64,000 nt of DNA, taken from positions 1 to 64,000 of the forward strand of contig NZ_WTVK01000002.1 in the NCBI RefSeq assembly GCF_012910805.1, given 5' to 3'. The stretch comes from Aromatoleum evansii (GTDB taxonomy: Bacteria; Pseudomonadota; Gammaproteobacteria; Burkholderiales; Rhodocyclaceae). Of the stretch, positions 1 to 64,000 are shown one piece after another. Positions within the stretch are counted from its first letter, which is position 1. Each line of letters starts with the position of its first letter. The notes beneath the pieces are model-generated. The model did not search any database. It was not told where the DNA came from and saw only the letters and a program-made list of their open reading frames with translations. Made by a program: the position numbers and the translations under genes.

Positions 1-288
1 CCCCTTGGTCCCGCCCCATCCCGGATTTATCTTCACCTTCCCCCGGGATTTATCGTGCCCCCTCTCACGATCATCCTGTCCGCGCTGCCCGAAATACTTC
101 GCCACATTGCCGCCCCGGTGCAGAACGCCCTGTTCGGCCATGTGATCCTCGACCCCGAAGTGCTCCGCATGCTGCTGCTGTCGCTCGCGATGATCCTGAT
201 GATGCTGCTCCGCCCGGCGGGCCTGATCCCGGCCAACGCCAAGTACTCCCACATCCGCCACCTGAAGAGCAAGGGGGTGACCGAATGA
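1..288 (+). CDS. livM: LivM-type branched-chain amino acid ABC permease, C-terminal fragment
   Basis: The frame is open from the window edge to a TGA at 286-288. From about base 60 the protein reads as the end of an inner-membrane LivM permease: a hydrophobic segment containing the LSALPEILR stretch, then a second membrane helix rich in Leu and Met ending in RPAGLIP. In the family this subunit forms the translocation pore with LivH and is powered by LivG and LivF, which follow directly. The stop overlaps the livG start in an ATGA. The first 18 or so codons do not look like LivM, where a Gly-rich GLGS-type stretch is expected; they contain a near-duplicated motif (bases 20-31 and 42-54). That part may be low-quality or rearranged sequence. 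The assignment is secure only for the last 75 residues. Confidence 0.75.
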   Translation, partial: PLGPAPSRIYLHLPPGFIVPPLTIILSALPEILRHIAAPVQNALFGHVILDPEVLRMLLLSLAMILMMLLRPAGLIPANAKYSHIRHLKSKGVTE

Positions 289-1061
289 TCACCCTCCTCG
301 AAGCCCGCAACATCGGCAAGCGCTTCGGCGGCCTGCAGGCGCTCTCGGACGTGTCGCTGACGATCCGCAAGGGCGAGGTGTACGGCCTGATCGGACCCAA
401 CGGCGCCGGCAAGACGACCTTCTTCAACGTGCTGACGGGCGCCTACACGCCCGACGGCGGCGAGTTCGTGTTCAACGGCACGCCCCTGCCCTCGGGCAAG
501 CCGCATCTGGTGGTGGCACAGGGCATCGCACGCACCTTCCAGAACATCCGCCTGTTCCGCGAGCTCTCGGCGCTCGAGAACGTGATGGCCGGCCACCACA
601 TCCGCACCACTGCGGGCGTGTGGGGCATCCTCACGCAGAACAAACACACCGTCGAAGAGGAACGCCTCACCACCGAGCGCGCCTACGAGCTGCTCAAGTA
701 CGTCGGCATCGAGCGTTTCGCCACCGCAACGGCGAAGAACCTCTCCTACGGCGACCAGCGTCGCCTGGAAATCGCGCGCGCACTGGCGACCGAGCCGCAA
801 CTCCTGGCGCTGGATGAACCGGCCGCGGGCATGAACGCGACGGAGACGGTGCAGCTGAAGAATCTCATCGAGCAGATCCGCGGCGACGGCATTACCGTGC
901 TGCTGATCGAGCACGACGTGAAGCTCGTGATGGGCCTGTGCGACCGTGTCGCCGTGCTCGATTTCGGGCGCAAGATCGCCGAGGACGTGCCGGCCGAGGT
1001 ACAGAAGAACGAAGCCGTGATCGGCGCCTACCTGGGCGGAGGCCACAAGCATGCACACTAA
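285..1061 (+). CDS. livG: Branched-chain amino acid ABC transporter ATP-binding protein LivG
   Basis: A cytoplasmic ATPase subunit of 258 residues, the usual length for LivG. It has a Walker A (GPNGAGKTT, about residues 38-46), a Q-loop region in which ARTFQNIRLF is typical of LivG, an ABC signature in the variant LSYGDQRRLEIARAL, and a Walker B ending LLALDEPAAGMN, followed by an H-loop (LLIEHD). The start overlaps the livM stop by 4 bases and the stop overlaps livF by 11 bases, so the three subunits are translationally coupled. The family energises uptake of branched-chain amino acids, and in aromatic degraders also of aromatic acids. The substrate cannot be decided here because the binding protein and LivH lie outside the window. 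A LivK-like binding protein at 59362 is too distant to be assumed a partner. Confidence 0.93.
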   Translation: MITLLEARNIGKRFGGLQALSDVSLTIRKGEVYGLIGPNGAGKTTFFNVLTGAYTPDGGEFVFNGTPLPSGKPHLVVAQGIARTFQNIRLFRELSALENVMAGHHIRTTAGVWGILTQNKHTVEEERLTTERAYELLKYVGIERFATATAKNLSYGDQRRLEIARALATEPQLLALDEPAAGMNATETVQLKNLIEQIRGDGITVLLIEHDVKLVMGLCDRVAVLDFGRKIAEDVPAEVQKNEAVIGAYLGGGHKHAH

Positions 1062-1788
1062 TCCCATCTCCCCCCTGCTGCAGCTCTCCGGCATGCAGGT
1101 CGCGTACGGCGGCATCAAGGCCGTCAAGGGCATCGACCTCGAACTGTACCGCGGCGAACTGGTGAGCCTGATCGGCGCCAACGGCGCCGGCAAGACCACC
1201 ACGCTGAACGCGATCGCGGGCAGCCTGAAGATCGCCGGCGGCGAGATCCACTACGAGGGCGAGAAGGTCCACGTGCTGCCGGCGCACAAGCGCCTGCGTC
1301 GCGGCATCGCGCTGGTGCCGGAAGGCCGCGGCATCTTCACGCGCCTGACGGTGGAAGAGAATCTGCGCATGGGCGCCTACACGCGCAACGACACGGCGGC
1401 CATCGAGCAGGATCTGGAGCGCGTGTACACCATGCTGCCGCGCGTGAAGGAACGCCTCGCACAGGTCGCCGGCACGCTGTCGGGCGGCGAACAGCAGATG
1501 GTCGCCATCGGCCGCGCGCTGCTGTCGCGTCCCAAGCTGCTGCTGCTCGACGAACCGTCGATGGGCCTCGCGCCGCTGGTCGTGGAGAAGATCTTCGAGG
1601 TCGTGCAGTCGGTCGCCAAGGAAGGCGTCACGGTCCTGCTCGTCGAGCAGAACGCCAACCTCGCGCTGGAGTTCTCGCAGCGCGCCTACGTGATGGAATC
1701 GGGCAAGATCACGCTGACCGGCTCGGGCGCGGAGTTGCTGACCAATCCCAAGGTGCGCGCGGCGTATCTGGGCGAAGAAGCGGCCTGA
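1051..1788 (+). CDS. livF: Branched-chain amino acid ABC transporter ATP-binding protein LivF
   Basis: The second ATPase subunit of the Liv transporter, 245 residues. Walker A is GANGAGKTT, the ABC signature LSGGEQQMVAIGRAL, and Walker B LLLLDEPSMGLAP; the SMGLAP ending is characteristic of LivF as opposed to LivG. The start ATG lies inside the last codons of livG, with a GGAGG-like ribosome site about nine bases upstream. LivF forms a heterodimer with LivG under the LivH/LivM membrane pair. A strong terminator follows, so this is the last gene of the operon. Confidence 0.93.
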   Translation: MHTNPISPLLQLSGMQVAYGGIKAVKGIDLELYRGELVSLIGANGAGKTTTLNAIAGSLKIAGGEIHYEGEKVHVLPAHKRLRRGIALVPEGRGIFTRLTVEENLRMGAYTRNDTAAIEQDLERVYTMLPRVKERLAQVAGTLSGGEQQMVAIGRALLSRPKLLLLDEPSMGLAPLVVEKIFEVVQSVAKEGVTVLLVEQNANLALEFSQRAYVMESGKITLTGSGAELLTNPKVRAAYLGEEAA

Positions 1789-1811
1789 CGCGGCCAACCC
1801 ACGCAGCGCCG

Positions 1812-1850
1812 AACGGGCGCCGGGCGCGAAGCTCGGCGCCCGTTTTCTTT
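1812..1850 (+). terminator. Rho-independent terminator after livF
   Basis: An 11-base perfect stem (AACGGGCGCCG at 1812-1822 pairing with 1834-1844) closes an 11-base loop and runs into TTTTCTTTT. It ends the liv operon about 25 bases after the stop codon. Confidence 0.85.
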
Positions 1851-1865
1851 TCCGCAGGAGCCCCG

Positions 1866-2309
1866 GTGCCCCCATCCAAGCTGAAGGGAGCTTGCCATTG
1901 CGGCAGCCTCCGCCTCGACATCGAACTGCCCCGCCCCGCGGCGACTTACCCTCCACGCGCCTGCGACTGTGACTACTGCCGCAAGCACGGCGCCGCCTAC
2001 GTTTCGGACCCGGCCGGACGCCTGCACATCGAGGTCCGCGACCCGACCGCCCTCGGACGCTACCGACAAGGGGATGGACGGGCGGACTTCCTGCTGTGCA
2101 GGAACTGCGGCGTGCTCGTCGCCGTGACCTACGCGGAGGGTGCCCGCCTCTATGCTACGGTGAATAGCCGCGTCATCGAGGGCGATCCGGGCTTTCCCGA
2201 CGCGACGCCGGTGTCGCCGCGGACCCTGGACGCGGACGACAAGGTCGCGCGCTGGAAGGCGGTGTGGTTCGGGGATGTGACGATTGGGGCGAACGGCAGT
2301 CCGGGGTAA
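1866..2309 (+). CDS. GFA/CENP-V-type zinc-binding protein
   Basis: A 147-residue protein of the GFA (glutathione-dependent formaldehyde-activating enzyme-like) fold. The family's zinc-ligand pattern is visible: CHCGS near residue 11, CDCDYC near residue 34, and CRNCG near residue 77. Members bind zinc; a few were proposed to promote the spontaneous reaction of glutathione with formaldehyde, but most are uncharacterised. I chose the GTG at 1866 because AGGAG (1856-1860) sits five bases ahead of it. The gene begins immediately after the liv terminator and has no same-strand partner, so context gives no further clue to function. Confidence 0.8.
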   Translation: MPPSKLKGACHCGSLRLDIELPRPAATYPPRACDCDYCRKHGAAYVSDPAGRLHIEVRDPTALGRYRQGDGRADFLLCRNCGVLVAVTYAEGARLYATVNSRVIEGDPGFPDATPVSPRTLDADDKVARWKAVWFGDVTIGANGSPG

Positions 2310-2565
2310 GGCGGACCGACGGAAATGGGTGACGGCATCGGTCACATGGAATGTGGCAAGGCGGCGCCAATTCTCGCGCGGCGCGGATGGGCTGAAGGCG
2401 GCCAGAAGGCGTCGGTCGTGAACGGCTGCTCACGCGCGGCGACACACCCGCGATATATATGCAAAATTTCTGGCGCGGTCACAAACTCTTATTTGCGATG
2501 ACTTCATGCGGTCAGGAAACGCCAGTTCCCGGCCCCGACGACCTACTGACAATCGGCGCGTGACA

Positions 2566-3687
2566 ATGGCTTTCGAATCCTTCAACCACGTTAGGCGCGA
2601 TTTACGACTTGACCCGAAAGACTGGGTCAACGCGGAGCATTCCAGATTCCTGAGACAAGGTGGGATTGAGCGAACGCCACAGAACATAGGCTACTGCCCT
2701 GAATGGCTACTCCGGCAGTCGTTTGTATGCCCCAACGGCCACACCTTCATCCCGGACTGGCTTGCCAAGCGTCCGCCACTGATGCCCTTCATGTCGGAAG
2801 GCAAGCTTTTCCGTCCGGGAACGGGAGAAGTGGTATGTCCGAGTTGCGCGACTCGCTTCGAGGTCCGACTGCCAAGCGTCCCCAAGGAAGATGACGTTTT
2901 ACTCTACGGCGATGAAGCCATGCGCGACATCGTCACCCCAGGCTGCGACAATCGCTACTGCGTGACCTACTCCCTGATTTCGAGGCCACGGGTCGCCGCC
3001 GAGGATCAGGAGTTGCTGGAAGCGTATCGAGCACTGAAGAGCGCGCGCCTAGGCGCGGATACCGTCGTCCACTGCAAGACACTCTTTCATGACGGCAGCA
3101 GGAGTGCGGTGAGACTGCCGACAGAGCAAGTGTCCGCGTTCCTGGGTGAGGTAGCGGATCTCCTCGCAAGCCGGGCCGGCAGGTTGGTCATCCTGAACTG
3201 CGCAGGGGTGGTCTTCAAGCCGCAGACGTTCAAAAAAAGAGAGCAAGCCGCCTGCAAAGCCCGGGTGTTCGGGCCGCTTGTCCAGTTCGCTATCGAGCAG
3301 ATGACCAAGCAGGGCCTCTGCCCGCATTTCTTCTTCGAGCGCACCAACGATGACGGCTGGGCCAAGGACTTGTTCGCGGGCGGCAGGCTCACGCTCATGT
3401 GGCCCTTCATCACTAACACGCTGCCAGTGAAGTCGCCCGAGTTCGTGCTGCCGATCTCCAGCGAGTATCTGGAGTTTGCGGACATCGTCAGCTTTGCCGT
3501 GGCGGACAACATTGCTCGGCGAGCCAACGAACGAGACGGAGACGGCGCACCTTTTCGCCCGAGGATCGACCTCGCTCGATTCGGCATCGTCCACTATCAG
3601 GGGTTTATGGAGAACGGCGACGCCATCTCGAAGAGCAGTGTCGGCTACCCGTGGCAGGACTTCTATCGCGGGACCGCCTGGGCTTGA
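2566..3687 (+). CDS. Zinc-ribbon protein with a DUF3800-like (RNase H-fold) region, orphan
   Basis: A 373-residue protein from the ATG at 2566; a GTG at 2560 or an ATG at 2506 are also possible because no ribosome site is clear. Near residue 55 there is CPNGH, with CPSCATR about 45 residues later: a four-ligand zinc-ribbon pattern. After it comes LLYGDEAMRD, which could match the D-E acidic strand of DUF3800, then VVHCKTLF, and near the end LEFADIVSFAV, resembling the LQxADLxAYA helix that closes DUF3800 domains. DUF3800 proteins are predicted nuclease-like proteins of unknown role, often on mobile or defence loci. By eye the gene is lower in GC and its codon use is less biased than its neighbours, and AT-rich sequence lies upstream (2450-2500), consistent with transfer. 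No partner gene is present. The family assignment is inference. Confidence 0.5.
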   Translation: MAFESFNHVRRDLRLDPKDWVNAEHSRFLRQGGIERTPQNIGYCPEWLLRQSFVCPNGHTFIPDWLAKRPPLMPFMSEGKLFRPGTGEVVCPSCATRFEVRLPSVPKEDDVLLYGDEAMRDIVTPGCDNRYCVTYSLISRPRVAAEDQELLEAYRALKSARLGADTVVHCKTLFHDGSRSAVRLPTEQVSAFLGEVADLLASRAGRLVILNCAGVVFKPQTFKKREQAACKARVFGPLVQFAIEQMTKQGLCPHFFFERTNDDGWAKDLFAGGRLTLMWPFITNTLPVKSPEFVLPISSEYLEFADIVSFAVADNIARRANERDGDGAPFRPRIDLARFGIVHYQGFMENGDAISKSSVGYPWQDFYRGTAWA

Positions 3688-3827
3688 TCGGCTTAGCGTC
3701 CGCTTCCGGGCATCGAATTTTGTGAGGTGAATGACCGTGCTGGGTCGTCTGCTGCCATCCAGAAATCGGCGTTCCCGCGCGCGGCTTCCGCGGCTCTGCC
3801 CTTGTTTTCTCCGCGACGAATGCGTTT

Positions 3828-4673
3828 TCAGGCGTTCAGCGTGATCACCCGCGAACATTGCTCCCCCAGCCCGGCGATACCCAGGCGCATCGTGTCTCCG
3901 TGGCGCAGGTAGCGCGGCGGGGAGCGAAGGAAGCCGCTGCCGGGCGGCGTGCCGGTGAGGAGCACGTCGCCGGGGTGCAGGGTCATGTAGCGGCTCGCGC
4001 AGGCGACGAGTTCGGCGCAGGTGAACAGCATGTCGGCGGTGTTTGCCACCTGCATCGTCTCGCCGTCGAGAGTTAGCCACAGGTCCAGCGCCTGCGGGTC
4101 TGGCAATTCGTCGCGGGTAACTAGCCAGGGACCGAGCGGGCAGAAGGTGTCGCAGCTCTTGCCCTTGTCCCAGGTGGGGCCGCGGTCGAACTGGAAACTC
4201 CTCTCGGAGACGTCGTTGGCGATGCAGTAGCCGGCAACGTGCTCGAGCGCACGTTCGGGTGACACCCGGCTCGCGCGACGGCCGATCACCAGCGCGAGTT
4301 CGACTTCCCAATCGCCGCGGGTGGCGCCGGGCGGCAGGCGCACGGCGTCGCGTGCGCCGCACAGCGAGGACGGCGCTTTCAGGAACAGGATGGGTTCGGA
4401 CGGCAGGGTGTGGCCGCCAGCGGCATGGGCGCGGTAGTTGAGGCCGGCGGCGACGATCTTGCCGACGCCGGCGACGGGCACGCCCAGGCGCGGGCGACCG
4501 GACACGGCGGGCAGCGCCCTTGGGTCAAGGCGGCGCAGCGCGGCGAGGCGCGCCGGGGCGAGCGCGGCGCCGTCGATGTCGGGGACGTGGGCGGAGAGGT
4601 CACGCAGCACGCCGTTGGCATCGATCAGGCCGGGCCGTTCGCGGCCGCGCGAGCCGTAGCGGACGAGTTTCAC
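3828..4673 (-). CDS. Fumarylacetoacetate hydrolase (FAH) family enzyme
   Basis: A 281-residue protein of the FAH/2-keto-4-pentenoate hydratase superfamily. The metal-binding acidic residues are in their usual places: E123 and E125 in GDWEVELALVIG, and D154 in IANDVSER. KIVAAGLNY (about 72-80) and LLTGTPPGSG near the end are also family hallmarks. Members use Mg2+ or Mn2+ to hydrolyse C-C bonds of acylpyruvates, hydrate 2-oxo-dienoates or decarboxylate oxaloacetate; the sequence does not tell which. It is the last gene of the long minus-strand cluster that begins at 14520, and its ATG lies 4 bases after the stop of the dehydrogenase at 4678. That spacing suggests the two act in sequence on the cluster's product or a breakdown product. 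Confidence 0.85.
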   Translation of the reverse strand: MKLVRYGSRGRERPGLIDANGVLRDLSAHVPDIDGAALAPARLAALRRLDPRALPAVSGRPRLGVPVAGVGKIVAAGLNYRAHAAGGHTLPSEPILFLKAPSSLCGARDAVRLPPGATRGDWEVELALVIGRRASRVSPERALEHVAGYCIANDVSERSFQFDRGPTWDKGKSCDTFCPLGPWLVTRDELPDPQALDLWLTLDGETMQVANTADMLFTCAELVACASRYMTLHPGDVLLTGTPPGSGFLRSPPRYLRHGDTMRLGIAGLGEQCSRVITLNA

Positions 4674-4677
4674 GGGC

Positions 4678-5532
4678 TCAGGCCGGCCAGGTGTGGCTGC
4701 CGCCGGCGTTCATCGCGAGGTTGCCGCCGTCGACGGGCAGGAGCACGCCATTGACGGCACGCGCGGCATCGGAGGCGAGGAAGACGGCCGGGCCGACGTA
4801 GTCCTCGGGATCGAGGAGGCGCCCCTGCGGCAGGCCGGCGAGGATACGCGGCAGGACGTGGTCGCGGAAGCGCGGGGTGTCGAGGTGGGCGCGCAGGCCC
4901 GGCGTGAGGGTCTGGGCGGGCAGGATGGCGTTCACGCGGATGCCGGCGCCGGCATATTCGACGGCGAGTTCGCGCGTCATCTGGTGCACGGCGGCCTTGG
5001 TGCAGCCGTAGGGCAGCGCGCCGCGCCCGAGGGCGCTTTCGCCGGCGTTGGAGCCGATGTTGATGATGCTGCCCTGCCCCGCCGGCAGCATGCGGCGCAG
5101 CGCGGCCTGGCAGCACAGGAAGTAGCCGGTGAGGTTCACGGCGAGCATGCGGTCCCAATCGGCGGCGGCGAGTTCGTGCGGACGCACGCGGGAGGGGAAG
5201 GCGAAAGGGACGTTGACGAGGATGTCGAGTCGGCCCAGCTCCCGGTCGATGCCGGCGAACACGGCCTCGACCTCGTCGGCGATCGCGATGTCGGCGAGGC
5301 GCGCAAACGGTGCGGGGCCGAAGTCGGCAAGTTCGCGCGCGGTCTGCGCGAGGCCGTCGGCGTCGATGTCGGCGATCGCCACGCGGGCGCCGGCACGCGC
5401 GAGGCCCAGTGCGAGGGCGTGGCCGATGCCGCCGTTGGCGCCGGCGCCGGTGACCAGCGCGATGCGGCCGTCGAGGTCAAACCGTGGCGAGGTGGGTGGC
5501 GAGTGGTGCGGCGGGTTTGTGGACGGATTCAT
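4678..5532 (-). CDS. Short-chain dehydrogenase/reductase (SDR)
   Basis: A classical SDR of about 284 residues. It has an N-terminal NAD(P)-binding TGAGANGGIG, an aspartate at the end of strand 2 (AIADIDAD) that usually indicates NAD(H) preference, active-site Ser in INIGSNAG and the YxxxK pair in YGCTK, and a C-terminal VDGG. The N-A-G of the usual NAG motif reads NVP (LVNVPFAFPS), an uncommon variant. I start at the ATG at 5532, which has GGAGA about eight bases upstream; this makes it overlap the end of the upstream phosphotransferase gene by 56 bases. No usable start exists after that gene's stop, because the Rossmann fold already begins near residue 18. It sits in the U32 cluster with an FAH enzyme 4 bases downstream. 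The substrate is unknown. Confidence 0.85.
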   Translation of the reverse strand: MNPSTNPPHHSPPTSPRFDLDGRIALVTGAGANGGIGHALALGLARAGARVAIADIDADGLAQTARELADFGPAPFARLADIAIADEVEAVFAGIDRELGRLDILVNVPFAFPSRVRPHELAAADWDRMLAVNLTGYFLCCQAALRRMLPAGQGSIINIGSNAGESALGRGALPYGCTKAAVHQMTRELAVEYAGAGIRVNAILPAQTLTPGLRAHLDTPRFRDHVLPRILAGLPQGRLLDPEDYVGPAVFLASDAARAVNGVLLPVDGGNLAMNAGGSHTWPA

Positions 5533-8104
5533 CGGCAGGGTCTCCGTGGGCGGATTCGAGCAGGGCGATGCGGCCGCTGGCGCCGTCGAGGACGACACGC
5601 TCGCCGTCGGTGATCAGGCGCGTCGCGTCGGGCAGCGCGACCGCGGGGATGCCGGCTTCGCGCGCCTGGCAGGCGCTGTGGGCGAGAAGCCCGCCGACTT
5701 CGACGACGAGCCCCGCGACGATGCGGAACAAGGGCGTGACGCCGAGGTTGGCGGCGCGCAGGACGAGGATCTCGTCGCCACGCCAGCCTTCGGTCGGCAC
5801 CGGCTCGCCGGGGGCAAAGACGCGCGCGACGCCGCAGACCTTGCCGGGCGACAGCGGCGTGCCGCTCCAGGCGCTTGCGCCTTCCCCAGCACCGGCGCGG
5901 GTCGTGGGCACGCCGATGGCATCGACGCGCGAGCCGAACACGACAGCCGGAACACAGTGGAGGCGTGCGGCGAGACGCGCCAGCGCGTGCTCGGCGGCAC
6001 GACGCTCGGCGCGCCGGCGCAAGGCCGAGGGGTCGCGCAGCGCGGCGGGCAGTTCGCGCGAGTGGAGATGGAAGATCAGTTCGTCGGGCCAGCCGAGGTG
6101 CGCGCCGAGGCGCAGCGCGGCACGGCGGACAAGGGCATGGACGACGGTGTAGTGGTGCTTGATCGTCTCGCGCAGCGGCAGGAAATGCTGCGCGAAGGCG
6201 AGCGCCTCGAAGAGGGCCGCGCGCGCGGCATCGTCGGCGCCGGCTGCAGCGAGCCGCCGGGCGAGTTCCGCCTCGGCCGTGCGACGCACCGCCTGCTGGT
6301 GCGCGAACTCCGCCGCCGGCCGGCGGCCGCTCGCGCGCAGGTTCGCGAGCAGCTCGTCGAGGCGGTCGGGATTCTCGGCCAGGCGCGCCTCGGCGAGTTC
6401 GAGTTCGTTGTCGGCACAGTGGCCGTAGGCGGCGAGGTAGTCCGCGCGGCTGCGGCGCCCCTCGGCGACCTCTTCCAGCCACAGCGCCTGGCGCGTGATC
6501 AGGCTACCGGACAGTCCGGACAACAGACGCGCGCACAGCGCTTCGCTGTCCGTTCCGAAACGGGCTTCGAGCGTGTGGCGGACTTCGGTCGCGAAATGAA
6601 AACCGAGCCGCGCGGCGATCACGAATTCGACGCAGGGCCCGGTGCGCAGGAAGCGCACGAGCTCCGACACGGCGGCAACGACACGGCGGGGATCGCCGGC
6701 CGTGACGGCGTCGGCGAGCGCGGCGGGAACGCCAAGGCGCGGCTCGACCTGCGTTTCGTAGCGGGCGCGGTAGTCGCGGGCCGCTGCGCGCATGCCCTGC
6801 CCGAAGCGCGCGCGCACCGCTGCGGCCGGCGCGTCGGCAGGCAGCCGACCGTACAGGCGCACTTCGGGATAGTTGGCGAGCGAGGGGTCGGCGGCGACAC
6901 GGGCGAGATAGTCGTCGACGGGGGGCTCCGCGCCGTCGCCGAAAGTGGCGGCGTCGACTTCGAGGTTGAAGCACAGCTGTCCGGCGACGAGCTCGTACAG
7001 GTGATCGACGCAGCGCGGATCGAAGCGATAGCCGAGGCGGCGGCGCCCGGTGACGATCGCGCCGCGACGGCCGGCGAAGATGTCGCGGAACAGGCCGAAA
7101 CTCATCCCCGTCGGTGTCGGCAGCAGTTCGCCGACGTTGCCGTTGCTGAGCACCAGTTCGCTGCCATGCAGCACGCCGCGCCGGCGCAGGTTGGTGAACT
7201 TGCGCCCGAGGCGCCGCCGCTCGCGGGCAAGATATTGTTCCAGCCCGCCACCGCCTGCCGTGCTCGCGGCGACGAGCGGGCGTGCCTGCAGCAGCCACAC
7301 GCCGCACAGGTCGACGGCGAATTCGACATCCTGCGGTCCGCCGAAGAAGGCCTCCGCGCGCAGCGCGAGCCGGGCGACTTCGCGTGCCTCGGCGGGTGTC
7401 AGGCAGGCGGCGCGGGCGCGCTGCGGGCGCACCGCATGCGTTCCATCAACAGCGAGCGCCTCGCGCTTGTGGCCGATGCGCTTCCTCAGCAGGCGGCCGG
7501 CGTGGGACAGGACGAAGCTGTCGCCGACATGGCTGCCCGCGGCGAGCGGTTCCGCCAGCCCCCATACGGCATCGACGTGCACCTCGCGGCGCTTCGGGTC
7601 GAGCGGCGCGCGCGTGTAGGCGATGCCGGCGGCGACGGCCGGCACGAGGCGCTGCACGAGCACCGCCAGCGCCGCATCGGCGTGACCAAGCCGGGCGCGG
7701 TACTCTATTGCGGCCGGTTCCGCCCATGACGCAATGCAGCGTTCCAGCGCGGCGAGCAGCGCCGCCTCGCCGTGCACGCCCAGTTCGGTGGCGTAGACGC
7801 CGGCGTAGCTCGCGCCCTCGCCATCCTCCTCGATCGCCGAGCTGCGCACCGCTACGCGCCCACCGAGGTCGCGATAGGCCGCCAGCAACGCGGCGCGCAC
7901 GTCCTCGCGGGCAGGCCCGCCCGCGCGCCAGGCCGCGACGGCCGCCGCGGTGACGCAGAAGCCGGCGCTCACGGGGAAGCCGGCTGCGAGCAGCAGGCCC
8001 TGGCGCAGCGCCTTGTTGCCAACCGCACGGGCGTCGGCCGGCGTGAGCGCGGCGAGGTCGCGGATCCAGGCGGACGCCGTCGGGGCGCCCTCCTCCTTGC
8101 TCAC
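5477..8104 (-). CDS. PEP-synthase/rifampin-phosphotransferase-like ATP-dependent dikinase
   Basis: An 875-residue protein starting at a GTG whose last two bases belong to the TGA of the U32 gene upstream (GTGA overlap). The N-terminal third is an ATP-grasp domain of the PEP synthase/PPDK type: GNKALRQGLLLAAGFPVSAG at residue 29 onward and AVRSSAIEEDGEGASYAG near residue 85. The C-terminus holds the swivelling phosphohistidine domain, with His809 in GGLLAHSACQAREAGIPAV. In PEP synthase, rifampin phosphotransferase and phenylphosphate synthase these parts transfer the beta-phosphate of ATP through that histidine to a substrate, releasing AMP and phosphate. The PEP/pyruvate TIM barrel of PpsA is not recognisable, so the substrate is probably a small hydroxylated molecule instead. 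Placement among U32 hydroxylase-like genes suggests it phosphorylates a pathway intermediate; this is inference. Confidence 0.8.
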   Translation of the reverse strand: MSKEEGAPTASAWIRDLAALTPADARAVGNKALRQGLLLAAGFPVSAGFCVTAAAVAAWRAGGPAREDVRAALLAAYRDLGGRVAVRSSAIEEDGEGASYAGVYATELGVHGEAALLAALERCIASWAEPAAIEYRARLGHADAALAVLVQRLVPAVAAGIAYTRAPLDPKRREVHVDAVWGLAEPLAAGSHVGDSFVLSHAGRLLRKRIGHKREALAVDGTHAVRPQRARAACLTPAEAREVARLALRAEAFFGGPQDVEFAVDLCGVWLLQARPLVAASTAGGGGLEQYLARERRRLGRKFTNLRRRGVLHGSELVLSNGNVGELLPTPTGMSFGLFRDIFAGRRGAIVTGRRRLGYRFDPRCVDHLYELVAGQLCFNLEVDAATFGDGAEPPVDDYLARVAADPSLANYPEVRLYGRLPADAPAAAVRARFGQGMRAAARDYRARYETQVEPRLGVPAALADAVTAGDPRRVVAAVSELVRFLRTGPCVEFVIAARLGFHFATEVRHTLEARFGTDSEALCARLLSGLSGSLITRQALWLEEVAEGRRSRADYLAAYGHCADNELELAEARLAENPDRLDELLANLRASGRRPAAEFAHQQAVRRTAEAELARRLAAAGADDAARAALFEALAFAQHFLPLRETIKHHYTVVHALVRRAALRLGAHLGWPDELIFHLHSRELPAALRDPSALRRRAERRAAEHALARLAARLHCVPAVVFGSRVDAIGVPTTRAGAGEGASAWSGTPLSPGKVCGVARVFAPGEPVPTEGWRGDEILVLRAANLGVTPLFRIVAGLVVEVGGLLAHSACQAREAGIPAVALPDATRLITDGERVVLDGASGRIALLESAHGDPADESVHKPAAPLATHLATV

Positions 8105-9081
8105 GCCGCAACTCCGGCATGGAGCGCGCGGCCCGCCCGCTCCGCGCCGCGGATGCGGGAATCGTCGCGGTTGTCGCGCTCCCCGCTCCAGCGGTCCTTG
8201 AGTTCCAGCCATTCCGGCGCGAAGCCTTCGACGCGCTCGCCACGCAGCGCCGCGTCGAGCACGCGCCGGTAGAAGCCGACGATATCCGCGACGAGCGGCG
8301 CGGAGCGCTCGCGACCGGGGATCTTGAAGCGCTCGACGCCCATCGCGACGTATTCCGGCACTTCCCACAGCAGCAGCTCGGGGCTGCTCTTCAGGCGCGG
8401 CGAATCGGGATGGCGGCGCTCCCCGGCGGTGAGCGACCACTCGCCGCGGCAGATGCGGTAGCAGCTCCCGCCACGCGCCGCGGAGCCGAGGTAGAGATCC
8501 TTGTCGTCGTCGCCGCGCAGGTGCTTCACGTGGAAGTAGCTGCTCGAATAGCAGCGCCCGGGGCAGATGCGGCCGCGATGCGGGTTCTGGAACAGGAAGG
8601 CTTCGAGCTTCATCGGGCTCGCGGCGCGGATCTGCGCCGCCTCGTCCACACCCCAGCGGTAGGGCAGCACGACGTAGTCGGCCCCCAGCTCATCGTAGAA
8701 GCGCACGTCCTCGACGTTGAACACGCCGGCGGTGACGCTGACGTGGATGTCGAGCGCGGGATGCGCGCGGCGCACCAGCGGGATCAGGCCGGGGTCGCAG
8801 ACCATCACACCGCTGACGCCGATCTTCGCGAAGCTCGCGACGCGGTCGAGGAACAGGCCGACCTCGTCGGGCGCCGGCATCACATTGATCGCGACGCGCA
8901 CGTCCTTGCCATCCCGCGCGGCCTCGGCGACCAGTTCGGCGATCGCACCGTCGTCGAGCTCGTCGGTGGCGGGGCGGCGGCTCCAGCCGCGCGGGCCGAC
9001 ATAGACCGAATCGGCGCCGCGCGCGAGCGACGCGTAGGCCATTTCGAGGCTGCCACCGGGGGCCATCAGGATCGTCATCAT
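8101..9081 (-). CDS. U32 family protein, UbiU/RlhA-like, paralogue 3
   Basis: A 326-residue protein of the so-called U32 peptidase family. It opens with MAPGGSLEMAYASLARGADS, the family's barrel start, and carries four cysteines in two pairs: C173 and C177 (CPGRC) and C207 and C211 (CYRIC). In UbiU, RlhA and TrhP, cysteines in this region hold a 4Fe-4S cluster needed for oxygen-independent hydroxylation; no protease catalytic residues are evident. It resembles the products at 10166 and 12099 throughout (YVGPRGWSRRP, YVVLPYRWG, ERFKIPGRERS), so the three are paralogues in one operon. Either ATG of the tandem at 9081/9078 could be used; the second is better spaced from GAGG. Its stop overlaps the phosphotransferase start, implying coupled expression. 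Confidence 0.85.
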   Translation of the reverse strand: MMTILMAPGGSLEMAYASLARGADSVYVGPRGWSRRPATDELDDGAIAELVAEAARDGKDVRVAINVMPAPDEVGLFLDRVASFAKIGVSGVMVCDPGLIPLVRRAHPALDIHVSVTAGVFNVEDVRFYDELGADYVVLPYRWGVDEAAQIRAASPMKLEAFLFQNPHRGRICPGRCYSSSYFHVKHLRGDDDKDLYLGSAARGGSCYRICRGEWSLTAGERRHPDSPRLKSSPELLLWEVPEYVAMGVERFKIPGRERSAPLVADIVGFYRRVLDAALRGERVEGFAPEWLELKDRWSGERDNRDDSRIRGAERAGRALHAGVAA

Positions 9082-9086
9082 TCACC

Positions 9087-10016
9087 TCACAGAAGGAGGC
9101 CGGCGGCGAGGCAGCCGGCCGGCAGTGCATGTCGGGGAGCGCCGGGCGGCGCCATCAGGTCGGCGAGCTCCTGCAGCCGCGCGGCCATCTCCGGCGCCCA
9201 CGCGAGGCCGACGCGCGCGAGCCACTTGCGGCGCAGCGCTGCACCGGCCCAGCTGCCCACGGGCACGCCGGAAACGCGCGACCACAGGCCGGGATCCGCG
9301 CGCAGGCGGGCCGCCGCGGCGCTCACCGAGCGTGCGAAGCCCTGCAGCAGGGCGGGCGCCGAGCGCGGCAAGTCCTCGTGACACACGAAAAAACTCGTCG
9401 GCACCTGCGGCCGCGGAACGGGAAAGGTCGCGAGCAGCCCGGCCAGGTCGCAGACCTCCCGGAAGGCTCCGCCCGCGACGAGTCCGGGCACCTGGTGCCA
9501 GTACAGCAGCGCCGCATCGAGCCCGCCGCCGCACAGGGCGTCGTGCAGGGCGCTCTTCGAGCCGGCAGCGATGCAATGCGACACCTCCGCCGGATCGAAG
9601 CCGTGGCGCAGCCGGCACGCGGCGCGCAGCAACAGCCAGTTCTTGTCCTGCGCATGGACGAGGCCGATGCGCTTGCCCGGCAGGTCCGCGAGGCTGCGCA
9701 GCGCGCCACCGCGCGGGGCGACGAGACCGCCGAAGATCGCGCCGTACGGGGCGGCCGCGACCAGCGGCAGGCCGGCGGCGCGATGGCGCGCGAGCGACAG
9801 CCAGTCGGTGTCGATGAGCTCGACCTCGCCGTCGATCAGCCGCGCCTCGGTCGCGTGGCGTTCGCCGCGTATGCGGTCGTCGCCCAGTTGCAGCGCGAGG
9901 CGATAGCCGTTGGCCTCGTCGAGGCCGCAGGCGACGATCGCGCGCATCAGCCACGCGCCGCTGCCGGTCGCCTCGAAGGCCGCGCGCAGGGTGGGCAGGG
10001 TGCTAACAGCGAACAT
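9087..10016 (-). CDS. Periplasmic-binding-fold (NMT1/THI5- or PhnD-like) protein without a signal peptide
   Basis: About 309 residues from the ATG at 10016. The layout is that of a type II solute-binding protein: a strand followed by AFEATGSGAWLMRAIVACGL, a domain crossover near SLADLPGKRIGLVHAQDKNW, then ALCGGGLDAALLYWHQVPG and a C-terminal helical part. The N-terminus has no hydrophobic leader or lipobox, so it should be cytoplasmic. Cytoplasmic proteins of this fold can be enzymes, as in MqnA and MqnD of menaquinone synthesis or eukaryotic THI5, and no ABC permease or ATPase is nearby. It lies 5 bases upstream of a U32 gene and downstream of another, separated from the latter by palindromic repeat B1. 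An enzymatic role in the cluster's pathway is inference. Confidence 0.6.
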   Translation of the reverse strand: MFAVSTLPTLRAAFEATGSGAWLMRAIVACGLDEANGYRLALQLGDDRIRGERHATEARLIDGEVELIDTDWLSLARHRAAGLPLVAAAPYGAIFGGLVAPRGGALRSLADLPGKRIGLVHAQDKNWLLLRAACRLRHGFDPAEVSHCIAAGSKSALHDALCGGGLDAALLYWHQVPGLVAGGAFREVCDLAGLLATFPVPRPQVPTSFFVCHEDLPRSAPALLQGFARSVSAAAARLRADPGLWSRVSGVPVGSWAGAALRRKWLARVGLAWAPEMAARLQELADLMAPPGAPRHALPAGCLAAGLLL

Positions 10017-10045
10017 CCGACACCCCGCCGAGAATACCGCGCACC

Positions 10046-10143
10046 GTAGGGCGGGAGGAGCGCAGCGCATCCCGCCAATCCGATCGCCGGAATCCTTCCG
10101 ATCGCCGCGTGGCGGGATACGCCTGCGGCTCCTCCCGCCCTAC
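10046..10143. repeat. Palindromic intergenic repeat, family B, copy 1 (full)
   Basis: A roughly 98-base inverted repeat. The outer arms are GTAGGGCGGGAGGAGC... and ...GCTCCTCCCGCCCTAC, with inner arms ending in CCCGCC and GGCGGG. The same sequence recurs in full at 27738-27835 and as half units at 30550-30580 and 46609-46639. This copy lies inside the U32 operon, between the genes at 10166 and 9087, where its RNA hairpin could reduce read-through or shield the upstream transcript. Confidence 0.85.
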
Positions 10144-10165
10144 GTGGTCGGCCGCGAATGCCGGC

Positions 10166-11125
10166 TCAGGCCACATAGCTCGCCGCCCGATCCATCAGGG
10201 TATCGACACGCTTCGCCTTTTCGCGCACCCAGCGCCCGCGCAGTTCGGCGAGCTCGGCGGCGTGGTGGCCGAGATCGGTCGCGCCGGCGGCGACCTCGTC
10301 GATCGCCCGACGGTAGAAGCGCACGAGATCGCGGATCATGCCGACCGGCCGCTCGCGCCCGGAGAGCTTGAAGCAGCTGACGCCGGCCGCGACGAAGGCC
10401 GGCAGCTGGGCGAGCATCAGGCGCGCGTCGCGGCGCAGCTTGATCTCGACCGGGTCCGCGCCCACCGCGCCGAATTCCCAGTTGGCCTGGCACACGCGAT
10501 AGCACTCCTTGGCGCCGCGGTTCGCGCTGCCGTGGAAGTCGCGGCTGCCCTCGACCTCCTTCCAGTCGCGAAAGCGCAGGTAGCTGCTCATGATGCATTT
10601 GCCGGGGCACAGCTTGCCGGTCTGCACCGTCTCGAACAGGAAGGTCTCCAGCCCGATGTCGCTCGCGCGGCGCACGGATTCGATCTCGGCGACGTCCCAG
10701 CGGTAGGGGAGGATGATCACGTCGGCGCCGGCGTCGCGGTAGAAGGCCGCATCGGCAAGGTTGCTGATGCCGCTGCCGATGCTCACGTGCAGCACCGTGT
10801 CCGGGATCTCGCGGCGCAGCGCACACATCAGGCCCACGTCGGTGACGATGAAGCCGGAAGCGCCGTCGGCCGCGTAGCGCAGCGCCTTGTCGACGAAGCG
10901 TCCGAAGTCGTACGGCGTCGGGAAGGTGTTGAGCACCACCCGCAGCTCCGCGCCGCGGCTGCGGGCGTAGGTGGCGGCCTCGCGGATCGCGTCGTCGCTC
11001 ATCTCGGATTCGTAGGGCCGGCGCGAGAAACCGAGCGGGCCGACGTAGATGATGTCGGCGCCCTGGTCGACCGCCGCTTGCGCCATCTCGAGCGAACCGG
11101 CCGGGGCGAGCAGCCTGGCGATCAT
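10166..11125 (-). CDS. U32 family protein, UbiU/RlhA-like, paralogue 2
   Basis: A 319-residue U32 protein. I start at the ATG at 11125 because it forms an ATGA overlap with the stop of the upstream U32 gene and begins the family's LLAPAGSLEMAQAAVDQGA motif; the frame is open further upstream but only as a shadow of that neighbour. Cysteines C173 and C177 (CPGKC) and C208 and C212 (CYRVC) are the probable 4Fe-4S ligands, spaced as in its two paralogues here. FKLSGRERP near residue 260 parallels the paralogues' C-terminal motif. Characterised relatives insert hydroxyl groups without O2 into ubiquinone precursors, 23S rRNA or tRNA. The substrate here is unknown. Coupling to the UbiV-like gene upstream mirrors the UbiU-UbiV heterodimer. 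Confidence 0.87.
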   Translation of the reverse strand: MIARLLAPAGSLEMAQAAVDQGADIIYVGPLGFSRRPYESEMSDDAIREAATYARSRGAELRVVLNTFPTPYDFGRFVDKALRYAADGASGFIVTDVGLMCALRREIPDTVLHVSIGSGISNLADAAFYRDAGADVIILPYRWDVAEIESVRRASDIGLETFLFETVQTGKLCPGKCIMSSYLRFRDWKEVEGSRDFHGSANRGAKECYRVCQANWEFGAVGADPVEIKLRRDARLMLAQLPAFVAAGVSCFKLSGRERPVGMIRDLVRFYRRAIDEVAAGATDLGHHAAELAELRGRWVREKAKRVDTLMDRAASYVA

Positions 11126-12069
11126 CTGTCGCGTCCGATGTAGCGCTGGCCCGCGCCTTCGAAGTAATAGCCGTTGCACAGGCCTTCGCGCGCGAGGCCG
11201 GCGAGCGTATCCAGCGCCGGCGCGAAATCCCCCGCGGCCTCGCCGGCGAAGGCACGCGCCAGCGCGTCGCGATAGATGTGCCCGACGGCCGCCGCATAGC
11301 CCGGCGCCTCGCCCTTGTTATGCACGTAGAAGTGCTTCAAGCCCATGCCAGCAAGCCGCTCGCCATGCTCGACCATGCACAGGTCCTTGCCCGACAGCGT
11401 CATGCGCCCGGTGTCCTTGAGCGACCAGTCGGCGCGGCTGCCGTCGTCGCGGCCGCGCTTGAGCCAGTGCTCCTGCGTGCATTGGTAGGAACAGCTGCCC
11501 TCGCCGCAGCCGCCCTCGGCACCCTCCTCGCTGTGCTCGAGGATGAAGCAGGTCTCCGAGATCACCAGCGGGATCTTGCCGTGCACCGGCACCAGCACCT
11601 CGATGTCGGCGTGCTCGGCGATGTAGCGTACCTCGTCGAGCGACAGTTCCGGGTTGGGATACACCCGCGTCACGCCGTGGTCCTTGAGCACCTTCGCGGT
11701 CTCGTGCGTGTACAGGTTGCCGAACACCCCAAGGTGGATCGGCGCCGTGCAGCCGCGCTCGCGCAGCATGCGCAGCACGCCGAGGTTATGCACCTCCAGC
11801 GCGTCGAAGGGCAGCTGGAGTGCGGTGTCGATGACGTCGCCGACCCAGTCGAGATCGTCGTTGCCGGGCACTGCATAGAGACGCAGGTAGGCCTTCTGGC
11901 CGTTCGCATGGACGTGCTGCAACCCGGCTTCGAGCAGCTCCGCGTGCGAGCTGAAGTTGTTCGGATACTCGGGGCAGGAGAAATCGCCGAGGTAGATCGC
12001 GTCGTAGGCCGAGAAATCGCCCTCGCGCAGTTCCTTCAGGTTGCCGACGTCGGTGGATAGTTCGAACAT
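11122..12069 (-). CDS. U32 family protein of the UbiV type
   Basis: A 315-residue U32-fold protein distinct from its three neighbours. Its cysteines are C32 (FSCPEYPN), C174 (ETCFILEH), C188, C193 and C197 (CSYQC). E. coli UbiV holds its 4Fe-4S cluster with C39, C180, C193 and C197, so the early lone cysteine plus late group identifies this as the UbiV-like partner, while the genes at 12099, 10166 and 8101 are UbiU-like. It has VHNLGVLRML and HLGVFGNLYTHETAKVL, typical of the family barrel. UbiV works only as a complex with UbiU, and the next gene begins inside this gene's stop codon, so one or more of the UbiU-like paralogues is the likely partner. An extra cysteine (C107 or C188) could be accessory. 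Confidence 0.83.
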   Translation of the reverse strand: MFELSTDVGNLKELREGDFSAYDAIYLGDFSCPEYPNNFSSHAELLEAGLQHVHANGQKAYLRLYAVPGNDDLDWVGDVIDTALQLPFDALEVHNLGVLRMLRERGCTAPIHLGVFGNLYTHETAKVLKDHGVTRVYPNPELSLDEVRYIAEHADIEVLVPVHGKIPLVISETCFILEHSEEGAEGGCGEGSCSYQCTQEHWLKRGRDDGSRADWSLKDTGRMTLSGKDLCMVEHGERLAGMGLKHFYVHNKGEAPGYAAAVGHIYRDALARAFAGEAAGDFAPALDTLAGLAREGLCNGYYFEGAGQRYIGRDR

Positions 12070-12098
12070 GTGTGGTCTCCTCGCAGGGGGCTATTGGC

Positions 12099-13073
12099 TT
12101 AAGCGGCGGCGACGCGCCGGGATTCGTCGATCGCCTGGCGCAGCAGGCGGTTGTCGCGCTTGGCGCGCTCGGTCATCCAGCGCCCGCGCAGGATCTCGAG
12201 CTCGGACGCGAATACGGAAAGATCCGGGCGGTCCGATTCGAGGATCGTGTCGACCGCGCGCCGGTACACGCGCACGATGTCGCGCACCAGCACCGTCGAA
12301 CGGTCGCGCCCGGGCACCTTCAGGCAATCGACACCGGCGGCGAGGTAGTCCGGCAGCTCCTCCAGCCACAGCGCGGGGTTGGTCTTGATCGTCATCGGCA
12401 TGCGGTAATCGATGTCGTCGACGTTGAAGTTCCACTCCGTCTGGCACACCCGCAGGCAGTCGCCGCCGCGCGAGGCCGAGCCGAAGAAGTGGTCCTTGCC
12501 CTCGGTGTCGAGCCAGCGGCGGAAGCTGAAATAGCTGCTCATGTTGCATTTCCCCGGACAGATCTTGCCGCCCGAGGGGGTCTTGAACAGGAAGACCTCG
12601 ATGCCGACCTTGCCCGCGCCCTTGATCTGGCGGATCTCCTCCACCGACAGGCGATACGGCAGCACGACGTAGTCCGCGCCGAGTTCGCGCAGGAAGCGCA
12701 CGTCCTCGTAGTTGGTGATGCCGCAACCGACGCTGGTATGCACGTTCACGTGCGGCAGGCGCTCCTTCACCAGCCGCATCGCGCCGAGGTCGCTGATCAT
12801 GAAGCCCTGCGCGCCCCAGCCCGCATAGCGCTCGACGCGCTCGACGAACATCGGCAGCTCGGTCGAGCTCGGCAGCGTGTTCACGACCACACGCACCTCC
12901 TTGCCGCGCGCGAGCGCGTAGTCGATCGTGTGGCGGATCTCGTCGTCGTTGAGCTCGTCCTGCGCACCGCGCCGGCTCCAGCCGACCACGCCGACATACA
13001 CCGCGTCCGCGCCCTCGTCGAGCACCGTCTTCGCCATCTCCAGCGTGCCGCCGGGGGCCATCATCATCACCAT
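12099..13073 (-). CDS. U32 family protein, UbiU/RlhA-like, paralogue 1
   Basis: A 324-residue protein. The ribosome site decides the start: AAGGAG (13087-13082) is only two bases from the GTG at 13079 but eight from the ATG at 13073, so I take the latter. The barrel opens with MMMAPGGTLEMAKTVLDEGA, and the Fe-S cysteines are C172 and C176 (CPGKC) and C206 and C210 (CLRVC). KVPGRDRSTVLVRD near residue 260 matches the other paralogues. It begins only a few bases after the aminotransferase fusion gene and is followed after 29 bases by the UbiV-like gene. Family knowledge points to oxygen-independent hydroxylation, probably drawing on a metabolite donor such as prephenate; the acceptor is not known. 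Confidence 0.87.
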   Translation of the reverse strand: MVMMMAPGGTLEMAKTVLDEGADAVYVGVVGWSRRGAQDELNDDEIRHTIDYALARGKEVRVVVNTLPSSTELPMFVERVERYAGWGAQGFMISDLGAMRLVKERLPHVNVHTSVGCGITNYEDVRFLRELGADYVVLPYRLSVEEIRQIKGAGKVGIEVFLFKTPSGGKICPGKCNMSSYFSFRRWLDTEGKDHFFGSASRGGDCLRVCQTEWNFNVDDIDYRMPMTIKTNPALWLEELPDYLAAGVDCLKVPGRDRSTVLVRDIVRVYRRAVDTILESDRPDLSVFASELEILRGRWMTERAKRDNRLLRQAIDESRRVAAA

Positions 13074-13086
13074 CTTCACGTCTCCT

Positions 13087-14520
13087 TCAGGCCGGGATCG
13101 CTGCCCGGCATTCGTGGTCTTCGCGCAGCAACTCGCCCAGCGCGGCGAGGAAACGCGCGTTCTCGGCAGGCAGGCCGACGCTCACGCGGATGTGGTCCGG
13201 CAGGCCGTAGCGGGCCATGCACTTCACCGCGACGCCGCGTTGCGCCAGGCGGGCGAGCGCCTCGCGCGGCGCGCGCAGCAATACGAAGTTCGCCGCCGAA
13301 GGCACGAACTCGACACCCAGGCGCCTGAGTCCCGCCATCAGCACCGCCCGCCCGCGCGCATTGGCGGCGACGCTGGCACGGCGGTGCGCGTCGTCCGCCA
13401 GCGCCGCGAGCGCCGCGGCCTGCGCCAGCGACCCAACGTGGTACTGCGGACACAGTGCGGCCAGCCGCCGCACCAGCGCCTCGGGCGCGAAGCCGTAGCC
13501 GACGCGCAGGCCCGCGAGCCCCTCGACCTTTGACAACGAGCGCAGCGCCAGCACCGGTGCGCCGCGCCGCACGTCCGCCGCCGCATCGATCAGATCATGC
13601 CCCTCGGCGTAGTCACGGTAGGCCTCGTCGAGCAGCAGCACGGCCCCGTCGGGCAAGGCATCACGCAGGTGCGCCCAGTCGGCGGGCGCCATCAGCGTTC
13701 CAGTCGGGTTGTGCGGCGATGCGACGATCACGAGGCGGGTCGCGGGCGTCAGGCGCGCGAGGTATTCCGCGACCGCGTAGCAGCTTCCCGCGAGCGGGAC
13801 CGTGACGACACGCGCACCGGCGCGAGCGGCGGCCGAGCGGTAGGCGGGAAAGGCCGGATCGGGGATCAGCACCTCGCCGCCGGCACCGGCGAAGGCGCGC
13901 AGCGCGAGGTCGATCAGGTCGCACGCGCCGTTGCCGATGACGATCTGCGCGGCCGAAAGTCCCAGCCGGCGGGCCAGCGCGTCGCGCAATACGCCGCTGT
14001 CGGCCGCCGGATAGCGATGCAGGCCCGCGCTCGCACGGAGGATCGCGGCGCGCGCCGCGGGCGAGGGTCCGGCAGGATTCTCGTTGCCGGAGAGATCCAC
14101 GCCGGGCAGGTCCGCGCCGGCGTAATGCGCACGGATCGACGCGACCAGCGCAGGATGGGGTTCGGCCTGCGGCCGCGCTGCGCGCACCCTCGCGAAGGAC
14201 TCGTCGAGCGGCAGGCCGAGGTATTCGTGCAGGAAACAGGCGGCCAGCGCCGGCGAGCGCGAGATACCCTGCTCGCAGTGCATCAGCACCCGGTGCCCTG
14301 CGGCGATACGGCCAGCGAGGAAGGCCGCGGCCTCGCGGATCGTCGCGGCGGGCAGCGCGACGCGGTCGGCCACTGCCAGCCCCAGCTGCAGCGCCACCTC
14401 CGCCGGGCGCGCCAGCGGCGCCAGCGACAGCAGCGTGTCGATGCCTGCCGTCCGCAGCGCGGCGCCGTCGGCGGCATCGGCGCGGCTTCCCACGGCCAGC
14501 TGCGGCATCACGAAATCCAT
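13087..14520 (-). CDS. Fusion of a dual-specificity phosphatase domain and a HisC/CobD-like aminotransferase
   Basis: A 477-residue two-domain protein. Residues 1-135 form a dual-specificity phosphatase with the complete catalytic loop HCEQGISRS (Cys82, Arg88) and the N-terminal MPQLAVGSRADA strand seen in such enzymes. Residues 140-470 form a fold-type I PLP enzyme of the histidinol-phosphate aminotransferase group: DLSGNENPAGPS at the start, SPHNPTG at 269, LLLDEAYRDY at 296, and the PLP lysine K331 in SLSKVEGLAGLRVGYG. HisC and CobD act on phosphorylated substrates, so the phosphatase half may remove that phosphate. Conversely, the dikinase downstream could install one. GGAGGGG lies about six bases before the ATG. 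This is the first gene of the U32 operon and is too unlike a plain HisC to be a histidine gene. Confidence 0.85.
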   Translation of the reverse strand: MDFVMPQLAVGSRADAADGAALRTAGIDTLLSLAPLARPAEVALQLGLAVADRVALPAATIREAAAFLAGRIAAGHRVLMHCEQGISRSPALAACFLHEYLGLPLDESFARVRAARPQAEPHPALVASIRAHYAGADLPGVDLSGNENPAGPSPAARAAILRASAGLHRYPAADSGVLRDALARRLGLSAAQIVIGNGACDLIDLALRAFAGAGGEVLIPDPAFPAYRSAAARAGARVVTVPLAGSCYAVAEYLARLTPATRLVIVASPHNPTGTLMAPADWAHLRDALPDGAVLLLDEAYRDYAEGHDLIDAAADVRRGAPVLALRSLSKVEGLAGLRVGYGFAPEALVRRLAALCPQYHVGSLAQAAALAALADDAHRRASVAANARGRAVLMAGLRRLGVEFVPSAANFVLLRAPREALARLAQRGVAVKCMARYGLPDHIRVSVGLPAENARFLAALGELLREDHECRAAIPA

Positions 14521-14551
14521 TCCATTCCCCTCCGGGCCACGCCTGCGAACA

Positions 14552-14568
14552 TGTCGACATCATCGACA
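14552..14568. promoter_or_regulatory. Candidate operator ahead of the U32 operon
   Basis: A perfect dyad TGTCGA-N5-TCGACA lies 32 bases upstream of the aminotransferase-fusion start. Farther upstream on the same flank GATCATGA occurs twice (14594-14601 and 14608-14615) in an AT-richer stretch that could hold the promoter. The 173-base gap to the MFS gene also contains a short hairpin (14669-14685). No regulator gene lies beside it, so the binding protein is unknown. The dyad is seen directly; its function is inference. Confidence 0.35.
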
Positions 14569-14693
14569 CGTGCGCCCCGGCGCGACACGGCAGGATCATG
14601 AAGCGGAGATCATGATTTTCTGCAATTCCATCTCGTCATTATGGTTATGTACCTGCAGCCGGCCCGGCGTGCTGTCGCGCAGCACACGACGCC

Positions 14694-15887
14694 TCAGCGC
14701 ATGCAGCCGCCTGCGCGCCGGCACCATGCGACGAAGCCGACGCCGCCCAGCGTCAGGAAGCCCGCCATGCCCGCAGCCAGCGTCAGCGGCGAATGCCACA
14801 GCATGGGCGCGAAGATGCCGGCGATGCTCGAATTGATCCCGACCTGCAGGAAGCTCTGGCAGCTCGACGCCAGGCCGCGATGCGAGGGAAACAGCTCCAG
14901 CGCCAGCAGCGTCATGCTCGGCATCGACAGCGCCATGCCGAAGGTGTACAGCATGATGGGCAGCACCGACTGCGGCAGGCCGGGCGGCAGCAAGGTCGCG
15001 ACCAGCAGGTTGGCGAGCGCCGCCGTCGCCATGATGGCCACGCCGACCACCACGGTGCGGCGCACCTGCCAGCGTCCGGCCACCCGCTCCGACAGCGCGG
15101 AACCGGCGCTCATGCCGATGACCGAGGGGACGAACAACCAGCCGAACTGCTGGGCGCTGAGGCCCAGGTGCTGCATCAGGAAGGCCGGCGCCGACAGCAC
15201 GTAGAGGAAGAAGCCGTTGAAGTTGAACGCCGCCGCCGCGCTGAGCAGCACGAAGGCACCGCTTCCCAGCACCCGCCGATAGGCGCGGGCGAGCAGCACC
15301 GGATGCAGCGGATGGCGGTGCTCGGCGAGCAGCGTCTCGGGCAGGAAACGCCAGGTGAGGAAGGCCAGCAGCGCGCCGAAGAAGGCGAGGAAGAAGAAGA
15401 TCGCGCGCCAGCCTGCCACGGCCAGCAGCAAGCCGCCGATGATGGGCGCGATCGCCGGGGCGACGCCGAAGATCAGCATCACGCGCGACATGAGGCGCTG
15501 CGCGTGCGCGCCGTCGAACAGGTCGCGGATCACCGCGCGCCCCACCACCATGCCCGCGCCGCCCACCATGCCCTGCAGCGCGCGGCCCACCCACAGCCAT
15601 TCGATCGACGGCGCCAGCGCACACACCAGCGAGGCCAGCGCGAACAGCACGCTGCCGGCGATGAGCACGTGGCGGCGGCCGAAATGGTCGGCGAGCGCAC
15701 CATGCCACAGCACCATGAAGGCAAAAGTCGCCATGTAGGCGGTCAGCGTCTGCTGGATCTGCAGCTGCGATGCGCCGAGCTCTGCGCCCATCGCGCCGAA
15801 GGCCGGCAGGTAGGTGTCGATGGAAAACGGCCCGATGGCGGCGAGCGCGGCAAGGACAAACGCTAGCCAGGGCGAAGTGGCGGGCAT
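14694..15887 (-). CDS. MFS drug-resistance-type exporter (Bcr/CflA-like)
   Basis: A 397-residue inner-membrane protein with about twelve hydrophobic segments. GALADHFGRRHVLI (about 63-76) is the MFS motif A between helices 2 and 3. GVAPAIAPIIGG in helix 5 is the antiporter motif C, which marks a proton-driven exporter; DTYLPAF in helix 1 is typical of the Bcr/CflA group (bicyclomycin, chloramphenicol, sulfonamide efflux). It runs in the same direction as the U32 operon and ends 173 bases before it, so it might export the cluster's product, but a separate role in general drug efflux is equally possible. Its own start lies 74 bases from the comM stop upstream. Confidence 0.83.
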   Translation of the reverse strand: MPATSPWLAFVLAALAAIGPFSIDTYLPAFGAMGAELGASQLQIQQTLTAYMATFAFMVLWHGALADHFGRRHVLIAGSVLFALASLVCALAPSIEWLWVGRALQGMVGGAGMVVGRAVIRDLFDGAHAQRLMSRVMLIFGVAPAIAPIIGGLLLAVAGWRAIFFFLAFFGALLAFLTWRFLPETLLAEHRHPLHPVLLARAYRRVLGSGAFVLLSAAAAFNFNGFFLYVLSAPAFLMQHLGLSAQQFGWLFVPSVIGMSAGSALSERVAGRWQVRRTVVVGVAIMATAALANLLVATLLPPGLPQSVLPIMLYTFGMALSMPSMTLLALELFPSHRGLASSCQSFLQVGINSSIAGIFAPMLWHSPLTLAAGMAGFLTLGGVGFVAWCRRAGGCMR

Positions 15888-15961
15888 CAGGGGAATCTCT
15901 GGGGCGTCTTGTTATTGGCTACCGTGCGCCCCTGCCGCGTCTGCGTCCCCGCGGGGCCGCG

Positions 15962-17461
15962 TCAGCGGGGATCGAGGCCGCGCCGGTACTGGATCGCCTC
16001 GGCCAGATGCGCGGGGCCGACGCGCTCGGCGCCGGCCAGGTCCGCGATCGTGCGGGCGACCTTCAGGATGCGATGATACCCGCGTGCGGACAGGTTCAGC
16101 CGCCGGATCGCCTGATCGAGCAGCGCCTTGCCCTGAGAGTCGGGCGCACACAGCGCATCGACGCGCCCCGGCGCGAGGTGGCTGTTTGCCCCGCCCTGCC
16201 GTTCCCGTTGCACCGCCCGGGCCTGCACGACGCGCTCGCGCACGGTCGCGCTGGGTTCGCCGGCCGGTTGCGCGGTCATGTCCGCATGGTCGAGCAGCGG
16301 GACCTCGATGACGAGGTCCATGCGGTCGAGCAGCGGGCCGGACAAGCGCCCGCGGTAACGCGCGACCTGGTCGGGCGTGCAGCGGCAGCGTCCGCCCTTG
16401 TCCCCCGCGTGGCCGCAGGGGCAGGGATTCATCGCCGCGACGAGTTGGAAGCGCGCGGGAAACTCGGCCCGCTGCCGTGCGCGCGACACCGTCACGGTGC
16501 CGGTCTCCAGCGGCTCGCGCAGCGCCTCGAGCACGCGGCGGTCGAATTCCGGAAGTTCATCGAGGAACAGCACGCCATGGTGGGCGAGGCTGATCTCGCC
16601 CGGCTTCGGGTTCGCGCCGCCGCCCACGAGCGCCGGCGCGGACGCCGAGTGGTGCGGCGCGCGGTACGGCCGACGGCCCCAGCGGCGGGCATCGAAACCG
16701 CCTTCCAGCGACTGGATCGACGCACTCTCGATCGCCTCCCCCTCGTCGAGCGGCGGCAACAGGCTCGGCAGGCGACGCGCGAGCATGGACTTGCCGGTGC
16801 CGGGCGGGCCGAACATCAACAGCGAATGCGCCCCGGCCGCGGCAACCTCGAGGGCGCGCCGGGCTTGCAGCTGCCCCTTCACCTCGGCGAGATCGGGTTC
16901 GTCCTCGCGCCCTTCCGCGAGGGGTGGCGGCAGCCGGCGCGCGAGCGGCGTATGGCCGTTGAGATGCGCGCACACCGCCAGCAGGCTCGTCGCGGGCAGC
17001 ACGCTGGCGCCGCGTGCGAGCGCCGCCTCGTCTGCGTTCGCGGCGGGCAGCACCAGCGCGCGGCCGCTGCGGCCACTCTCCAGCGCCATCGCGAGGCCGC
17101 CGCGCACCGCGCGCAGGCTGCCGTCGAGCGATAGCTCACCGACGAACTCATGCTTCGCGAGCCCCGCCGCATCGACCTGGCCCGACGCAACGAGAATGCC
17201 CAGCGCGATCGGCAGGTCGAAGCGCCCGCCCTCCTTGGGCAGGTCGGCGGGTGCGAGATTGACGGTGATGCGGCGTTGCGGGAATTCGAACTGCGAAGTC
17301 GCGATCGCGGCGCGCACGCGTTCGCGCGCCTCGCGGACTTCGGTGTCGGGCAGGCCGACCAGGTTGAATGCGGGCAGGCCGTTGGCGAGATGGACTTCCA
17401 CCGTCACCTCGGGCGCGCCCATGCCCGCGAGCGCCCTGGTGCGTACGAGAGCCAGCGACAT
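15962..17461 (-). CDS. comM: ComM/YifB-type AAA+ helicase, Mg-chelatase-like
   Basis: A 499-residue protein matching ComM/YifB over its full length. It has an N-terminal Lon-protease-like S5 fold (about 1-170, with NLVGLPDTEVREARERVRAA), a Walker A GPPGTGKS near residue 215, Walker B GVLFLDELPEF, a sensor MNPCPCG followed by zinc-like cysteines (CRC), and a C-terminal Mg-chelatase helical domain. In naturally competent bacteria ComM is a hexameric helicase that drives branch migration during integration of transforming DNA; it is also widespread in non-competent species. I chose the ATG at 17461, which begins MSLALVRTRAL and has GGAGGT five bases upstream. It is not obviously in an operon, and repeat A1 lies upstream. 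Confidence 0.92.
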   Translation of the reverse strand: MSLALVRTRALAGMGAPEVTVEVHLANGLPAFNLVGLPDTEVREARERVRAAIATSQFEFPQRRITVNLAPADLPKEGGRFDLPIALGILVASGQVDAAGLAKHEFVGELSLDGSLRAVRGGLAMALESGRSGRALVLPAANADEAALARGASVLPATSLLAVCAHLNGHTPLARRLPPPLAEGREDEPDLAEVKGQLQARRALEVAAAGAHSLLMFGPPGTGKSMLARRLPSLLPPLDEGEAIESASIQSLEGGFDARRWGRRPYRAPHHSASAPALVGGGANPKPGEISLAHHGVLFLDELPEFDRRVLEALREPLETGTVTVSRARQRAEFPARFQLVAAMNPCPCGHAGDKGGRCRCTPDQVARYRGRLSGPLLDRMDLVIEVPLLDHADMTAQPAGEPSATVRERVVQARAVQRERQGGANSHLAPGRVDALCAPDSQGKALLDQAIRRLNLSARGYHRILKVARTIADLAGAERVGPAHLAEAIQYRRGLDPR

Positions 17462-17582
17462 CGGTACCTCCGGAATGGACTGCACGCAGTCTACCGGAGG
17501 CGATGACAAATAGCTAAGCAGGGCAGCGGCATCACGTCCAGTCGTGCAACACGGCACACGTCTGTCGGGCGCAGTGGGCCGA

Positions 17583-17658
17583 TGTGGGAGCGGCTTCAGC
17601 CGCGAATCGGCGGATCACTGCGCAACACCGCTGCTTCGCGGCTGAAGCCGCTCCCACA
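17583..17658. repeat. Palindromic intergenic repeat, family A, copy 1
   Basis: An inverted repeat whose arms are TGTGGGAGCGGCTTCAGCC and its complement, followed inwards by GCGAA/TTCGC, with a variable centre. Copies occur at 46722-46777, 48644-48715 and 58014-58069. The arrangement resembles REP/BIME elements. This copy lies in the 286-base gap between the comM start and the ubiK stop; nothing else is recognisable there. Confidence 0.9.
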
Positions 17659-17746
17659 CAGTTGCTCCCACGAAAAGCACGGTTCGGCTGCTCGTGAGAT
17701 TGAGCGCCGGGCAAGCCAAGGCATGCTCAAGCCATGGGGAAGGCTC

Positions 17747-18010
17747 TCACTCCTCGTCGCGGTCGGCGCGAGCGCGTGCGAGTTCGGATTCCAGCGTGGC
17801 GACGCGGTCTTCCAGTTCGGCGAGCTTCTGGCGCGCGTGCGCGAGCACCTCGCGCTGCACGTCGAACTCCTCGCGCGTGACCAGATCGAGCTTGCCGAAG
17901 GCGCTGCCAAGCAGGGCCTTGGCGTTCTTTTCGAAGTCGCGGGCGGGATTGCTGGCGGCGAGTTCGGACAACTTGGCACCGATCTCGTCGAGGAAGCGGG
18001 GGCCTGCCAT
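17747..18010 (-). CDS. ubiK: Ubiquinone biosynthesis accessory factor UbiK (BMFP domain)
   Basis: An 87-residue protein that is mostly helical, with a C-terminal coiled coil (AHARQKLAELEDRVATLESE). It is the size and layout of YqiC/UbiK: a short amphipathic N-terminal helix (FLDEIGAKLSEL), a linker, and LDLVTREEFDVQREVLA before the coil. UbiK forms a complex with UbiJ and supports assembly of the ubiquinone-synthesising hydroxylases under aerobic conditions. The ATG at 18010 has AGAGGT seven bases upstream. It stands alone, transcribed away from the torF-glnK-amtB promoter. Confidence 0.85.
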   Translation of the reverse strand: MAGPRFLDEIGAKLSELAASNPARDFEKNAKALLGSAFGKLDLVTREEFDVQREVLAHARQKLAELEDRVATLESELARARADRDEE

Positions 18011-18149
18011 GTAGATACCTCTGGTGCGTAAGCGAAGGGCAAAAGTCTAGCACGGGCGCGGGAGCGAGTACGGACGGACGCCCGCCGCGCCCCATTCCGG
18101 TGAGCGGCCCGGCCGCCTGGGACGTCACGCACCACGAAATCGACTAGAA

Positions 18150-18166
18150 CGCACCATGGAGGTGCA
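18150..18166. promoter_or_regulatory. NtrC-type enhancer site upstream of torF-glnK-amtB
   Basis: CGCACC-ATGGA-GGTGCA is a near-perfect match to the NtrC dyad TGCACC-N5-GGTGCA. It is centred about 145 bases upstream of the start point predicted from the sigma-54 promoter at 18277, a usual distance for an NtrC enhancer. An IHF-like AAACAATCTCTTT (18245-18257) lies between the two, as expected for DNA looping. Confidence 0.7.
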
Positions 18167-18276
18167 TTTCGTGCGCAGGCACTCTGCTGCAAGTGCACAA
18201 AACCCCGTGCGCAGCGCCGCCCCAAAAAAGCATTTCCCCTTTATAAACAATCTCTTTTGCAACCGTTTACGCAACT

Positions 18277-18292
18277 TGGCACGCCGCGTGCA
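18277..18292 (+). promoter_or_regulatory. Sigma-54 (RpoN) promoter of torF-glnK-amtB
   Basis: TGGCACGCCGCGTGCA matches the -24/-12 consensus TGGCACG-N4-TTGCA with one mismatch. The invariant GG (18278-18279) and GC (18290-18291) are separated by the required ten bases. Transcription would begin near 18303, giving a leader of about 38 bases before the torF ATG. Together with the NtrC site this indicates induction under nitrogen limitation. Confidence 0.82.
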
Positions 18293-18340
18293 AAGGAGGA
18301 CTCGCCAGCAATCAAACACCAACCATCAAGGAGCAACACC

Positions 18341-19084
18341 ATGCACAAGCGCATCATCGCCCTGGCCGTTGCAGCAGCCCTCCCGCTAATCGCCTCCGGC
18401 ACGGCCGCCGCCGGCGACAGCCCGATCGCCGCAAACGTCGCCCTCGTCTCCGACTATGCCTACCGCGGCATCAGCCAGACCGACGAGAAGCCGGCGCTGC
18501 AGGGCGGCTTCGATTATGCGCATTCGAGCGGCCTTTACATCGGCGTGTGGGGCTCGAACGTGTCCTGGCTGAGCGACCTCGAGCGCGGCACCGGCGAGAA
18601 CTCGGGCAACAGCCTCGAGCTGGACGTCTACGGCGGCTACAAGGGCACGATCGGCGACATCGGCTACGACGTCGGCCTGCTGCAGTATGTCTATCCGGGC
18701 GAATTCGACTCGAGCTGGCGCAACACGATCGGCCTGAAGAACCCGAACACGCTGGAAGGCTACGTCGGCCTGTCGTGGCAGTTCCTGTCCTTCAAGTACT
18801 CGAACTCCTTCACCAACCTGTTTGGCGCGCCGGACTCCAAGGGCAGCCAGTACTTCGACCTGTCGGCCGCCTACGAGGTGATCCCGGGCACGACGCTCAA
18901 CGCCCACGTCGGCCACCAGATGATCGCCGGCCCGGCCGAGTCCTACTCCGACTGGAAGGTCGGCGTGAGCCAGGCCGTCGCGGGCGTCACGCTCGGCCTG
19001 CACTACGTGGATACCAACATGAAGGACAAGAGCGACTTCGACGCCGACGGCCGCTACGTCGTAAGCCTCAGCAAGACCTTCTGA
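18341..19084 (+). CDS. TorF-family putative outer-membrane porin, first gene of the glnK-amtB operon
   Basis: A 247-residue exported protein. The ATG at 18341 follows AAGGAG by seven bases and begins a signal peptide (MHKRIIALAVAAALPLIASG, cleavage near AAAG). The mature part starts with VALVSDYAYRGISQTDEKPA, the hallmark of the TorF/TIGR02001 family, and consists of alternating strands ending in the aromatic C-terminal SLSKTF expected of a beta-barrel. The family is thought to form outer-membrane channels. It is followed after 50 bases by glnK and shares the sigma-54/NtrC promoter, matching the nlmA-glnK-amtB operon described in Herbaspirillum seropedicae. A plausible job is letting ammonium or small nitrogen compounds cross the outer membrane; that is inference. 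Confidence 0.85.
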   Translation: MHKRIIALAVAAALPLIASGTAAAGDSPIAANVALVSDYAYRGISQTDEKPALQGGFDYAHSSGLYIGVWGSNVSWLSDLERGTGENSGNSLELDVYGGYKGTIGDIGYDVGLLQYVYPGEFDSSWRNTIGLKNPNTLEGYVGLSWQFLSFKYSNSFTNLFGAPDSKGSQYFDLSAAYEVIPGTTLNAHVGHQMIAGPAESYSDWKVGVSQAVAGVTLGLHYVDTNMKDKSDFDADGRYVVSLSKTF

Positions 19085-19122
19085 GCCTGCAACGCCGCGG
19101 GGCTCCGGCCCCGCAACACTGA

Positions 19123-19473
<351 letters not shown>

Positions 19474-19484
19474 GGGAGAACACC

Positions 19485-20948
19485 ATGAAAAAACTGTTTG
19501 CTGTCCTGCTTGCGGTCCTGGCGCTCGGCTTCGCCGGGCTCGCCAGCGCCGAGGATGCCCCGGCTGCGGCCGAGGCCGTCACCGCGGTCGCCGACGCAGC
19601 CGCTGCAGCCGCACCGGAAGCTGCCGCGGCGCCCGCCCCCACGGTCAACAAGGGCGACACCGCCTGGATGCTGACCTCCACCGCGCTGGTCGCCTTCATG
19701 GTGATCCCGGGCCTCGCGCTGTTCTACGGCGGCCTGGTGCGCTCGAAGAACATGCTGTCGGTGCTGATGCAGGTGTTCGTGATCTTCTCGCTGATGATCG
19801 TGCTGTGGTTCGTATACGGCTACAGCCTCGCCTTCACCGAGGGCAACGCCTTCATCGGCGGGCTATCGAAGGCCTTCCTCAGCGGCGTGACGGTCGACTC
19901 GGTCGCCGCGACCTTCAGCAAGGGCGTCGCGATCCCCGAGTTCGCCTACATCATCTTCCAGGCGACCTTCGCGGCGATCACCCCGGCGCTGATCGTCGGC
20001 GCCTTCGCCGAGCGCATGAAGTTCTCCGCGGTGCTGCTGTTCATGGTGCTGTGGTTCACCTTCTCCTACCTGCCGATGGCCCACATGGTGTGGTACTGGG
20101 CGGGCCCGGATGCCTACGTGGATGCCGCCGCGGGTGAAGCCGCCGCTGCGACCGCAGGCTTCCTGTTCCAGAAGGGCGCGCTCGACTTCGCCGGCGGCAC
20201 CGTGGTGCACATCAACGCGGCGATCGCGGGTCTCGTGGGCGCCTTCATGATCGGCAAGCGCATCGGCTACGGCCGCGAATCGATGGCCCCGCACTCGCTG
20301 ACGCTGACCATGGTCGGGGCCTCGATGCTGTGGATCGGCTGGTTCGGCTTCAACGCCGGCTCCAACCTCGAAGCCAACGGCCTCACCGCGCTCGCCTTCC
20401 TCAACACGATGGTCGCGACCGGCATGGCGGCGATGTCCTGGATGGTTGCGGAATGGCTGATGAAGGGCAAGCCCTCGCTGCTGGGTGCGGCCTCGGGCGC
20501 GGTGTCGGGCCTGGTGGCGATCACCCCGGCCTGCGGCTGGGTCGGCCCGATGGGCGCGCTGGTGATCGGTCTGCTCGCCGGCGTGATCTGCCTGTGGGGT
20601 GTGAATGGCCTCAAGCGCATGCTCGGCGCCGACGACGCGCTCGACGTGTTCGGCGTGCATGGCGTGGGCGGCATCCTCGGCGCGATCCTGACCGGCGTGT
20701 TCGCCAACCCGGACCTCGGCGGCGTCGGCGTGTATGACTACGTCGCCAATGCGGTCGCGCCGTTCTCGACCTCGGCGCAGGTCACCAGCCAGATCTGGGG
20801 CGTGGTGGTCGCGATCGTGTGGTCGGGCGTCGTGTCGGTGGTCGCCTACAAGATCGTCGATGTGCTGATCGGCCTGCGCGTGCCGGAAGAAGAGGAACGC
20901 GAAGGCCTCGACATCACGGCCCACGGCGAAACGGCCTACCACATCTGA
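19485..20948 (+). CDS. amtB: Ammonium transporter AmtB
   Basis: A 487-residue inner-membrane protein. A cleavable signal peptide (MKKLFAVLLAVLALGFAGLASA) and an Ala/Pro-rich linker precede eleven membrane helices. The two pore histidines are present in TVVHINAAIAG and DVFGVHGVGG, and FYGGLVRSKN and AGSNLEANGL are typical of AmtB. The C-terminal tail (EEEEREGLDITAHGE) is the cytoplasmic part that couples to GlnK. The protein takes up ammonium under limitation and is blocked by non-uridylylated GlnK. It is the last gene of the operon and is followed by a strong terminator. Confidence 0.95.
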   Translation: MKKLFAVLLAVLALGFAGLASAEDAPAAAEAVTAVADAAAAAAPEAAAAPAPTVNKGDTAWMLTSTALVAFMVIPGLALFYGGLVRSKNMLSVLMQVFVIFSLMIVLWFVYGYSLAFTEGNAFIGGLSKAFLSGVTVDSVAATFSKGVAIPEFAYIIFQATFAAITPALIVGAFAERMKFSAVLLFMVLWFTFSYLPMAHMVWYWAGPDAYVDAAAGEAAAATAGFLFQKGALDFAGGTVVHINAAIAGLVGAFMIGKRIGYGRESMAPHSLTLTMVGASMLWIGWFGFNAGSNLEANGLTALAFLNTMVATGMAAMSWMVAEWLMKGKPSLLGAASGAVSGLVAITPACGWVGPMGALVIGLLAGVICLWGVNGLKRMLGADDALDVFGVHGVGGILGAILTGVFANPDLGGVGVYDYVANAVAPFSTSAQVTSQIWGVVVAIVWSGVVSVVAYKIVDVLIGLRVPEEEEREGLDITAHGETAYHI

Positions 20949-20981
20949 GCATCTCCGGATCGCTCCCTCGTCCGGTCCTGC

Positions 20982-21013
20982 AACGGGCGCCCTTTCGGGG
21001 GCGCCCGTTTTCG
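20982..21013 (+). terminator. Rho-independent terminator after amtB
   Basis: An 11-base perfect stem (AACGGGCGCCC with GGGCGCCCGTT) closes a six-base loop and ends in TTTTCGTT. It terminates the torF-glnK-amtB transcript. Confidence 0.85.
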
Positions 21014-21119
21014 TTCACCCCGGCAAACACCGGGCCCAGCATTGCCACTACCGCGAAATAGGTATTACTATTCGAATATGCTTAGTTGCTTACTTTTTCT
21101 TACACACGCCGAGGGTTCC

Positions 21120-21566
21120 ATGATCCGCATCCTTTCACGCATCGCCGCCGCCACGCTGCTCTCCTTCACGGCCGTTGCCGCGCATGCCGTCGACAACCCG
21201 ACCAGCTTGGCCGGCGCAACGGTCGTCACGCCCGAGCAGGCCCGCGATCTGCAATCGAAGGGCGCGGTCGTCATCGACGCGCGCTCGGCGGCCGAATATG
21301 CCGAAGGCCATATCGACGGCGCCATCAACGTGCCGTACAAGGAAAAGAGCGAGAAGAAGCCGGACTTCGACTCCTCCGCCGACAGCGTAGACCTGGCCAA
21401 GCTGCCGGGCGACAAGGCCAAGCCCATCGTCACCTACTGCAACGGCCACGACTGCTGGAAGAGCTACAAGCTGTCGATTGCCGCGATGAAGGCCGGCCAC
21501 ACCAAGGTGAACTGGCTGCGCGACGGCCTGCCCGGCTGGAAGGCCAAGGGCCTCCCGGTCAAGTAA
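21120..21566 (+). CDS. Exported rhodanese-domain protein
   Basis: A 148-residue protein beginning with a signal peptide ([23 protein letters not shown]) and then a single rhodanese domain. [23 protein letters not shown] is the usual strand-helix region. The active-site loop reads [10 protein letters not shown], so the catalytic cysteine is present but the loop is of the CNGHDC type found in periplasmic rhodanese-like proteins rather than thiosulfate sulfurtransferases. The substrate is unknown; such proteins may carry sulfane sulfur or act as redox proteins. GAGG lies about six bases ahead of the ATG, and a weak promoter (TTGCCA-N18-TACTAT, 21042-21071) lies upstream. A chemoreceptor gene follows after 68 bases. 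Confidence 0.82.
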
Positions 21567-21634
21567 GGCGCAGCACGGGCGAAGCGCAGGCTGCGCCCGT
21601 CGCGGCGCAACCTGCGGCTTTGCAAGGAATACCG

Positions 21635-23269
21635 ATGCGCACCACCCTCTCGCTGAAAGCGAAACTCTACGCCCTGGCGGCCTTCGCACTCGCGATGATC
21701 GTCGCCATCGCGGCCATGCTCTTCTACGGCAACGCGTCCTCGACCGAGGCACTGCGCCGGGTGTATGAAGAAAACGCCCTCCCGCTGCGCAAGATCCAGG
21801 CGGTGAGCGACCAGCTCGGCGAGGTGCGCTTCCGCATCGCCGGGGTGATCACCGACCAGATGCCCGCGCCCGGCTCGCGCCGCCATCTCGCCGAAGTACG
21901 CGAGTCGCTGCCCGGATTGTGGGCCGAATACCGCCAGATGTCCGCGACAGGCGCCGACGAAACGGCCGAACTCGCGCTGACCGAGAAGCTCGAACAGGGC
22001 CTCGCAACCCTGCCCGCACTCTTCGCCAAGCTCGACGCGGCCTACTCGGCGAGCAACGACAAGGAACTGCTCACCGGCATCCTCGAGGACGACTGGCCGC
22101 CGGTCATCACCAGCGTCTCCAAACCGCTCGCGGAACTCCTCGCCCTGCGCACCCAGGAGGTGGAGCAGGTCTATCATGAAGCCGCGCGCATGGAGCGCGA
22201 ACTGAACCGCTATGCCACGATCCTCGTCGGCAGTGCCGTCGTTCTGCTCGCGATCTTCACCACGCTGATCATCCGCGCCATCACCCGCCCCGTCGCCGAC
22301 GTGCAGCACGCCCTGGCGCAGGTCGCCCGGGGAGACCTGACGGCCAAGAGCACCGTGCACAGCGGCGACGAGCTGGGGGAAATGGCGCGCGCCATCAATG
22401 CTTCGCTCGAAACCCTGTGCCGGACGCTGGCCCAGGTTCGCCAGGGTTCCGACCGCGTCGCCGAAGCGTCCGAGAACGTGCGCGCGAGCGCGCGCGACAT
22501 CCACGACCGCGCGCAGGTTCAGTCCGACGAGGTCATGAAGATGACCGCCGCGATGCAGCAGTTGACGGTCTCAGTCGGCGAAATCTCGACCGGTTCGGCG
22601 CAGGTGTCCGACGCGGCGACCCGCGCCAACGAGGCCGCCGAGCGCGGCGGCCGGCTGATGCGCGAGAGCCGCGTCGCCACCGACCGCGCCCGGCATGCCT
22701 CGGTCGAAGCGACGCAGGCGGTGAACGCGCTGTCCTCGTCCATCCAGCAGATCAACGCCATCTCCACCGTGATCCGCGAGATTGCCGACCAGACGAACCT
22801 CCTCGCGCTCAATGCGGCGATCGAGGCGGCGCGCGCGGGCGAGGCCGGGCGCGGCTTCGCGGTGGTCGCCGACGAAGTGCGCAAGCTCGCCGAGCGCACC
22901 GGCCACAGCACGGCCGAGATCGCGAACATCGTGCAGGCCGTGGAACAGCAGGCGACGAGCGCGGTGCAGGCCATGCGCGCAGTCGATGCGGACGTCGCCG
23001 AGGACGCCGACAAGATCGGCCGGCTCGAGGAAGCGTTCATGCAGATCGTCGACGCGGCGGGGCGCGTCTCGGCGCTGTCGGAAGACATCGCGCACTCCAC
23101 GAGGGAGCAGCGCATCGTCGCCGAGCAGACCGCCAACGGCATGGAAGCCATCTCGCAGGCGGTCGAGCACACCAGCGCGACGATCGCCGAGATGGCCGCG
23201 GCGGCCGAAGATTCGGCGCACACCGCGGATTCGCTGCGTCAGGTCGTGGGCAACTTCCGCACCGCCTGA
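21635..23269 (+). CDS. Methyl-accepting chemotaxis protein
   Basis: A 544-residue chemoreceptor starting at the ATG at 21635 after AAGGA. It has a first membrane helix (about 10-30), a periplasmic helical domain of roughly 165 residues resembling a four-helix-bundle sensor ([20 protein letters not shown]), a second membrane helix (about 190-212), a HAMP region with ITRPVADVQ, and a cytoplasmic signalling hairpin whose tip [20 protein letters not shown] is diagnostic. It lacks a C-terminal NWETF-like pentapeptide. Ligands are unknown. It is not accompanied by che genes, as is common for receptors scattered around the chromosome. Confidence 0.9.
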
Positions 23270-23325
23270 GGCGCGCCTTGCAGCGGAGGGACGCCGGCAG
23301 GCACCCCGCCGCCGTCCGGCCGCAA

Positions 23326-24213
23326 TCAGCGGAACACCACCGTCTTGTTGCCGTGCAACAGTACCCGCCCTTCGAGGTGGTAGCGCAGCCCGCGCGCGAG
23401 CACGGTCTTCTCGATGTCCTTGCCGTAGCGCACCATGTCCTCGACCGAGTCGGAGTGGTCGATGCGGATCACGTCCTGCTCGATGATCGGCCCCTGATCG
23501 AGTTCCGAGGTGACATAGTGGCAGGTCGCACCGATCAGCTTCACACCCTTCTTCCAGGCCTGGTGATAGGGCTTGGCCCCGACGAAGCTGGGCAGGAAGC
23601 TGTGGTGGATGTTGATGATGCGCCCCGGGTACGCGGCGCACAGCTCCGGCGACAGCACCTGCATGTAGCGCGCGAGCACGATGGTGTCGCCGCGCACCTC
23701 CTCGACGATGCGCCGCACCTCCGCATACGCCGAGACCTTGTTGTCCGGGGTGACCGGCACGTGATGGAAGGGGATGCCGTGCCACTCGACGAAGCCGCGG
23801 AAGGTGTCGTGGTTGGAGATCACGCACGGGATCTCGATGTCCAGCTCCTTCGACTGCCAGCGCGCGAGCAGATCGTAAAGGCAGTGCTCCTGCTTCGACA
23901 CCAGCACGACGACGCGCTTCTTCACCGCCGAGTCGGTGATGCTCCATTCCATCTCCAGCTCCTCGGCGAGCGGGCGGAAGCGCTCGCGGAACTCGGCGAG
24001 GTGGAAGGGCAGCGAGTCGGCCTTGATCTCGATGCGCATGAAGTAGCGACCGACCGCATCGCCCCCGGCTGCATCAACTTCCGGCGGCTCGGCGTGCAGC
24101 GAGGTCTCGAGGATCCAGCCGCGGTGCTCGGCGATGAAGCCGGACACGCGCGCGACGATGCCGACGCGGTCGGGGCAGGACGCCGACAGGGTGTAGAAGC
24201 GGTCGCGATGCAT
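23326..24213 (-). CDS. purU: Formyltetrahydrofolate deformylase
   Basis: A 295-residue enzyme. An N-terminal ACT domain (FYTLSASCPDRVGIVARVSG) is followed by a formyltransferase fold with the catalytic cluster NIHHSFLPSF (His and the preceding Asn) and HYVTSELDQGPIIEQD with its aspartate. PurU hydrolyses 10-formyl-THF to THF and formate, which feeds purine synthesis and balances the one-carbon pool. I chose the ATG at 24213, giving MHRDRFYTLS at the family's normal start; it lies 4 bases after the thrH stop, so the two genes are probably one operon. Confidence 0.93.
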   Translation of the reverse strand: MHRDRFYTLSASCPDRVGIVARVSGFIAEHRGWILETSLHAEPPEVDAAGGDAVGRYFMRIEIKADSLPFHLAEFRERFRPLAEELEMEWSITDSAVKKRVVVLVSKQEHCLYDLLARWQSKELDIEIPCVISNHDTFRGFVEWHGIPFHHVPVTPDNKVSAYAEVRRIVEEVRGDTIVLARYMQVLSPELCAAYPGRIINIHHSFLPSFVGAKPYHQAWKKGVKLIGATCHYVTSELDQGPIIEQDVIRIDHSDSVEDMVRYGKDIEKTVLARGLRYHLEGRVLLHGNKTVVFR

Positions 24214-24217
24214 CGGA

Positions 24218-24829
24218 TTACGCGACGCGCGCGAACGCCTTGTCGATCTCGCGGCGCAGCTCGGCATAGCTGCGCGTCACCGGGAACTGCGGGAATTCGC
24301 GGATCACGTTCTCGGGCGGATGGAACAGGATGCCGCCGTGCGCCTCGCCGAGCATCGCGGTGTCGTTGTACGAGTCGCCCGCGGCGACGACCTTGAGGTT
24401 CAGCTCCTTGAAGCGCTTGACGGCCTCGCGCTTCTGGTCGGGCATGCGCAGGTGGTAGTTCACCAGCACGCCGTTCGCGTCGGCCTCGAGGCGGTGGCAC
24501 AGCAGGGTCGGCCAGCCGAGCTGCTTCATCAGCGGCTTGGCGAATTCCTGGAAGGTGTCGGAGAGGATCACGACCTGGTAGCTCTCGCGCAGGTCGTCGA
24601 GGAAGTCGCGCGCACCGGCCATCGGGCCCATGCTGGCGATCACGTCCTGGATGTCGGGCAGGCCCAGTTTGCGCTCGGCAAGGATGTTGAGCCGGTACTT
24701 CATGAGCGTGTCGTAGTTCGGCTCGTCGCGCGTCGTGCGGCGCAGCTCCGGGATGCCGGTACGCTCGGCGAATTCGATCCAGATTTCGGGGACCAGCACA
24801 CCTTCGAGGTCGAGACAGACGATCTGCAC
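24218..24829 (-). CDS. thrH: ThrH, bifunctional phosphoserine phosphatase/homoserine phosphotransferase
   Basis: A 203-residue HAD enzyme from the GTG at 24829 (AGGAAG six bases upstream), close to the usual ThrH length. The first HAD motif reads CLDLEGVLVPE, with Glu in place of the second Asp as in ThrH. LSDTFQEFAKPLMKQLGWP carries the motif II threonine or serine, and VVAAGDSYNDTAML is motif IV. In Pseudomonas the enzyme dephosphorylates phosphoserine and can pass the phosphate to homoserine, giving a second route into threonine synthesis. Together with purU it serves serine and one-carbon metabolism. Confidence 0.88.
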   Translation of the reverse strand: MQIVCLDLEGVLVPEIWIEFAERTGIPELRRTTRDEPNYDTLMKYRLNILAERKLGLPDIQDVIASMGPMAGARDFLDDLRESYQVVILSDTFQEFAKPLMKQLGWPTLLCHRLEADANGVLVNYHLRMPDQKREAVKRFKELNLKVVAAGDSYNDTAMLGEAHGGILFHPPENVIREFPQFPVTRSYAELRREIDKAFARVA

Positions 24830-24988
24830 GGCAAGCTTCCTGTTTCGGCGAATAAATGAACCCCGGATTCTAGCAGTCGCCGACCACCCTGCCGCCGCAC
24901 GCGGAACCGTCATCGTTCAAAAAATTTAATCTACCGGGAACCTATTAGAAGGCCAGCGGTCTGGGTGATATGGCCCTATAATGGCAGG

Positions 24989-25061
24989 GCTAAATGCGTA
25001 ACCCTTGGCCCCGATGGAGGCCATTTGGCGGGACGGCCTCCGGTCGTCCCGTTTTTCTTTT
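24989..25061 (+). ncRNA. Candidate small RNA between thrH and ilvA
   Basis: Both flanking genes run on the minus strand, yet the plus strand carries a perfect TATAAT (24977-24982) and, about 50 bases on, a textbook terminator with a T-run (25029-25061). The transcript would be about 73 bases. It could form a first hairpin TGGCC(25006-25010)/GGCCA(25019-25023) and the terminator hairpin, or instead pair GGAGGCC (25016-25022) with GGCCTCC (25035-25041), which would break both. That mutually exclusive folding resembles an attenuator. The -35 region is poor. No open frame of note is enclosed. Existence and function are inference. Confidence 0.45.
25029..25061 (+). terminator. Rho-independent terminator on the plus strand
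   Basis: The stem CGGGACG (25029-25035) pairs with CGTCCCG (25045-25051) and is followed by TTTTTCTTTT. No plus-strand gene precedes it, which is why a small RNA is proposed. On the minus strand the stem lacks a T-run, so it is unlikely to end ilvA. Confidence 0.7.
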
Positions 25062-25065
25062 CCGC

Positions 25066-26304
25066 TCAGCCGGCCAGCAGGTTGCGCACGCGCAGGCCCT
25101 GCTGCGCGAAATGCGCGCGCAGTTCGTCCTGATGCTCGAAGTCGCGCGTCTCCATCTGCAGGATCACCTCGGTCATGCCCACGGGCACGTGCAGTTCGCC
25201 GCGCCGATGTTCGACGTGGCGCACGTTCATCCCCAGGTCGGCGACCGTCTTGAGCACCGAGAGCAGCTGGCCCGGCGCGTCGGAGATCGTCACCGCGACG
25301 CACATCAGCCGTCCGCTCGACGCGAGGCCGTAGTCGATCGAGCGCCCCACCAGCGTCATGTCGACGTTGCCGCCGGAGATCACGACCACAGCGCGGTCGT
25401 CCGCGCGCAGCGCGATCTTCTTCTGCATCAGCGCGGCGAGCCCGACGACGCCTGCCCCTTCGCCTATCGTGCGCGTGCGTTCGAGCAGCGTCACGATGGC
25501 CTCGGCGATCGCGTTGTCGTCCACGGTCACGATCTCATCGACGTAGCGTGCGATGACCTGGCGCGTGAGCTTGCCGGGGCGCTTCACCTTGATGCCGTCG
25601 GCGATCGTGTGCGCGCCCGGCGGCACCTCCTCCAACGCACCGTCGCGCAGGTAGCTGCGCCACGGCGCGACCGCCTCGGTCTGCACCCCGATCACGCGGA
25701 TCGCCGGGTTCTGCAGCTTGAGCGCCAAGGCGATGCCCGAGATCAGGCCGCCGCCGCCCAGCGGCACGATCGCGACTGTCGTGTCCGGCGCGTCCTCCAG
25801 CATCTCCAGGCCGCAGCTCGCCTGCCCGGCGATCACGTCCCAGTCGTCGTAGGGATGGAGGAAGGCGAGGCCTTCGGCCTTGGCGAGTTTCGTCGCCTCG
25901 TCCGTCGCCGCTTCCAGCGTCTCGCCGACCAGGCGCACGTCGGCGCCGAGCTTGCGGCAGGACAGGATCTTCGTCAGCGGCGCGTTCACCGGCATGAACA
26001 CGACGGCGCGCAGCCCGCTCTGCGCCGCCGCGCGTGCCACCCCCTGCGCGTGGTTGCCGGCAGAGGCGGCGACGACGCCGATAGGCGGATTCTTGCCGGC
26101 CAGCAGGCGGCCGATCTTGTGCGTGGCGCCGCGTAGCTTGAACGAGCCGGTGCGCTGCAGGTTCTCGAGCTTGAGGCGCAGCGGCACGCCCAGCTCCTCG
26201 GAGAGCGGGTCGTTCTGCCACTGCACGGTGCGCAGGATGGCGTCGCGGATGCGCTCGCGCGCGGCGAGCAGGGCCGGCAGGTCGAGCGGCAGGGCAGCGG
26301 GCAT
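25066..26304 (-). CDS. ilvA: Threonine ammonia-lyase with one ACT domain
   Basis: A 412-residue fold-type II PLP enzyme. The PLP lysine lies in NLQRTGSFKLRGA (about residue 57), the phosphate loop is PLGGGGLISG, and NHAQGVA and ISGGNVD are further family motifs. The last 75 residues form a single ACT domain (AVTISDAPGQLLSVLKTVAD). One ACT domain and about 400 residues fit the short form of threonine dehydratase, rather than the two-ACT E. coli IlvA of about 515 residues. The enzyme deaminates threonine to 2-oxobutanoate, the first step of isoleucine synthesis. The ATG at 26304 is preceded by GAGGA at six bases. Confidence 0.9.
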   Translation of the reverse strand: MPAALPLDLPALLAARERIRDAILRTVQWQNDPLSEELGVPLRLKLENLQRTGSFKLRGATHKIGRLLAGKNPPIGVVAASAGNHAQGVARAAAQSGLRAVVFMPVNAPLTKILSCRKLGADVRLVGETLEAATDEATKLAKAEGLAFLHPYDDWDVIAGQASCGLEMLEDAPDTTVAIVPLGGGGLISGIALALKLQNPAIRVIGVQTEAVAPWRSYLRDGALEEVPPGAHTIADGIKVKRPGKLTRQVIARYVDEIVTVDDNAIAEAIVTLLERTRTIGEGAGVVGLAALMQKKIALRADDRAVVVISGGNVDMTLVGRSIDYGLASSGRLMCVAVTISDAPGQLLSVLKTVADLGMNVRHVEHRRGELHVPVGMTEVILQMETRDFEHQDELRAHFAQQGLRVRNLLAG

Positions 26305-26498
26305 GCGGAATCCTCGGGACAAGGGTTGTGCGGGGGCACGACGGGCTCCCATGCGCCACTTTAGCCGCAAAAAGCCCGCATTCGGGACCCGGCTGCGGAC
26401 GAAGCGTCGCACAGCCGCGGTCGCGCGGCGCCGCCGATATGCGGTATAAATGGCATCTGCCCGACCAACCACGCGCAGTCGCGCCGCGCATCCCGCCA

Positions 26499-27707
26499 AT
26501 GATCAAACTCATTCGCATCGACCAGCTCGCGCGGGGCATGTTCATCCACGACCTGAACTGCGACTGGATCGACCACGACTTCGTGCTCAGCCGCTTCCTC
26601 GTCAAGGACGCGGCGACGCTGGCGCGCGTGCGTGCGACCGGCGTGCGCGAGATCTACATCGACACGGCGCGCGGCGGCGACGTGGCCGATGCGCCGAGTG
26701 CGGAGGAAGCCGCGCGCGAAGTCGACGCGACGCTGGACCGCATCGCGACGACGCGGCCGGCGGAGGAGCTGGCGATCTCGCCCGAGGCCGAGCGTTACCG
26801 CGCGCGGCGGCTGCATGGGGAAGCGCGGCGCATCGTGCGCGACATGATGGGCGACATCCGGCTGGGCAAGCAGATCGAGGTGGAGCAGATCGAACCGCTG
26901 GTCGAGAACATCGTCGCGTCGGTGTTCCGCAAGTCGGACGCGCTGCTGCCGCTGCTGCACCTGAAGGACCACGACGACTACACCTTCATGCATTCGGTGT
27001 CGGTATGCGCGCTGATGACGTGCTTCGCGCGCACGCTGGAGCTGCCGCGCGAGGTGATCCGCGAGATCTCGATCGGCGCGCTGCTGCACGACGTCGGCAA
27101 GGCCAAGGTGCCCGAGAACATTCTCAACAAGCCGGGCAAGCTCACCGACGCCGAGTTTGACGCGATGAAGTCGCACGTCGTACAGAGCAAGATCATTTTG
27201 CAGGACACGCCCGGCATCAGCGAGATCGCGCTGGAGGTCGCCGCGCAGCACCACGAACGCTTCGACGGCAGCGGCTACCCCAACCGCCTCGCGGGCGACG
27301 GCATCAGCCTGTACGGGCAGATGGCCGCGATCGTCGACGTCTATGACGCGATCACCTCGAACCGCGTGTACCACAAGGGCATGCCGCCGACGCTGGCGTT
27401 GCGGAAGCTCCTCGAATGGAGCAAGTTCCACTTCGCACCGAAGCTCGTGCATGCCTTCATCCGCTCGATCGGCATCTACCCGACCGGCTCGCTCGTGAGC
27501 CTGCAGAGCGGGGCGCTCGCCGTGGTGCAGGAGCAGAACCCGGACAATCTGCTCAAGCCGCGGGTGCTGGTGATCTTCGACCTCAAGCAGCGCTGCTACA
27601 CGACGCCGCGCGAGCTGAACCTCGCGGACTCGTGCGATGCGGTGGTCGAGCACGAGGATTTCGCGCAGTGGCAGATCGACCCGGCGCGCTGGGTCGCGGT
27701 GGCGTAG
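26499..27707 (+). CDS. HD-GYP domain c-di-GMP phosphodiesterase with DUF3391
   Basis: A 402-residue cytoplasmic protein. Residues 1-130 match DUF3391 (IRIDQLARGMFIHDLNCDWI), and residues 150-330 are an HD-GYP domain. The metal-binding HD lies in LLHDVGKAKVPENIL and the GYP signature in HHERFDGSGYPNRL, both intact, so hydrolysis of c-di-GMP is expected. A C-terminal extension of about 80 residues follows. HD-GYP proteins lower c-di-GMP and so favour motility over sessile growth. It stands alone, divergent from ilvA, and ends in front of repeat B2. Confidence 0.9.
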   Translation: MIKLIRIDQLARGMFIHDLNCDWIDHDFVLSRFLVKDAATLARVRATGVREIYIDTARGGDVADAPSAEEAAREVDATLDRIATTRPAEELAISPEAERYRARRLHGEARRIVRDMMGDIRLGKQIEVEQIEPLVENIVASVFRKSDALLPLLHLKDHDDYTFMHSVSVCALMTCFARTLELPREVIREISIGALLHDVGKAKVPENILNKPGKLTDAEFDAMKSHVVQSKIILQDTPGISEIALEVAAQHHERFDGSGYPNRLAGDGISLYGQMAAIVDVYDAITSNRVYHKGMPPTLALRKLLEWSKFHFAPKLVHAFIRSIGIYPTGSLVSLQSGALAVVQEQNPDNLLKPRVLVIFDLKQRCYTTPRELNLADSCDAVVEHEDFAQWQIDPARWVAVA

Positions 27708-27737
27708 GACGCGATCAAATCCTGTCGGCAACGAACC

Positions 27738-27835
27738 GTAGGGCGGGAGGAGCCGAAGGCGTATCCCGCCACGCGGCGCTCGATCATGCCCCGACGCCCG
27801 GACCGGCGGGATGCGCTGCGCTCCTCCCGCCCTAC
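27738..27835. repeat. Palindromic intergenic repeat, family B, copy 2 (full)
   Basis: A 98-base inverted repeat with the same arms as the copy at 10046. It lies between the convergent genes for the HD-GYP protein and the ABC-F ATPase, where its hairpin could act for both transcripts. Confidence 0.85.
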
Positions 27836-27852
27836 GCCGGATACGCGGCAGT

Positions 27853-29784
<1,932 letters not shown>

Positions 29785-29849
29785 GTCAGCGCATCTTCGG
29801 GCAAAGGCGTTATTCTACGCATCCCCGAACCCGACCGACGCCGGACATC

Positions 29850-30491
29850 GTGCCCCCTCGCCTAACACCTCACCTGCCAGCGTTCCTGCCCCTGCTGCTC
29901 GCCCTCGCCTGCGGCGGCGCCCTTGCCGCCGACGCCGCCCCTGAGGCCAACCCCGAGCTGGAGCGCGCCGCCAAGCTGCGCGACGAGGCCAAGGCGCTGC
30001 GCCGGCAGGCCGACGACGCGCTCGCCGCGGAACTGCCGCAGTGCTACGAGCGTTTCCTCTTCAATCGCTGCATCGCCAACGCGAAGGACGCGCACCTGGA
30101 GACCGTCGGCAAGGCGCGCGCGCTGGAGGCTGAGGCGAGCCGCACCGAACTCGCGCAGAAGCGGCGCGCCGCCGCGGAAAGCGGGCGCACGCAGACCGAC
30201 GCGCCGACAGAACCGGCCGCGCCCGCCGCGGAAGGCGTGTTCGAGATCCAGCCCGACCCGATGGCGGACAGCACGCGCCGCCAGCGCGAGGCCGATGCGG
30301 TCCGCGCGAAGGAAGCGCAGCAGGCCGAACGCAAGCAGAAGGACGCGGAAAAGGCCAAGGCGCGCGCGCAGGCCGAAGCCGAAGCGGCCGGCCGCGCCGA
30401 AGCGGCGGCGCGCGACCGCGCGCGCTACGAGGAACGCATCCGCCAGCGCGAGGCGGAGAAGGCGAAGGACGCAGCCAAGCCGGCCAATTGA
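29850..30491 (+). CDS. Exported Ala/Glu-rich coiled-coil protein
   Basis: A 213-residue protein from the GTG at 29850. The N-terminus is a signal peptide (HLPAFLPLLLALACGGALAA) and nearly all the rest is charged helix rich in Ala, Glu, Arg and Lys, predicted coiled coil. A short conserved-looking segment, LPQCYERFLFNRCIANAK, carries two cysteines about nine residues apart that could form a disulfide in the periplasm. The middle (about 110-135) is Pro-rich. I do not recognise a domain and no function can be given. It is divergent from the ABC-F gene and ends just ahead of repeat B3. Confidence 0.7.
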   Translation: MPPRLTPHLPAFLPLLLALACGGALAADAAPEANPELERAAKLRDEAKALRRQADDALAAELPQCYERFLFNRCIANAKDAHLETVGKARALEAEASRTELAQKRRAAAESGRTQTDAPTEPAAPAAEGVFEIQPDPMADSTRRQREADAVRAKEAQQAERKQKDAEKAKARAQAEAEAAGRAEAAARDRARYEERIRQREAEKAKDAAKPAN

Positions 30492-30549
30492 GGACTGGAG
30501 GGCCCGCGCAGGTCTCAGGGCGGAGAAACGAAACCTGCGGCGCCGGCGC

Positions 30550-30580
30550 GGCGGGATTCGCTGCGCTGCTCCCGCCCTAC
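30550..30580. repeat. Palindromic repeat, family B, copy 3 (half unit)
   Basis: GGCGGGATTCGCTGCGCTGC...CCCGCCCTAC is one arm pair of family B. It overlaps the end of the minus-strand gene at 30577, whose TAG stop codon is part of the repeat's GTAGGGCGGG arm. A degenerate trace of a second unit may lie at 30510-30540. Confidence 0.75.
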
Positions 30581-31179
30581 GACGGGCGCCGCGCCCACGC
30601 GAGTGCGTCTTCCAGCCGATCGTTGCCCCAGAACAGCTCCTCACCGACGCGGAAGCTCGGCGCGCCGAACATCCCCAGTTCGGCCGCACGCTCGGTCTGG
30701 CGGCGCAGCGCACGCTTGTTGTCCTCCGTGACCGCGGCGGCGAGCAGTTCGTCGACCGGCAGACCGAGTTCCGCAAGGATCGCCCCGATCACCTCCGGCT
30801 CGCCGATCTCGCGGTCCTCGGCGAAGTTCGCGAGCATCACCTTGCGCGAGAACTCCGCGACCCAGCCCTGCTCCACGCCCAGCAGCGCGAGCCGTGCCGC
30901 GAGCAGGCCGCTGCGCGGAAAGCGGCTGGGCATGCGGAAAGGCAGTCCGTACTTGTCCGCGAGCCGTGCGAGGTCGCGCCACATGTAGCGCCCCTTGGGC
31001 GGGTAGATGTTGAACGGCGAATCGTTCCAGCCCATCGCGAGGAACACCGGGCCGAGCAGGAAGGGTTTCCACTCCACGGCGACGCCGGCGTCGCGCGCCA
31101 GGGCCTCGATGCGCATCACCGACAGGTAGGAATACGAGCTCGCGAACTCGTACCAGAACTCGATCTTCGGCTCCGACAT
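30577..31179 (-). CDS. 2-hydroxychromene-2-carboxylate isomerase-like DsbA-fold protein
   Basis: A 200-residue protein of the DsbA-like thioredoxin fold, HCCA isomerase/kappa-class GST group. The start IEFWYEFASSYSYLS has a Ser where DsbA has its CxxC, as in HCCA isomerases, which use glutathione. Other hallmarks are WKPFLLGPVF, PPKGRYMWRDLARLA and the closing GMFGAPSFRVGEELFWGNDR. In naphthalene degraders the enzyme isomerises hydroxychromene carboxylate; most homologues are of unknown substrate. It lies near the glutathione-synthesis genes gshA and gshB, though not in their operon. The TAG stop falls inside repeat B3. Confidence 0.85.
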   Translation of the reverse strand: MSEPKIEFWYEFASSYSYLSVMRIEALARDAGVAVEWKPFLLGPVFLAMGWNDSPFNIYPPKGRYMWRDLARLADKYGLPFRMPSRFPRSGLLAARLALLGVEQGWVAEFSRKVMLANFAEDREIGEPEVIGAILAELGLPVDELLAAAVTEDNKRALRRQTERAAELGMFGAPSFRVGEELFWGNDRLEDALAWARRPS

Positions 31180-31271
31180 GCGGCGGCCTCCCGTGGAAAG
31201 GCGGATGAACGATCACTGTAGCCGATCCGGCGGCACGATGCGCGCGCCGGCGCATCCGCGCACGAGTGCGC

Positions 31272-32171
31272 TCAGGCGTCCCGCGGCGGACGGTTGGCGA
31301 TCCAGATGCCGACCCCGACGAGCGCCAGCGCGAGCCAGATCGCCGGCGTCATCGGCTCGCCGAGCACCACCACGCCCGCGAGCACGCCCATCACCGGGGT
31401 GAGGAAGGAGAACGAGGACAGGCGCGTCGCCGGGTACTGCGAGATCAGCCAGAACCACGCGAGGTAGCTCGCCGCGGCGACGATCACGGTCTGGAACGCG
31501 AAGGCCGTCCACACGCGCGCATCGGCCGCGAACACGCCGGGCTCGCCGAAGGCGAGCGAGAGCAATGTCAGCGACAGGGCCGACACGCCGAGCTGGTACA
31601 GCAGCGTCTTTTCCGCCGAGGCGCGCGCGAGCGGACTCAGCTTGATGGTGAGCGTCGTCGCCGCCCAAGCCACGGCCGCGCCGAGCATCATCAGGTCGCC
31701 GATCCACGCCTTCCCCGAAGGCTCCAGCAGGCCCTCGCCGAACAGCACCAGCACCCCGGCGAAGGCCAGGCCCATGCCGCCCCACTGCGCGCGACGCATG
31801 TGCTCGTGCGGCAGCAGCCACACCGCCCCGAGGGCGACCATGAAGGGGGCGGTGTACAGGAAGATCACGCCGCGCGAGGCGGTGGTGTACTGCAGCGCCG
31901 CGAAGATCAGCGCGAACTCGGCGGCGAACAGCAGGCCGGCGATCACGCCCGGCGCCAGCGTGCCGTCCGGCTCGCCGAGCTTCACCCCGCGCAGGCGCGC
32001 CCACAGCAGGATCAGCAGCGTCGCGCCGACCGAGCGCCAGCCCGCCTGCCACAGCGGCGAGATGCCGGCGTTGGTGATCTTGATCGCCGCCTGCTGCATT
32101 CCCCAGATGGTGCACAAGAGCATCATCATGGAGATCGCCAGGCGATCGAGGTGCGCGCGCAGCGGCGGCAT
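31272..32171 (-). CDS. DMT-superfamily (EamA) transporter
   Basis: A 299-residue membrane protein with ten hydrophobic segments arranged as two EamA repeats. MMMLLCTIWGMQQAAIK opens the first and MMLGAAVAWAATTLTIKLSP the second, and VLGEPMTPAIWLALALVGVG is the typical last hairpin. Members export metabolites such as amino acids. The start ATG overlaps the apbE stop by one base (TGATG), so the gene is translated with apbE. The substrate is unknown; given the operon partners, glutathione-related export is only a guess. Confidence 0.83.
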   Translation of the reverse strand: MPPLRAHLDRLAISMMMLLCTIWGMQQAAIKITNAGISPLWQAGWRSVGATLLILLWARLRGVKLGEPDGTLAPGVIAGLLFAAEFALIFAALQYTTASRGVIFLYTAPFMVALGAVWLLPHEHMRRAQWGGMGLAFAGVLVLFGEGLLEPSGKAWIGDLMMLGAAVAWAATTLTIKLSPLARASAEKTLLYQLGVSALSLTLLSLAFGEPGVFAADARVWTAFAFQTVIVAAASYLAWFWLISQYPATRLSSFSFLTPVMGVLAGVVVLGEPMTPAIWLALALVGVGIWIANRPPRDA

Positions 32172-33226
32172 CAGTCGACGACGGTGACAGGCGCGCTGCC
32201 GGACGGGAACTGCAGGCGCGCGCGCAGCTCGCGCGTGACCTCGATGTGCCCGTTGGCCGCCACGCGCAGCGCATGGTCGATGCCGTAGCGGCGCGTATAT
32301 GGACGCCAGTTGTCGCCGGCGATGAAGGGCGGCTTGCTCGCGGCGTCCGAGAGCGTACCCGCCGCCTCGCGCGGGGTCACGAGCACGGTCAGGGACTGCG
32401 TGGCCTCCGCCGGCCCGCCGCTGCGCGGGTCGAGCAGATGCGAGTAGCGCTTGCCGTCGAGCTCGAAGTAGCGCTGGTAATCGCCCGAGGTGCCGATCGC
32501 CTCGCCGTCGTACAGCGGCAGGGTCGCGAGCGGCTGCGGTTCGCGCGGGTGCTGCAGGCCGATGCGCCACGGGCTGTCGCCCTTCTTGCCCAGCGCCAGG
32601 ATGTTGCCGCCGATGTTGATGAGTGCGTTCTCGATGCCCTTCGCGCGCAGGATCGCCGCCGCACGGTCGAGCGCGTAGCCCTTGGCGTAGCCGCCGAGGT
32701 CGAGCTTCACGGCCGGATTGCGGCTTTCGACCTTGTTGCCGCTGATGACGAGGTCGGACATGCGCGGAGCGGCTTCCAGCACCGCCTGCAGCGCAGCAGC
32801 GTCTGGGCGGCGCGGCACGAACTCGTCGGCCTGGAAACCCCACATCTCGATCAGCGCACCCATTGCCGGGTTGAACAGGTTGTCGCCCAGGTCCGCCAGC
32901 CGGCCCGCGTCCGTGAGCATGGTCGCCAGCTCGGTCGACACGGTCGCGACCTCGCCGCGCGCGATCGCGTCGTTCAGCGCGGTCAGCTCGGACGGCTGCC
33001 ACGCGTGGTAGGCACGATGCAGGCGGTCGAACTCGCGCAATACCTCCGCCATCGCCGCCTCGGCCGTCTCGCGCGTCTCGCCATACACGGTGACATCGAC
33101 GCGCGTGCCGAACACGTAGGCCTCCTGCTTGTGCAGCTCGGAGTTGGAGCACGCCGCGAGCAACGCCGCACACAGCAGGGGTAGCAGGAGCGCGGCAGCC
33201 CGCCGCAGCGCCTCGCGCAGGTTCAT
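32171..33226 (-). CDS. apbE: FAD:protein FMN transferase ApbE (lipoprotein)
   Basis: A 351-residue lipoprotein: signal peptide and lipobox LLAAC at its N-terminus, then the ApbE fold. VFGTRVDVTVYG, PAVKLDLGGYAKGYALDRAA, INIGGNILALG and SHLLDPRSGGPA are the FAD- and Mg-binding motifs. ApbE attaches FMN covalently to threonines of Nqr and Rnf subunits and similar electron carriers, from the outer face of the inner membrane. The ATG at 33226 overlaps the gshB stop (ATGA), and its own stop overlaps the DMT gene, giving a tight gshB-apbE-DMT operon. None of its usual target genes is in the window. Confidence 0.92.
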   Translation of the reverse strand: MNLREALRRAAALLLPLLCAALLAACSNSELHKQEAYVFGTRVDVTVYGETRETAEAAMAEVLREFDRLHRAYHAWQPSELTALNDAIARGEVATVSTELATMLTDAGRLADLGDNLFNPAMGALIEMWGFQADEFVPRRPDAAALQAVLEAAPRMSDLVISGNKVESRNPAVKLDLGGYAKGYALDRAAAILRAKGIENALINIGGNILALGKKGDSPWRIGLQHPREPQPLATLPLYDGEAIGTSGDYQRYFELDGKRYSHLLDPRSGGPAEATQSLTVLVTPREAAGTLSDAASKPPFIAGDNWRPYTRRYGIDHALRVAANGHIEVTRELRARLQFPSGSAPVTVVD

Positions 33227-34179
33227 CGCGTGCAGGCCTTCTCGAGCTGGTCGACGAACAGCGCGGCCACATCGTAGCCGGTCTGCTCCGCGATCTCGAC
33301 GAAGCAGGTGGGGCTCGTGACGTTGATCTCGGTCAGCCGCCCGCCGATCACGTCCAGACCCACGATCAGCAGGCCGCGCGCATGGAGGATGGGCGCGAGG
33401 AAGGCGGCGATCTCGTGCTCGCGCTCGGTCAGCGGCATCGCGACGCCGCGCCCGCCGACCGCGAGGTTGCCACGCGTCTCGCCCGCCTTGGGGATGCGCG
33501 CGAGCGAATACGGCACGACCTCGCCGCCGATGATCAGCACGCGCTTGTCGCCCTCGGCGATCTCGGGCAGGAAGCGCTGCGCCATCATCGTGCGCGTGCC
33601 TTCGTGCGTGAGCGTCTCGATGATCACGTTGCGGTTCGGGTCGTCCGCGCGCACGCGGAAGATCTGCGTACCGCCCATGCCGTCGAGCGGCTTCAGGATC
33701 ACGTCGCCGAACTGGTCGATGAAGGCGTTGACGTCGACCGCGTCGCGCGCGACCAGCGTCGTCGGGATCAGGTCCGGAAACTCGCAGATCGCGAGCTTCT
33801 CGGAATGATCGCGGATCGCGCGCGGGTCGTTGAAGATGCGCGCACCGGCGGCGACCGCGCGTTCGAGCATCCAGGTCGCGGTCACGTACTCGAAGTCGAA
33901 GGGCGGGTCCTGGCGCATCAGCACGGCGTCGAAGGCGGTCAGCGGCAGCAGGGCTTCGGTGCCCGGCCGGTACCAGTCGTGGTCGTCCGCCAGGGGCTCG
34001 AGCGCCAGCGCGCGCGCCGACACCACGCCCTCGCACCAGCTCAGCGCCGGGCGCTGGATCGCGAACACCTCATGCCCGCGCGCATGTGCCGCGCGCATCA
34101 TCGCGATGCTGGAATCCTTGTAGGCCTTCAGCTTGTCGAGGGGATCGACGATGAAGGCGATCTTCAGGCTCTTTCCCAT
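33223..34179 (-). CDS. gshB: Glutathione synthetase
   Basis: A 318-residue ATP-grasp enzyme of normal GshB length. SLKIAFIVDPLDKLKAYKDS at the start, MRQDPPFDFEYVTAT, DVILKPLDGMGGTQIFRV (the ATP-binding lysine region) and IGGRLTEINVTSPTC near the end are all diagnostic. It joins gamma-glutamylcysteine and glycine. It lies 9 bases downstream of gshA and overlaps apbE by 4 bases, so the whole glutathione pathway is one operon. Confidence 0.96.
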   Translation of the reverse strand: MGKSLKIAFIVDPLDKLKAYKDSSIAMMRAAHARGHEVFAIQRPALSWCEGVVSARALALEPLADDHDWYRPGTEALLPLTAFDAVLMRQDPPFDFEYVTATWMLERAVAAGARIFNDPRAIRDHSEKLAICEFPDLIPTTLVARDAVDVNAFIDQFGDVILKPLDGMGGTQIFRVRADDPNRNVIIETLTHEGTRTMMAQRFLPEIAEGDKRVLIIGGEVVPYSLARIPKAGETRGNLAVGGRGVAMPLTEREHEIAAFLAPILHARGLLIVGLDVIGGRLTEINVTSPTCFVEIAEQTGYDVAALFVDQLEKACTR

Positions 34180-34188
34180 GACCGCCCT

Positions 34189-35481
34189 TTACGCCACGTC
34201 CGCTTCGGCCGGCTCGGTCTCTTCGATCTCGACCGAGGCTGCGAGCAGCGCGAGGCGCGCGACCACGCCGTAGGCGTAGAAGCGGTTCGGCGCGGCGTCC
34301 GGCGCCTGGCGGCAGTCGGGCAGCGAGCAGCAGGTCTGGAAGGCCAGCGGTTTGAAGTGCATGCCCGGCGCGTTGAGGTTCTCGTCGCGGCCGCGCTCGG
34401 TATGCACGCGGTAGAAGCCGCCGACGACGAAGCGGTCCATCATGTACACGACCGGCTCGGCGACCGCGTCATCGACCGTCTCGAAGGTATGCACGCCTTC
34501 CTGAATGATGACCTCCTGCACCTGCAGGCCTTCCTTCACGACGCTCATCTTGTTGCGCTGGCGCCGGTTGAGGCCGACGACCTCGGAGGCGTCGCGCACC
34601 GTCATCACGCCCATGCCGTAGGTGCCGGCGTCGGCCTTGACGACGACGAAGGGCGTCTCGTCGACGCCGTATTCCTTGTACTTGCCGCGGATGCGCGTGA
34701 GCAGGCTGTCGACCTCGGCGGCGAGGCATTCCTCGCCGGTGCGCTCCTGGAAGTTGATCTGGCCGCACACGCCGAACTCGGGGTTGATGCGCCACGGGTC
34801 GATGCCGATCACCTCGGCGAACTCGCGTGCGACGCGATCGTAGGCGGCGGCATGGATCGACTTGCGCCGCGCGTGCCAGCCCGCGTGCAGCGGCGGGATC
34901 AGCCACTGCTCGTCGAGCCCCTTGAGGATCGCCGGCACGCCGCCCGACAGGTCGTTGTTGAGCAGGATCGCGCAGGGGTTGAAGCCGGCGAGCCCGACGC
35001 GGTTGCCGGTGCGCAGCAGCGGCTCCAGCGTCAGCGTGCCGCCGTTGGCGAGGTCCAACGTCGTCGGCGCGGTGATCTCGGGCAGCAGCGAGCCCACACG
35101 CACCTCGAGGCCGGTGAGTTGCAGCACCGACACGAGCTTGGCGACGTTCTGCAGGTAGAACTGGTTGCGCGTGTGGTTCTCGGGGATCAGCAGCAGCTGG
35201 CGCGCGTCCGGGCAGATGCGCTCGATCGCGTCCTGCGCGGCCTGCACGCAAAGCGGCATGAACACGTCGTTGATGTTGTTCCAGCCGCCGGGGAACAGGT
35301 TGAGGTCGACCGGCGCGAGCTTGAAGCCCGAATTGCGCAGGTCGGTCGAGGCGTAGAAGGGCGGCATATGGTCCTGCCACTGCACGCGCATCCAGCGCTC
35401 GATCTCCGTGGCATGGCCGAGGAAGTGCTTCTCCAGCTCCAGCAGCGGGCCGGTGAGGGCCGTCGTAAGGTGAGGAACCAT
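34189..35481 (-). CDS. gshA: Glutamate-cysteine ligase, proteobacterial GshA type
   Basis: A 430-residue enzyme beginning MVPHLTTALTGPLLELEKHF, the normal start of the betaproteobacterial GshA family; the frame is open upstream, but the ATG at 35481 is the first with this N-terminus. YASTDLRNSGFKLAPVDLNL, RNQFYLQNVAKL, FVVVKADAGTYGMGVM and EPVVYMMDRF are characteristic. It makes gamma-glutamylcysteine, the limiting step of glutathione synthesis. A 10-base hairpin lies just upstream in its leader. Confidence 0.92.
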   Translation of the reverse strand: MVPHLTTALTGPLLELEKHFLGHATEIERWMRVQWQDHMPPFYASTDLRNSGFKLAPVDLNLFPGGWNNINDVFMPLCVQAAQDAIERICPDARQLLLIPENHTRNQFYLQNVAKLVSVLQLTGLEVRVGSLLPEITAPTTLDLANGGTLTLEPLLRTGNRVGLAGFNPCAILLNNDLSGGVPAILKGLDEQWLIPPLHAGWHARRKSIHAAAYDRVAREFAEVIGIDPWRINPEFGVCGQINFQERTGEECLAAEVDSLLTRIRGKYKEYGVDETPFVVVKADAGTYGMGVMTVRDASEVVGLNRRQRNKMSVVKEGLQVQEVIIQEGVHTFETVDDAVAEPVVYMMDRFVVGGFYRVHTERGRDENLNAPGMHFKPLAFQTCCSLPDCRQAPDAAPNRFYAYGVVARLALLAASVEIEETEPAEADVA

Positions 35482-35502
35482 GGAATTTTTCCCGTAATGG
35501 AT

Positions 35503-35527
35503 GCCGCCGGCGAGGTGCGCCGGCGGC
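35503..35527. other. Perfect hairpin in the gshA leader
   Basis: GCCGCCGGCG pairs with CGCCGGCGGC around a five-base loop, 22 bases upstream of the gshA ATG on the minus strand. There is no T-run, so it is not a simple terminator. It might affect gshA translation or messenger stability. Confidence 0.4.
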
Positions 35528-35570
35528 GATGGTTTTGCACGAATACTACAACACCCAGCCCTGCAGGGAT

Positions 35571-36806
35571 TCAGACCGCGGCGAAGACGCGAAAGTGCTC
35601 GGGCAGCGGCGCGTTCTCGAGGCTGCGCTGGGTGAAGATGTAACGCCCGTCGCAGACGAAGCCGAGATCGCCCCAATCGACGGCATTCAAGGCGTCACGG
35701 AAGGCCGCGAGCTCGACGTCCTCGCGCCGCGGAAACACCGCCAGCACCGCGCCGTCGTAGTGCGGGCAGTCGTGCAGGAAGAAGGGCTGCGGCCGGCGCG
35801 TGCGTCCATTCACATACACGCGCGGGCGCGCCGACTGGAAATACCCGCGCCCCCAATGCCACCAGTTGCGCTCGTCAAAATTGTTCACGCGGCGCGCGAT
35901 CAGGCGCGCCTTGTGCGGCAGCAGCGCCGCGGGCGGCGGATCTTCGGGATCCACCCACAGCATGCGCCGCGTGGCGCCGCTTTTCACCGTCGCCGAGCAC
36001 ACGAAGTCGCGGTTTCCCGCGGTCGCGTCCGCATAGATGTCGTCGGCGCCGGACACCGCTCCGACCTTGACGAAGGCGACGTCGGACAACCGCAATGGGT
36101 AGTCGCCGCGCGCGAACATCAGGTGGCCGGCGCACTCGACGAGGTGGCGCGTCTGCCACGCCGGCGCTGCGAGCGCATCCGCGAGGCGATCGGCCGCGCC
36201 GATTTCCGCATGGCGCACGCTGCGCTCGAAGTTGTCCTTCTCGAAGCGCCAGATCAGGCAGTTGGGCACCGCGTCGTCGAACACGCGCGCATCCCCGAGC
36301 TCGATCGCGTCGGTAATCGTGCCGCTCGCCATCATCAGGCGGTTGAGCTTCACCGCCGAGGTCACCTTGAGGAAGTCGCGCGGCGTGATGAAGATCAGCT
36401 CGCCGCCCGGCGCGAGGTGGCGCAGGCACTTCTCGATGAAGAACAGGTACAGGTTGGAGCGCCCGTCGAAGTGCTCGTCGTGCAGCAGTTCCCGCGTCGC
36501 GGCCGGGATGTCCTGGAAGCGCACGTAGGGCGGATTGCCGATGATGGTGTCGAAGCGCTCGCTTTCCGGGTAGGCGAAGAAGTCCATCCGCGTCGCGCCG
36601 GGCGGGCAGTGCACGGCGTCGTACTCGATCCCGACCGCGCCCGGCAGATGGCGCAGGAAAGCGCCGTCGCCGCAAGACGGCTCCAGCACGCGGCCGCGAT
36701 TGCGGCGCAGGGCAAGCATCGCGCGCACGACCGCCTCCGGCGTGAACACCTGGCCGAGCGCGGCGACGTCGCGGGCGCGCACCGGCGCATTCATGCCAGT
36801 CGCCAC
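35571..36806 (-). CDS. Solitary N6-adenine DNA methyltransferase
   Basis: A 411-residue class I methyltransferase. QVFTPEAVVRAMLAL and LEPSCGDGAFLRHL form the SAM site, and IIGNPPYVRF is the catalytic NPPY motif of adenine-N6 enzymes. The order SAM site then NPPY marks the gamma class, as in M.TaqI. The C-terminal 200 residues would be the target-recognition domain. No restriction endonuclease or specificity gene adjoins it, so it may be a regulatory or orphan enzyme; an RNA or protein target cannot be excluded. The start may be the ATG at 36806 or 36794. Confidence 0.8.
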   Translation of the reverse strand: MATGMNAPVRARDVAALGQVFTPEAVVRAMLALRRNRGRVLEPSCGDGAFLRHLPGAVGIEYDAVHCPPGATRMDFFAYPESERFDTIIGNPPYVRFQDIPAATRELLHDEHFDGRSNLYLFFIEKCLRHLAPGGELIFITPRDFLKVTSAVKLNRLMMASGTITDAIELGDARVFDDAVPNCLIWRFEKDNFERSVRHAEIGAADRLADALAAPAWQTRHLVECAGHLMFARGDYPLRLSDVAFVKVGAVSGADDIYADATAGNRDFVCSATVKSGATRRMLWVDPEDPPPAALLPHKARLIARRVNNFDERNWWHWGRGYFQSARPRVYVNGRTRRPQPFFLHDCPHYDGAVLAVFPRREDVELAAFRDALNAVDWGDLGFVCDGRYIFTQRSLENAPLPEHFRVFAAV

Positions 36807-37051
36807 GCGAAACGGAGCGGACGGGCGAACCTGGAGCCGGCGAGGTTAAAGCGAGTCGTCATGGAGGAGCGGAATCGATTGAGGAGCGGCCTGCGGAAGA
36901 TAAACCGGGGACGCCCGGCGCGCAAATCGGCAATCCCGGCGCGATCCCCCGTCCGCAAAATGTCGGCCACTGTCGGCACATTTTACACTGCGGTCGTAAT
37001 GCCTACGTCATTGCATAAAATACCTGCTTAAATTCCGTAACTTGCAAAGTT

Positions 37052-37067
37052 TGGCGCAGTTCTTGCA
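37052..37067 (+). promoter_or_regulatory. Sigma-54-like promoter of the PEP-CTERM gene
   Basis: TGGCGCAGTTCTTGCA matches TGGCACG-N4-TTGCA with two mismatches. The GG (37053-37054) and GC (37065-37066) have the required spacing. It would start transcription near 37078, about 38 bases before the ATG. The rest of the 310-base gap from the methyltransferase start (36806) is AT-richer and may hold that gene's promoter and an activator site. Confidence 0.68.
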
Positions 37068-37115
37068 CCGAATTGGTGCAACTCCATTGTCGACGCGGAA
37101 GGAGGTCATGCCGCC

Positions 37116-37772
37116 ATGCCGTCGCGCACCTTGATCACGCGCTGCGCACTTGCTGCTGTGCTTGGCACGACAGTGTCGTCCCCGGCGTGGACAGCGCTCG
37201 GCATCGATGCGCAGAGTGTCGCGAGCTATGGCGGCATCGCGACGCTCACGATCACGCGCGCCGGGCCCACCGCGCCCTCGACCGGATCGGGAACGGTCGC
37301 CGGCATCAGCGGCACGACGAGCTTTTCGATTGCCTGGCTTCCGGGCAGCGGAAACCTCGGATATTCGCTCGCCGAACTGGGCGGTCTGCCGCTCTATGCG
37401 GTCGATCTGGGCGCGGTACTGCCCGGCAGCGCACCGACCAGCCTGGGCCGATATGTGTTCGACCTGTCGCAGCCCACCGCCGCGTTCGATCTGGACGAAC
37501 TCGATCTCGACGGCCCCGCGACCGGCGAGTTCGATGAACTCCTCGCGCTGATCGACGCAGACAGCCAACGCTCCGCGTGGACGGGCAGCGCAACCCAGGG
37601 GATCTTCGCCGCCCATTACCGCCTGATGCTGTTCGACGTACCGACCGGCCTCCTGGCCGCGGATCTCCCGGGCAGCGCAGACGCTGTCGCCGCGGCCGTA
37701 CCGGAGCCGGGCGTACTTGCCCTCGTCGGCATCGGCCTGCTCGGCATCGGGATCAGCCTGCGCCGCCGCTGA
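37116..37772 (+). CDS. PEP-CTERM sorting-signal protein
   Basis: A 218-residue exported protein. The N-terminus is a signal peptide (ITRCALAAVLGTTVSSPAWT), and the C-terminus is a PEP-CTERM tail: VPEPGVLALVGIGLLGIGI followed by SLRRR. The tail is recognised by exosortase (EpsH/XrtA), which removes it during export to the envelope or the extracellular matrix. The body is low in Lys and Cys, rich in Gly, Ser, Asp and Leu, and resembles no domain I know. No exosortase gene is in the window. AAGGAGGT lies nine bases before the ATG. The sigma-54-like promoter upstream agrees with RpoN/PrsR control of PEP-CTERM genes reported in floc-forming betaproteobacteria. Confidence 0.87.
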   Translation: MPSRTLITRCALAAVLGTTVSSPAWTALGIDAQSVASYGGIATLTITRAGPTAPSTGSGTVAGISGTTSFSIAWLPGSGNLGYSLAELGGLPLYAVDLGAVLPGSAPTSLGRYVFDLSQPTAAFDLDELDLDGPATGEFDELLALIDADSQRSAWTGSATQGIFAAHYRLMLFDVPTGLLAADLPGSADAVAAAVPEPGVLALVGIGLLGIGISLRRR

Positions 37773-37916
37773 CCGCAACGGCACTACCGGATCGTCGGCA
37801 AGTGTTCCGGCACGTACCGCTGCCGAACGAACCTTCCCGTGCGGCAAGGCGTCGAATGGCGGATCATGGGGCCACAACGCTCGCAGCCCCAACGCCCCTT
37901 CGTCCGGATCGCCACG

Positions 37917-38708
37917 ATGCCTCTTTCCCCCGCCGAGGTCGCAGAACTCCAGCAGGCGCGCGCCCTCCTTGAGAACCCCGGCCTCGCCGCACGCATCAGC
38001 GAGGCCCTCGGCTCGCCGATCGAGCGCGGCTTCGAAATGCTGCCGAAGCGCTGGAACGCCGCCGTGATGGGGGCGACGCGCAAGGCGATCGAAACCGCGC
38101 TCGACGTCGCGCTGCGCACGCTGGACCACGAGCGCGCAGAGACGCCCGCGAACCGCTGGCACAAGCTCGCGGTGGGCACCACCGGAGCGGCCGGCGGCGC
38201 CTTCGGGCTGGCGGCGCTGGCGATCGAGCTGCCCGTATCGACGACGATCATGCTGCGCTCGATCGCCGACATCGCGCGCAGCGAAGGCGAGGACCTGCGC
38301 AGCCTCGACGCGCGCCTGCAATGCCTGCAGGTGCTCGCGCTGGGCGGCCGCGCCGCAGGCGACGATGCGGCCGAAACCGCCTACTTCGCCGCCCGCGCCG
38401 CAATGGCAAAGGCCGTGTCGGAGGCCGCGCGCTTCCTCGCACAGCAGGGCGCGGTGCAGCACGGCGCCCCCGTCGTCGTCCGGCTCATCGCGCAGCTCGC
38501 CTCGCGCTTCTCGATCAACGTGTCGCAGAAGGTCGCCGCACAGGCGGTGCCGGTGCTGGGCGCCGTCGGCGGCGCGGTGATCAACACCGTCTTCATCGGC
38601 CACTTCCAGGACATGGCGCGCGGGCACTTCATCGTGCGCCGGCTGGAACGGCGCCATGGTGCGGAAGAGGTATGGCGGGTGTATAAGGGGATTCCCAGCC
38701 ACCGCTGA
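37917..38708 (+). CDS. EcsC family protein
   Basis: A protein of about 263 residues from the ATG at 37917, which begins MPLSPAEVAELQQARALLEN as EcsC proteins do; a GTG at 37839 would add 26 residues but has no better ribosome site. Family features are AVGTTGAAGGAFGLAALAIELPVSTTIMLRS-like glycine-rich hydrophobic helices (about 85-125), DIARSEGEDL, and a second hydrophobic segment VPVLGAVGGAVINTVFI. EcsC was first seen beside the Bacillus ecsAB transporter, and its function is unknown. A DUF488 gene follows after 54 bases. Confidence 0.8.
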   Translation: MPLSPAEVAELQQARALLENPGLAARISEALGSPIERGFEMLPKRWNAAVMGATRKAIETALDVALRTLDHERAETPANRWHKLAVGTTGAAGGAFGLAALAIELPVSTTIMLRSIADIARSEGEDLRSLDARLQCLQVLALGGRAAGDDAAETAYFAARAAMAKAVSEAARFLAQQGAVQHGAPVVVRLIAQLASRFSINVSQKVAAQAVPVLGAVGGAVINTVFIGHFQDMARGHFIVRRLERRHGAEEVWRVYKGIPSHR

Positions 38709-38762
38709 GGTCCGCGCGGGCGGCCACGCCCCCTGCGGGGAATGAAGAAAGGAGGGATGGTC

Positions 38763-39188
38763 ATGGTCCTGCGCATCGTCCGCCTGGGCACGCCGCGAGC
38801 GGCCGACGAAGGCCTGCGCATCGGCACGGTACGCCGTCCGCCACGCGGTGTACCGAAGACCGAGTTCGCGACGCAGGACTGGTACGACGTGTGGTATCCC
38901 AACCTCGCCCCGAGCGTCGAGACGATGAAGCTCGCGCAACAGGCGCAGCAGCGACAGGCCCCGGGCGAGTGGCAGGCCTTCGTGAAGCGCTACCGCGCCG
39001 AGATGAACTCACCCGACAACAGCCGCTCGCTCGACGTGCTGGCCGCGCTGTCGCACCAGACGAACTTCTCGGTGGGCTGCTACTGCGCCGACGAGGCGCA
39101 CTGCCACCGCTCGGTGCTGCGCGCGCTGCTCGCGGAGCGCGGCGCGGAGATCGCACCAGCCGCAGCTGAAAGGTGCGACGCGCCCTGA
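38763..39188 (+). CDS. DUF488 family protein
   Basis: A 141-residue protein. The ribosome site AAGGAGG (38749-38755) is seven bases from the ATG at 38763, so that start is chosen over upstream in-frame ATGs at 38742 and 38757. Family features are IGTVRRPPRGVP near the start, WYDVWYPNLAPS, the central FVKRYRAEM and the C-terminal GCYCADEAHCHRSVLRALL, in which C-x-C...CHR is conserved in DUF488. The role is unknown; the cysteine/histidine site suggests metal or redox chemistry. It may form a short operon with the EcsC gene. Confidence 0.83.
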   Translation: MVLRIVRLGTPRAADEGLRIGTVRRPPRGVPKTEFATQDWYDVWYPNLAPSVETMKLAQQAQQRQAPGEWQAFVKRYRAEMNSPDNSRSLDVLAALSHQTNFSVGCYCADEAHCHRSVLRALLAERGAEIAPAAAERCDAP

Positions 39189-39240
39189 ACGACAATGGCG
39201 ATGCCCCACCGCGCACGCTGCGGCGGGGCTCAGGCCGCAA

Positions 39241-40380
39241 TCAGCGGTGGCAGATCGGGTCCGGATTGCTGTCGCGATCGCCTTTGACGGTGCCGCTGGT
39301 GGTCGGCGTGCCCAACAGCAGGATGCCGGCGACGTGCGGGGCGGCCATCGAGGTGCCGGAATAGCTCGTGACGCCGCCGCCATTCTTCGTCGACACGACG
39401 TTTACGCCCGGCGCGGCGCAGTCGACCGGCGGATTGCCGTAGTTGGAGAATGACGCGAAGTTGTCGGCCCCGTCGATCGCCGACACCGTGTAGATGTTCG
39501 CGCCGCTCGCGCTGGCCGGCGAGTACCGGGCGGCGTCGTCGCTCTCGTTGCCGGCCGCGAGGGAGAAGAAGATGCCCTTGCCCGCTGCGTTTTCGACCGC
39601 CGCATTGAGCGACGCGCTGTATCCGCCGCCCAGGCTCATGTTGGCGACATCGCCCGCCTTCGCGACTTGCGCGACATAGTCGATCCCCTTGATCACGCCG
39701 GAGTAGCTGCCGGAGCCGCTGTTGTCGAGCACGCGCACGGCGACGACGGTCGCCCCGGCTGCGACGCCGACGACGTCGCAGGTGTCGTTCTTCGCCGCGA
39801 TCGTCCCGGCGACGTGCGTGCCGTGGCCGTTGCCGTCGTCGGCCGTCGTCTTGCCGCGCACGAGGAAGCTCTTGCTGCGTGCGATATCGACGTTCAGGTC
39901 GGGGTGCTCGAAATCGATGCCGGTGTCGATGACCCACGCGGTGCGGCCCGTGCCGTCACCGGCTCCACCGACGCGCGTGACGCCCCACGGCGTCTGCGGG
40001 GCCGTGCAGGGATAGGTCACGGCCGTGCCCGGCCGGGCGAAGGCGTAGGCGATGGCGTCGGGCTCGTAGGACGCGATCAGCGGATTGGACGCGAGCATGC
40101 GCGCCGCCGCCTCGTCGGGCAGCTTCGCCGCGAAGCCCTTGAGCGCCGTCGTGTAGGTGTGGGTGATCCGCCCACCGGCTCCGGCTGCGAGCGCATTGGC
40201 GTGGCGCGTCACTTCGTTCGCGGGAATGTCGTCGCGCAGCACGAAAATGAAGCTGTTGTGCACCTCCTCGCGCACCTCCACCGACACGCCGAGATTCTCC
40301 GGCTGCATCTGCGCCGCGACGCCGGCAGGCAAGCCGGCGAGGCTGCATACCACGGTCGCTGCAAGTATTCCGTTCCTCAT
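39241..40380 (-). CDS. Secreted subtilisin-like serine protease (S8) with I9 propeptide
   Basis: A 379-residue preproprotein. A signal peptide (MRNGILAATVVCSLAGLPAG) is followed by an I9 inhibitor-type propeptide (FIFVLRDDIPANEV to MLASNPLIASYEPD), then the S8 domain with the intact triad: Asp in VIDTGIDFEHPDL, His in GNGHGTHVAGTIAAK, Ser in SGTSMAAPHVAG, plus the oxyanion-region AAGNESD. It is of the proteinase K type, with several cysteines for disulfides (CDVVG, DCAAPG, DPICHR). No PEP-CTERM or autotransporter tail is present. GGAG lies eight bases before the ATG at 40380. It is divergent from the next gene. Confidence 0.92.
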   Translation of the reverse strand: MRNGILAATVVCSLAGLPAGVAAQMQPENLGVSVEVREEVHNSFIFVLRDDIPANEVTRHANALAAGAGGRITHTYTTALKGFAAKLPDEAAARMLASNPLIASYEPDAIAYAFARPGTAVTYPCTAPQTPWGVTRVGGAGDGTGRTAWVIDTGIDFEHPDLNVDIARSKSFLVRGKTTADDGNGHGTHVAGTIAAKNDTCDVVGVAAGATVVAVRVLDNSGSGSYSGVIKGIDYVAQVAKAGDVANMSLGGGYSASLNAAVENAAGKGIFFSLAAGNESDDAARYSPASASGANIYTVSAIDGADNFASFSNYGNPPVDCAAPGVNVVSTKNGGGVTSYSGTSMAAPHVAGILLLGTPTTSGTVKGDRDSNPDPICHR

Positions 40381-40588
40381 TTTCTGCTCCGTTCGAAAGC
40401 TGGGCGGGGTCGCCGCTCCGCAAGGCACGTCCGCAGACGTCCATAGTGTTCCACTCATGCTCGCAAACACCCCCTTGCGCGAGCAAAACGCCGGGAATCT
40501 TGCGGCGTTCGGCACGATCGCGCAAACATTTTAATGTCATAATTTGTATGCATGACGCGGCATCCCGACCGCGCTCACGGGAGCATAT

Positions 40589-41062
40589 ATGGAGCGACCT
40601 ATCGACTCGGCACAGAGCAAGGCGGAAGCGGCTTTCGACGGCGGGCTGTATTGCGCCGAAAGCGTGGTGCGGGCCCTCGTCGGCACGGCCGAGGAGGCGG
40701 ACCTGTTGACGCGCGCCGCCACCGGATTCTGCAGCGGCGTGGCGCGCACCTGCGGGCCCTGCGGCGCACTGAGCGGCGGCATCATCGGCATCGGCCACGT
40801 GCTGGGCCGCGCACACGCCGACCGCCCGGTCGCCGCCGCCTACGGCGCGGTGCAGGACCTGGTCGTGGAATTCGAGCGCATCTTCGGCGCGCGCGACTGC
40901 GACCGGCTGCTCGGCTGCGACCTGGGCAGCGCCGAGGGTCAGGCGATGTTCCGCGAGCGGCAGCTGCACCGGCGCTGCCGGGAATTCACCGCGCGCGCGG
41001 CCGAACTGGCGACCGCCGCGATCGCCCGCCACCTGCAGCCAGCGGAAGCGTCCGGACGCTGA
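40589..41062 (+). CDS. C_GCAxxG_C_C family cysteine-rich protein
   Basis: A 157-residue protein that fits the C_GCAxxG_C_C family: YCAESVV near residue 21, FCSGVARTCGPCGALSGG near residues 47-64, and CDRLLGCDL then RRCREF downstream. The family's cysteines probably bind a metal or Fe-S centre, and members lie near redox genes in anaerobes; no function is proven. The 208-base gap between it and the divergent protease gene contains no sure promoter. Confidence 0.83.
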   Translation: MERPIDSAQSKAEAAFDGGLYCAESVVRALVGTAEEADLLTRAATGFCSGVARTCGPCGALSGGIIGIGHVLGRAHADRPVAAAYGAVQDLVVEFERIFGARDCDRLLGCDLGSAEGQAMFRERQLHRRCREFTARAAELATAAIARHLQPAEASGR

Positions 41063-41107
41063 CGGCGGCCAGGCGGCGGACGGCCCGCTACGCGGGCCGC
41101 AGTACGT

Positions 41108-41974
41108 TCACTCGATGTTCTGCACCTGTTCGCGCATCTGCTCGATCAGCACCTTCATCTCCATCGCGATGCCGGTGACTTCGGTCGCGGCAGACTTCGA
41201 TGCGAGCGTGTTGGCCTCGCGATTGAGTTCCTGCATCAGGAAGTCGAGGCGCTTGCCGGCGGCCCCGCCGGCCTTGAGGATGCGCTGCACCTCGTCGATG
41301 TGGGCGATCAGGCGCGACAGCTCCTCGGCGACGTCGATTCGCTGGGCGAAGAGGGCGACTTCCTGGCGGATGCGGTCCTCGTCGAGCGAGGCGACCGCCT
41401 CGCGCAGGCGCGTCGTGAGCTTTTCCTGATACTCCGCGACCAGCGCGGGCACGCGCGGCTGGGCCTGGGCGACGAGCTCGCGCATGCGGTCGAGGCGCTC
41501 GCGGATCATCGCCGCGAGCTTGTCGCCTTCGCGGCGGCGCGTTGCGACGAGTTCGTCGAGCGCGGCCTTCGCGAGTTCGAGCACGGCCGGCTGCACTTCG
41601 TCGAACCCCACGCTGTCGTCGGCGAGCATGCCGGGCCAGCGCAGGACCTCGGCCACCGACAGGTGGGCGGCGGACGGCAGGCGGTCGCGCACGCGCGCTT
41701 CCGCGTCGCCCAGCTGCTCGAGCAGCGCGGCGTTGAGGGCGAGGCTGCGCGGCGCGGCGCCGTTGGTCTGGAGGTTGAGCCGGCATTCGACCTTGCCGCG
41801 GGTCAGGCGCGCGGAGATCAGCTCGCGGATGGCCGGTTCGGCCTGGCGCAGCTCGTCACCGATGCGGAAAAACAGGTCGAGGTAGCGCGAATTCACGCTG
41901 CGCAGCTCGAGGTGGATGCTGACGCGACCCAGGTCGCGGGTCTGCACGGCAAAGCCGGTCATGCTGTGGATCAT
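41108..41974 (-). CDS. yicC: YicC family endoribonuclease
   Basis: A 288-residue protein starting MIHSMTGFAVQTRDLG, the family's invariant N-terminus, and ending KVLIEQMREQVQNIE, its invariant C-terminus. LELRSVNSRYLDLFFR and GKRLDFLMQELNREANT are further hallmarks. YicC and its Clostridium homologue YloC are RNases that take part in RNA turnover. It is divergent from the kinase-phosphatase-rph group, matching the yicC/rph pairing in E. coli. The 93-base gap between must hold both promoters. Confidence 0.93.
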   Translation of the reverse strand: MIHSMTGFAVQTRDLGRVSIHLELRSVNSRYLDLFFRIGDELRQAEPAIRELISARLTRGKVECRLNLQTNGAAPRSLALNAALLEQLGDAEARVRDRLPSAAHLSVAEVLRWPGMLADDSVGFDEVQPAVLELAKAALDELVATRRREGDKLAAMIRERLDRMRELVAQAQPRVPALVAEYQEKLTTRLREAVASLDEDRIRQEVALFAQRIDVAEELSRLIAHIDEVQRILKAGGAAGKRLDFLMQELNREANTLASKSAATEVTGIAMEMKVLIEQMREQVQNIE

Positions 41975-42067
41975 CGGTAGTGTCTCCGGGAACCCGCCGC
42001 GATCCTGTACACTGCGGGTTCCAAACAAGAATATGCCGCGGAAAGCCGGGTCCCAGCCTTCCTCCAA

Positions 42068-43018
42068 ATGCCTGCGCAAACGAACTGCCCACTTCCCGCC
42101 GGCTTCCAGCTGGACCAGTACCGGATCGAGCGGCAGCTTTCGCTGGGCGGCTTCTCCATCGTCTATCTCGCCAACGACGCCGAAGGCACGCCGGTCGCGA
42201 TCAAGGAGTACCTGCCCAACTCGCTCGCCCTGCGCAAGGACGGCGAATTCGAGCCGCAGGTCTCCGAGGAGCACATGCCCGCATTCCGCTACGGGATGAA
42301 ATGCTTCTTCGAAGAGGGCCGCTCGCTCGCGAAGCTGATGCACCCCAACGTCGTGCAGGTGCTGAATTTCTTTCGCGCCAACGGCACAGTTTACATGGTG
42401 ATGAAGTTCGAGCGCGGACGCACCTTGCACGACTATATCCAGAAACACCGCGGCGAGGTGAGCGAGCGCTTCATCCGCGTGGTGTTCACTCGCATGCTCA
42501 ACGGCCTGCGCGAGGTGCATGCGCACAAGCTGCTGCACCTGGACATCAAGCCGTCGAACATCTACCTGCGCAACGACGGCACGCCGGTGCTGCTGGACTT
42601 CGGCGCGGCGCGGCAGACGCTGCTGAGCGACCAGCCCATACTGAAGCCGATGTACACGCCCGGCTTCGCGTCGCCCGAACAATTCGAGCACCGCGACGCG
42701 CTGGGGCCGTGGAGCGACATCTACAGCGTAGGGGCGAGCCTGTACGCGTGCGTCACCGGCAATCCCCCGCAGCGATCGGACGAGCGCCTCAAGGACGACA
42801 CGCTCGTGCCGCTACGCAAGACGTACGGCGCGCGGTATTCCGTGCACCTGCTCGACACCGTCGACTGGTGCCTGAAGCTCGACCCGCTGGCGCGCCCGCA
42901 AAGCGTGTATTCGCTGCAGAAGGCGCTGATCCGGCGCGACGAGGACGGCGACGCCGTGCATGCGGGCCTGTTCGGTGACCTCGGTGCACGACTGAAGTCG
43001 TTCATCGGACGTACCTAA
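42068..43018 (+). CDS. Hanks-type Ser/Thr protein kinase, non-RD
   Basis: A 316-residue soluble kinase. The glycine loop is LSLGGFSIVYLA, the ATP lysine lies in VAIKEYLP, the catalytic loop is LHLDIKPSN and the metal motif DFGAAR. The usual Arg before the catalytic Asp is Leu (HLD), so it is a non-RD kinase not expected to need activation-loop phosphorylation. It lacks transmembrane or PASTA segments. Eighteen bases downstream is a PP2C phosphatase gene, so the two form a reversible phosphorylation pair. Targets are unknown; they sit between yicC and rph, in a neighbourhood of RNA-processing genes. Confidence 0.9.
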   Translation: MPAQTNCPLPAGFQLDQYRIERQLSLGGFSIVYLANDAEGTPVAIKEYLPNSLALRKDGEFEPQVSEEHMPAFRYGMKCFFEEGRSLAKLMHPNVVQVLNFFRANGTVYMVMKFERGRTLHDYIQKHRGEVSERFIRVVFTRMLNGLREVHAHKLLHLDIKPSNIYLRNDGTPVLLDFGAARQTLLSDQPILKPMYTPGFASPEQFEHRDALGPWSDIYSVGASLYACVTGNPPQRSDERLKDDTLVPLRKTYGARYSVHLLDTVDWCLKLDPLARPQSVYSLQKALIRRDEDGDAVHAGLFGDLGARLKSFIGRT

Positions 43019-43036
43019 AGACACAAGGAAGCGAGC

Positions 43037-43954
43037 GTGAAGTTCACGATCTACCAGGAAAGCCGCATCGGCCGGCGCAAGAACAACCAGGACCGGCTCG
43101 CCTACAGCTATTCGCGCGATGCGCTGCTGATGGTGGTGGCCGACGGCATGGGCGGGCACCTGCACGGCGAGGTCGCCTCGCACATCTGCGTGCAGTTCAT
43201 CACCGAGGCTTTCCAGCGCGACGCGCGCCCGGTGCTGCGCGACCCCTCCATGTTCCTGTCGCGCGCACTGACCAATGCGCACAACGCGATCCTCGACTAC
43301 GCTTTCGACAAGAACCTCGAGGAGGCGCCGCGCACGACCGTGGTCGCGTGCATCGTCCAGGACGGCTTCGCCTACTGGGCGCACGCGGGCGATTCGCGCC
43401 TGTACGTGCTGCGCCAGGGCAGGATCGCGATGCACACGCGCGACCATTCGCGCGTGCAACTGATGATGGACCAGGGCCTGCTCAACGCCGAGGAGGCCGC
43501 CCACCATCCGGGGCGCAACCGCGTGTACAGCTGCCTCGGCGGCAACCACGCGCCGCAGGTCGAATTCTCCAAGCGCCTGCCGCTGCGCGACGGCGACGTC
43601 CTGGCACTATGCACCGACGGCGTGTGGGGGCCGCTCGGCGACACCGCACTGACCGCCGGGCTGTCGGCACCCGATATCATGCAGGCGGTGCCTGCGCTGA
43701 TGAACCGCGCCGAGGAGCTCGCGGGGCCGAGCTGCGACAACCTGTCGATGATCGCGATGCGCTGGCACGACGACACCACCGAGCCGCACGGCGACGCGGT
43801 ATCGACGCAGACCATGGCGCTGGACAACTTCACGACGCAGCTCGAAAGCTTCGACACCTCGCGCGCACCCGCCTCGCGCTTCGACATCAGCGACGACGAC
43901 ATCGAAAAGGCGATTGCCGAAATCAACGCCGCCATCCAGAAATTCAGCAAATAG
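43037..43954 (+). CDS. PP2C family protein phosphatase
   Basis: A 305-residue phosphatase from the GTG at 43037. PP2C metal-binding motifs are all present: RRKNNQDR, VADGMGGH, AHAGDSRLY and SCDNLSMIA. A C-terminal extension of about 60 residues ends in an acidic helix (ISDDDIEKAIAEINAAIQ). It should reverse phosphorylation by the adjacent kinase. It is followed after 9 bases by rph, so both signalling genes are probably transcribed with rph-rdgB-hemW. Confidence 0.9.
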   Translation: MKFTIYQESRIGRRKNNQDRLAYSYSRDALLMVVADGMGGHLHGEVASHICVQFITEAFQRDARPVLRDPSMFLSRALTNAHNAILDYAFDKNLEEAPRTTVVACIVQDGFAYWAHAGDSRLYVLRQGRIAMHTRDHSRVQLMMDQGLLNAEEAAHHPGRNRVYSCLGGNHAPQVEFSKRLPLRDGDVLALCTDGVWGPLGDTALTAGLSAPDIMQAVPALMNRAEELAGPSCDNLSMIAMRWHDDTTEPHGDAVSTQTMALDNFTTQLESFDTSRAPASRFDISDDDIEKAIAEINAAIQKFSK

Positions 43955-43963
43955 GAACCGCAC

Positions 43964-44683
43964 ATGCGCCCGAGCCATCGCCACCCCGACGAACTGCGTA
44001 TCGTCCGCATCACCCGCAACTTCACCTGCCACGCCGAGGGATCGGTGCTGGTCGAGTTCGGCGCGACGCGCGTGCTGTGCACGGCGAGCGTCGAGGAGAA
44101 CGTGCCGCCCTTCCTGCGCGGCAAGGGCCAGGGCTGGGTGACCGCCGAGTACGGCATGCTGCCGCGCTCGACCCACACGAGGAGCGCGCGCGAAGCCGCC
44201 AAGGGCAAGCAGAGCGGACGCACGCAGGAGATCCAGCGCCTGATCGGGCGCAGCCTGCGCGCGGTGACCGATCTCGCCGCGCTTGGCGAGCGCCAGATCA
44301 TCGTCGACTGCGACGTGCTGCAGGCCGACGGCGGCACGCGCACCGCGGCCATCACCGGCGCCTGCGTCGCCGTGCATGACGCGATCGCGAAGCTGGTCGC
44401 GACCGGCAAGCTCAAGGCGAGCCCGCTGCGCGACTTCGTCGCCGCGGTGTCGGTGGGCATCCACCAGGGCGTGCCGGTGCTGGACCTCGACTACGCGGAG
44501 GATTCGGACTGCGACACCGACATGAACGTCGTGATGACCGGCGCCGGCGGCTTCGTCGAGGTGCAGGGCACGGCCGAGGGCACGCCCTTCACGCGCGAGG
44601 AACTCGACGCGCTGCTGGCACTCGCAGAAGGAGGCATTCGCCAGCTGTTCGCCGCACAGCGCGCGGCCATTGCGGAGCAGTGA
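43964..44683 (+). CDS. rph: Ribonuclease PH
   Basis: A 239-residue phosphorolytic exoribonuclease of standard length. [19 protein letters not shown] at the start, [34 protein letters not shown] and [19 protein letters not shown] are diagnostic. It trims the 3' ends of tRNA precursors. It lies between the PP2C gene and rdgB, with short gaps. Confidence 0.96.
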
Positions 44684-44687
44684 CACG

Positions 44688-45284
44688 ATGAGCAAACGAC
44701 TCGTACTCGCCAGCAACAACGCCAAGAAGGCCGCCGAGATGGCGACCCTCCTCGCCCCCCTCGGCATCGAGGTGGTGCCGCAGTCGGCCTTCGACATCCC
44801 CGAAGCGGATGAGCCGCACAACACCTTCGTCGAAAACGCGCTCGCGAAGGCGCGCCATGCGGCGAAGCTGAGCGGGCTGCCGGCCATCGCCGACGACTCG
44901 GGCCTGTGCGTGATGGCGCTGGGGGGCGCGCCGGGCGTGCAGTCCGCACGCTATGCCGGCGAACCCAAGTCCGACGCGCGCAACAACGCGCTGCTGATCG
45001 AGCGCCTCGCCGGCGTCAGCGACCGGCGCGCCTTCTTCTACTCGGTGGTCGTGCTGGTGCGCCACGCCGAGGACCCGCGCCCGCTGATCGCCGACGGCGA
45101 GTGGCACGGCGCGATCCTCGACGCGCCGCGCGGCGAGGCCGGCTTCGGCTACGACCCGCTGTTCTACGTGCCGCAGCTGGGCCAGACCGCCGCCGAGCTC
45201 GACGCGAAGCTGAAGAACACGCTGAGCCACCGCGGCGCAGCGATGCGCCACCTGTTGTCGAGGCTGGAAACCGACCCGCTGTGA
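44688..45284 (+). CDS. rdgB: XTP/dITP diphosphatase RdgB (HAM1)
   Basis: A 198-residue nucleotide pyrophosphatase. LVLASNNAKKAAEMATLL at the start, SAFDIPEADEPHNTFVENAL, IADDSGLCVMALGGAPGVQSARYAG and GFGYDPLFYVP are the family motifs. It removes inosine and xanthosine triphosphates from the nucleotide pool. The ATG at 44688 follows rph by 4 bases, and the stop overlaps the hemW GTG. Confidence 0.95.
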   Translation: MSKRLVLASNNAKKAAEMATLLAPLGIEVVPQSAFDIPEADEPHNTFVENALAKARHAAKLSGLPAIADDSGLCVMALGGAPGVQSARYAGEPKSDARNNALLIERLAGVSDRRAFFYSVVVLVRHAEDPRPLIADGEWHGAILDAPRGEAGFGYDPLFYVPQLGQTAAELDAKLKNTLSHRGAAMRHLLSRLETDPL

Positions 45285-46507
45285 CCGAACGCCGCATCAT
45301 CCCGCTCGCGGTCGCGCCGGCCGCGGGCCAGGCGCCCGGCGAACTGCCGGAGCGCGCGCAACTGACGTCCCCGCCGCCGCTCGCGCTGTATGTGCATTAC
45401 CCGTGGTGCGTGAAGAAGTGCCCGTACTGCGACTTCAACTCCCACGCACAGCGCGGTGGCGAGATCCCCGAGGCGGCCTACATCGACGCCCTGCTCGCCG
45501 ACCTGGAATCGGCCCTGCCCCAGGTGTGGGGGCGGCGTGTGCATTCGATCTTCTTCGGCGGCGGCACCCCGAGCCTGATGTCCGCGCAGGGGCTGGACCG
45601 GCTGCTGACCGGCATCCGCACGCTGCTGCCGCTCGACCCGCTGGCCGAGGTCACGCTGGAGGCCAACCCCGGCACCGTCGAGGCAGGCCGCTTCCGCGAC
45701 TATCGCGCGGCGGGCGTGAACCGCCTGTCGCTGGGCATCCAGAGCTTCGACGACCGCCAGCTCGCGCAGCTGGGTCGCATCCACGGCGGCGACGAGGCAC
45801 GCCGCGCGATCGACACGGCGCTCTCGCACTTCGAGCGCGTGAATCTCGACCTGATGTACGCGCTGCCCCGGCAGACGCTCGCCGAGGCGCTCGCCGACCT
45901 CGACACCGCGCTCGGTTTCGGCGTCACGCACCTGTCGTGCTACCACCTGACGCTGGAGCCCAACACGCCCTTCGCGCACAACCCGCCGCCGCTGCCCGAC
46001 GACGATCTCTCGGCGGACATGCAGGAGGCGATCGAGGCGCGGCTCGCCGGCGCGGGTTTCCGCCATTACGAGACCTCCGCCTTCGCGAAGCCCGGCCAGG
46101 AGTGCCGGCACAATCTCAACTACTGGACCTTCGGCGACTACCTCGGCATCGGCGCCGGCGCGCACGGCAAGCTCTCGAGCCACGAGGGCATCGTGCGCGA
46201 GATGCGCCACAAGCACCCCACGCGCTACCTCGACGGGGCGCAACGGCGCGAGTTCGTGCAGGAGCGCCGCGAGGTCGGCGTCGCGGAGCTGCCCTTCGAG
46301 TTCATGATGAACGCGCTGCGGCTCACCGGCGGCTTCCCGCGCCGGCTGTTCGCCGAGCGCACGGGCCTGCCCTTCGCGGCGATCGAGGCGGAGCTGATCG
46401 AGGCGCGGCGCCGCGGACTGGTGGAAACCGACGGCGAGGAGATCCGCCCCACCGAGCAGGGGCGGCGCTTCCTCAACGATCTGCTGACGCTGTTCCTGCG
46501 CGACTGA
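45281..46507 (+). CDS. hemW: HemW, radical SAM heme chaperone
   Basis: A 408-residue radical SAM protein from a GTG that overlaps the rdgB stop (GTGA). LYVHYPWCVKKCPYCDFNS holds the CxxxCxxC cluster site, and GGGTPSL, LEANPGTV and LSLGIQSFDDRQLAQLGRIH are typical. The C-terminal HemN-like domain ends in TEQGRRFLNDLLTLFL. HemW is often annotated as an oxygen-independent coproporphyrinogen oxidase, but it lacks the extra N-terminal cysteine of HemN and acts as a heme chaperone. It closes the rph-rdgB-hemW operon. Confidence 0.93.
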   Translation: MTERRIIPLAVAPAAGQAPGELPERAQLTSPPPLALYVHYPWCVKKCPYCDFNSHAQRGGEIPEAAYIDALLADLESALPQVWGRRVHSIFFGGGTPSLMSAQGLDRLLTGIRTLLPLDPLAEVTLEANPGTVEAGRFRDYRAAGVNRLSLGIQSFDDRQLAQLGRIHGGDEARRAIDTALSHFERVNLDLMYALPRQTLAEALADLDTALGFGVTHLSCYHLTLEPNTPFAHNPPPLPDDDLSADMQEAIEARLAGAGFRHYETSAFAKPGQECRHNLNYWTFGDYLGIGAGAHGKLSSHEGIVREMRHKHPTRYLDGAQRREFVQERREVGVAELPFEFMMNALRLTGGFPRRLFAERTGLPFAAIEAELIEARRRGLVETDGEEIRPTEQGRRFLNDLLTLFLRD

Positions 46508-46608
46508 CCTCCGGCGACGGAGGACGTCTGCCGAAGGGGAGTGGGGCGGGGTGGAATCGCGCCGTCCTTGCCGGGGGGGGCCCCGCGTCGCCTGCTTCAA
46601 CGCTGCGC

Positions 46609-46639
46609 GGCGGGATGCGCTGCGCTCCTCCCGCCCTAC
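46609..46639. repeat. Palindromic repeat, family B, copy 4 (half unit)
   Basis: GGCGGGATGCGCTGCGCTCC...CCCGCCCTAC, one arm pair of family B. It lies in the 302-base gap between the convergent hemW and sppA genes, which also holds repeat A2 and a run of eight G (46573-46580). Nothing else is seen there. Confidence 0.8.
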
Positions 46640-46721
46640 GGAAACCGACATCCGGCGGATGACGCCTGCAGCTGATCATCCTGTGCCCACCGAGATCAAG
46701 CCCGCGATGCCCGACTTCGCG

Positions 46722-46777
46722 GTGGGAGCGGCTTCAGCCGCGAATCGGCGCCCATTCGCGGCTGAAGCCGCTCCCAC
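46722..46777. repeat. Palindromic intergenic repeat, family A, copy 2
   Basis: An inverted repeat GTGGGAGCGGCTTCAGCCGC... with its complement, loop about 10 bases, between the convergent hemW and sppA genes. It may serve as a bidirectional transcript end. Confidence 0.9.
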
Positions 46778-46809
46778 GTGCCGAGGCCCGCGACGCGCGC
46801 GCACCCGCG

Positions 46810-48621
46810 TCAGGGCGCGTCGCACAGGCAGTGGCCGTACAGGTGCTGCGGGTCGTTCCAGCGCAGCAGGTCGGCGGCCTGGGCCTGCAGGCTGCCGAGG
46901 AGGCGCGCGAGCGGCGATTCGGTGGTGATCCCCACGGGGCCGACCACCGACATCAGGCGGCGCAGCAGCAGGTTGCGGATGTTGATCTCGCCGGTCGGCC
47001 ATACCGTCTCGTAACGTTCGAGCTGCGCGCGCTTCGCCGCGGCCGCGACCGCATCCTCGATGCCGCCGAGCTTGTCGACGAGCCCCAGGCGCAAGGCGGC
47101 CTCGCCGGTCCATACGCGGCCGCGGGCCACGGCATCGATCTCGGCGATGTCCTTCCGGCGTGCCGTGGCGACGATCTCGAGGAAGCGCCGGTAGCTGTGC
47201 TCGACGCCCAGCTGCATCGCCTGCGCCAGCGCAGGCTCCAGCGGGCGGCGCGGGTCGAGCGTACCGGCCAGCGGCCCCGTGGCAACACGATCGGTGGTGA
47301 CGCCCAGCCGGGCCAGCGGTTCGGTGAATTCGGGGAACATCGCGAACACGCCGATCGACCCGGTAAGCGTCTCCCGCCGCGCCCAGATCTCGTCGGCGCC
47401 GGCGGCGACCCAGTAGCCGCCCGAGGCGGCGACCGAGCTCATCGACGCGACGACCGGCTTGCCCTCACGGCGCGTGAGCTCCAGCTCGCGGCGGATCACC
47501 TCCGACGCCCAGGCGCTGCCGCCGGGACTGTCGATGCGCAGCACCACCGCCTTCACGCGCTCGTCCTCGCGTGCCGCGCGGATCTGTGCCGCCAGGCTGT
47601 CTCCGCCGACGGAATCCTCGTCCGCGGCACCGTCGACGATGGATCCCTGGGCGACCAGCACCGCAACGCGGGCGTCCTCGTGCGAGCGGGCGGCGCGCAC
47701 CGCGGCGAGGTAGTCGTCGGCGTCGATGCGCCGATAGTCCTTGCCGTCGGCACTCTCGCCCACGCGCGCCTTCAGCAGCTGGTGCCATTCGTCGCGCTGG
47801 CTCAGCGCATCGACCAGGCCGGCCTCACGCGCGGCACGGGCCGCGTCGCCGCCGGTGGCCTGGAGCAGCCCGGCGTAGTCCTCGACGTAGCGGTCGAGCG
47901 CTTCCGGAGAGAGCTTGCGGCTGCCGGCAACGCGCTCGCGCATGCCCGCCCACAGCGTGTCGAGCAGCTCGCGCGAGGATTGGCGGTCCTCGTCGGACAT
48001 GTCGGTGCGCGTGAAGGGTTCGCTGAAGGACTTGTACTCGCCGACGCGGAACACATGCACCTTCACGCCCAGCGCGTCGAGCGCGCCCTTGAAATAGCTG
48101 ACGTTGCGGGCGAGCCCGGGCAGCAGCAGGAAGCCGTCGGGCGCGAGATGGACCTCGTCGGCAATGCTGGCGAGGAAGTACTGCCCCTGCGTGAAGCGCT
48201 CGCCGCGCGCATAGACCGGCTTGCCGCCGCTCTTGAAGGCGAGGACCGCCTCGCGCAGTTCGGCGAGCTTGGACAGTCCGCCCTGGCCGAGCTGATCGGT
48301 CTCGATGACCAGCGCCTTGATCCGATCGTCCTCGCGCGCGGCGCGCACCGCCTCGAGCAGGTCGGGCAGCGAGGTCTGCGCGACCGGCGCGCCGCCCGAG
48401 CGGATGATGCCCAGCGGATCATCGACGCGCACGCGCTCGACCAGGGTTCCCGCGGGCCGCAGCAGCAGCGCCGCGCCGTCGGGCACGGACGGCCCCGGAT
48501 GCAGCGCGAACGCGATGACCAGGGCGAACGCCAGCAGGAACGCGAGCGTGACGACGACGCGCCGCAGCAGGTCGAGCGCACGCCAGATCCATGCGAACAT
48601 CCTGCCCAGAAACCCAAACAT
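46810..48621 (-). CDS. sppA: Signal peptide peptidase SppA, long (67K) type
   Basis: A 603-residue inner-membrane protease. One N-terminal membrane anchor (VVVTLAFLLAFALVIAFAL) precedes two ClpP-like S49 domains. The lysine of the dyad lies in FRVGEYKSFSEPF (about residue 190) in the N-terminal domain, and the serine nucleophile in SSVAASGGYWVAAGADEI in the C-terminal domain, as in E. coli SppA. It degrades signal peptides left in the membrane after export. It appears monocistronic and is flanked by family A repeats on both sides. Confidence 0.94.
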   Translation of the reverse strand: MFGFLGRMFAWIWRALDLLRRVVVTLAFLLAFALVIAFALHPGPSVPDGAALLLRPAGTLVERVRVDDPLGIIRSGGAPVAQTSLPDLLEAVRAAREDDRIKALVIETDQLGQGGLSKLAELREAVLAFKSGGKPVYARGERFTQGQYFLASIADEVHLAPDGFLLLPGLARNVSYFKGALDALGVKVHVFRVGEYKSFSEPFTRTDMSDEDRQSSRELLDTLWAGMRERVAGSRKLSPEALDRYVEDYAGLLQATGGDAARAAREAGLVDALSQRDEWHQLLKARVGESADGKDYRRIDADDYLAAVRAARSHEDARVAVLVAQGSIVDGAADEDSVGGDSLAAQIRAAREDERVKAVVLRIDSPGGSAWASEVIRRELELTRREGKPVVASMSSVAASGGYWVAAGADEIWARRETLTGSIGVFAMFPEFTEPLARLGVTTDRVATGPLAGTLDPRRPLEPALAQAMQLGVEHSYRRFLEIVATARRKDIAEIDAVARGRVWTGEAALRLGLVDKLGGIEDAVAAAAKRAQLERYETVWPTGEINIRNLLLRRLMSVVGPVGITTESPLARLLGSLQAQAADLLRWNDPQHLYGHCLCDAP

Positions 48622-48643
48622 ACGCCTTACCTCGGTTCATCCG

Positions 48644-48715
48644 GTGGGAGCGGCTTCAGCCGCGAACGAGCGGTATGCGGAATGCTAACCGATTCGCGGC
48701 TGAAGCCGCTCCCAC
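48644..48715. repeat. Palindromic intergenic repeat, family A, copy 3
   Basis: An inverted repeat with GTGGGAGCGGCTTCAGCCGC and its complement around a longer centre of about 25 bases, in the gap between the trmB stop and the sppA start. It would lie in the leader of sppA or downstream of trmB. Confidence 0.9.
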
Positions 48716-48742
48716 TTCCGTCCTCAAGCGAATTCCGGGCGT

Positions 48743-49516
48743 TCAGCCGCGCTTGCGGAACACCAGGTCCCACACGCCGTGGCCGAGTTTCAGGCCGCGG
48801 TTCTCGAACTTGGTCAGCGGCCGGTAGTCCGGGCGCGGCGCGAAGCCGTCGGCGGTGTTTTCCAGCGCGGGCTCGGCGGAGAGGATCTCCATCATCCACT
48901 GCGCGTATTCCTCCCAGTCCGTCGCGCAGTGCAGGTAGCCGCCCGGGGCGAGGCGCGAGGCGATCAGCGCGACGAAGTCGGGCTGGATGATGCGCCGCTT
49001 GTGGTGGCGCTTCTTGTGCCAGGGATCGGGGAAGAACACATGCACGCCGGCGAGCGCGCCTTCCGGGATCATGTCGCGCAGCACCTCGACCGCGTCGTGC
49101 TGCATGATGCGCAGGTTGGCGAGGCCGTTGTCGGCGATCAGCTTGCACAGGCTGCCGACGCCGGGGCCGTGCACCTCGATGCCGAGGAAGTCCTTGTCGG
49201 GCAGCGCGGCGGCGATCTTCGCGGTGGTCTCGCCCATGCCGAAGCCGATCTCGACGATTTTCGGCGCAGCGCGGCCGAAGGCGGCGTCGAGGTCGAGCGG
49301 CGCGAGACGGTAGGGAATGGAGACCTTGGGGAAGGTCTCCTCCATGTGGCGCTGCTGCGCGACCGACATGCGCCCCTGACGCAGCACGAAGCTGCGGATC
49401 GAGCGGCTGGAGAAGCGCGCCTCGGGGTCGCCGGACGGCGTTTGGGGAGCCTCGGCGGGGCTTGCGGAGGCGGACGGATCGGAATCCGGCTGGTCGGGAG
49501 TCGTTGCGGTCATCAT
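48743..49516 (-). CDS. trmB: tRNA (guanine-N7-)-methyltransferase TrmB
   Basis: A 257-residue SAM enzyme. [36 protein letters not shown] (SAM site), [15 protein letters not shown] and [20 protein letters not shown] are diagnostic, as is the [12 protein letters not shown] stretch. It makes m7G46 in the variable loop of tRNA. The tandem ATG at 49516/49513 gives an N-terminal extension of about 35 disordered residues rich in Ser, Pro and Asp before the conserved part. Confidence 0.94.
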
Positions 49517-49626
49517 GTATGGGCGGGCGGCGACGGACTCGTAAGCGGTCGCGCCGCGCAGGCGGAACGGAAATGGGAATGCGGAGATCGCAGCGGCCCG
49601 CGGCGGGCGCGCCGCTGCGATGCGGC

Positions 49627-50412
49627 TTACGAGCCGATCAGGCCGCTCGTCGGCGAGCTCGGGTCGGCGGTATAGAACTTGCGCGGCATGCGGCCGGCGA
49701 GGAAGGCTTCGCGGCCGCACTCGACCGCCTTCTTCATCGCGCTGGCCATCAGCACGGGGTTCTGCGCGTGCGCGATCGCGGTGTTCATCAGCACGCCGTC
49801 GCAGCCGAGCTCCATCGCGATCGCGGCGTCCGAGGCGGTGCCGACGCCGGCATCGACGAGCACGGGCACATTGGCCTGGTCGATGATGAGGCGCAGGTTC
49901 CACGGATTCAGGATGCCCATGCCGGAGCCGATCAGCGACGCGAGCGGCATCACCGCGGCGCAGCCCATGTCCTCGAGCATCTTCGCCTGGATGGGGTCGT
50001 CGGCGCAGTACACCATCACGTCGAAGCCGTCCTTCACGAGGACCTCGGCGGCCTTGAGCGTTTCGGGCATATTCGGGAACAGCGTCTTCGGGTCGCCCAG
50101 CACCTCGAGCTTCACCAGCGCGTGGCCGTCGAGCAACTCGCGCGCGAGGCGCAGGGTGCGCACCGCGTCGTCGGCCGTGTAGCAGCCGGCGGTGTTGGGC
50201 AGGATCGTGAATTTCTCCGGCGGCAGCACGTCGAGCAGGTTGGGCTCGCCGGGGTTCTGGCCGATGTTGGTGCGGCGGATCGCGACGGTGACGATCTCGG
50301 CGCCGCTCGCGTCGATCGCCGCGCGCGTCTCGTCGAAATCCTTGTACTTGCCGGTGCCGACGAGGAGGCGGGAGCCGTAGGACTTGCCGGCGATGACCAG
50401 GGAGTCGTTCAT
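49627..50412 (-). CDS. thiG: Thiazole synthase ThiG
   Basis: A 261-residue TIM-barrel enzyme. [56 protein letters not shown] and [20 protein letters not shown] are diagnostic; the lysine that condenses with deoxyxylulose phosphate is in [16 protein letters not shown]. It builds the thiazole phosphate of thiamine from DXP, dehydroglycine and ThiS thiocarboxylate. ThiS is encoded 60 bases upstream in the same direction. A TPP riboswitch was not seen. Confidence 0.96.
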
Positions 50413-50472
50413 GTTCGACCTGCGGGGATTCGGGGTTGGAAGAGAATCGGCGTCAACGCCGGGGAACAGCAC

Positions 50473-50676
50473 TCAGCCGCCGCCGACTGCGACGACTATC
50501 TCGAGCCGGTCGCCGTCCGCGAGCAGGGTTTCGGCATGCCGGCCCTTCGGGACGATCTCGCCGTTGCGCTCGACCGCCAGCCGCTTGCCGGCGAGCTGGC
50601 GCGCCTCGAGCAGGGCATGCACGGTCAACGCCTGTTCGAGGCGTTCCGGCTGGCCGTTGATGATGAGCTGGATCAT
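50473..50676 (-). CDS. thiS: Sulfur carrier protein ThiS
   Basis: A 67-residue ubiquitin-like protein: [20 protein letters not shown], then [18 protein letters not shown] and the C-terminal [12 protein letters not shown]. The terminal Gly-Gly is the site of adenylation and thiocarboxylate formation. It supplies sulfur to ThiG, whose gene follows. No thiF, thiH or thiO is nearby. Confidence 0.93.
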
Positions 50677-50742
50677 GGGGAAACTGTCTGAAGCATCGAA
50701 CGAAAATCTTACCACGGCCTGCGGTACCACCCCGCCCACGCA

Positions 50743-50771
50743 TTGCGTCGCACTGCGCCAGTCATTAGAAT
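50743..50771 (+). promoter_or_regulatory. Sigma-70 promoter of tRNA-Gly
   Basis: TTGCGT (50743-50748), a 17-base spacer and TAGAAT (50766-50771) lie ahead of the tRNA, followed by a GC-rich discriminator, a feature of stable-RNA promoters under stringent control. Confidence 0.6.
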
Positions 50772-50803
50772 GGCGCCCTGCCCGACGCAAAGCGGGCCGC
50801 CGA

Positions 50804-50877
50804 GCGGGCGTCGTATAATGGTAATACCCTAGCTTCCCAAGCTAGAGCCGTGGGTTCGATTCCCATCGCCCGCTCCA
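50804..50877 (+). tRNA. tRNA-Gly (anticodon CCC)
   Basis: A complete cloverleaf with encoded CCA. The acceptor GCGGGCG (50804-50810) pairs with CGCCCGC (50867-50873), the discriminator is T, and CCA is at 50875-50877. The anticodon stem CTAGC/GCTAG encloses TTCCCAA, giving anticodon CCC at 50836-50838, and the T-arm has GGTTCGATTCC. It reads GGG codons. Confidence 0.96.
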
Positions 50878-50887
50878 GATTCCCCAG

Positions 50888-50923
50888 GAAGGGCCCAGCG
50901 TCTGCCGGGCCCTTCGTCATTTT
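50888..50923 (+). terminator. Terminator after tRNA-Gly
   Basis: GAAGGGCCC (50888-50896) pairs with GGGCCCTTC (50907-50915), then GTCATTTT. It ends the tRNA transcript and may also serve the convergent sodC gene. Confidence 0.7.
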
Positions 50924-50938
50924 CGGCCCGCTCTTCGC

Positions 50939-51469
50939 CTACTTCAGGCGCGCGATCACGCCGCAAGCGACCCGTGCGCCGGAATTGCCGGTCGGCTGCG
51001 TCGTGAAGTCGTCGGGGGCGGCGTGCACGATCACGCCGCGACCGACGATGTTGCCGCTCCCCTTGCCGCTGATCGTGAGTCCTTCGAGGATCGTGCCCAG
51101 CTTTGCGTTGCCGTTCGCATCGGCGACCAGCATCGGCATGTCGCCGAGGTGGCGGTCGCCTTTCGCCGGGTCACCGTGCGGCTTGCCGGTCGGGTTGAAG
51201 TGGCCGCCGGCGCTGGTGGCGTCGGGCGCGGAGCAGTCCCCCTTCTCGTGGATGTGGAAGCCGTGCTTGCCCGGGGCGAGGCCGGTGACGTGGGCGTCGA
51301 TGAGCACGCCGCCATCGACCTCGGTGAACTTGACGGTACCGGCGGCCGCATTGCCCTTGGTCGGGGCCAGGGGCGCTTCGGCGGTGATCGGTCCGCCGAG
51401 GCCGAGGTTGCTGCAGGCGGCGATGAGGAGGGTTGCGGGCAGTGTGGGGATGAGAGAGCGGAAATTCAT
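50939..51469 (-). CDS. sodC: Cu/Zn superoxide dismutase (lipoprotein)
   Basis: A 176-residue protein with a lipoprotein signal (TLPATLLIAAC) and a Cu/Zn SOD barrel. Metal ligands are in HGFHIHEKGDC, GGHFNP, and VIVHAAPDD; the disulfide cysteine pair (GDC and ARVACGVIA) is intact. It removes superoxide in the periplasm. The neighbouring cytochrome c gene upstream is on the same strand, about 100 bases away. Confidence 0.93.
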   Translation of the reverse strand: MNFRSLIPTLPATLLIAACSNLGLGGPITAEAPLAPTKGNAAAGTVKFTEVDGGVLIDAHVTGLAPGKHGFHIHEKGDCSAPDATSAGGHFNPTGKPHGDPAKGDRHLGDMPMLVADANGNAKLGTILEGLTISGKGSGNIVGRGVIVHAAPDDFTTQPTGNSGARVACGVIARLK

Positions 51470-51573
51470 GTTCTACTATCCTTTCTCGAATGGAGGATGT
51501 CGTGCGGCCGACTGCTCGGCCGGCCGCGGTTCATCATGGACCATTGATACGCAGAAAGGAATAGGCGCCCCCC

Positions 51574-52077
51574 TCAGCGCGCGAGCGCCCCGGTCTTGAG
51601 CGGCTGCGGCGGCTGCGGGACGAACACGAAGTGCGGCGTCGCGATCGGCTGCCCCGGTGCGACCGCCTGCGGCGCGGGCTCGCCGGCCGCGCCGAGGTGG
51701 CGCAGGTAGCGGTAGATCGCGACCAGGTCGGCCTCGCTCATCGCGCGCAGCGACGGCCACGGCATCGGCGGCAGACCACCCTGGCGCACGCGCGCGAGCC
51801 AGCCGGGCTCGTCGAGCTTCGCGGCGACAAGCCGCAGGTTGGCGGGATAGCTCACGCCCCACGGGCCGCTGAAGCCGACGGCGGAGCCGGTGAGCCAGCG
51901 CGACTCGGGCACCTTGCCGTCGGTCTCGATGTAGCCGTCGGTATGGCAGTCGTTGCAGCCGGCGATCGAGACGAGGTAACGGCCGCGATCGACGGCGCGG
52001 TCGTCCCCGGCCGACGCCGGATGGGCCGCGAGGCCCGCGAGCAGGGACAGGACGAGACGGGCAAGCTGGGTATTCAT
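51574..52077 (-). CDS. Exported monoheme cytochrome c
   Basis: A 167-residue protein. A signal peptide (LVLSLLAGLAAHPASA) precedes a heme site CNDCH in VSIAGCNDCHTDGY, and methionines in GGLPPMPWPSLRAMSEADL may supply the sixth ligand. The C-terminal RYLRHLG helix is typical of class I cytochromes, and a Pro-rich tail follows. It is a periplasmic electron carrier; no oxidoreductase adjoins to name a partner. The ATG at 52077 is chosen because it starts the signal peptide. Confidence 0.85.
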   Translation of the reverse strand: MNTQLARLVLSLLAGLAAHPASAGDDRAVDRGRYLVSIAGCNDCHTDGYIETDGKVPESRWLTGSAVGFSGPWGVSYPANLRLVAAKLDEPGWLARVRQGGLPPMPWPSLRAMSEADLVAIYRYLRHLGAAGEPAPQAVAPGQPIATPHFVFVPQPPQPLKTGALAR

Positions 52078-52162
52078 GACGATCCTCTCGTTGGGGCGGG
52101 AGCGCCTCGCGCGGCGCGCCCTTAGCATTGTTTTAGGAAGACTCCGGAGGGCGGTCGCGCCC

Positions 52163-53134
52163 TCAGGCGCAGACGCGCGCGCCGACCAGTTCGCGCGCCG
52201 CCGCGGCGATCGCGTCGGCCTGCGGCACGAAGGCCTGCTCGAGCGGCCACGACGAGGGCGCGGGGGTGTCCGGGCCGGTGAGGCGACGGATCGGCGCCTT
52301 CAGCGCGTCGAAGGCGTGTTCGGCGACCAGCGCGGCGACTTCGGCGCCGACGCCGCACAGGCGGCTCGCCTCATGCACGACGACGATGCGGCCGGTGCGG
52401 CGCACCGAGGCGAGGATCGCGGCCTCGTCGAGGGGCTTGAGCGAGCGCAGGTCGATGACCTCGGCGGAGATGCCCTGCCCGGCCAGCATCTCGGCGGCGG
52501 CGACGCAGTGGTGCACGGTCTTCGCGTAGCTCACGAGCGTGACGTCACGCCCTTCACGCAGCGTCGCGGCGCGGCCCAGCGGCACGACGTGCTCGCCTGC
52601 GGGCACCTCGCCGGCCTGGAAGCCGAGCGCGAGATCCATGAAAAACAAAACCGGGTTGTCGTCGCGGATCGCGGCCTTCAGGAGGCCCTTGAAATCGGCC
52701 GGCGAGGACGGCATCACGACCTTGAGCCCGGGGCTGTGCACGAACCAGGCCTCGAGGTTGTGGTTGTGCTGCGCACCGACCGTCCAGCCGGCGCCGCTCT
52801 GCGCCAGCACGACCATCGGGAACTTGAACTGGCCGCCCGACATGTAGCGCAGCTTGCCGGCGCTGTTGACGATCTCGTCCATTGCGAAGCACAGGAAGGG
52901 CGCGAACAGCAGGTCGACGACGGGGCGCAGCCCGCTCGCCGCAGCGCCCGCGGCGGTGCCGGCGATGATGCCTTCGGCGAGCGGGGTGTTGCGCACGCGT
53001 GCAGTGCCGAATTCGGCGACGAGCTCGCCGCGCTTGGTCGCGACGCCTTCGCCGAACATCAGCACGGCGGGGTCGCGGCGCATTTCCTCGGCGATCGCCT
53101 GGGCAATCGCTTCATTGACGGTGATCCGGGGCAT
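52163..53134 (-). CDS. E1 beta subunit of a 2-oxoacid or acetoin dehydrogenase
   Basis: A 323-residue transketolase-like beta subunit: ITVNEAIAQAIAEEMRRDP, VLMFGEGVATKRGELVAEFG, SGGQFKFPMVVLAQSGAG and EVIDLRSLKPLDEAAILASV. It pairs with the alpha subunit encoded 10 bases upstream to decarboxylate a 2-oxoacid or cleave acetoin with TPP. The family resemblance is to PdhB/AcoB-type proteins. Neither a lipoyl E2 nor an E3 gene is in the window, so the electron acceptor is unknown. Confidence 0.88.
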   Translation of the reverse strand: MPRITVNEAIAQAIAEEMRRDPAVLMFGEGVATKRGELVAEFGTARVRNTPLAEGIIAGTAAGAAASGLRPVVDLLFAPFLCFAMDEIVNSAGKLRYMSGGQFKFPMVVLAQSGAGWTVGAQHNHNLEAWFVHSPGLKVVMPSSPADFKGLLKAAIRDDNPVLFFMDLALGFQAGEVPAGEHVVPLGRAATLREGRDVTLVSYAKTVHHCVAAAEMLAGQGISAEVIDLRSLKPLDEAAILASVRRTGRIVVVHEASRLCGVGAEVAALVAEHAFDALKAPIRRLTGPDTPAPSSWPLEQAFVPQADAIAAAARELVGARVCA

Positions 53135-53144
53135 GGCGGGTTCC

Positions 53145-54110
53145 TCAGGCGTAGACGTCGGTGAAGAGTTCGGCGGTTTCGGGCCAGGGCGAGGCGTTCG
53201 CGAAGGCGACGGCCTCGTCGATCACGGCGGCGACGCGCGCGCGGATCTGCGCGAGGCGCGCGTCGTCGAGGCGGCCGGCGGCGCGCAGGCGCTTGGCGAG
53301 CAGTTCGATCGGGTCGCGCGCCTGCCACGCCGCGAGTTCGGCGCGGTCGACGTAGAACTGGTCGTCGGGCTCGTAGTGGCCGCGCGTGCGGTAGGTGAGC
53401 GTCTCGAGGAAGGCCGGTTCGCCGGTTTCGCGGATGCGCGCGACCAGGCGTGCCGCCGCGGCGTGCACGGCTTCGGCGTCGTTGCCGTCCACGGTTTCGG
53501 CGACGAGACCGTGCGCGGCGGCCCAGTCGCGCACGTGCGCCATCGGCATGGTCTCGCGCCGATGCACGAAGGCCTGCCATTCGTTGTTCTCGCACACGTA
53601 GAGGATGGGCAGCTTCCACACCACGGCGAGGTTGAGCGATTCGTGGAACACGCCTTCGCAGGCGGCGCCGTCGCCGAAGAAGGTCGCGACGATGCCGTCG
53701 TCGCCGGGCGTCATCGTGCGCGCGAGCGCCACGCCCGGCGCGAGCGAGAGTTCGCCGCCGACGATGGTGGAGGTGAGCACTACCCCCAGCTCGGCCGCGG
53801 AGATGTGCAGCGAGCCGCTCTTGCCCTTGCAGTAGCCGGTGCGCTTGCCGAGCACCTCGGCGATCATGCGCCCCGGATCGGCGCCGCGCGCGAGGAGGTG
53901 GCCGGCGCTACGGTGGTTGGTGAGGATGCGGTCCTGCGGCGCGAGCGCGCGCACGACGCCCGCGGCGGCGGCCTCCTGGCCGACCGAGGTGCAGGTGCCG
54001 GGCGCGTTGCCGCCCGCGGCGATGCCGACGAGGGCTTCCTCGTAGGCCCGGATCAGCATCATCGTCTCCAGCAGCGCGAGCGGGGACGGGGCTTGGTCGC
54101 TGTGATGCAT
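53145..54110 (-). CDS. E1 alpha subunit of a 2-oxoacid or acetoin dehydrogenase
   Basis: A 321-residue TPP-binding subunit. GDGAACEGVFHESLNLA followed by ENNEWQAF is the TPP motif, and RSAGHLLARGADPGRMIAEVLG and GKSGSLHIS are typical of PdhA/AcoA. It forms the E1 heterotetramer with the beta subunit. Substrate choice between pyruvate, branched-chain oxoacids and acetoin cannot be read from sequence; length and motif style favour the acetoin type. The upstream PNPOx-GAF gene is on the same strand and may control it. Confidence 0.88.
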   Translation of the reverse strand: MHHSDQAPSPLALLETMMLIRAYEEALVGIAAGGNAPGTCTSVGQEAAAAGVVRALAPQDRILTNHRSAGHLLARGADPGRMIAEVLGKRTGYCKGKSGSLHISAAELGVVLTSTIVGGELSLAPGVALARTMTPGDDGIVATFFGDGAACEGVFHESLNLAVVWKLPILYVCENNEWQAFVHRRETMPMAHVRDWAAAHGLVAETVDGNDAEAVHAAAARLVARIRETGEPAFLETLTYRTRGHYEPDDQFYVDRAELAAWQARDPIELLAKRLRAAGRLDDARLAQIRARVAAVIDEAVAFANASPWPETAELFTDVYA

Positions 54111-54237
54111 GTGTCGCCTCCAGATGTCTGGCGGTCCGAACGGGACCGTCTGGAGGCACTCTAGGCGTGCGAAGCCTGCCGTGTACGGGGCTTAAGGGAC
54201 TCTTAGGATTCGCTGAGGGAAGATTTAGGAAGCCGGC

Positions 54238-55611
54238 TCAGCAGCACGCGCTGTCGGGGCGCGCGCCGCCCTGCCCGACCTCGACGAGGGTCAGCGGACG
54301 CCACGCGGTAAGCAGCAGGCGCCCGCGACCGGCCTTTTCCAGGCGCACGCAGGCCTGCCGCTCGTTGAGGCGGCGACGCAGGAGGATCAGGCGCGCCTCG
54401 AGGTTGTCGGAGAGGTCCGGCAGGCGGATGCGCGGGTCGAGGCGCAGCTCGCGGTTACTAAAGGTGCTGCGGCCGGATTCGACGTGGTCGCGCACCAGCG
54501 CCCAGAAGATCGAGCCGGCCACGCCCTTGATGAGGTAGTCGTCATCGAGGAAGACGCTGTCGTCCTCGGCGTAGTGGCGCACGAGCACCGGGCGGCCTTC
54601 GGAGGGCTGCGGGGGCGGCTCGGGCACGACCACCTCCTCCTGGAGCTCGCTCGCCTGCTGCAACGACAGCATGGTCGCGCCGAGCTGGCCGGCGAGCGCG
54701 ACGAGCGCATCCTCGTCGTCGTAGCCGAAACGCAGGTTGTGCGGACTCTCGACGTAGAGCACGCCGAGCAGGCGCCCGGCGGCGCGGATCGGCACCGCGA
54801 GCTGGCTGGCGGAGTCGGCGAGCCCGGGCAGCGGAATCTCGGTTTCCAACGCGGCCGCGAGCCCGTTCGCCTCCGCCGCGGCGCGGATCGCGCGGCCGTA
54901 GGCGTATTCGAGCGTCGCATAGCCGATGCGGATCGGCGTGCCTTCGCGTGCGGCGACGCCGATCACCCCCTGGCCGAGCGGGATCTCGGAGCCGACGCCG
55001 GAGGCCTCGTAGCCGCGGCTCGCGATCGTGTACAGGCGCGTGCCCGCCCCGTCGAGCAGGAGCACCATCGCGTGGCGGATGTCGAACTGCGCCTCCAGCC
55101 CGTCGAGCGTGTCGCTGAACAGCAGGTCCAGCTCGCGACAGCCGGCGATGCGCGCCGACACGGCCCGCAGCGCGGCGAGCAGGCTCGCGCGGGGGGGCGG
55201 CGGCGCGAGCGCGGCGCCGGGGATGCGCTCTATCGCGGAAACGCGATAGATGTCCGAACCGAGCAGGCGGAACACGCCGCTCATGCCGGTGTGCGATGCG
55301 ATGCCGGCGAGCTTGGCCTTCATGCGCTCGAACAGCGGCCCCGCGGTTTCGGTGCGCAGGTAGCGCAGGCGCAGGCGGAAGCGTTCGCCGGTGTGCGGAT
55401 GCGTGACGATCAGGCGCGCCTCGGGGTTCGCGAGGATGTTGCGGCGCGTGGTGTTGAAGAACTGGTAGGACAGCGCGATGTGCTGGCCGTCGACATACTC
55501 GGTCTGCGACAGGTAGGCGACGTTGGGCGTGCCGTCGGCCGCGCAGGTCGCCATGATGCCCGGCACCGCGCCTTCCAGGCATTCGCGGATCGCGTCGAGC
55601 CGCGGCGTCAT
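54238..55611 (-). CDS. PNPOx-GAF-winged-helix regulator-like protein
   Basis: A 457-residue three-part protein. Residues 1-130 are a pyridoxamine-phosphate-oxidase-like split barrel (GIMATCAADGTPNVAYLS, LANPEARLIVTHP), which usually binds FMN or heme. Residues 160-315 are a GAF domain (FDIRHAMVLLLDG, LGQGVIGVAA, AGRLLGVLYVES). The last 110 residues, including FSNRELRLDPRIRLPDLSDN and RLILLRRRLNE, look like a winged helix. The plan suggests a redox- or small-molecule-sensing transcription factor. It begins inside the stop of a second PNPOx gene (ATGA) and is followed by the E1 alpha gene. It ends in two cysteines (DSACC). Confidence 0.7.
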   Translation of the reverse strand: MTPRLDAIRECLEGAVPGIMATCAADGTPNVAYLSQTEYVDGQHIALSYQFFNTTRRNILANPEARLIVTHPHTGERFRLRLRYLRTETAGPLFERMKAKLAGIASHTGMSGVFRLLGSDIYRVSAIERIPGAALAPPPPRASLLAALRAVSARIAGCRELDLLFSDTLDGLEAQFDIRHAMVLLLDGAGTRLYTIASRGYEASGVGSEIPLGQGVIGVAAREGTPIRIGYATLEYAYGRAIRAAAEANGLAAALETEIPLPGLADSASQLAVPIRAAGRLLGVLYVESPHNLRFGYDDEDALVALAGQLGATMLSLQQASELQEEVVVPEPPPQPSEGRPVLVRHYAEDDSVFLDDDYLIKGVAGSIFWALVRDHVESGRSTFSNRELRLDPRIRLPDLSDNLEARLILLRRRLNERQACVRLEKAGRGRLLLTAWRPLTLVEVGQGGARPDSACC

Positions 55612-56132
55612 TTCGCGTGCGCGAGCGGCTCGCCGGCGCGCGGGCCGGGCGTCTGGTCGAAGGCCGCGCAGGGTGTGAAGGCGATCGCGACGATCTCGCC
55701 CCCGCCGCTGTCGATCAGCGCGTGCGTGAACAGCGGGCCGAAACCGATCGCCCCGAGTTCGGCGGAGAAGGCCCCGCGGTAGCGCTCGATGCGCTCGCGG
55801 TCGCCCGCCTCGAGCGCCTCGACGACCGCATCGCGGCCCTTGAGCTGCAGCGTGCGATGGTTGCACGGCTGGCTGAACACCGCGGCGATGCGCCGCGTGT
55901 CGCGCACGTCGTCGAGGACTTCGCGCGACTGCTCGGCCACGACGAACACGCTCACGCGCCGCTGGTCCGTGGCGACGCGGCAGCCAATGCCGCGCGTGAT
56001 GCTGGGCAGCAGCCCCGCACCGGACGAGCCGACGCTGATCGACACGCCCGCCGTCGTGATGAAGGCCGCGAGCTCGGCGTCGATCGGGGATTCGGGAACG
56101 GCGGACGGAACGGAAGACGGCTGATCGAGCAT
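55608..56132 (-). CDS. Pyridoxamine 5'-phosphate oxidase-like protein
   Basis: A 174-residue split-barrel protein of the PNPOx-like superfamily. SISVGSSGAGLLPSITRGIGC and VSVFVVAEQSREVLDDVRDTRRIAAVF form the barrel and the flavin-contacting strand; FSQPCNHRTLQLKG follows. The function is unknown, and flavin, heme or F420 are possible ligands. The stop overlaps the PNPOx-GAF start, so the two are probably co-expressed and may work together. Confidence 0.72.
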   Translation of the reverse strand: MLDQPSSVPSAVPESPIDAELAAFITTAGVSISVGSSGAGLLPSITRGIGCRVATDQRRVSVFVVAEQSREVLDDVRDTRRIAAVFSQPCNHRTLQLKGRDAVVEALEAGDRERIERYRGAFSAELGAIGFGPLFTHALIDSGGGEIVAIAFTPCAAFDQTPGPRAGEPLAHAK

Positions 56133-56267
56133 CCGGTCGCAGGCGATCGTGGCGGTTGGGGGTCGGGACCGCTCCGCTGCGGGAACGGCGTCGCCGGTCG
56201 TACGCCGGCTCTCAACACAGTATAGTTCGCCCGCCCCCGCGCGCCGCCCGGAGAACAGGTCGGGACG

Positions 56268-56768
56268 TCAGCCCGCGGCGAGGCGGCGATAGGCTCCGCC
56301 ATGGTACACCAGCGGCGCGCGGTCCTCGCGGTCGAAACGCACGACTTCGGAGAGGAACACGAGATGGTCGCCGCCATCGTGGCGCGCAGTGTTGCGGCAT
56401 TCGAAGCGCGCGCAGCAGTTCTTCAGCAGCGGCACGCCGTACAGGCCGTCGTCGATGTCGAGCCCGGCGAACTTGTCGTCCGAGCGCGTCGCGAAAAGCT
56501 GCGACAGGTGCTGCTGATCCTCCGCGAGCACGTTCACCGCGTAGTATTCGCAGGCTTCGAACACCGGCAGGCTGGCGAGATTGCGCGACAGGCTCCAGAC
56601 GATGAGCGGCGGGTCGAGCGACACGGAGTTGAAGGAATTGACCGTCAGGCCGATCGCCTCGCCGCTGGGGGCGCGCGTCGTGACGACGGCGATGCCGGTC
56701 GCGAACATGCCGAGGGCGTCGCGGAACGCGCGGGTGAAATCCTGATGGGTGACGGGCGGCTGGGACAT
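56268..56768 (-). CDS. Flavin reductase family protein
   Basis: A 166-residue FMN-binding protein: FRDALGMFATGIAVVTTRAP, GLTVNSFNSVSLDPPLIVWSL and FAGLDIDDGLYGVPLLKNC are the usual motifs, ending in APLVYHGGAYRRL. It is the type that reduces FMN or FAD with NAD(P)H for two-component monooxygenases. No monooxygenase is nearby. The ATG at 56768 starts at the conserved region. It is divergent from mutY. Confidence 0.88.
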   Translation of the reverse strand: MSQPPVTHQDFTRAFRDALGMFATGIAVVTTRAPSGEAIGLTVNSFNSVSLDPPLIVWSLSRNLASLPVFEACEYYAVNVLAEDQQHLSQLFATRSDDKFAGLDIDDGLYGVPLLKNCCARFECRNTARHDGGDHLVFLSEVVRFDREDRAPLVYHGGAYRRLAAG

Positions 56769-56900
56769 GGTCGGTTCTTGTGATCGGCGCTTGCCCCGCA
56801 CGGAGCAGGCGCGAAAATGGGATGGAACCGGCGATTATCGCTGCGCACACCGCGCAGGGCAACGCGGCGCGGGCATGAACCGAATGGAACAAGGCAAGGA

Positions 56901-57995
56901 ATGGAACGGACGACGAGGAATGGCGACTTCGCGACGCGGCTGATCGCGTGGCACGGCGGGCACGGGCGGCACGACCTGCCGTGGCAGAACACGCGCGACC
57001 CGTACCGCATCTGGCTGTCGGAGATCATGCTGCAGCAGACCCAGGTCGACACGGTGATCCCTTACTACGCGCGCTTCCTCGCGCGCTTCCCGGACGTCGC
57101 CAGCCTCGCCGCGGCCCCCGTCGATGACGTGCTCGCGCTGTGGAGCGGGCTGGGCTACTACGCCCGTGCGCGCAACCTGCACAAGGCGGCACAGGTGGTC
57201 GTCGCACGGCACGGCGGCGGGTTTCCGCGCAGCGCCGCCGAGATCGCCGAGCTGCCGGGCATCGGCCGCTCGACCGCCGCGGCGATCGCCGCCTTCGCCT
57301 TCGACGAGCGCGCTGCGATCCTCGACGGCAACGTCAAGCGCGTGCTGTGCCGCGTATTCGGCATCGACGGTTTTCCGGGCGAACGCGCGGTCGAACAGCG
57401 CCTGTGGGCGCTGGCGGAGGAGCTGCTGCCGCACACCGGAATCGGCACCTACATCCAGGCGCAGATGGACCTTGGCGCGACGCTGTGCACGCGCGGCAAA
57501 CCCGCCTGCGGACGCTGCCCGATGGCGGATATCTGCGTCGCGCTGCGCGAAGAGCGCGTCGCCGAACTGCCCGCGGCGCGCCCGAAGAAGGCCGTGCCGC
57601 AGCGCCATGCGCGGGTCGCGGTGATCGTGGCCGACGGGACGGTGCTGCTCGAACGGCGGCCGCCGACCGGCATCTGGGGGGGCTTGCTGGCGCTGCCGGA
57701 GATTCCCGGTGACGAGACCGACCCCGCGCTCTGGGTCGAAACGCGCTACGGCCTCGCGGCGCAGGCGAAACGCCCGCTGCCGCCGCTGAATCACGTCTTC
57801 ACGCATTTCCGCCTGGAGATCACGCCGCTGCTGCTCGAAGTCGACGGCCACGGGCGCATGGCGGCGGACGCCGACCACCGCTGGCTCGCGCTCAACAGCC
57901 TCGCCGACGCCGGCCTGCCCACCCCCGTGCGCCGCATCCTTGCGAAGCTCGCGGGATCCGGTGGTGATCTGTTGAGCCCGCGCGGGGCGGGTTGA
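56901..57995 (+). CDS. mutY: A/G-specific adenine DNA glycosylase
   Basis: A 364-residue enzyme. The helix-hairpin-helix LPGIGRSTAAAIAAFAFDE, the catalytic Asp in ILDGNVKRVLCR, WLSEIMLQQTQV and the Fe-S loop CTRGKPACGRCPMADIC are present. A C-terminal NUDIX-like domain (PLPPLNHVFTHFRLEI) recognises 8-oxoG. It removes adenine mispaired with 8-oxoguanine. The ATG at 56901 matches the family's start. Confidence 0.95.
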   Translation: MERTTRNGDFATRLIAWHGGHGRHDLPWQNTRDPYRIWLSEIMLQQTQVDTVIPYYARFLARFPDVASLAAAPVDDVLALWSGLGYYARARNLHKAAQVVVARHGGGFPRSAAEIAELPGIGRSTAAAIAAFAFDERAAILDGNVKRVLCRVFGIDGFPGERAVEQRLWALAEELLPHTGIGTYIQAQMDLGATLCTRGKPACGRCPMADICVALREERVAELPAARPKKAVPQRHARVAVIVADGTVLLERRPPTGIWGGLLALPEIPGDETDPALWVETRYGLAAQAKRPLPPLNHVFTHFRLEITPLLLEVDGHGRMAADADHRWLALNSLADAGLPTPVRRILAKLAGSGGDLLSPRGAG

Positions 57996-58013
57996 GCTTG
58001 CGAGTTCGGTTCC

Positions 58014-58069
58014 GTGGGAGCGGCTTCAGCCGCGAACGGGCGCCAATTCGCGGCTAAAGCCGCTCCCAC
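58014..58069. repeat. Palindromic intergenic repeat, family A, copy 4
   Basis: GTGGGAGCGGCTTCAGCCGC and a near complement with one change (GGCTAAAGCC), between the convergent mutY and LON-domain genes. Confidence 0.88.
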
Positions 58070-58092
58070 AGGGACGCAGGGGGGGTTGGGCT

Positions 58093-58716
58093 TCAGCCAC
58101 CTTTGCCGGACTTCGCCATGCGCTCCCCGAGCAGCCCGCGCTGGTCGAGGAACTGGCGGATGATCTCGAGCCGGTCGAGCGGGTCGTCCAGTTCCAGCAG
58201 GGCCTGCTTGGCCTGCGCCGGGATCGGCAGCACCTCCGCGAAGCGCAGGCCGACCCAGCCGGCGTCGCCGAAATCGTGCGGCTCGGGCAGGCGCGCGCGG
58301 CCCGCGTCGTCGACGATCGCGCGCAGCAGCTCGACCAGGGGCTGGCAATTGTCGGGAATGGCCCGGTGCGGCGCCTCGGCGAGCCATTCCACCTCGCCGA
58401 GCAGCAGGCCGTTGGCGCCGTGCTCGGAGCGCAGGACACGGTAGCGGCGTTCGCCGCGCGTGACGATATCCAGCGTGCCGGGTCTGGCGACGTCCCATTC
58501 GACGATGCGCGCGCTCACGCCGACCTCGTAGGGCCGGGCCGGAGCGCCGACCTCGTGGCCTTCCGCGATCAGGTTCACGCCGAACACCGTGCCTTCCTTC
58601 AGGCAGCGCGTCGCGAGGTCCATGTAGCGCGCCTCGAACACGTGCAGCGGCAGCAGCGCGCCGGGGAAGAGCACCGTCTGCAGCGGAAAGAGGGGCAGCA
58701 GGTCCGCATGCTCCAT
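58093..58716 (-). CDS. LON substrate-binding-domain protein
   Basis: A 207-residue protein consisting of a LON N-terminal (PUA-like) domain: LLPLFPLQTVLFPGALLPLHVFEARYM at the start and GERRYRVL in the middle, then helices with QAKQALLELDDPLDRLEIIR. It lacks the AAA and protease parts of Lon. The function is unknown, possibly peptide or ligand binding. It overlaps the ubiX stop by one base (TGATG), so the two are translated together. Confidence 0.87.
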   Translation of the reverse strand: MEHADLLPLFPLQTVLFPGALLPLHVFEARYMDLATRCLKEGTVFGVNLIAEGHEVGAPARPYEVGVSARIVEWDVARPGTLDIVTRGERRYRVLRSEHGANGLLLGEVEWLAEAPHRAIPDNCQPLVELLRAIVDDAGRARLPEPHDFGDAGWVGLRFAEVLPIPAQAKQALLELDDPLDRLEIIRQFLDQRGLLGERMAKSGKGG

Positions 58717-59348
58717 CACGCGTCCTCCCCTTCCGTCTCGCCCCAGCGCTGCATCAGGCGGTGCGGCACGCGGATCTGGTCGAGCACGCGTGCGACGACG
58801 AAGTCGACCATCTCGCCGACCGTCTGCGGGTGGTTGTAGAAGCCCGGGCTGGGCGGCAGGATCACGACGCCCAGGCGCGCGAGCTTGAGCATGTTCTCGA
58901 GGTGGATCGCCGAGAAGGGCGTCTCGCGCGGCACCAGCACGAGCTTGCGCCCTTCCTTGATGGCGACGTCGGCGGCGCGCTCGATGAGGTTCTGCGACAG
59001 TCCGGCGGCGATCGCAGCGAGCGTGCCCATGGTGCACGGACACACCACCATCGCGTCGGCGGGGTTGGAGCCGGAGGCGAGCGGCGCGAACCATTCCTCG
59101 CGGCCGAACACGCGCAGCTGCCCTTCCGCGGCCCCGAAGCGCGCGGCGAGCTGCGCCTCGACCTCGGCCGGGCGCGAGGGTAGCTCGAGGTTCATCTCCT
59201 GGCGCGCGACGATCTGCGCGACCTGCGAATACAGCAGCCACACCTTGCAGCCGGCCGCGAGCACGCATTCGACGAGACGCAGCCCGTAGGGCATGCCCGA
59301 GGCGCCGGTGAAGGCGACGGCGACGGTCTGCGGGACGGCGGGGCTCAT
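58716..59348 (-). CDS. ubiX: Flavin prenyltransferase UbiX
   Basis: A 210-residue flavoprotein: VAVAFTGASGMPYGLRLVEC at the start, VVCPCTMGTLAAIAAGLSQNLIERAADV and LVPRETPFSAIHLENMLKLA are diagnostic. It makes prenylated FMN, the cofactor of UbiD decarboxylases used in ubiquinone synthesis and anaerobic phenol metabolism. No ubiD is in the window. It is coupled to the LON-domain gene downstream. Confidence 0.93.
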   Translation of the reverse strand: MSPAVPQTVAVAFTGASGMPYGLRLVECVLAAGCKVWLLYSQVAQIVARQEMNLELPSRPAEVEAQLAARFGAAEGQLRVFGREEWFAPLASGSNPADAMVVCPCTMGTLAAIAAGLSQNLIERAADVAIKEGRKLVLVPRETPFSAIHLENMLKLARLGVVILPPSPGFYNHPQTVGEMVDFVVARVLDQIRVPHRLMQRWGETEGEDA

Positions 59349-59361
59349 CGGGGAGGGATTC

Positions 59362-60522
59362 TCACTTCAGGTAGTCGGTCAGGATCGCCCAGCGGCCATC
59401 CCGGATCTGCGCGATGCGGCCGTGGCGGTTGCCGAGGTGCTCGTCGCGACTGAAACGATACTCCGGGCCGCCGAAGAAGTCGCGCGGGGTATGCAGCGTC
59501 TCCAGCGCCGCGGTGAAGCGCTCGACGGTGAGATCGCGCCCGACCTTGTCCGCGGCCTTCACGAAGAGGTCCGCGACCGTGTAGCCCATCGCGCTCCACA
59601 CGTTGGGCGCAACGCCGAAGCGCTCGCGATAGCGGCGGATCCAGTCGGCGAGCTGGCCGTTCGCGCCCGCCTCATAGGGGTGCGGCAGCACGGTGACGCC
59701 GTACAGCCCCTCGACCGCCTTGCCACCGAGCTCGTGCGTCTGCGCCGAATAGCCCGACGCGGTCACCAGCATGTCGACGTTCCAGCCGGTGCGGCGCGCC
59801 TCGGACACGGCCGCGACGGTCTCGCGCACGACCGTCGCCAGCACCACGAAATCGCAACCCGCGCCGCGCAGGCGCGCGACCTGGCTGGAAAAGTCGGTCG
59901 CGCCGCGCTTGTAGCTGGTCTTCTCGGCGAGCGGCCGCTGCAGCTTCGCCAGGCCCGCCTCGACGCCCTTCATCACCTCCAGGCCGTAGTCGTCGTCCTG
60001 GTACAGCAGACAGGTCTTGCGGTAACCGTGCGTCTGCACCATGTGGCGCGTCGCCGCGTCCATGTAGTCCTGGTAGGGCGCGAACATCTGGAACTTCAGC
60101 GGGTGGCGCGGCGCGTAAGTCGATTCGTGCGGCGAGAAGGGGAAGAGATGCGGCCGGCCGGCGTCCACGATCGGCGGCATGGTCGCCATCACCACCGGCG
60201 TGCCGAGGTTGGCGAGGAAGGCGAAGACGCGGTCGCGCTGGACGAGCTTGCGCGCGGCGAGCACGCCCTTCTTCGGGTCGTAGCCGGCATCCTCGACGAC
60301 CAGGCGCAGCTTGCGCCCATGCACACCGCCGGCGGCGTTGGCGTCGTCGAAGCGCATCTGCATGCCGTCGCGCACCGGCACGCCCAGCAGCGCGATCGGC
60401 CCCGACAGGTCCTGGATGCTGCCGACGACGATCTCGCGCTCGCTGACACCCGGCGCCTGCGCGGCGGCGGCGGACGCGGCGGCGATGCCCAGCGCGCAGA
60501 AGAGGCGATGGAAGAGATTCAT
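59362..60522 (-). CDS. Leu/Ile/Val-type ABC transporter substrate-binding protein
   Basis: A 386-residue periplasmic protein with a signal peptide (MNLFHRLFCALGIAAASAAA). The mature part is a type I solute-binding fold: EIVVGSIQDLSGPIALLGVPVRDGMQMRFDD-like start, GRKLRLVVEDAGYDPKKGV, SPHESTYAPRHPLKF and NVDMLVTASGYSAQT. No permease or ATPase genes adjoin. In Rhodocyclales such orphans often bind aromatic acids, but the ligand cannot be assigned. ubiX follows 13 bases downstream; the link may be only positional. Confidence 0.87.
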   Translation of the reverse strand: MNLFHRLFCALGIAAASAAAAQAPGVSEREIVVGSIQDLSGPIALLGVPVRDGMQMRFDDANAAGGVHGRKLRLVVEDAGYDPKKGVLAARKLVQRDRVFAFLANLGTPVVMATMPPIVDAGRPHLFPFSPHESTYAPRHPLKFQMFAPYQDYMDAATRHMVQTHGYRKTCLLYQDDDYGLEVMKGVEAGLAKLQRPLAEKTSYKRGATDFSSQVARLRGAGCDFVVLATVVRETVAAVSEARRTGWNVDMLVTASGYSAQTHELGGKAVEGLYGVTVLPHPYEAGANGQLADWIRRYRERFGVAPNVWSAMGYTVADLFVKAADKVGRDLTVERFTAALETLHTPRDFFGGPEYRFSRDEHLGNRHGRIAQIRDGRWAILTDYLK

Positions 60523-60597
60523 GAAGGCTCCCGGCGCCCCTGCGGCGCCACCCCGCGATTATCCGCGAAGCCGCTGCCTCGGCGCCATGCACCGCCC

Positions 60598-63500
60598 TCA
60601 GCCCGCGAACGCGGCATCCTGCACGAAGGGGGCATTGGCGCGCGCGAAGGCGGCGAACTCGAGGGGCGAGAGCGGTTTCCCGATGAGGTAGCCCTGCAGG
60701 AAATCGCAGCCCAGATCCCGCAGGAAATCGCGCTGCTCCACCGACTCCACGCCTTCGGCGGTGACGCTCAGGTCCAGGCTGTGCGCCATGTTGATGATCG
60801 CCTCGACGAGGCTCGCGTCGCTGTGGTCGTCGGGGCAATCCCGCACGAAGCTGCGGTCGATCTTCACCACATCGACCGGGAAACGCTTGAGGTAGGACAG
60901 CGAGGAGAAGCCCGTGCCGAAGTCGTCCAGCGCATAGGCGATGCCGTAGTCCCTGATCTCGCGCATGCGCGATTCGGCCTCCTCGCTGCCGTCCATCAGC
61001 ACGGACTCGGTGATCTCGAGCATCAATTGCGCCCGGCCTTCGCCTTCGGGCAACAGCGTGCGCACGATCTCGGGCAGGCCGGGTTCGCGGAACTGCACCC
61101 CCGAGACGTTGACCGCGATGCGCAGCGGCGACTGCCCCGCCTCGCGCCAGGCGCACGACTGTCGCACCGCCTCGCGCAACGCCCATTCCCCGATGGGCAC
61201 GATCAGGCCGCAGTCTTCCGCCACCTGGATGAACTCGCCGGGCGCAACCATGCCGCGGCGCGGGTGGTTCCAGCGGATCAGCGCCTCGGCGCCGACCACC
61301 CGCCCGCTCGTCGCCGCGACGATGGGCTGGTAATGCAGCACGAACTGCTCCTGCTCGAGGGCGGTCCGCAGGTCCGTTTCCAGCTGGATGCGCGCCAGCG
61401 CGTCGGCCTGCATGTGCGGCGCATAGAACTGGGCGCGGTTCTTCCCCGCCTGCTTCGCCTTGTACATCGCGATGTCGGCGTTGCGCAGCAGGCTCTGCAC
61501 GTCATCGCCGTCGTCGGGAAACACCGTGATGCCGACGCTGCCCGAGATGTAATGCGGCGCGTTGCGCAGCTGGAAGGGCTCGCGCAGCACCGCGACGAGC
61601 TTCTCCGAGATGGCGCGGAGATCCTCCAGGTCGCGCTGGTCGTGCAGGTCGTTCACGACGACCGTGAACTCGTCACCCCCCAGGCGCGCGACCGTGTCCT
61701 GATTGCGCACGCAACGCTGCAGGCGGTTCGCCACGTCGATCAGCAACTGGTCGCCGACATCGTGACCGAGCGAATCGTTGATCCACTTGAAGCCGTCGAG
61801 GTCGAGGAAGACCAGCCCGACCTTGCTGCCGTGCCGCCGCCCCTGCGCGAGGGCGCGCTCCAGGCGGTCCTGCAGCAGGCTGCGGTTCGCCAGCCCGGTC
61901 AGCGGGTCGTAGTTCGCCTGTCGCCACATCGCCTCCTCCTGCTGCTTGCGCTCGGTGATGTCGCTGAACAGGGAGACGTACTCTGAAACCTTGCCGTCGG
62001 CATCGCGCACGGAGGTGATGGTGAGCCATTGCGGATAGGTTTCGCCATTCTTGCGGCGATTCCAGATCTCGCCTTCCCAGGCGCCCGCCTCCGCGAGGCG
62101 CGACCACATCGACTCGAAGAAGGCCTGGTCGTGGCGGCCGGACTTGAACATCGACGAGCGATGGCCGATCACTTCCTCGGGCGCATAGCCGGTGATCGCA
62201 CAGAAAGCCGGGTTCACCGACGTGATCACGCCGTCGGCGTCGGTCGTCATGATCGCCTGGCTCGACGCATTGAACACGACCATCGCCTCGCGCATGAGCT
62301 TCTCGTAGCGGCGCCGCTCGGTGACGTCCTGCACGATCGAATACAGCAGGCTGCGGCCCTCGATTTCGATCGGGCCGCTCGCCACCTCCACATCGCGCAC
62401 CTCTCCACTCGCGAGGCGGTGACGGAACTGGAAGAAGTCCGCCGCGCGCGCCCGCGCCCGTGCCATCTCCTGCAGCACCTCCTCGCGCGACAGCACGTTG
62501 ATGTCGGAGATCGACATGCGCGTCAGTACCGCGTGCCCGTAGCCGTAATACGCACAGGCCTTGTCGTTCGCGTCGACGATGGCGCCGGTCGCCGGATCGA
62601 TCACCAGCATCACCACCCGGCTGTTGGCGAACAAGGCCCGATAGCGCATCTCGCTCTCGGCCAAGGCCCGCTCCATGCGCACCCGCTCGGAGATGTCGCG
62701 CGCCAGCGCGATGTACCCGCCGGAGCCCTCGGCGCCGGCCAGCCGGCTGATCGAGGCGCTGAAGTGATGCACGCCGTCGGCCAGTTCCAGCGCATATTCG
62801 GTCTGCCGCGGCACGCCGTCTGCCGCGATCGCGTCGATGGTCGCATCGAACTTCGCCGCGACCTCGGGCGGGACCGTCTCCGCATAGGGGCGTCCGAGCA
62901 GCTGATCGACGGGGGCGGCAAGCAGCGCCGGTTCCGGCGCATGGCACTCCGTGATCCGCCTGTCGGCGTCGATCAGCAGCATCTTGTCGGGCAAGGACGT
63001 GATCAGGGCCGCCAACCGCGCCTCGCGCGCCGTCAGTTCCGCCGTCCGCTCGGCCACCACGCCCTGCAAGGCGCGGCGGTGCTCGCGCAGTTGCATCAGG
63101 CTCATCGCCAGCCAAGCCAGCGCGGAGCACAGCAGCGCCGCCGCGGCGAGTTCGAACGGAAGCGGCGAATCGTCGCCCCACCCGTCGACGGGCACCACGC
63201 CCAACGTCCACACGCCATTGGGAACCACGACGTCATGCTCCACCGGCTGCTCCAGCGGGCGGTCGGAAGAGGCGGCGATGACCTGCCGCGCCCCCGTGTC
63301 CGGATGGGTGCGCCACAACTCGTAGTCGAAGCGGTATTTCTCGACCGACGGCAACAAGGCCGTCTCCAGCACGTCAGGGAAACGGATCACGACCGCGACA
63401 AAGCCCCAGAACGCCTGACGCCCGCTCTCGTCCGGCAGGTACACCGGCAGGCGCCCGACTGCGCCGACGCCGCCCTGGCGCAAGGGAAAGGGTCCGGCCA

Positions 63501-63945
63501 GCGTCAGCTTGCCGGTATCGCGGGCAAGAAAGGCCTCACGGTTGCGCGCCGGATCGGCCAGCAGGTCGTGTCCGATCACACCGCTGTTCTCGGCCAGCGG
63601 CACGATCTGCCGCACCACGCCGCCCGGCGCCAGGGCGAGTGCGGAAGCGCCCTGATAGAAAGGCAGCATCTGCTCGGCCAGGGTGTCGAAATTCGGGATG
63701 CTGCCGCCCCCCTGACGCACCAGCGCCGCGAGCGCGTAGGTCACTGCCAGCGCATGCTCGACGTTGCTGCGCAGATCCTGCGCCTTGTCGAACAGCTCGT
63801 CGGCCACCTCGGCGCGGCGGACCTGGATGCGTTGACGCTCGAAATGCGCGATCAGCACGCCTGCAACGAGCGCCGTCACGACGAAGACGAGCAGGCCGAC
63901 CAGCAGCGGGCGCCGCCTGCGTACGAACGCCCACGGATCGATCAT
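60598..63945 (-). CDS. CHASE-PAS-GGDEF-EAL membrane-bound c-di-GMP signalling protein
   Basis: A 1115-residue protein. A membrane helix near residues 13-33 and a second near 265-290 bracket a periplasmic CHASE-type sensor. Three PAS-like modules follow (about 305-680), then a diguanylate cyclase with intact GGDEF in VARLGGDEFTVV and a phosphodiesterase with intact EAL in GAEALIRWNHPRRG and the DDFGTGFSSLSYL and VKIDRSFV motifs. It could make and break c-di-GMP in response to an external signal and an internal PAS ligand. The N-terminal ATG lies 55 bases inside the window edge, so the gene is complete. Confidence 0.92.
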   Translation of the reverse strand: MIDPWAFVRRRRPLLVGLLVFVVTALVAGVLIAHFERQRIQVRRAEVADELFDKAQDLRSNVEHALAVTYALAALVRQGGGSIPNFDTLAEQMLPFYQGASALALAPGGVVRQIVPLAENSGVIGHDLLADPARNREAFLARDTGKLTLAGPFPLRQGGVGAVGRLPVYLPDESGRQAFWGFVAVVIRFPDVLETALLPSVEKYRFDYELWRTHPDTGARQVIAASSDRPLEQPVEHDVVVPNGVWTLGVVPVDGWGDDSPLPFELAAAALLCSALAWLAMSLMQLREHRRALQGVVAERTAELTAREARLAALITSLPDKMLLIDADRRITECHAPEPALLAAPVDQLLGRPYAETVPPEVAAKFDATIDAIAADGVPRQTEYALELADGVHHFSASISRLAGAEGSGGYIALARDISERVRMERALAESEMRYRALFANSRVVMLVIDPATGAIVDANDKACAYYGYGHAVLTRMSISDINVLSREEVLQEMARARARAADFFQFRHRLASGEVRDVEVASGPIEIEGRSLLYSIVQDVTERRRYEKLMREAMVVFNASSQAIMTTDADGVITSVNPAFCAITGYAPEEVIGHRSSMFKSGRHDQAFFESMWSRLAEAGAWEGEIWNRRKNGETYPQWLTITSVRDADGKVSEYVSLFSDITERKQQEEAMWRQANYDPLTGLANRSLLQDRLERALAQGRRHGSKVGLVFLDLDGFKWINDSLGHDVGDQLLIDVANRLQRCVRNQDTVARLGGDEFTVVVNDLHDQRDLEDLRAISEKLVAVLREPFQLRNAPHYISGSVGITVFPDDGDDVQSLLRNADIAMYKAKQAGKNRAQFYAPHMQADALARIQLETDLRTALEQEQFVLHYQPIVAATSGRVVGAEALIRWNHPRRGMVAPGEFIQVAEDCGLIVPIGEWALREAVRQSCAWREAGQSPLRIAVNVSGVQFREPGLPEIVRTLLPEGEGRAQLMLEITESVLMDGSEEAESRMREIRDYGIAYALDDFGTGFSSLSYLKRFPVDVVKIDRSFVRDCPDDHSDASLVEAIINMAHSLDLSVTAEGVESVEQRDFLRDLGCDFLQGYLIGKPLSPLEFAAFARANAPFVQDAAFAG

Positions 63946-64000
63946 CGCCGCCTCGATCCCGCCCGTGTCCGCCCGCAGGCCATCTGCGGGGCAAGACTCG

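Follow-up and report, generated by a model that had tools for sequence, protein, structure and literature searches.

A nine-gene cassette with four U32-family proteins and a PqqT homologue: a candidate pathway for making PQQ or a PQQ-like cofactor without O2

What might a bacterium make with a block of nine genes, four of which encode U32-fold proteins? The block lies at 3828-14520 of the window, by which we mean the whole 64,000-nt stretch of Aromatoleum evansii DNA analysed (NZ_WTVK01000002.1, 1-64,000). An earlier note on this DNA had described nine consecutive minus-strand genes here, several of them overlapping, and all nine were found in that location; the overlaps are real and short, and are interspersed with gaps (11122-11125, for example, is shared by the stop of U32c and the ATG of U32b). 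Pfam confirmed the family content that had been claimed, matching FAA_hydrolase, SDR, PPDK_N with PEP-utilizers, U32 (four times), NMT1, and DSPc fused to Aminotran_1_2. The genes are:

13087..14520, minus strand: phosphatase (DSPc) fused to a HisC-type PLP aminotransferase (Pfam DSPc, Aminotran_1_2)
12099..13079, minus strand: U32d, UbiU-like, CX3C-X29-CX3C (PF01136 E 4e-35, own clade, Cys columns)
11122..12069, minus strand: U32c, UbiV-like, C32/C174/C193/C197 (PF01136, own clade beside UbiV)
10166..11125, minus strand: U32b, UbiU-like (PF01136, own clade 100/100)
9087..10016, start uncertain (10016 or 10070), minus strand: leaderless PqqT-like protein with a PQQ-binding-protein fold (hmmsearch against PDB, Foldseek)
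8101..9081, minus strand: U32a, UbiU-like (PF01136, own clade 100/100)
5477..8104, minus strand: dikinase-like ligase/phosphotransferase, PPDK_N and mobile His domain (Pfam, family scores)
4678..5532, minus strand: SDR oxidoreductase (Pfam; the pqq operons of Motiliproteus and a Neptunomonas MAG contain a close homologue)
3828..4673, minus strand: FAH-family enzyme (PF01557 E 6e-72)

Two starts were corrected, that of U32b to ATG 11125 and that of the binding-fold protein to near 10016. The dikinase probably begins at GTG 8104, judging from a 4-base overlap in locus L045 and the GTGA reading; the Pfam, curated-family and 300-genome searches with this protein used start 8140. Genes outside the window were called with a home-made codon model.

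All nine genes keep their order in three relatives, and a fourth shows the same order as far as the dikinase, at a contig end. Further cassettes turn up among Alpha-, Beta- and Gammaproteobacteria, in one 'Deltaproteobacteria' MAG and in one Methylomirabilota MAG, the named carriers including Aromatoleum, Rhodoblastus, Motiliproteus and Thiorhodococcus. Conservation of the neighbourhood, which had been proposed as a check, therefore holds across genera, classes and phyla, and because the genes are collinear in relatives and recur in such distant taxa, the block is more than a chance arrangement. The nine-gene set is rare among bacteria. When 300 genomes from the order were searched with the dikinase at E<=1e-60, scoring three candidates in each, only its own genome matched; U32c at E<=1e-30 likewise matched only its own genome among 398 of the phylum (five candidates scored in each).

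All four U32-fold proteins claimed in the earlier note match PF01136 (E 4e-35 to 7e-27). The paired C-x3-C motifs that it saw in three of them, C174-x3-C178 and C208-x3-C212, are invariant in U32a, U32b and U32d (15 sequences from five genomes), and C32/C174/C193/C197, which it had picked out in the fourth, is invariant across 20 UbiV-like proteins and corresponds to the UbiV-type four-cysteine Fe-S ligand set. When placed in a phylogeny with UbiU, UbiV, TrhP and RlhA, the cassette proteins formed separate clades: U32a, U32b and U32d fall together, apart from all four (support 100/100), and U32c forms a clade (100/99) that is sister to UbiV and outside the UbiV clade. Scores agree with this placement, as U32a, U32b and U32d reach 112-130 bits against UbiU NF047963 (curated score 440), U32c reaches 57 bits against UbiV NF047965 (275), and the four reach 95-123 bits against TrhP NF011996 (534). 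The window genome's own UbiU and TrhP, both over the curated cut-offs, are encoded elsewhere. The motif given for U32 O2-independent hydroxylases in PMC11574389 is CX6CX15CX3C; U32a, U32b and U32d lack it and carry CX3C-X29/30-CX3C instead. The homologues in the minimal systems L074-L076 have a CX6C in their first half. That the cassette U32 proteins would work without O2 is suggested by analogy with characterised U32 enzymes. The earlier note had named two outcomes that would refute its proposal, U32 genes falling inside the known clades and a neighbourhood without conservation, and neither came up. Taken together, the separate U32 clades and the conserved neighbourhood give good support to that proposal, made from the sequence, that the genes form a pathway dedicated to a small molecule and distinct from the synthesis of ubiquinone or histidine.

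The remaining enzymes are also set apart from named families. The dikinase scores 223 of 883 bits against 'phosphoenolpyruvate synthase' PRK06241.2-2, 149 bits against PEP synthase TIGR01418 (curated score 739.75), 211 of 999 bits against rifamycin phosphotransferase NF041857, with neither cut-off reached, and 205 of 1300 bits against PigC; by sequence it is thus far below every named family that it resembles, and on these scores we rejected a PEP-synthase reading. In the fusion (DSPc E 6e-12, Aminotran_1_2 E 2e-54) the phosphatase signature HCxxGxSR is intact (HCEQGISRS), and the aminotransferase part reaches 258.9 bits against TIGR01141 hisC, under the cut-off of 276.55, and a histidine-type reading was rejected on its score as well; each part has a gene of its own in, among others, Motiliproteus and Thiorhodococcus. 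The closest solved relative of the FAH protein is L-2,4-diketo-3-deoxyrhamnonate hydrolase (8gsr, E 5e-88). The SDR and FAH genes are not universal: an SDR homologue at E<=1e-60 was found in 11/15 cassette genomes tested, and not in the other 4, compared with 0/3 cassette-free congeners tested.

The earlier note named no product; the protein that points to one is the binding-fold protein. Its Pfam match is to NMT1 (E 7e-7), and its closest solved relative by hmmsearch against the PDB is PqqT (9b1u, E 3.3e-56), followed at a distance by TauA (1.5e-6). Where the two align, 24-36% of residues are identical, and both have the motifs DKNW and DAALLYW. The predicted structure (pLDDT 92.1) has PqqT at Foldseek ranks 1-3 (TM 0.80-0.85). 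By homology and modelled fold, then, the cassette protein is a homologue of PqqT, a PQQ-binding protein. MqnA-, prephenate-dehydratase- and 4,5-dihydroxyphthalate-decarboxylase-like readings were considered and rejected, PqqT being far closer and the decarboxylase standing 45th in Foldseek.

Does the cassette occur with PQQ enzymes? We compared 29 cassette genomes, comprising 21 reached through loci (16 of them MAGs by title) and eight of the window's genus. PQQ alcohol dehydrogenase (TIGR03075, E<=1e-50) is present in 29/29 of these, in 0/4 genomes with a minimal U32 system and in 3/5 cassette-free congeners; in a sample of the family, 77/194 members without the cassette have one. Canonical pqqC is present in 25/29 and pqqE in 23/29, so most cassette genomes need no cassette for making PQQ in air; both genes are kept in L053, L054, L058, L065 and L067, which are not MAGs by title, and in the eight genus members. 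Inside the cassettes themselves there was no family match to pqqC or pqqE (29 genomes) or to pqqB (14 tested). A PqqA pattern found nothing in the window or in 16 loci with the cassette, a result to be read with the fact that only 3/7 pqq-holding loci matched it (L254, L256 and L267; not L213, L259, L262 or L272).

Our favoured reading, held with middling confidence, is that the cassette encodes a pathway to PQQ, or to an ortho-quinone cofactor resembling it, that needs no O2, runs in parallel with the O2-dependent pqq pathway and serves periplasmic PQQ dehydrogenases when O2 is lacking. What bears on this directly is gene content, conservation, the U32 clades, PqqT homology, linkage to pqq and PQQ-dehydrogenase genes, and co-occurrence; from these we infer the product, the substrates and the independence of O2. 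PQQ carries two ring oxygens beyond those from tyrosine. Each of the three UbiU-like proteins may pair with the single UbiV-like protein, and such pairs would hydroxylate an aromatic ring without O2, the oxygen donor probably being prephenate, a role reported for it when ubiquinone is made anaerobically. Hydroxylation of this kind would stand in for the O2-using steps of PqqB and PqqC. More speculatively, the aminotransferase could install an amino group, the dikinase could phosphorylate an intermediate for a coupling step with the phosphatase removing the phosphate, SDR and FAH could make redox and C-C adjustments, and the leaderless PqqT-like protein could hold, within the cytoplasm, either the end product or an intermediate from late in the route. 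The fullest version, a complete peptide- and O2-independent PQQ pathway from small molecules which has no gene in common with pqqABCDE and uses three dedicated U32 hydroxylases that share one UbiV-like partner, the aminotransferase, dikinase and phosphatase, and a PqqT-like carrier in the cytoplasm, we put forward only tentatively. As a substrate clue we rejected the acyl-CoA ligase/thioesterase pathway of L073-L075, since these genomes have no PQQ dehydrogenase, pqqB, pqqC or pqqE and only part of the system.

Physical linkage to PQQ genes is found in several lineages. A Sideroxydans MAG has pqqABCDE-MFS-HK-RR-FAH on one strand, one small gene, and then the cassette on the opposite strand. 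Motiliproteus has pqqBCDE-peptidase-SDR, the SDR being 69% identical to that of the window and missing from that genome's cassette, and a Neptunomonas MAG has pqqE-peptidase-SDR. A PQQ-ADH/PqqT/ABC cluster lies 1 kb from the cassette in the Deltaproteobacteria MAG, and a PQQ-ADH lies ~11 kb away in the L059 MAG. Several points count against the favoured reading: the cassette is distant from the pqq and PQQ-dehydrogenase genes in both single-contig genomes of the genus, most cassette genomes retain pqqC and pqqE, SDR and FAH are not found in every cassette genome, and three cassette genomes also have a cluster like the pqqAED-puuD-serC-pyrD set described below.

This linkage would also suit a cassette that replaces only the O2-dependent late steps (PqqB, PqqC), with PqqA, PqqD and PqqE still needed, or one that converts pqq-made PQQ into a derivative. 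The SDR within two pqq operons, the FAH gene co-directional with pqqABCDE and the high incidence of pqqC and pqqE all favour such a role; however, four cassette genomes, all of them MAGs by title and so perhaps incomplete, show a PQQ dehydrogenase but no pqqB, pqqC or pqqE, and the trio of aminotransferase, dikinase and phosphatase would be unexpected for late steps alone, so we regard it as rather unlikely. These four genomes also speak for the favoured reading; on the other side, PQQ dehydrogenases without pqq genes are common, by way of import, according to PMC12124388.

It is less probable still that the pathway makes a specialised metabolite unrelated to PQQ, with the binding-fold protein a distant PqqT relative for another ligand and the linkages incidental. 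PQQ alcohol dehydrogenases are indeed common (82/199 in the family sample), identity to PqqT is low, and the dikinase scores alike against rifamycin phosphotransferase and prodigiosin ligases; against this stand the unbroken co-occurrence with PQQ alcohol dehydrogenase and the linkages in several lineages, with two genera having a cassette-type SDR inside their pqq operon. We give little credence to the idea that the cassette salvages, degrades or senses PQQ instead of making it: PqqT is an uptake protein and its ABC genes lie near the L064 cassette, but the cassette protein shows no leader peptide in an alignment read by eye, no transporter was seen in the conserved core, and hydroxylase-like, kinase and aminotransferase genes suit synthesis better. 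A second ubiquinone/rhodoquinone or RNA-hydroxylation system, to which the UbiU/UbiV-like folds might point, is the most improbable reading, given the separate clades, the scores far under the UbiU, UbiV and TrhP cut-offs and the presence of UbiU and TrhP over cut-off in 10/10 genus members searched (6 with the cassette, 4 without).

An FNR consensus, searched in the DNA that precedes each locus's first gene, matched exactly in L068, twice with one mismatch in L066, and with two mismatches in L059, L064 and L067; no site with <=2 mismatches was seen in the Aromatoleum loci L044-L049 or the window. The exact site in L068 speaks for the favoured reading, and the lack of sites in Aromatoleum against it. 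As only some loci have such sites, we claim no general anaerobic promoter. We do not count as evidence a possible anaerobic use of a PQQ methanol dehydrogenase by Rhodoblastus, for which the passages of PMC8879981 gave no support.

PQQ synthesis has been held to need O2 (for PqqC), and PQQ alcohol dehydrogenases in anoxia are consequently said to rely on carried-over or imported cofactor, as stated in PMC11102522. If our favoured reading is true, it would explain how facultative anaerobes could run PQQ enzymes without air, and U32 hydroxylation would reach beyond ubiquinone and RNA; the gene set is defined and can be tested in named strains of the four genera above.

We found no paper describing this nine-gene set in the open-licence literature, and the known systems resemble it in part. 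With the UbiU/UbiV/UbiT pathway it shares the logic of U32 pairs, Fe-S cysteine sets and the way in which facultative bacteria keep an O2-independent alternative alongside a route that uses O2, but it has three UbiU-like proteins per UbiV-like protein, no UbiT seen, a different cysteine spacing, other enzymes and another predicted product. It resembles pqqABCDE(F) in predicted product, in linkage or co-occurrence and in the SDR of two pqq operons, but contains no PqqB, PqqC or PqqE match and no known O2-using enzyme. PqqT of Methylobacterium has the same fold and the DKNW and LLYW motifs, but is exported and works with an ABC transporter, in contrast to the leaderless cassette protein. RPH, PigC and RedH combine an ATP-binding domain with a mobile phosphohistidine domain, as does the cassette dikinase, which lies far under their family cut-offs. 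The pqqAED-puuD-serC-pyrD cluster, proposed as an anaerobic PQQ route (PMC12423496), shares the idea of O2-independent PQQ synthesis and includes an aminotransferase; it is without U32, dikinase, phosphatase or PqqT-like proteins, so that only a PLP enzyme is in common. Three of the cassette genomes also hold a cluster resembling it.

From position 14520 downwards, the nine genes of the cassette, all present as the earlier note described them, encode the phosphatase-aminotransferase fusion, then U32d, U32c and U32b, followed by a binding-fold protein that has no leader, U32a, a protein resembling dikinases, an SDR and finally an FAH enzyme. The genome measures 5.94 Mb, and the window is the first part of one of its contigs (176 kb); near-identical clusters occur in relatives, which are Aromatoleum species. 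Because this genome already has its own UbiU and TrhP (encoded separately, both above curated cut-offs), and a putative UbiV and RlhA (labelled without a curated model, from adjacency to UbiU and from length), the four U32 genes of the cassette are extra.

The binding-fold protein is PqqT-like. A five-sequence profile of it found PqqT (9b1u) at 4.7e-30, and a 25-sequence profile, whose alignment takes in two proteins from outside the cassette slot (the exported SBP of locus L064 and the second NMT1 protein of L069), at 3.3e-56, with TauA second at 1.5e-6. Its AlphaFold model (mean pLDDT 92.1) gave PqqT entries as the top three Foldseek matches (E 3e-22 to 1e-21, TM 0.80-0.85). Cassette proteins are 24-36% identical to PqqT over the aligned part, and the exported SBP of L064, which adjoins a PQQ dehydrogenase, is 39% identical. 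The motifs DKNW and DAALLYW are common to the cassette proteins and PqqT; in PqqT entry 9ooz the engineered exchange, Y161W, affects the tyrosine of LLYW.

We considered 29 cassette genomes: eight of the window's genus, in four of which (G490, G491, G492, G496) the U32 quartet alone was seen, and 21 reached through loci, several with the cassette clipped by contig ends. The PQQ-dehydrogenase model TIGR03075 (E<=1e-50) matched in all 29, which are not independent of one another, and above its curated cut-off in 28; at the same threshold it matched in three of the five cassette-free members of the genus. Across a family sample a PQQ-dehydrogenase match was found in 82/199 genomes, all five with the cassette included, and in 77/194 without it. 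Of the canonical synthesis genes, pqqC was found in 25/29 cassette genomes, and pqqE in 23/29 (one a fragment below cut-off); pqqB, sought in 14 of them, was found in 10. None of the three was found in G874, G879, G882 and G887 (loci L056, L061, L064, L069); these are all MAGs and, as pqq genes are usually clustered, one gap in a MAG would remove the three together.

In several genomes cassette-type genes also lie near pqq or PQQ-dehydrogenase genes, as follows.

Cassette-type genes near pqq or PQQ-dehydrogenase (PQQ-ADH) genes
Sideroxydans MAG, 78,807-base contig (that of cassette locus L052), one strand: PqqA-like peptide, pqqB, pqqC, pqqD, pqqE, MFS, histidine kinase, response regulator, cassette FAH
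Motiliproteus sediminis: pqqB, pqqC, pqqD, pqqE, peptidase, SDR; 14 bases from peptidase to SDR
Neptunomonas MAG, 5.3-kb contig: pqqE, peptidase, SDR
Deltaproteobacteria MAG (without pqqB, pqqC, pqqE): PQQ-ADH (TIGR03075, 741 bits), exported PqqT-like SBP, ABC genes
MAG of cassette locus L059: PQQ-ADH and aminotransferase genes about 11 kb apart

Beyond the FAH gene of the Sideroxydans MAG, on the opposite strand, stand a 129-aa gene and then the cassette. The SDR of the Motiliproteus pqq operon is 69% identical to that of the window, and the cassette of this species, which is without SDR, shares a contig with that operon at a distance of about 16 kb. The PQQ-ADH cluster of the Deltaproteobacteria MAG, its other members read by eye, starts about 1 kb from the cassette. 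Against linkage count G044 and G496, single-contig genomes with the cassette far from pqq and PQQ-dehydrogenase genes, and G871, G872 and G878, where a PQQ-dehydrogenase match is on the cassette contig but at least 100 kb away. The other pqq loci fetched held no further cassette-type gene, and the SDR match adjoining the pqq genes of G886 reached 38% only. The MFS gene between pqqE and the histidine kinase in the Sideroxydans MAG (L254:8444-10030) is EmrB-type, and in the window a different type of MFS gene immediately precedes the cassette on its upstream side (14694-15887); a role in cofactor export is possible.

All results combined place the cassette in PQQ metabolism. Its hydroxylase-like, aminotransferase, kinase and phosphatase content makes PQQ synthesis a more likely role than salvage, and we infer the chemistry of each step. 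The literature describes ubiquinone synthesis by an O2-dependent and an O2-independent route in parallel (PMC11707229), prephenate as the source of hydroxyl in anaerobic ubiquinone synthesis (PMC11574389), and the oxygen requirement of PqqC with the problem that it poses for anoxic methanol oxidation (PMC12423496, PMC11102522). A different anaerobic PQQ cluster, pqqAED-puuD-serC-pyrD, is proposed in PMC12423496. Second pqqDE copies in a similar layout occur in G867, G875 and G886 (L269-L271), the genomes of cassette loci L048, L057 and L068, which may hold two anaerobic PQQ candidates each. In G867 and G875 the SerC-family protein is above its cut-off, the PyrD-like protein scores below cut-off and a small protein without NCBIfam match takes the puuD place; in G886 the layout was assigned by eye. 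L269 and L270 are near nar-like genes (read by eye), and L271 adjoins a UbiU/UbiV-like pair.

The earlier note asked for a phylogeny of the four U32 proteins against UbiU, UbiV, RlhA and TrhP, and in the more careful of two trees, built on 49 rows (support as UFBoot/SH-aLRT), they separate from these families. U32a, U32b and U32d fall into one branch with the minimal-system homologues (100/100), and there are clades for U32a (100/100), U32b (100/100) and U32d (100/100 without L069, 94/92 with it). UbiU, TrhP and RlhA each stand apart (100/100 apiece), and U32c forms its own clade (100/99) next to UbiV (98/96). A quick tree of 86 rows gives the same picture. The program warned of long branches meeting, which leaves the deep joins uncertain. 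The cysteines of U32a/b/d follow CX3C-X29/30-CX3C, in contrast to the CX6CX15CX3C that PMC11574389 gives for characterised U32 oxidases. The genome also encodes a fifth, very divergent U32 type (G000 C274:15213-15773, L106), present in relatives too; the quick tree, the only one to include it and the third divergent U32 of L073-L075, sets it apart from UbiU, UbiV, TrhP and RlhA.

The neighbourhood, too, proved to be conserved in related genomes: the nine genes are collinear in G044, G167 and G192 (67-97% identity), and in G163, of another genus, order is kept through the dikinase (54-83%), where the contig stops. A genome scan with a U32a/b/d alignment gave 33 loci, 29 of them with cassette pieces (L044-L072), many clipped by contig ends. 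Hosts are Aromatoleum/Azoarcus, Rhodoblastus, Thiorhodococcus, Thiodictyon, Neptunomonas, Motiliproteus, MAGs of Ferrovum/Sideroxydans or titled Proteobacteria, and one MAG each of Gammaproteobacteria, Deltaproteobacteria and Methylomirabilota. The visible order is U32d-U32c-U32b-PqqT-like-U32a-dikinase, except in L069, where the first gene is U32c. Flanking genes vary from genus to genus, as for a transferable cassette. The cassette is rare, with 1/398 genomes at phylum scale (its own) and 5/199 in the family sample.

Phosphatase types where the aminotransferase region is visible (23 of 29 cassette loci; one member per type scanned)
DSPc fused to aminotransferase: 12 (L044-L054, L058)
Separate DSPc gene: 5 (L062-L065, L067)
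Y_phosphatase3-type gene: 2 (L056, L061)
Divergent PTP-SAK/DSPc-type gene: 1 (L068)
Histidine phosphatase: 1 (L069)

An HCxxGxxR signature was sought in L059 and L060 and none was found. That one phosphatase type is swapped for another suggests that dephosphorylation is needed. Some cassettes are without SDR and FAH, and regulators are not uniform: by clustering, seven loci have a LysR gene and L051, L052, L056, L061 and L071 a histidine kinase gene (L060 and L051 were scanned for regulators), adjoined by a response regulator in L051, L052 and L071. Upstream of the window's fusion gene, 14521-14693 is conserved in Aromatoleum and carries repeated TCATGATC words and a common GCAGAAAATCATGA core, a possible regulator site. 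A 393-aa open reading frame without NCBIfam match adjoins the cassette at 2506-3687 on the plus strand.

The other four loci (L073-L076) have a U32c/U32d-like pair alone, joined in L073-L075 by a third divergent U32. In these four genomes PQQ dehydrogenase (TIGR03075, E<=1e-50), pqqB, pqqC and pqqE were sought, with no match. They come from MAGs whose titles read bacterium, Thermodesulfobacteriota, Aquificota and Campylobacterales. An acyl-CoA ligase, a YbgC-like thioesterase, a histone-deacetylase-like protein and a NIL-ferredoxin are further members of L074/L075.
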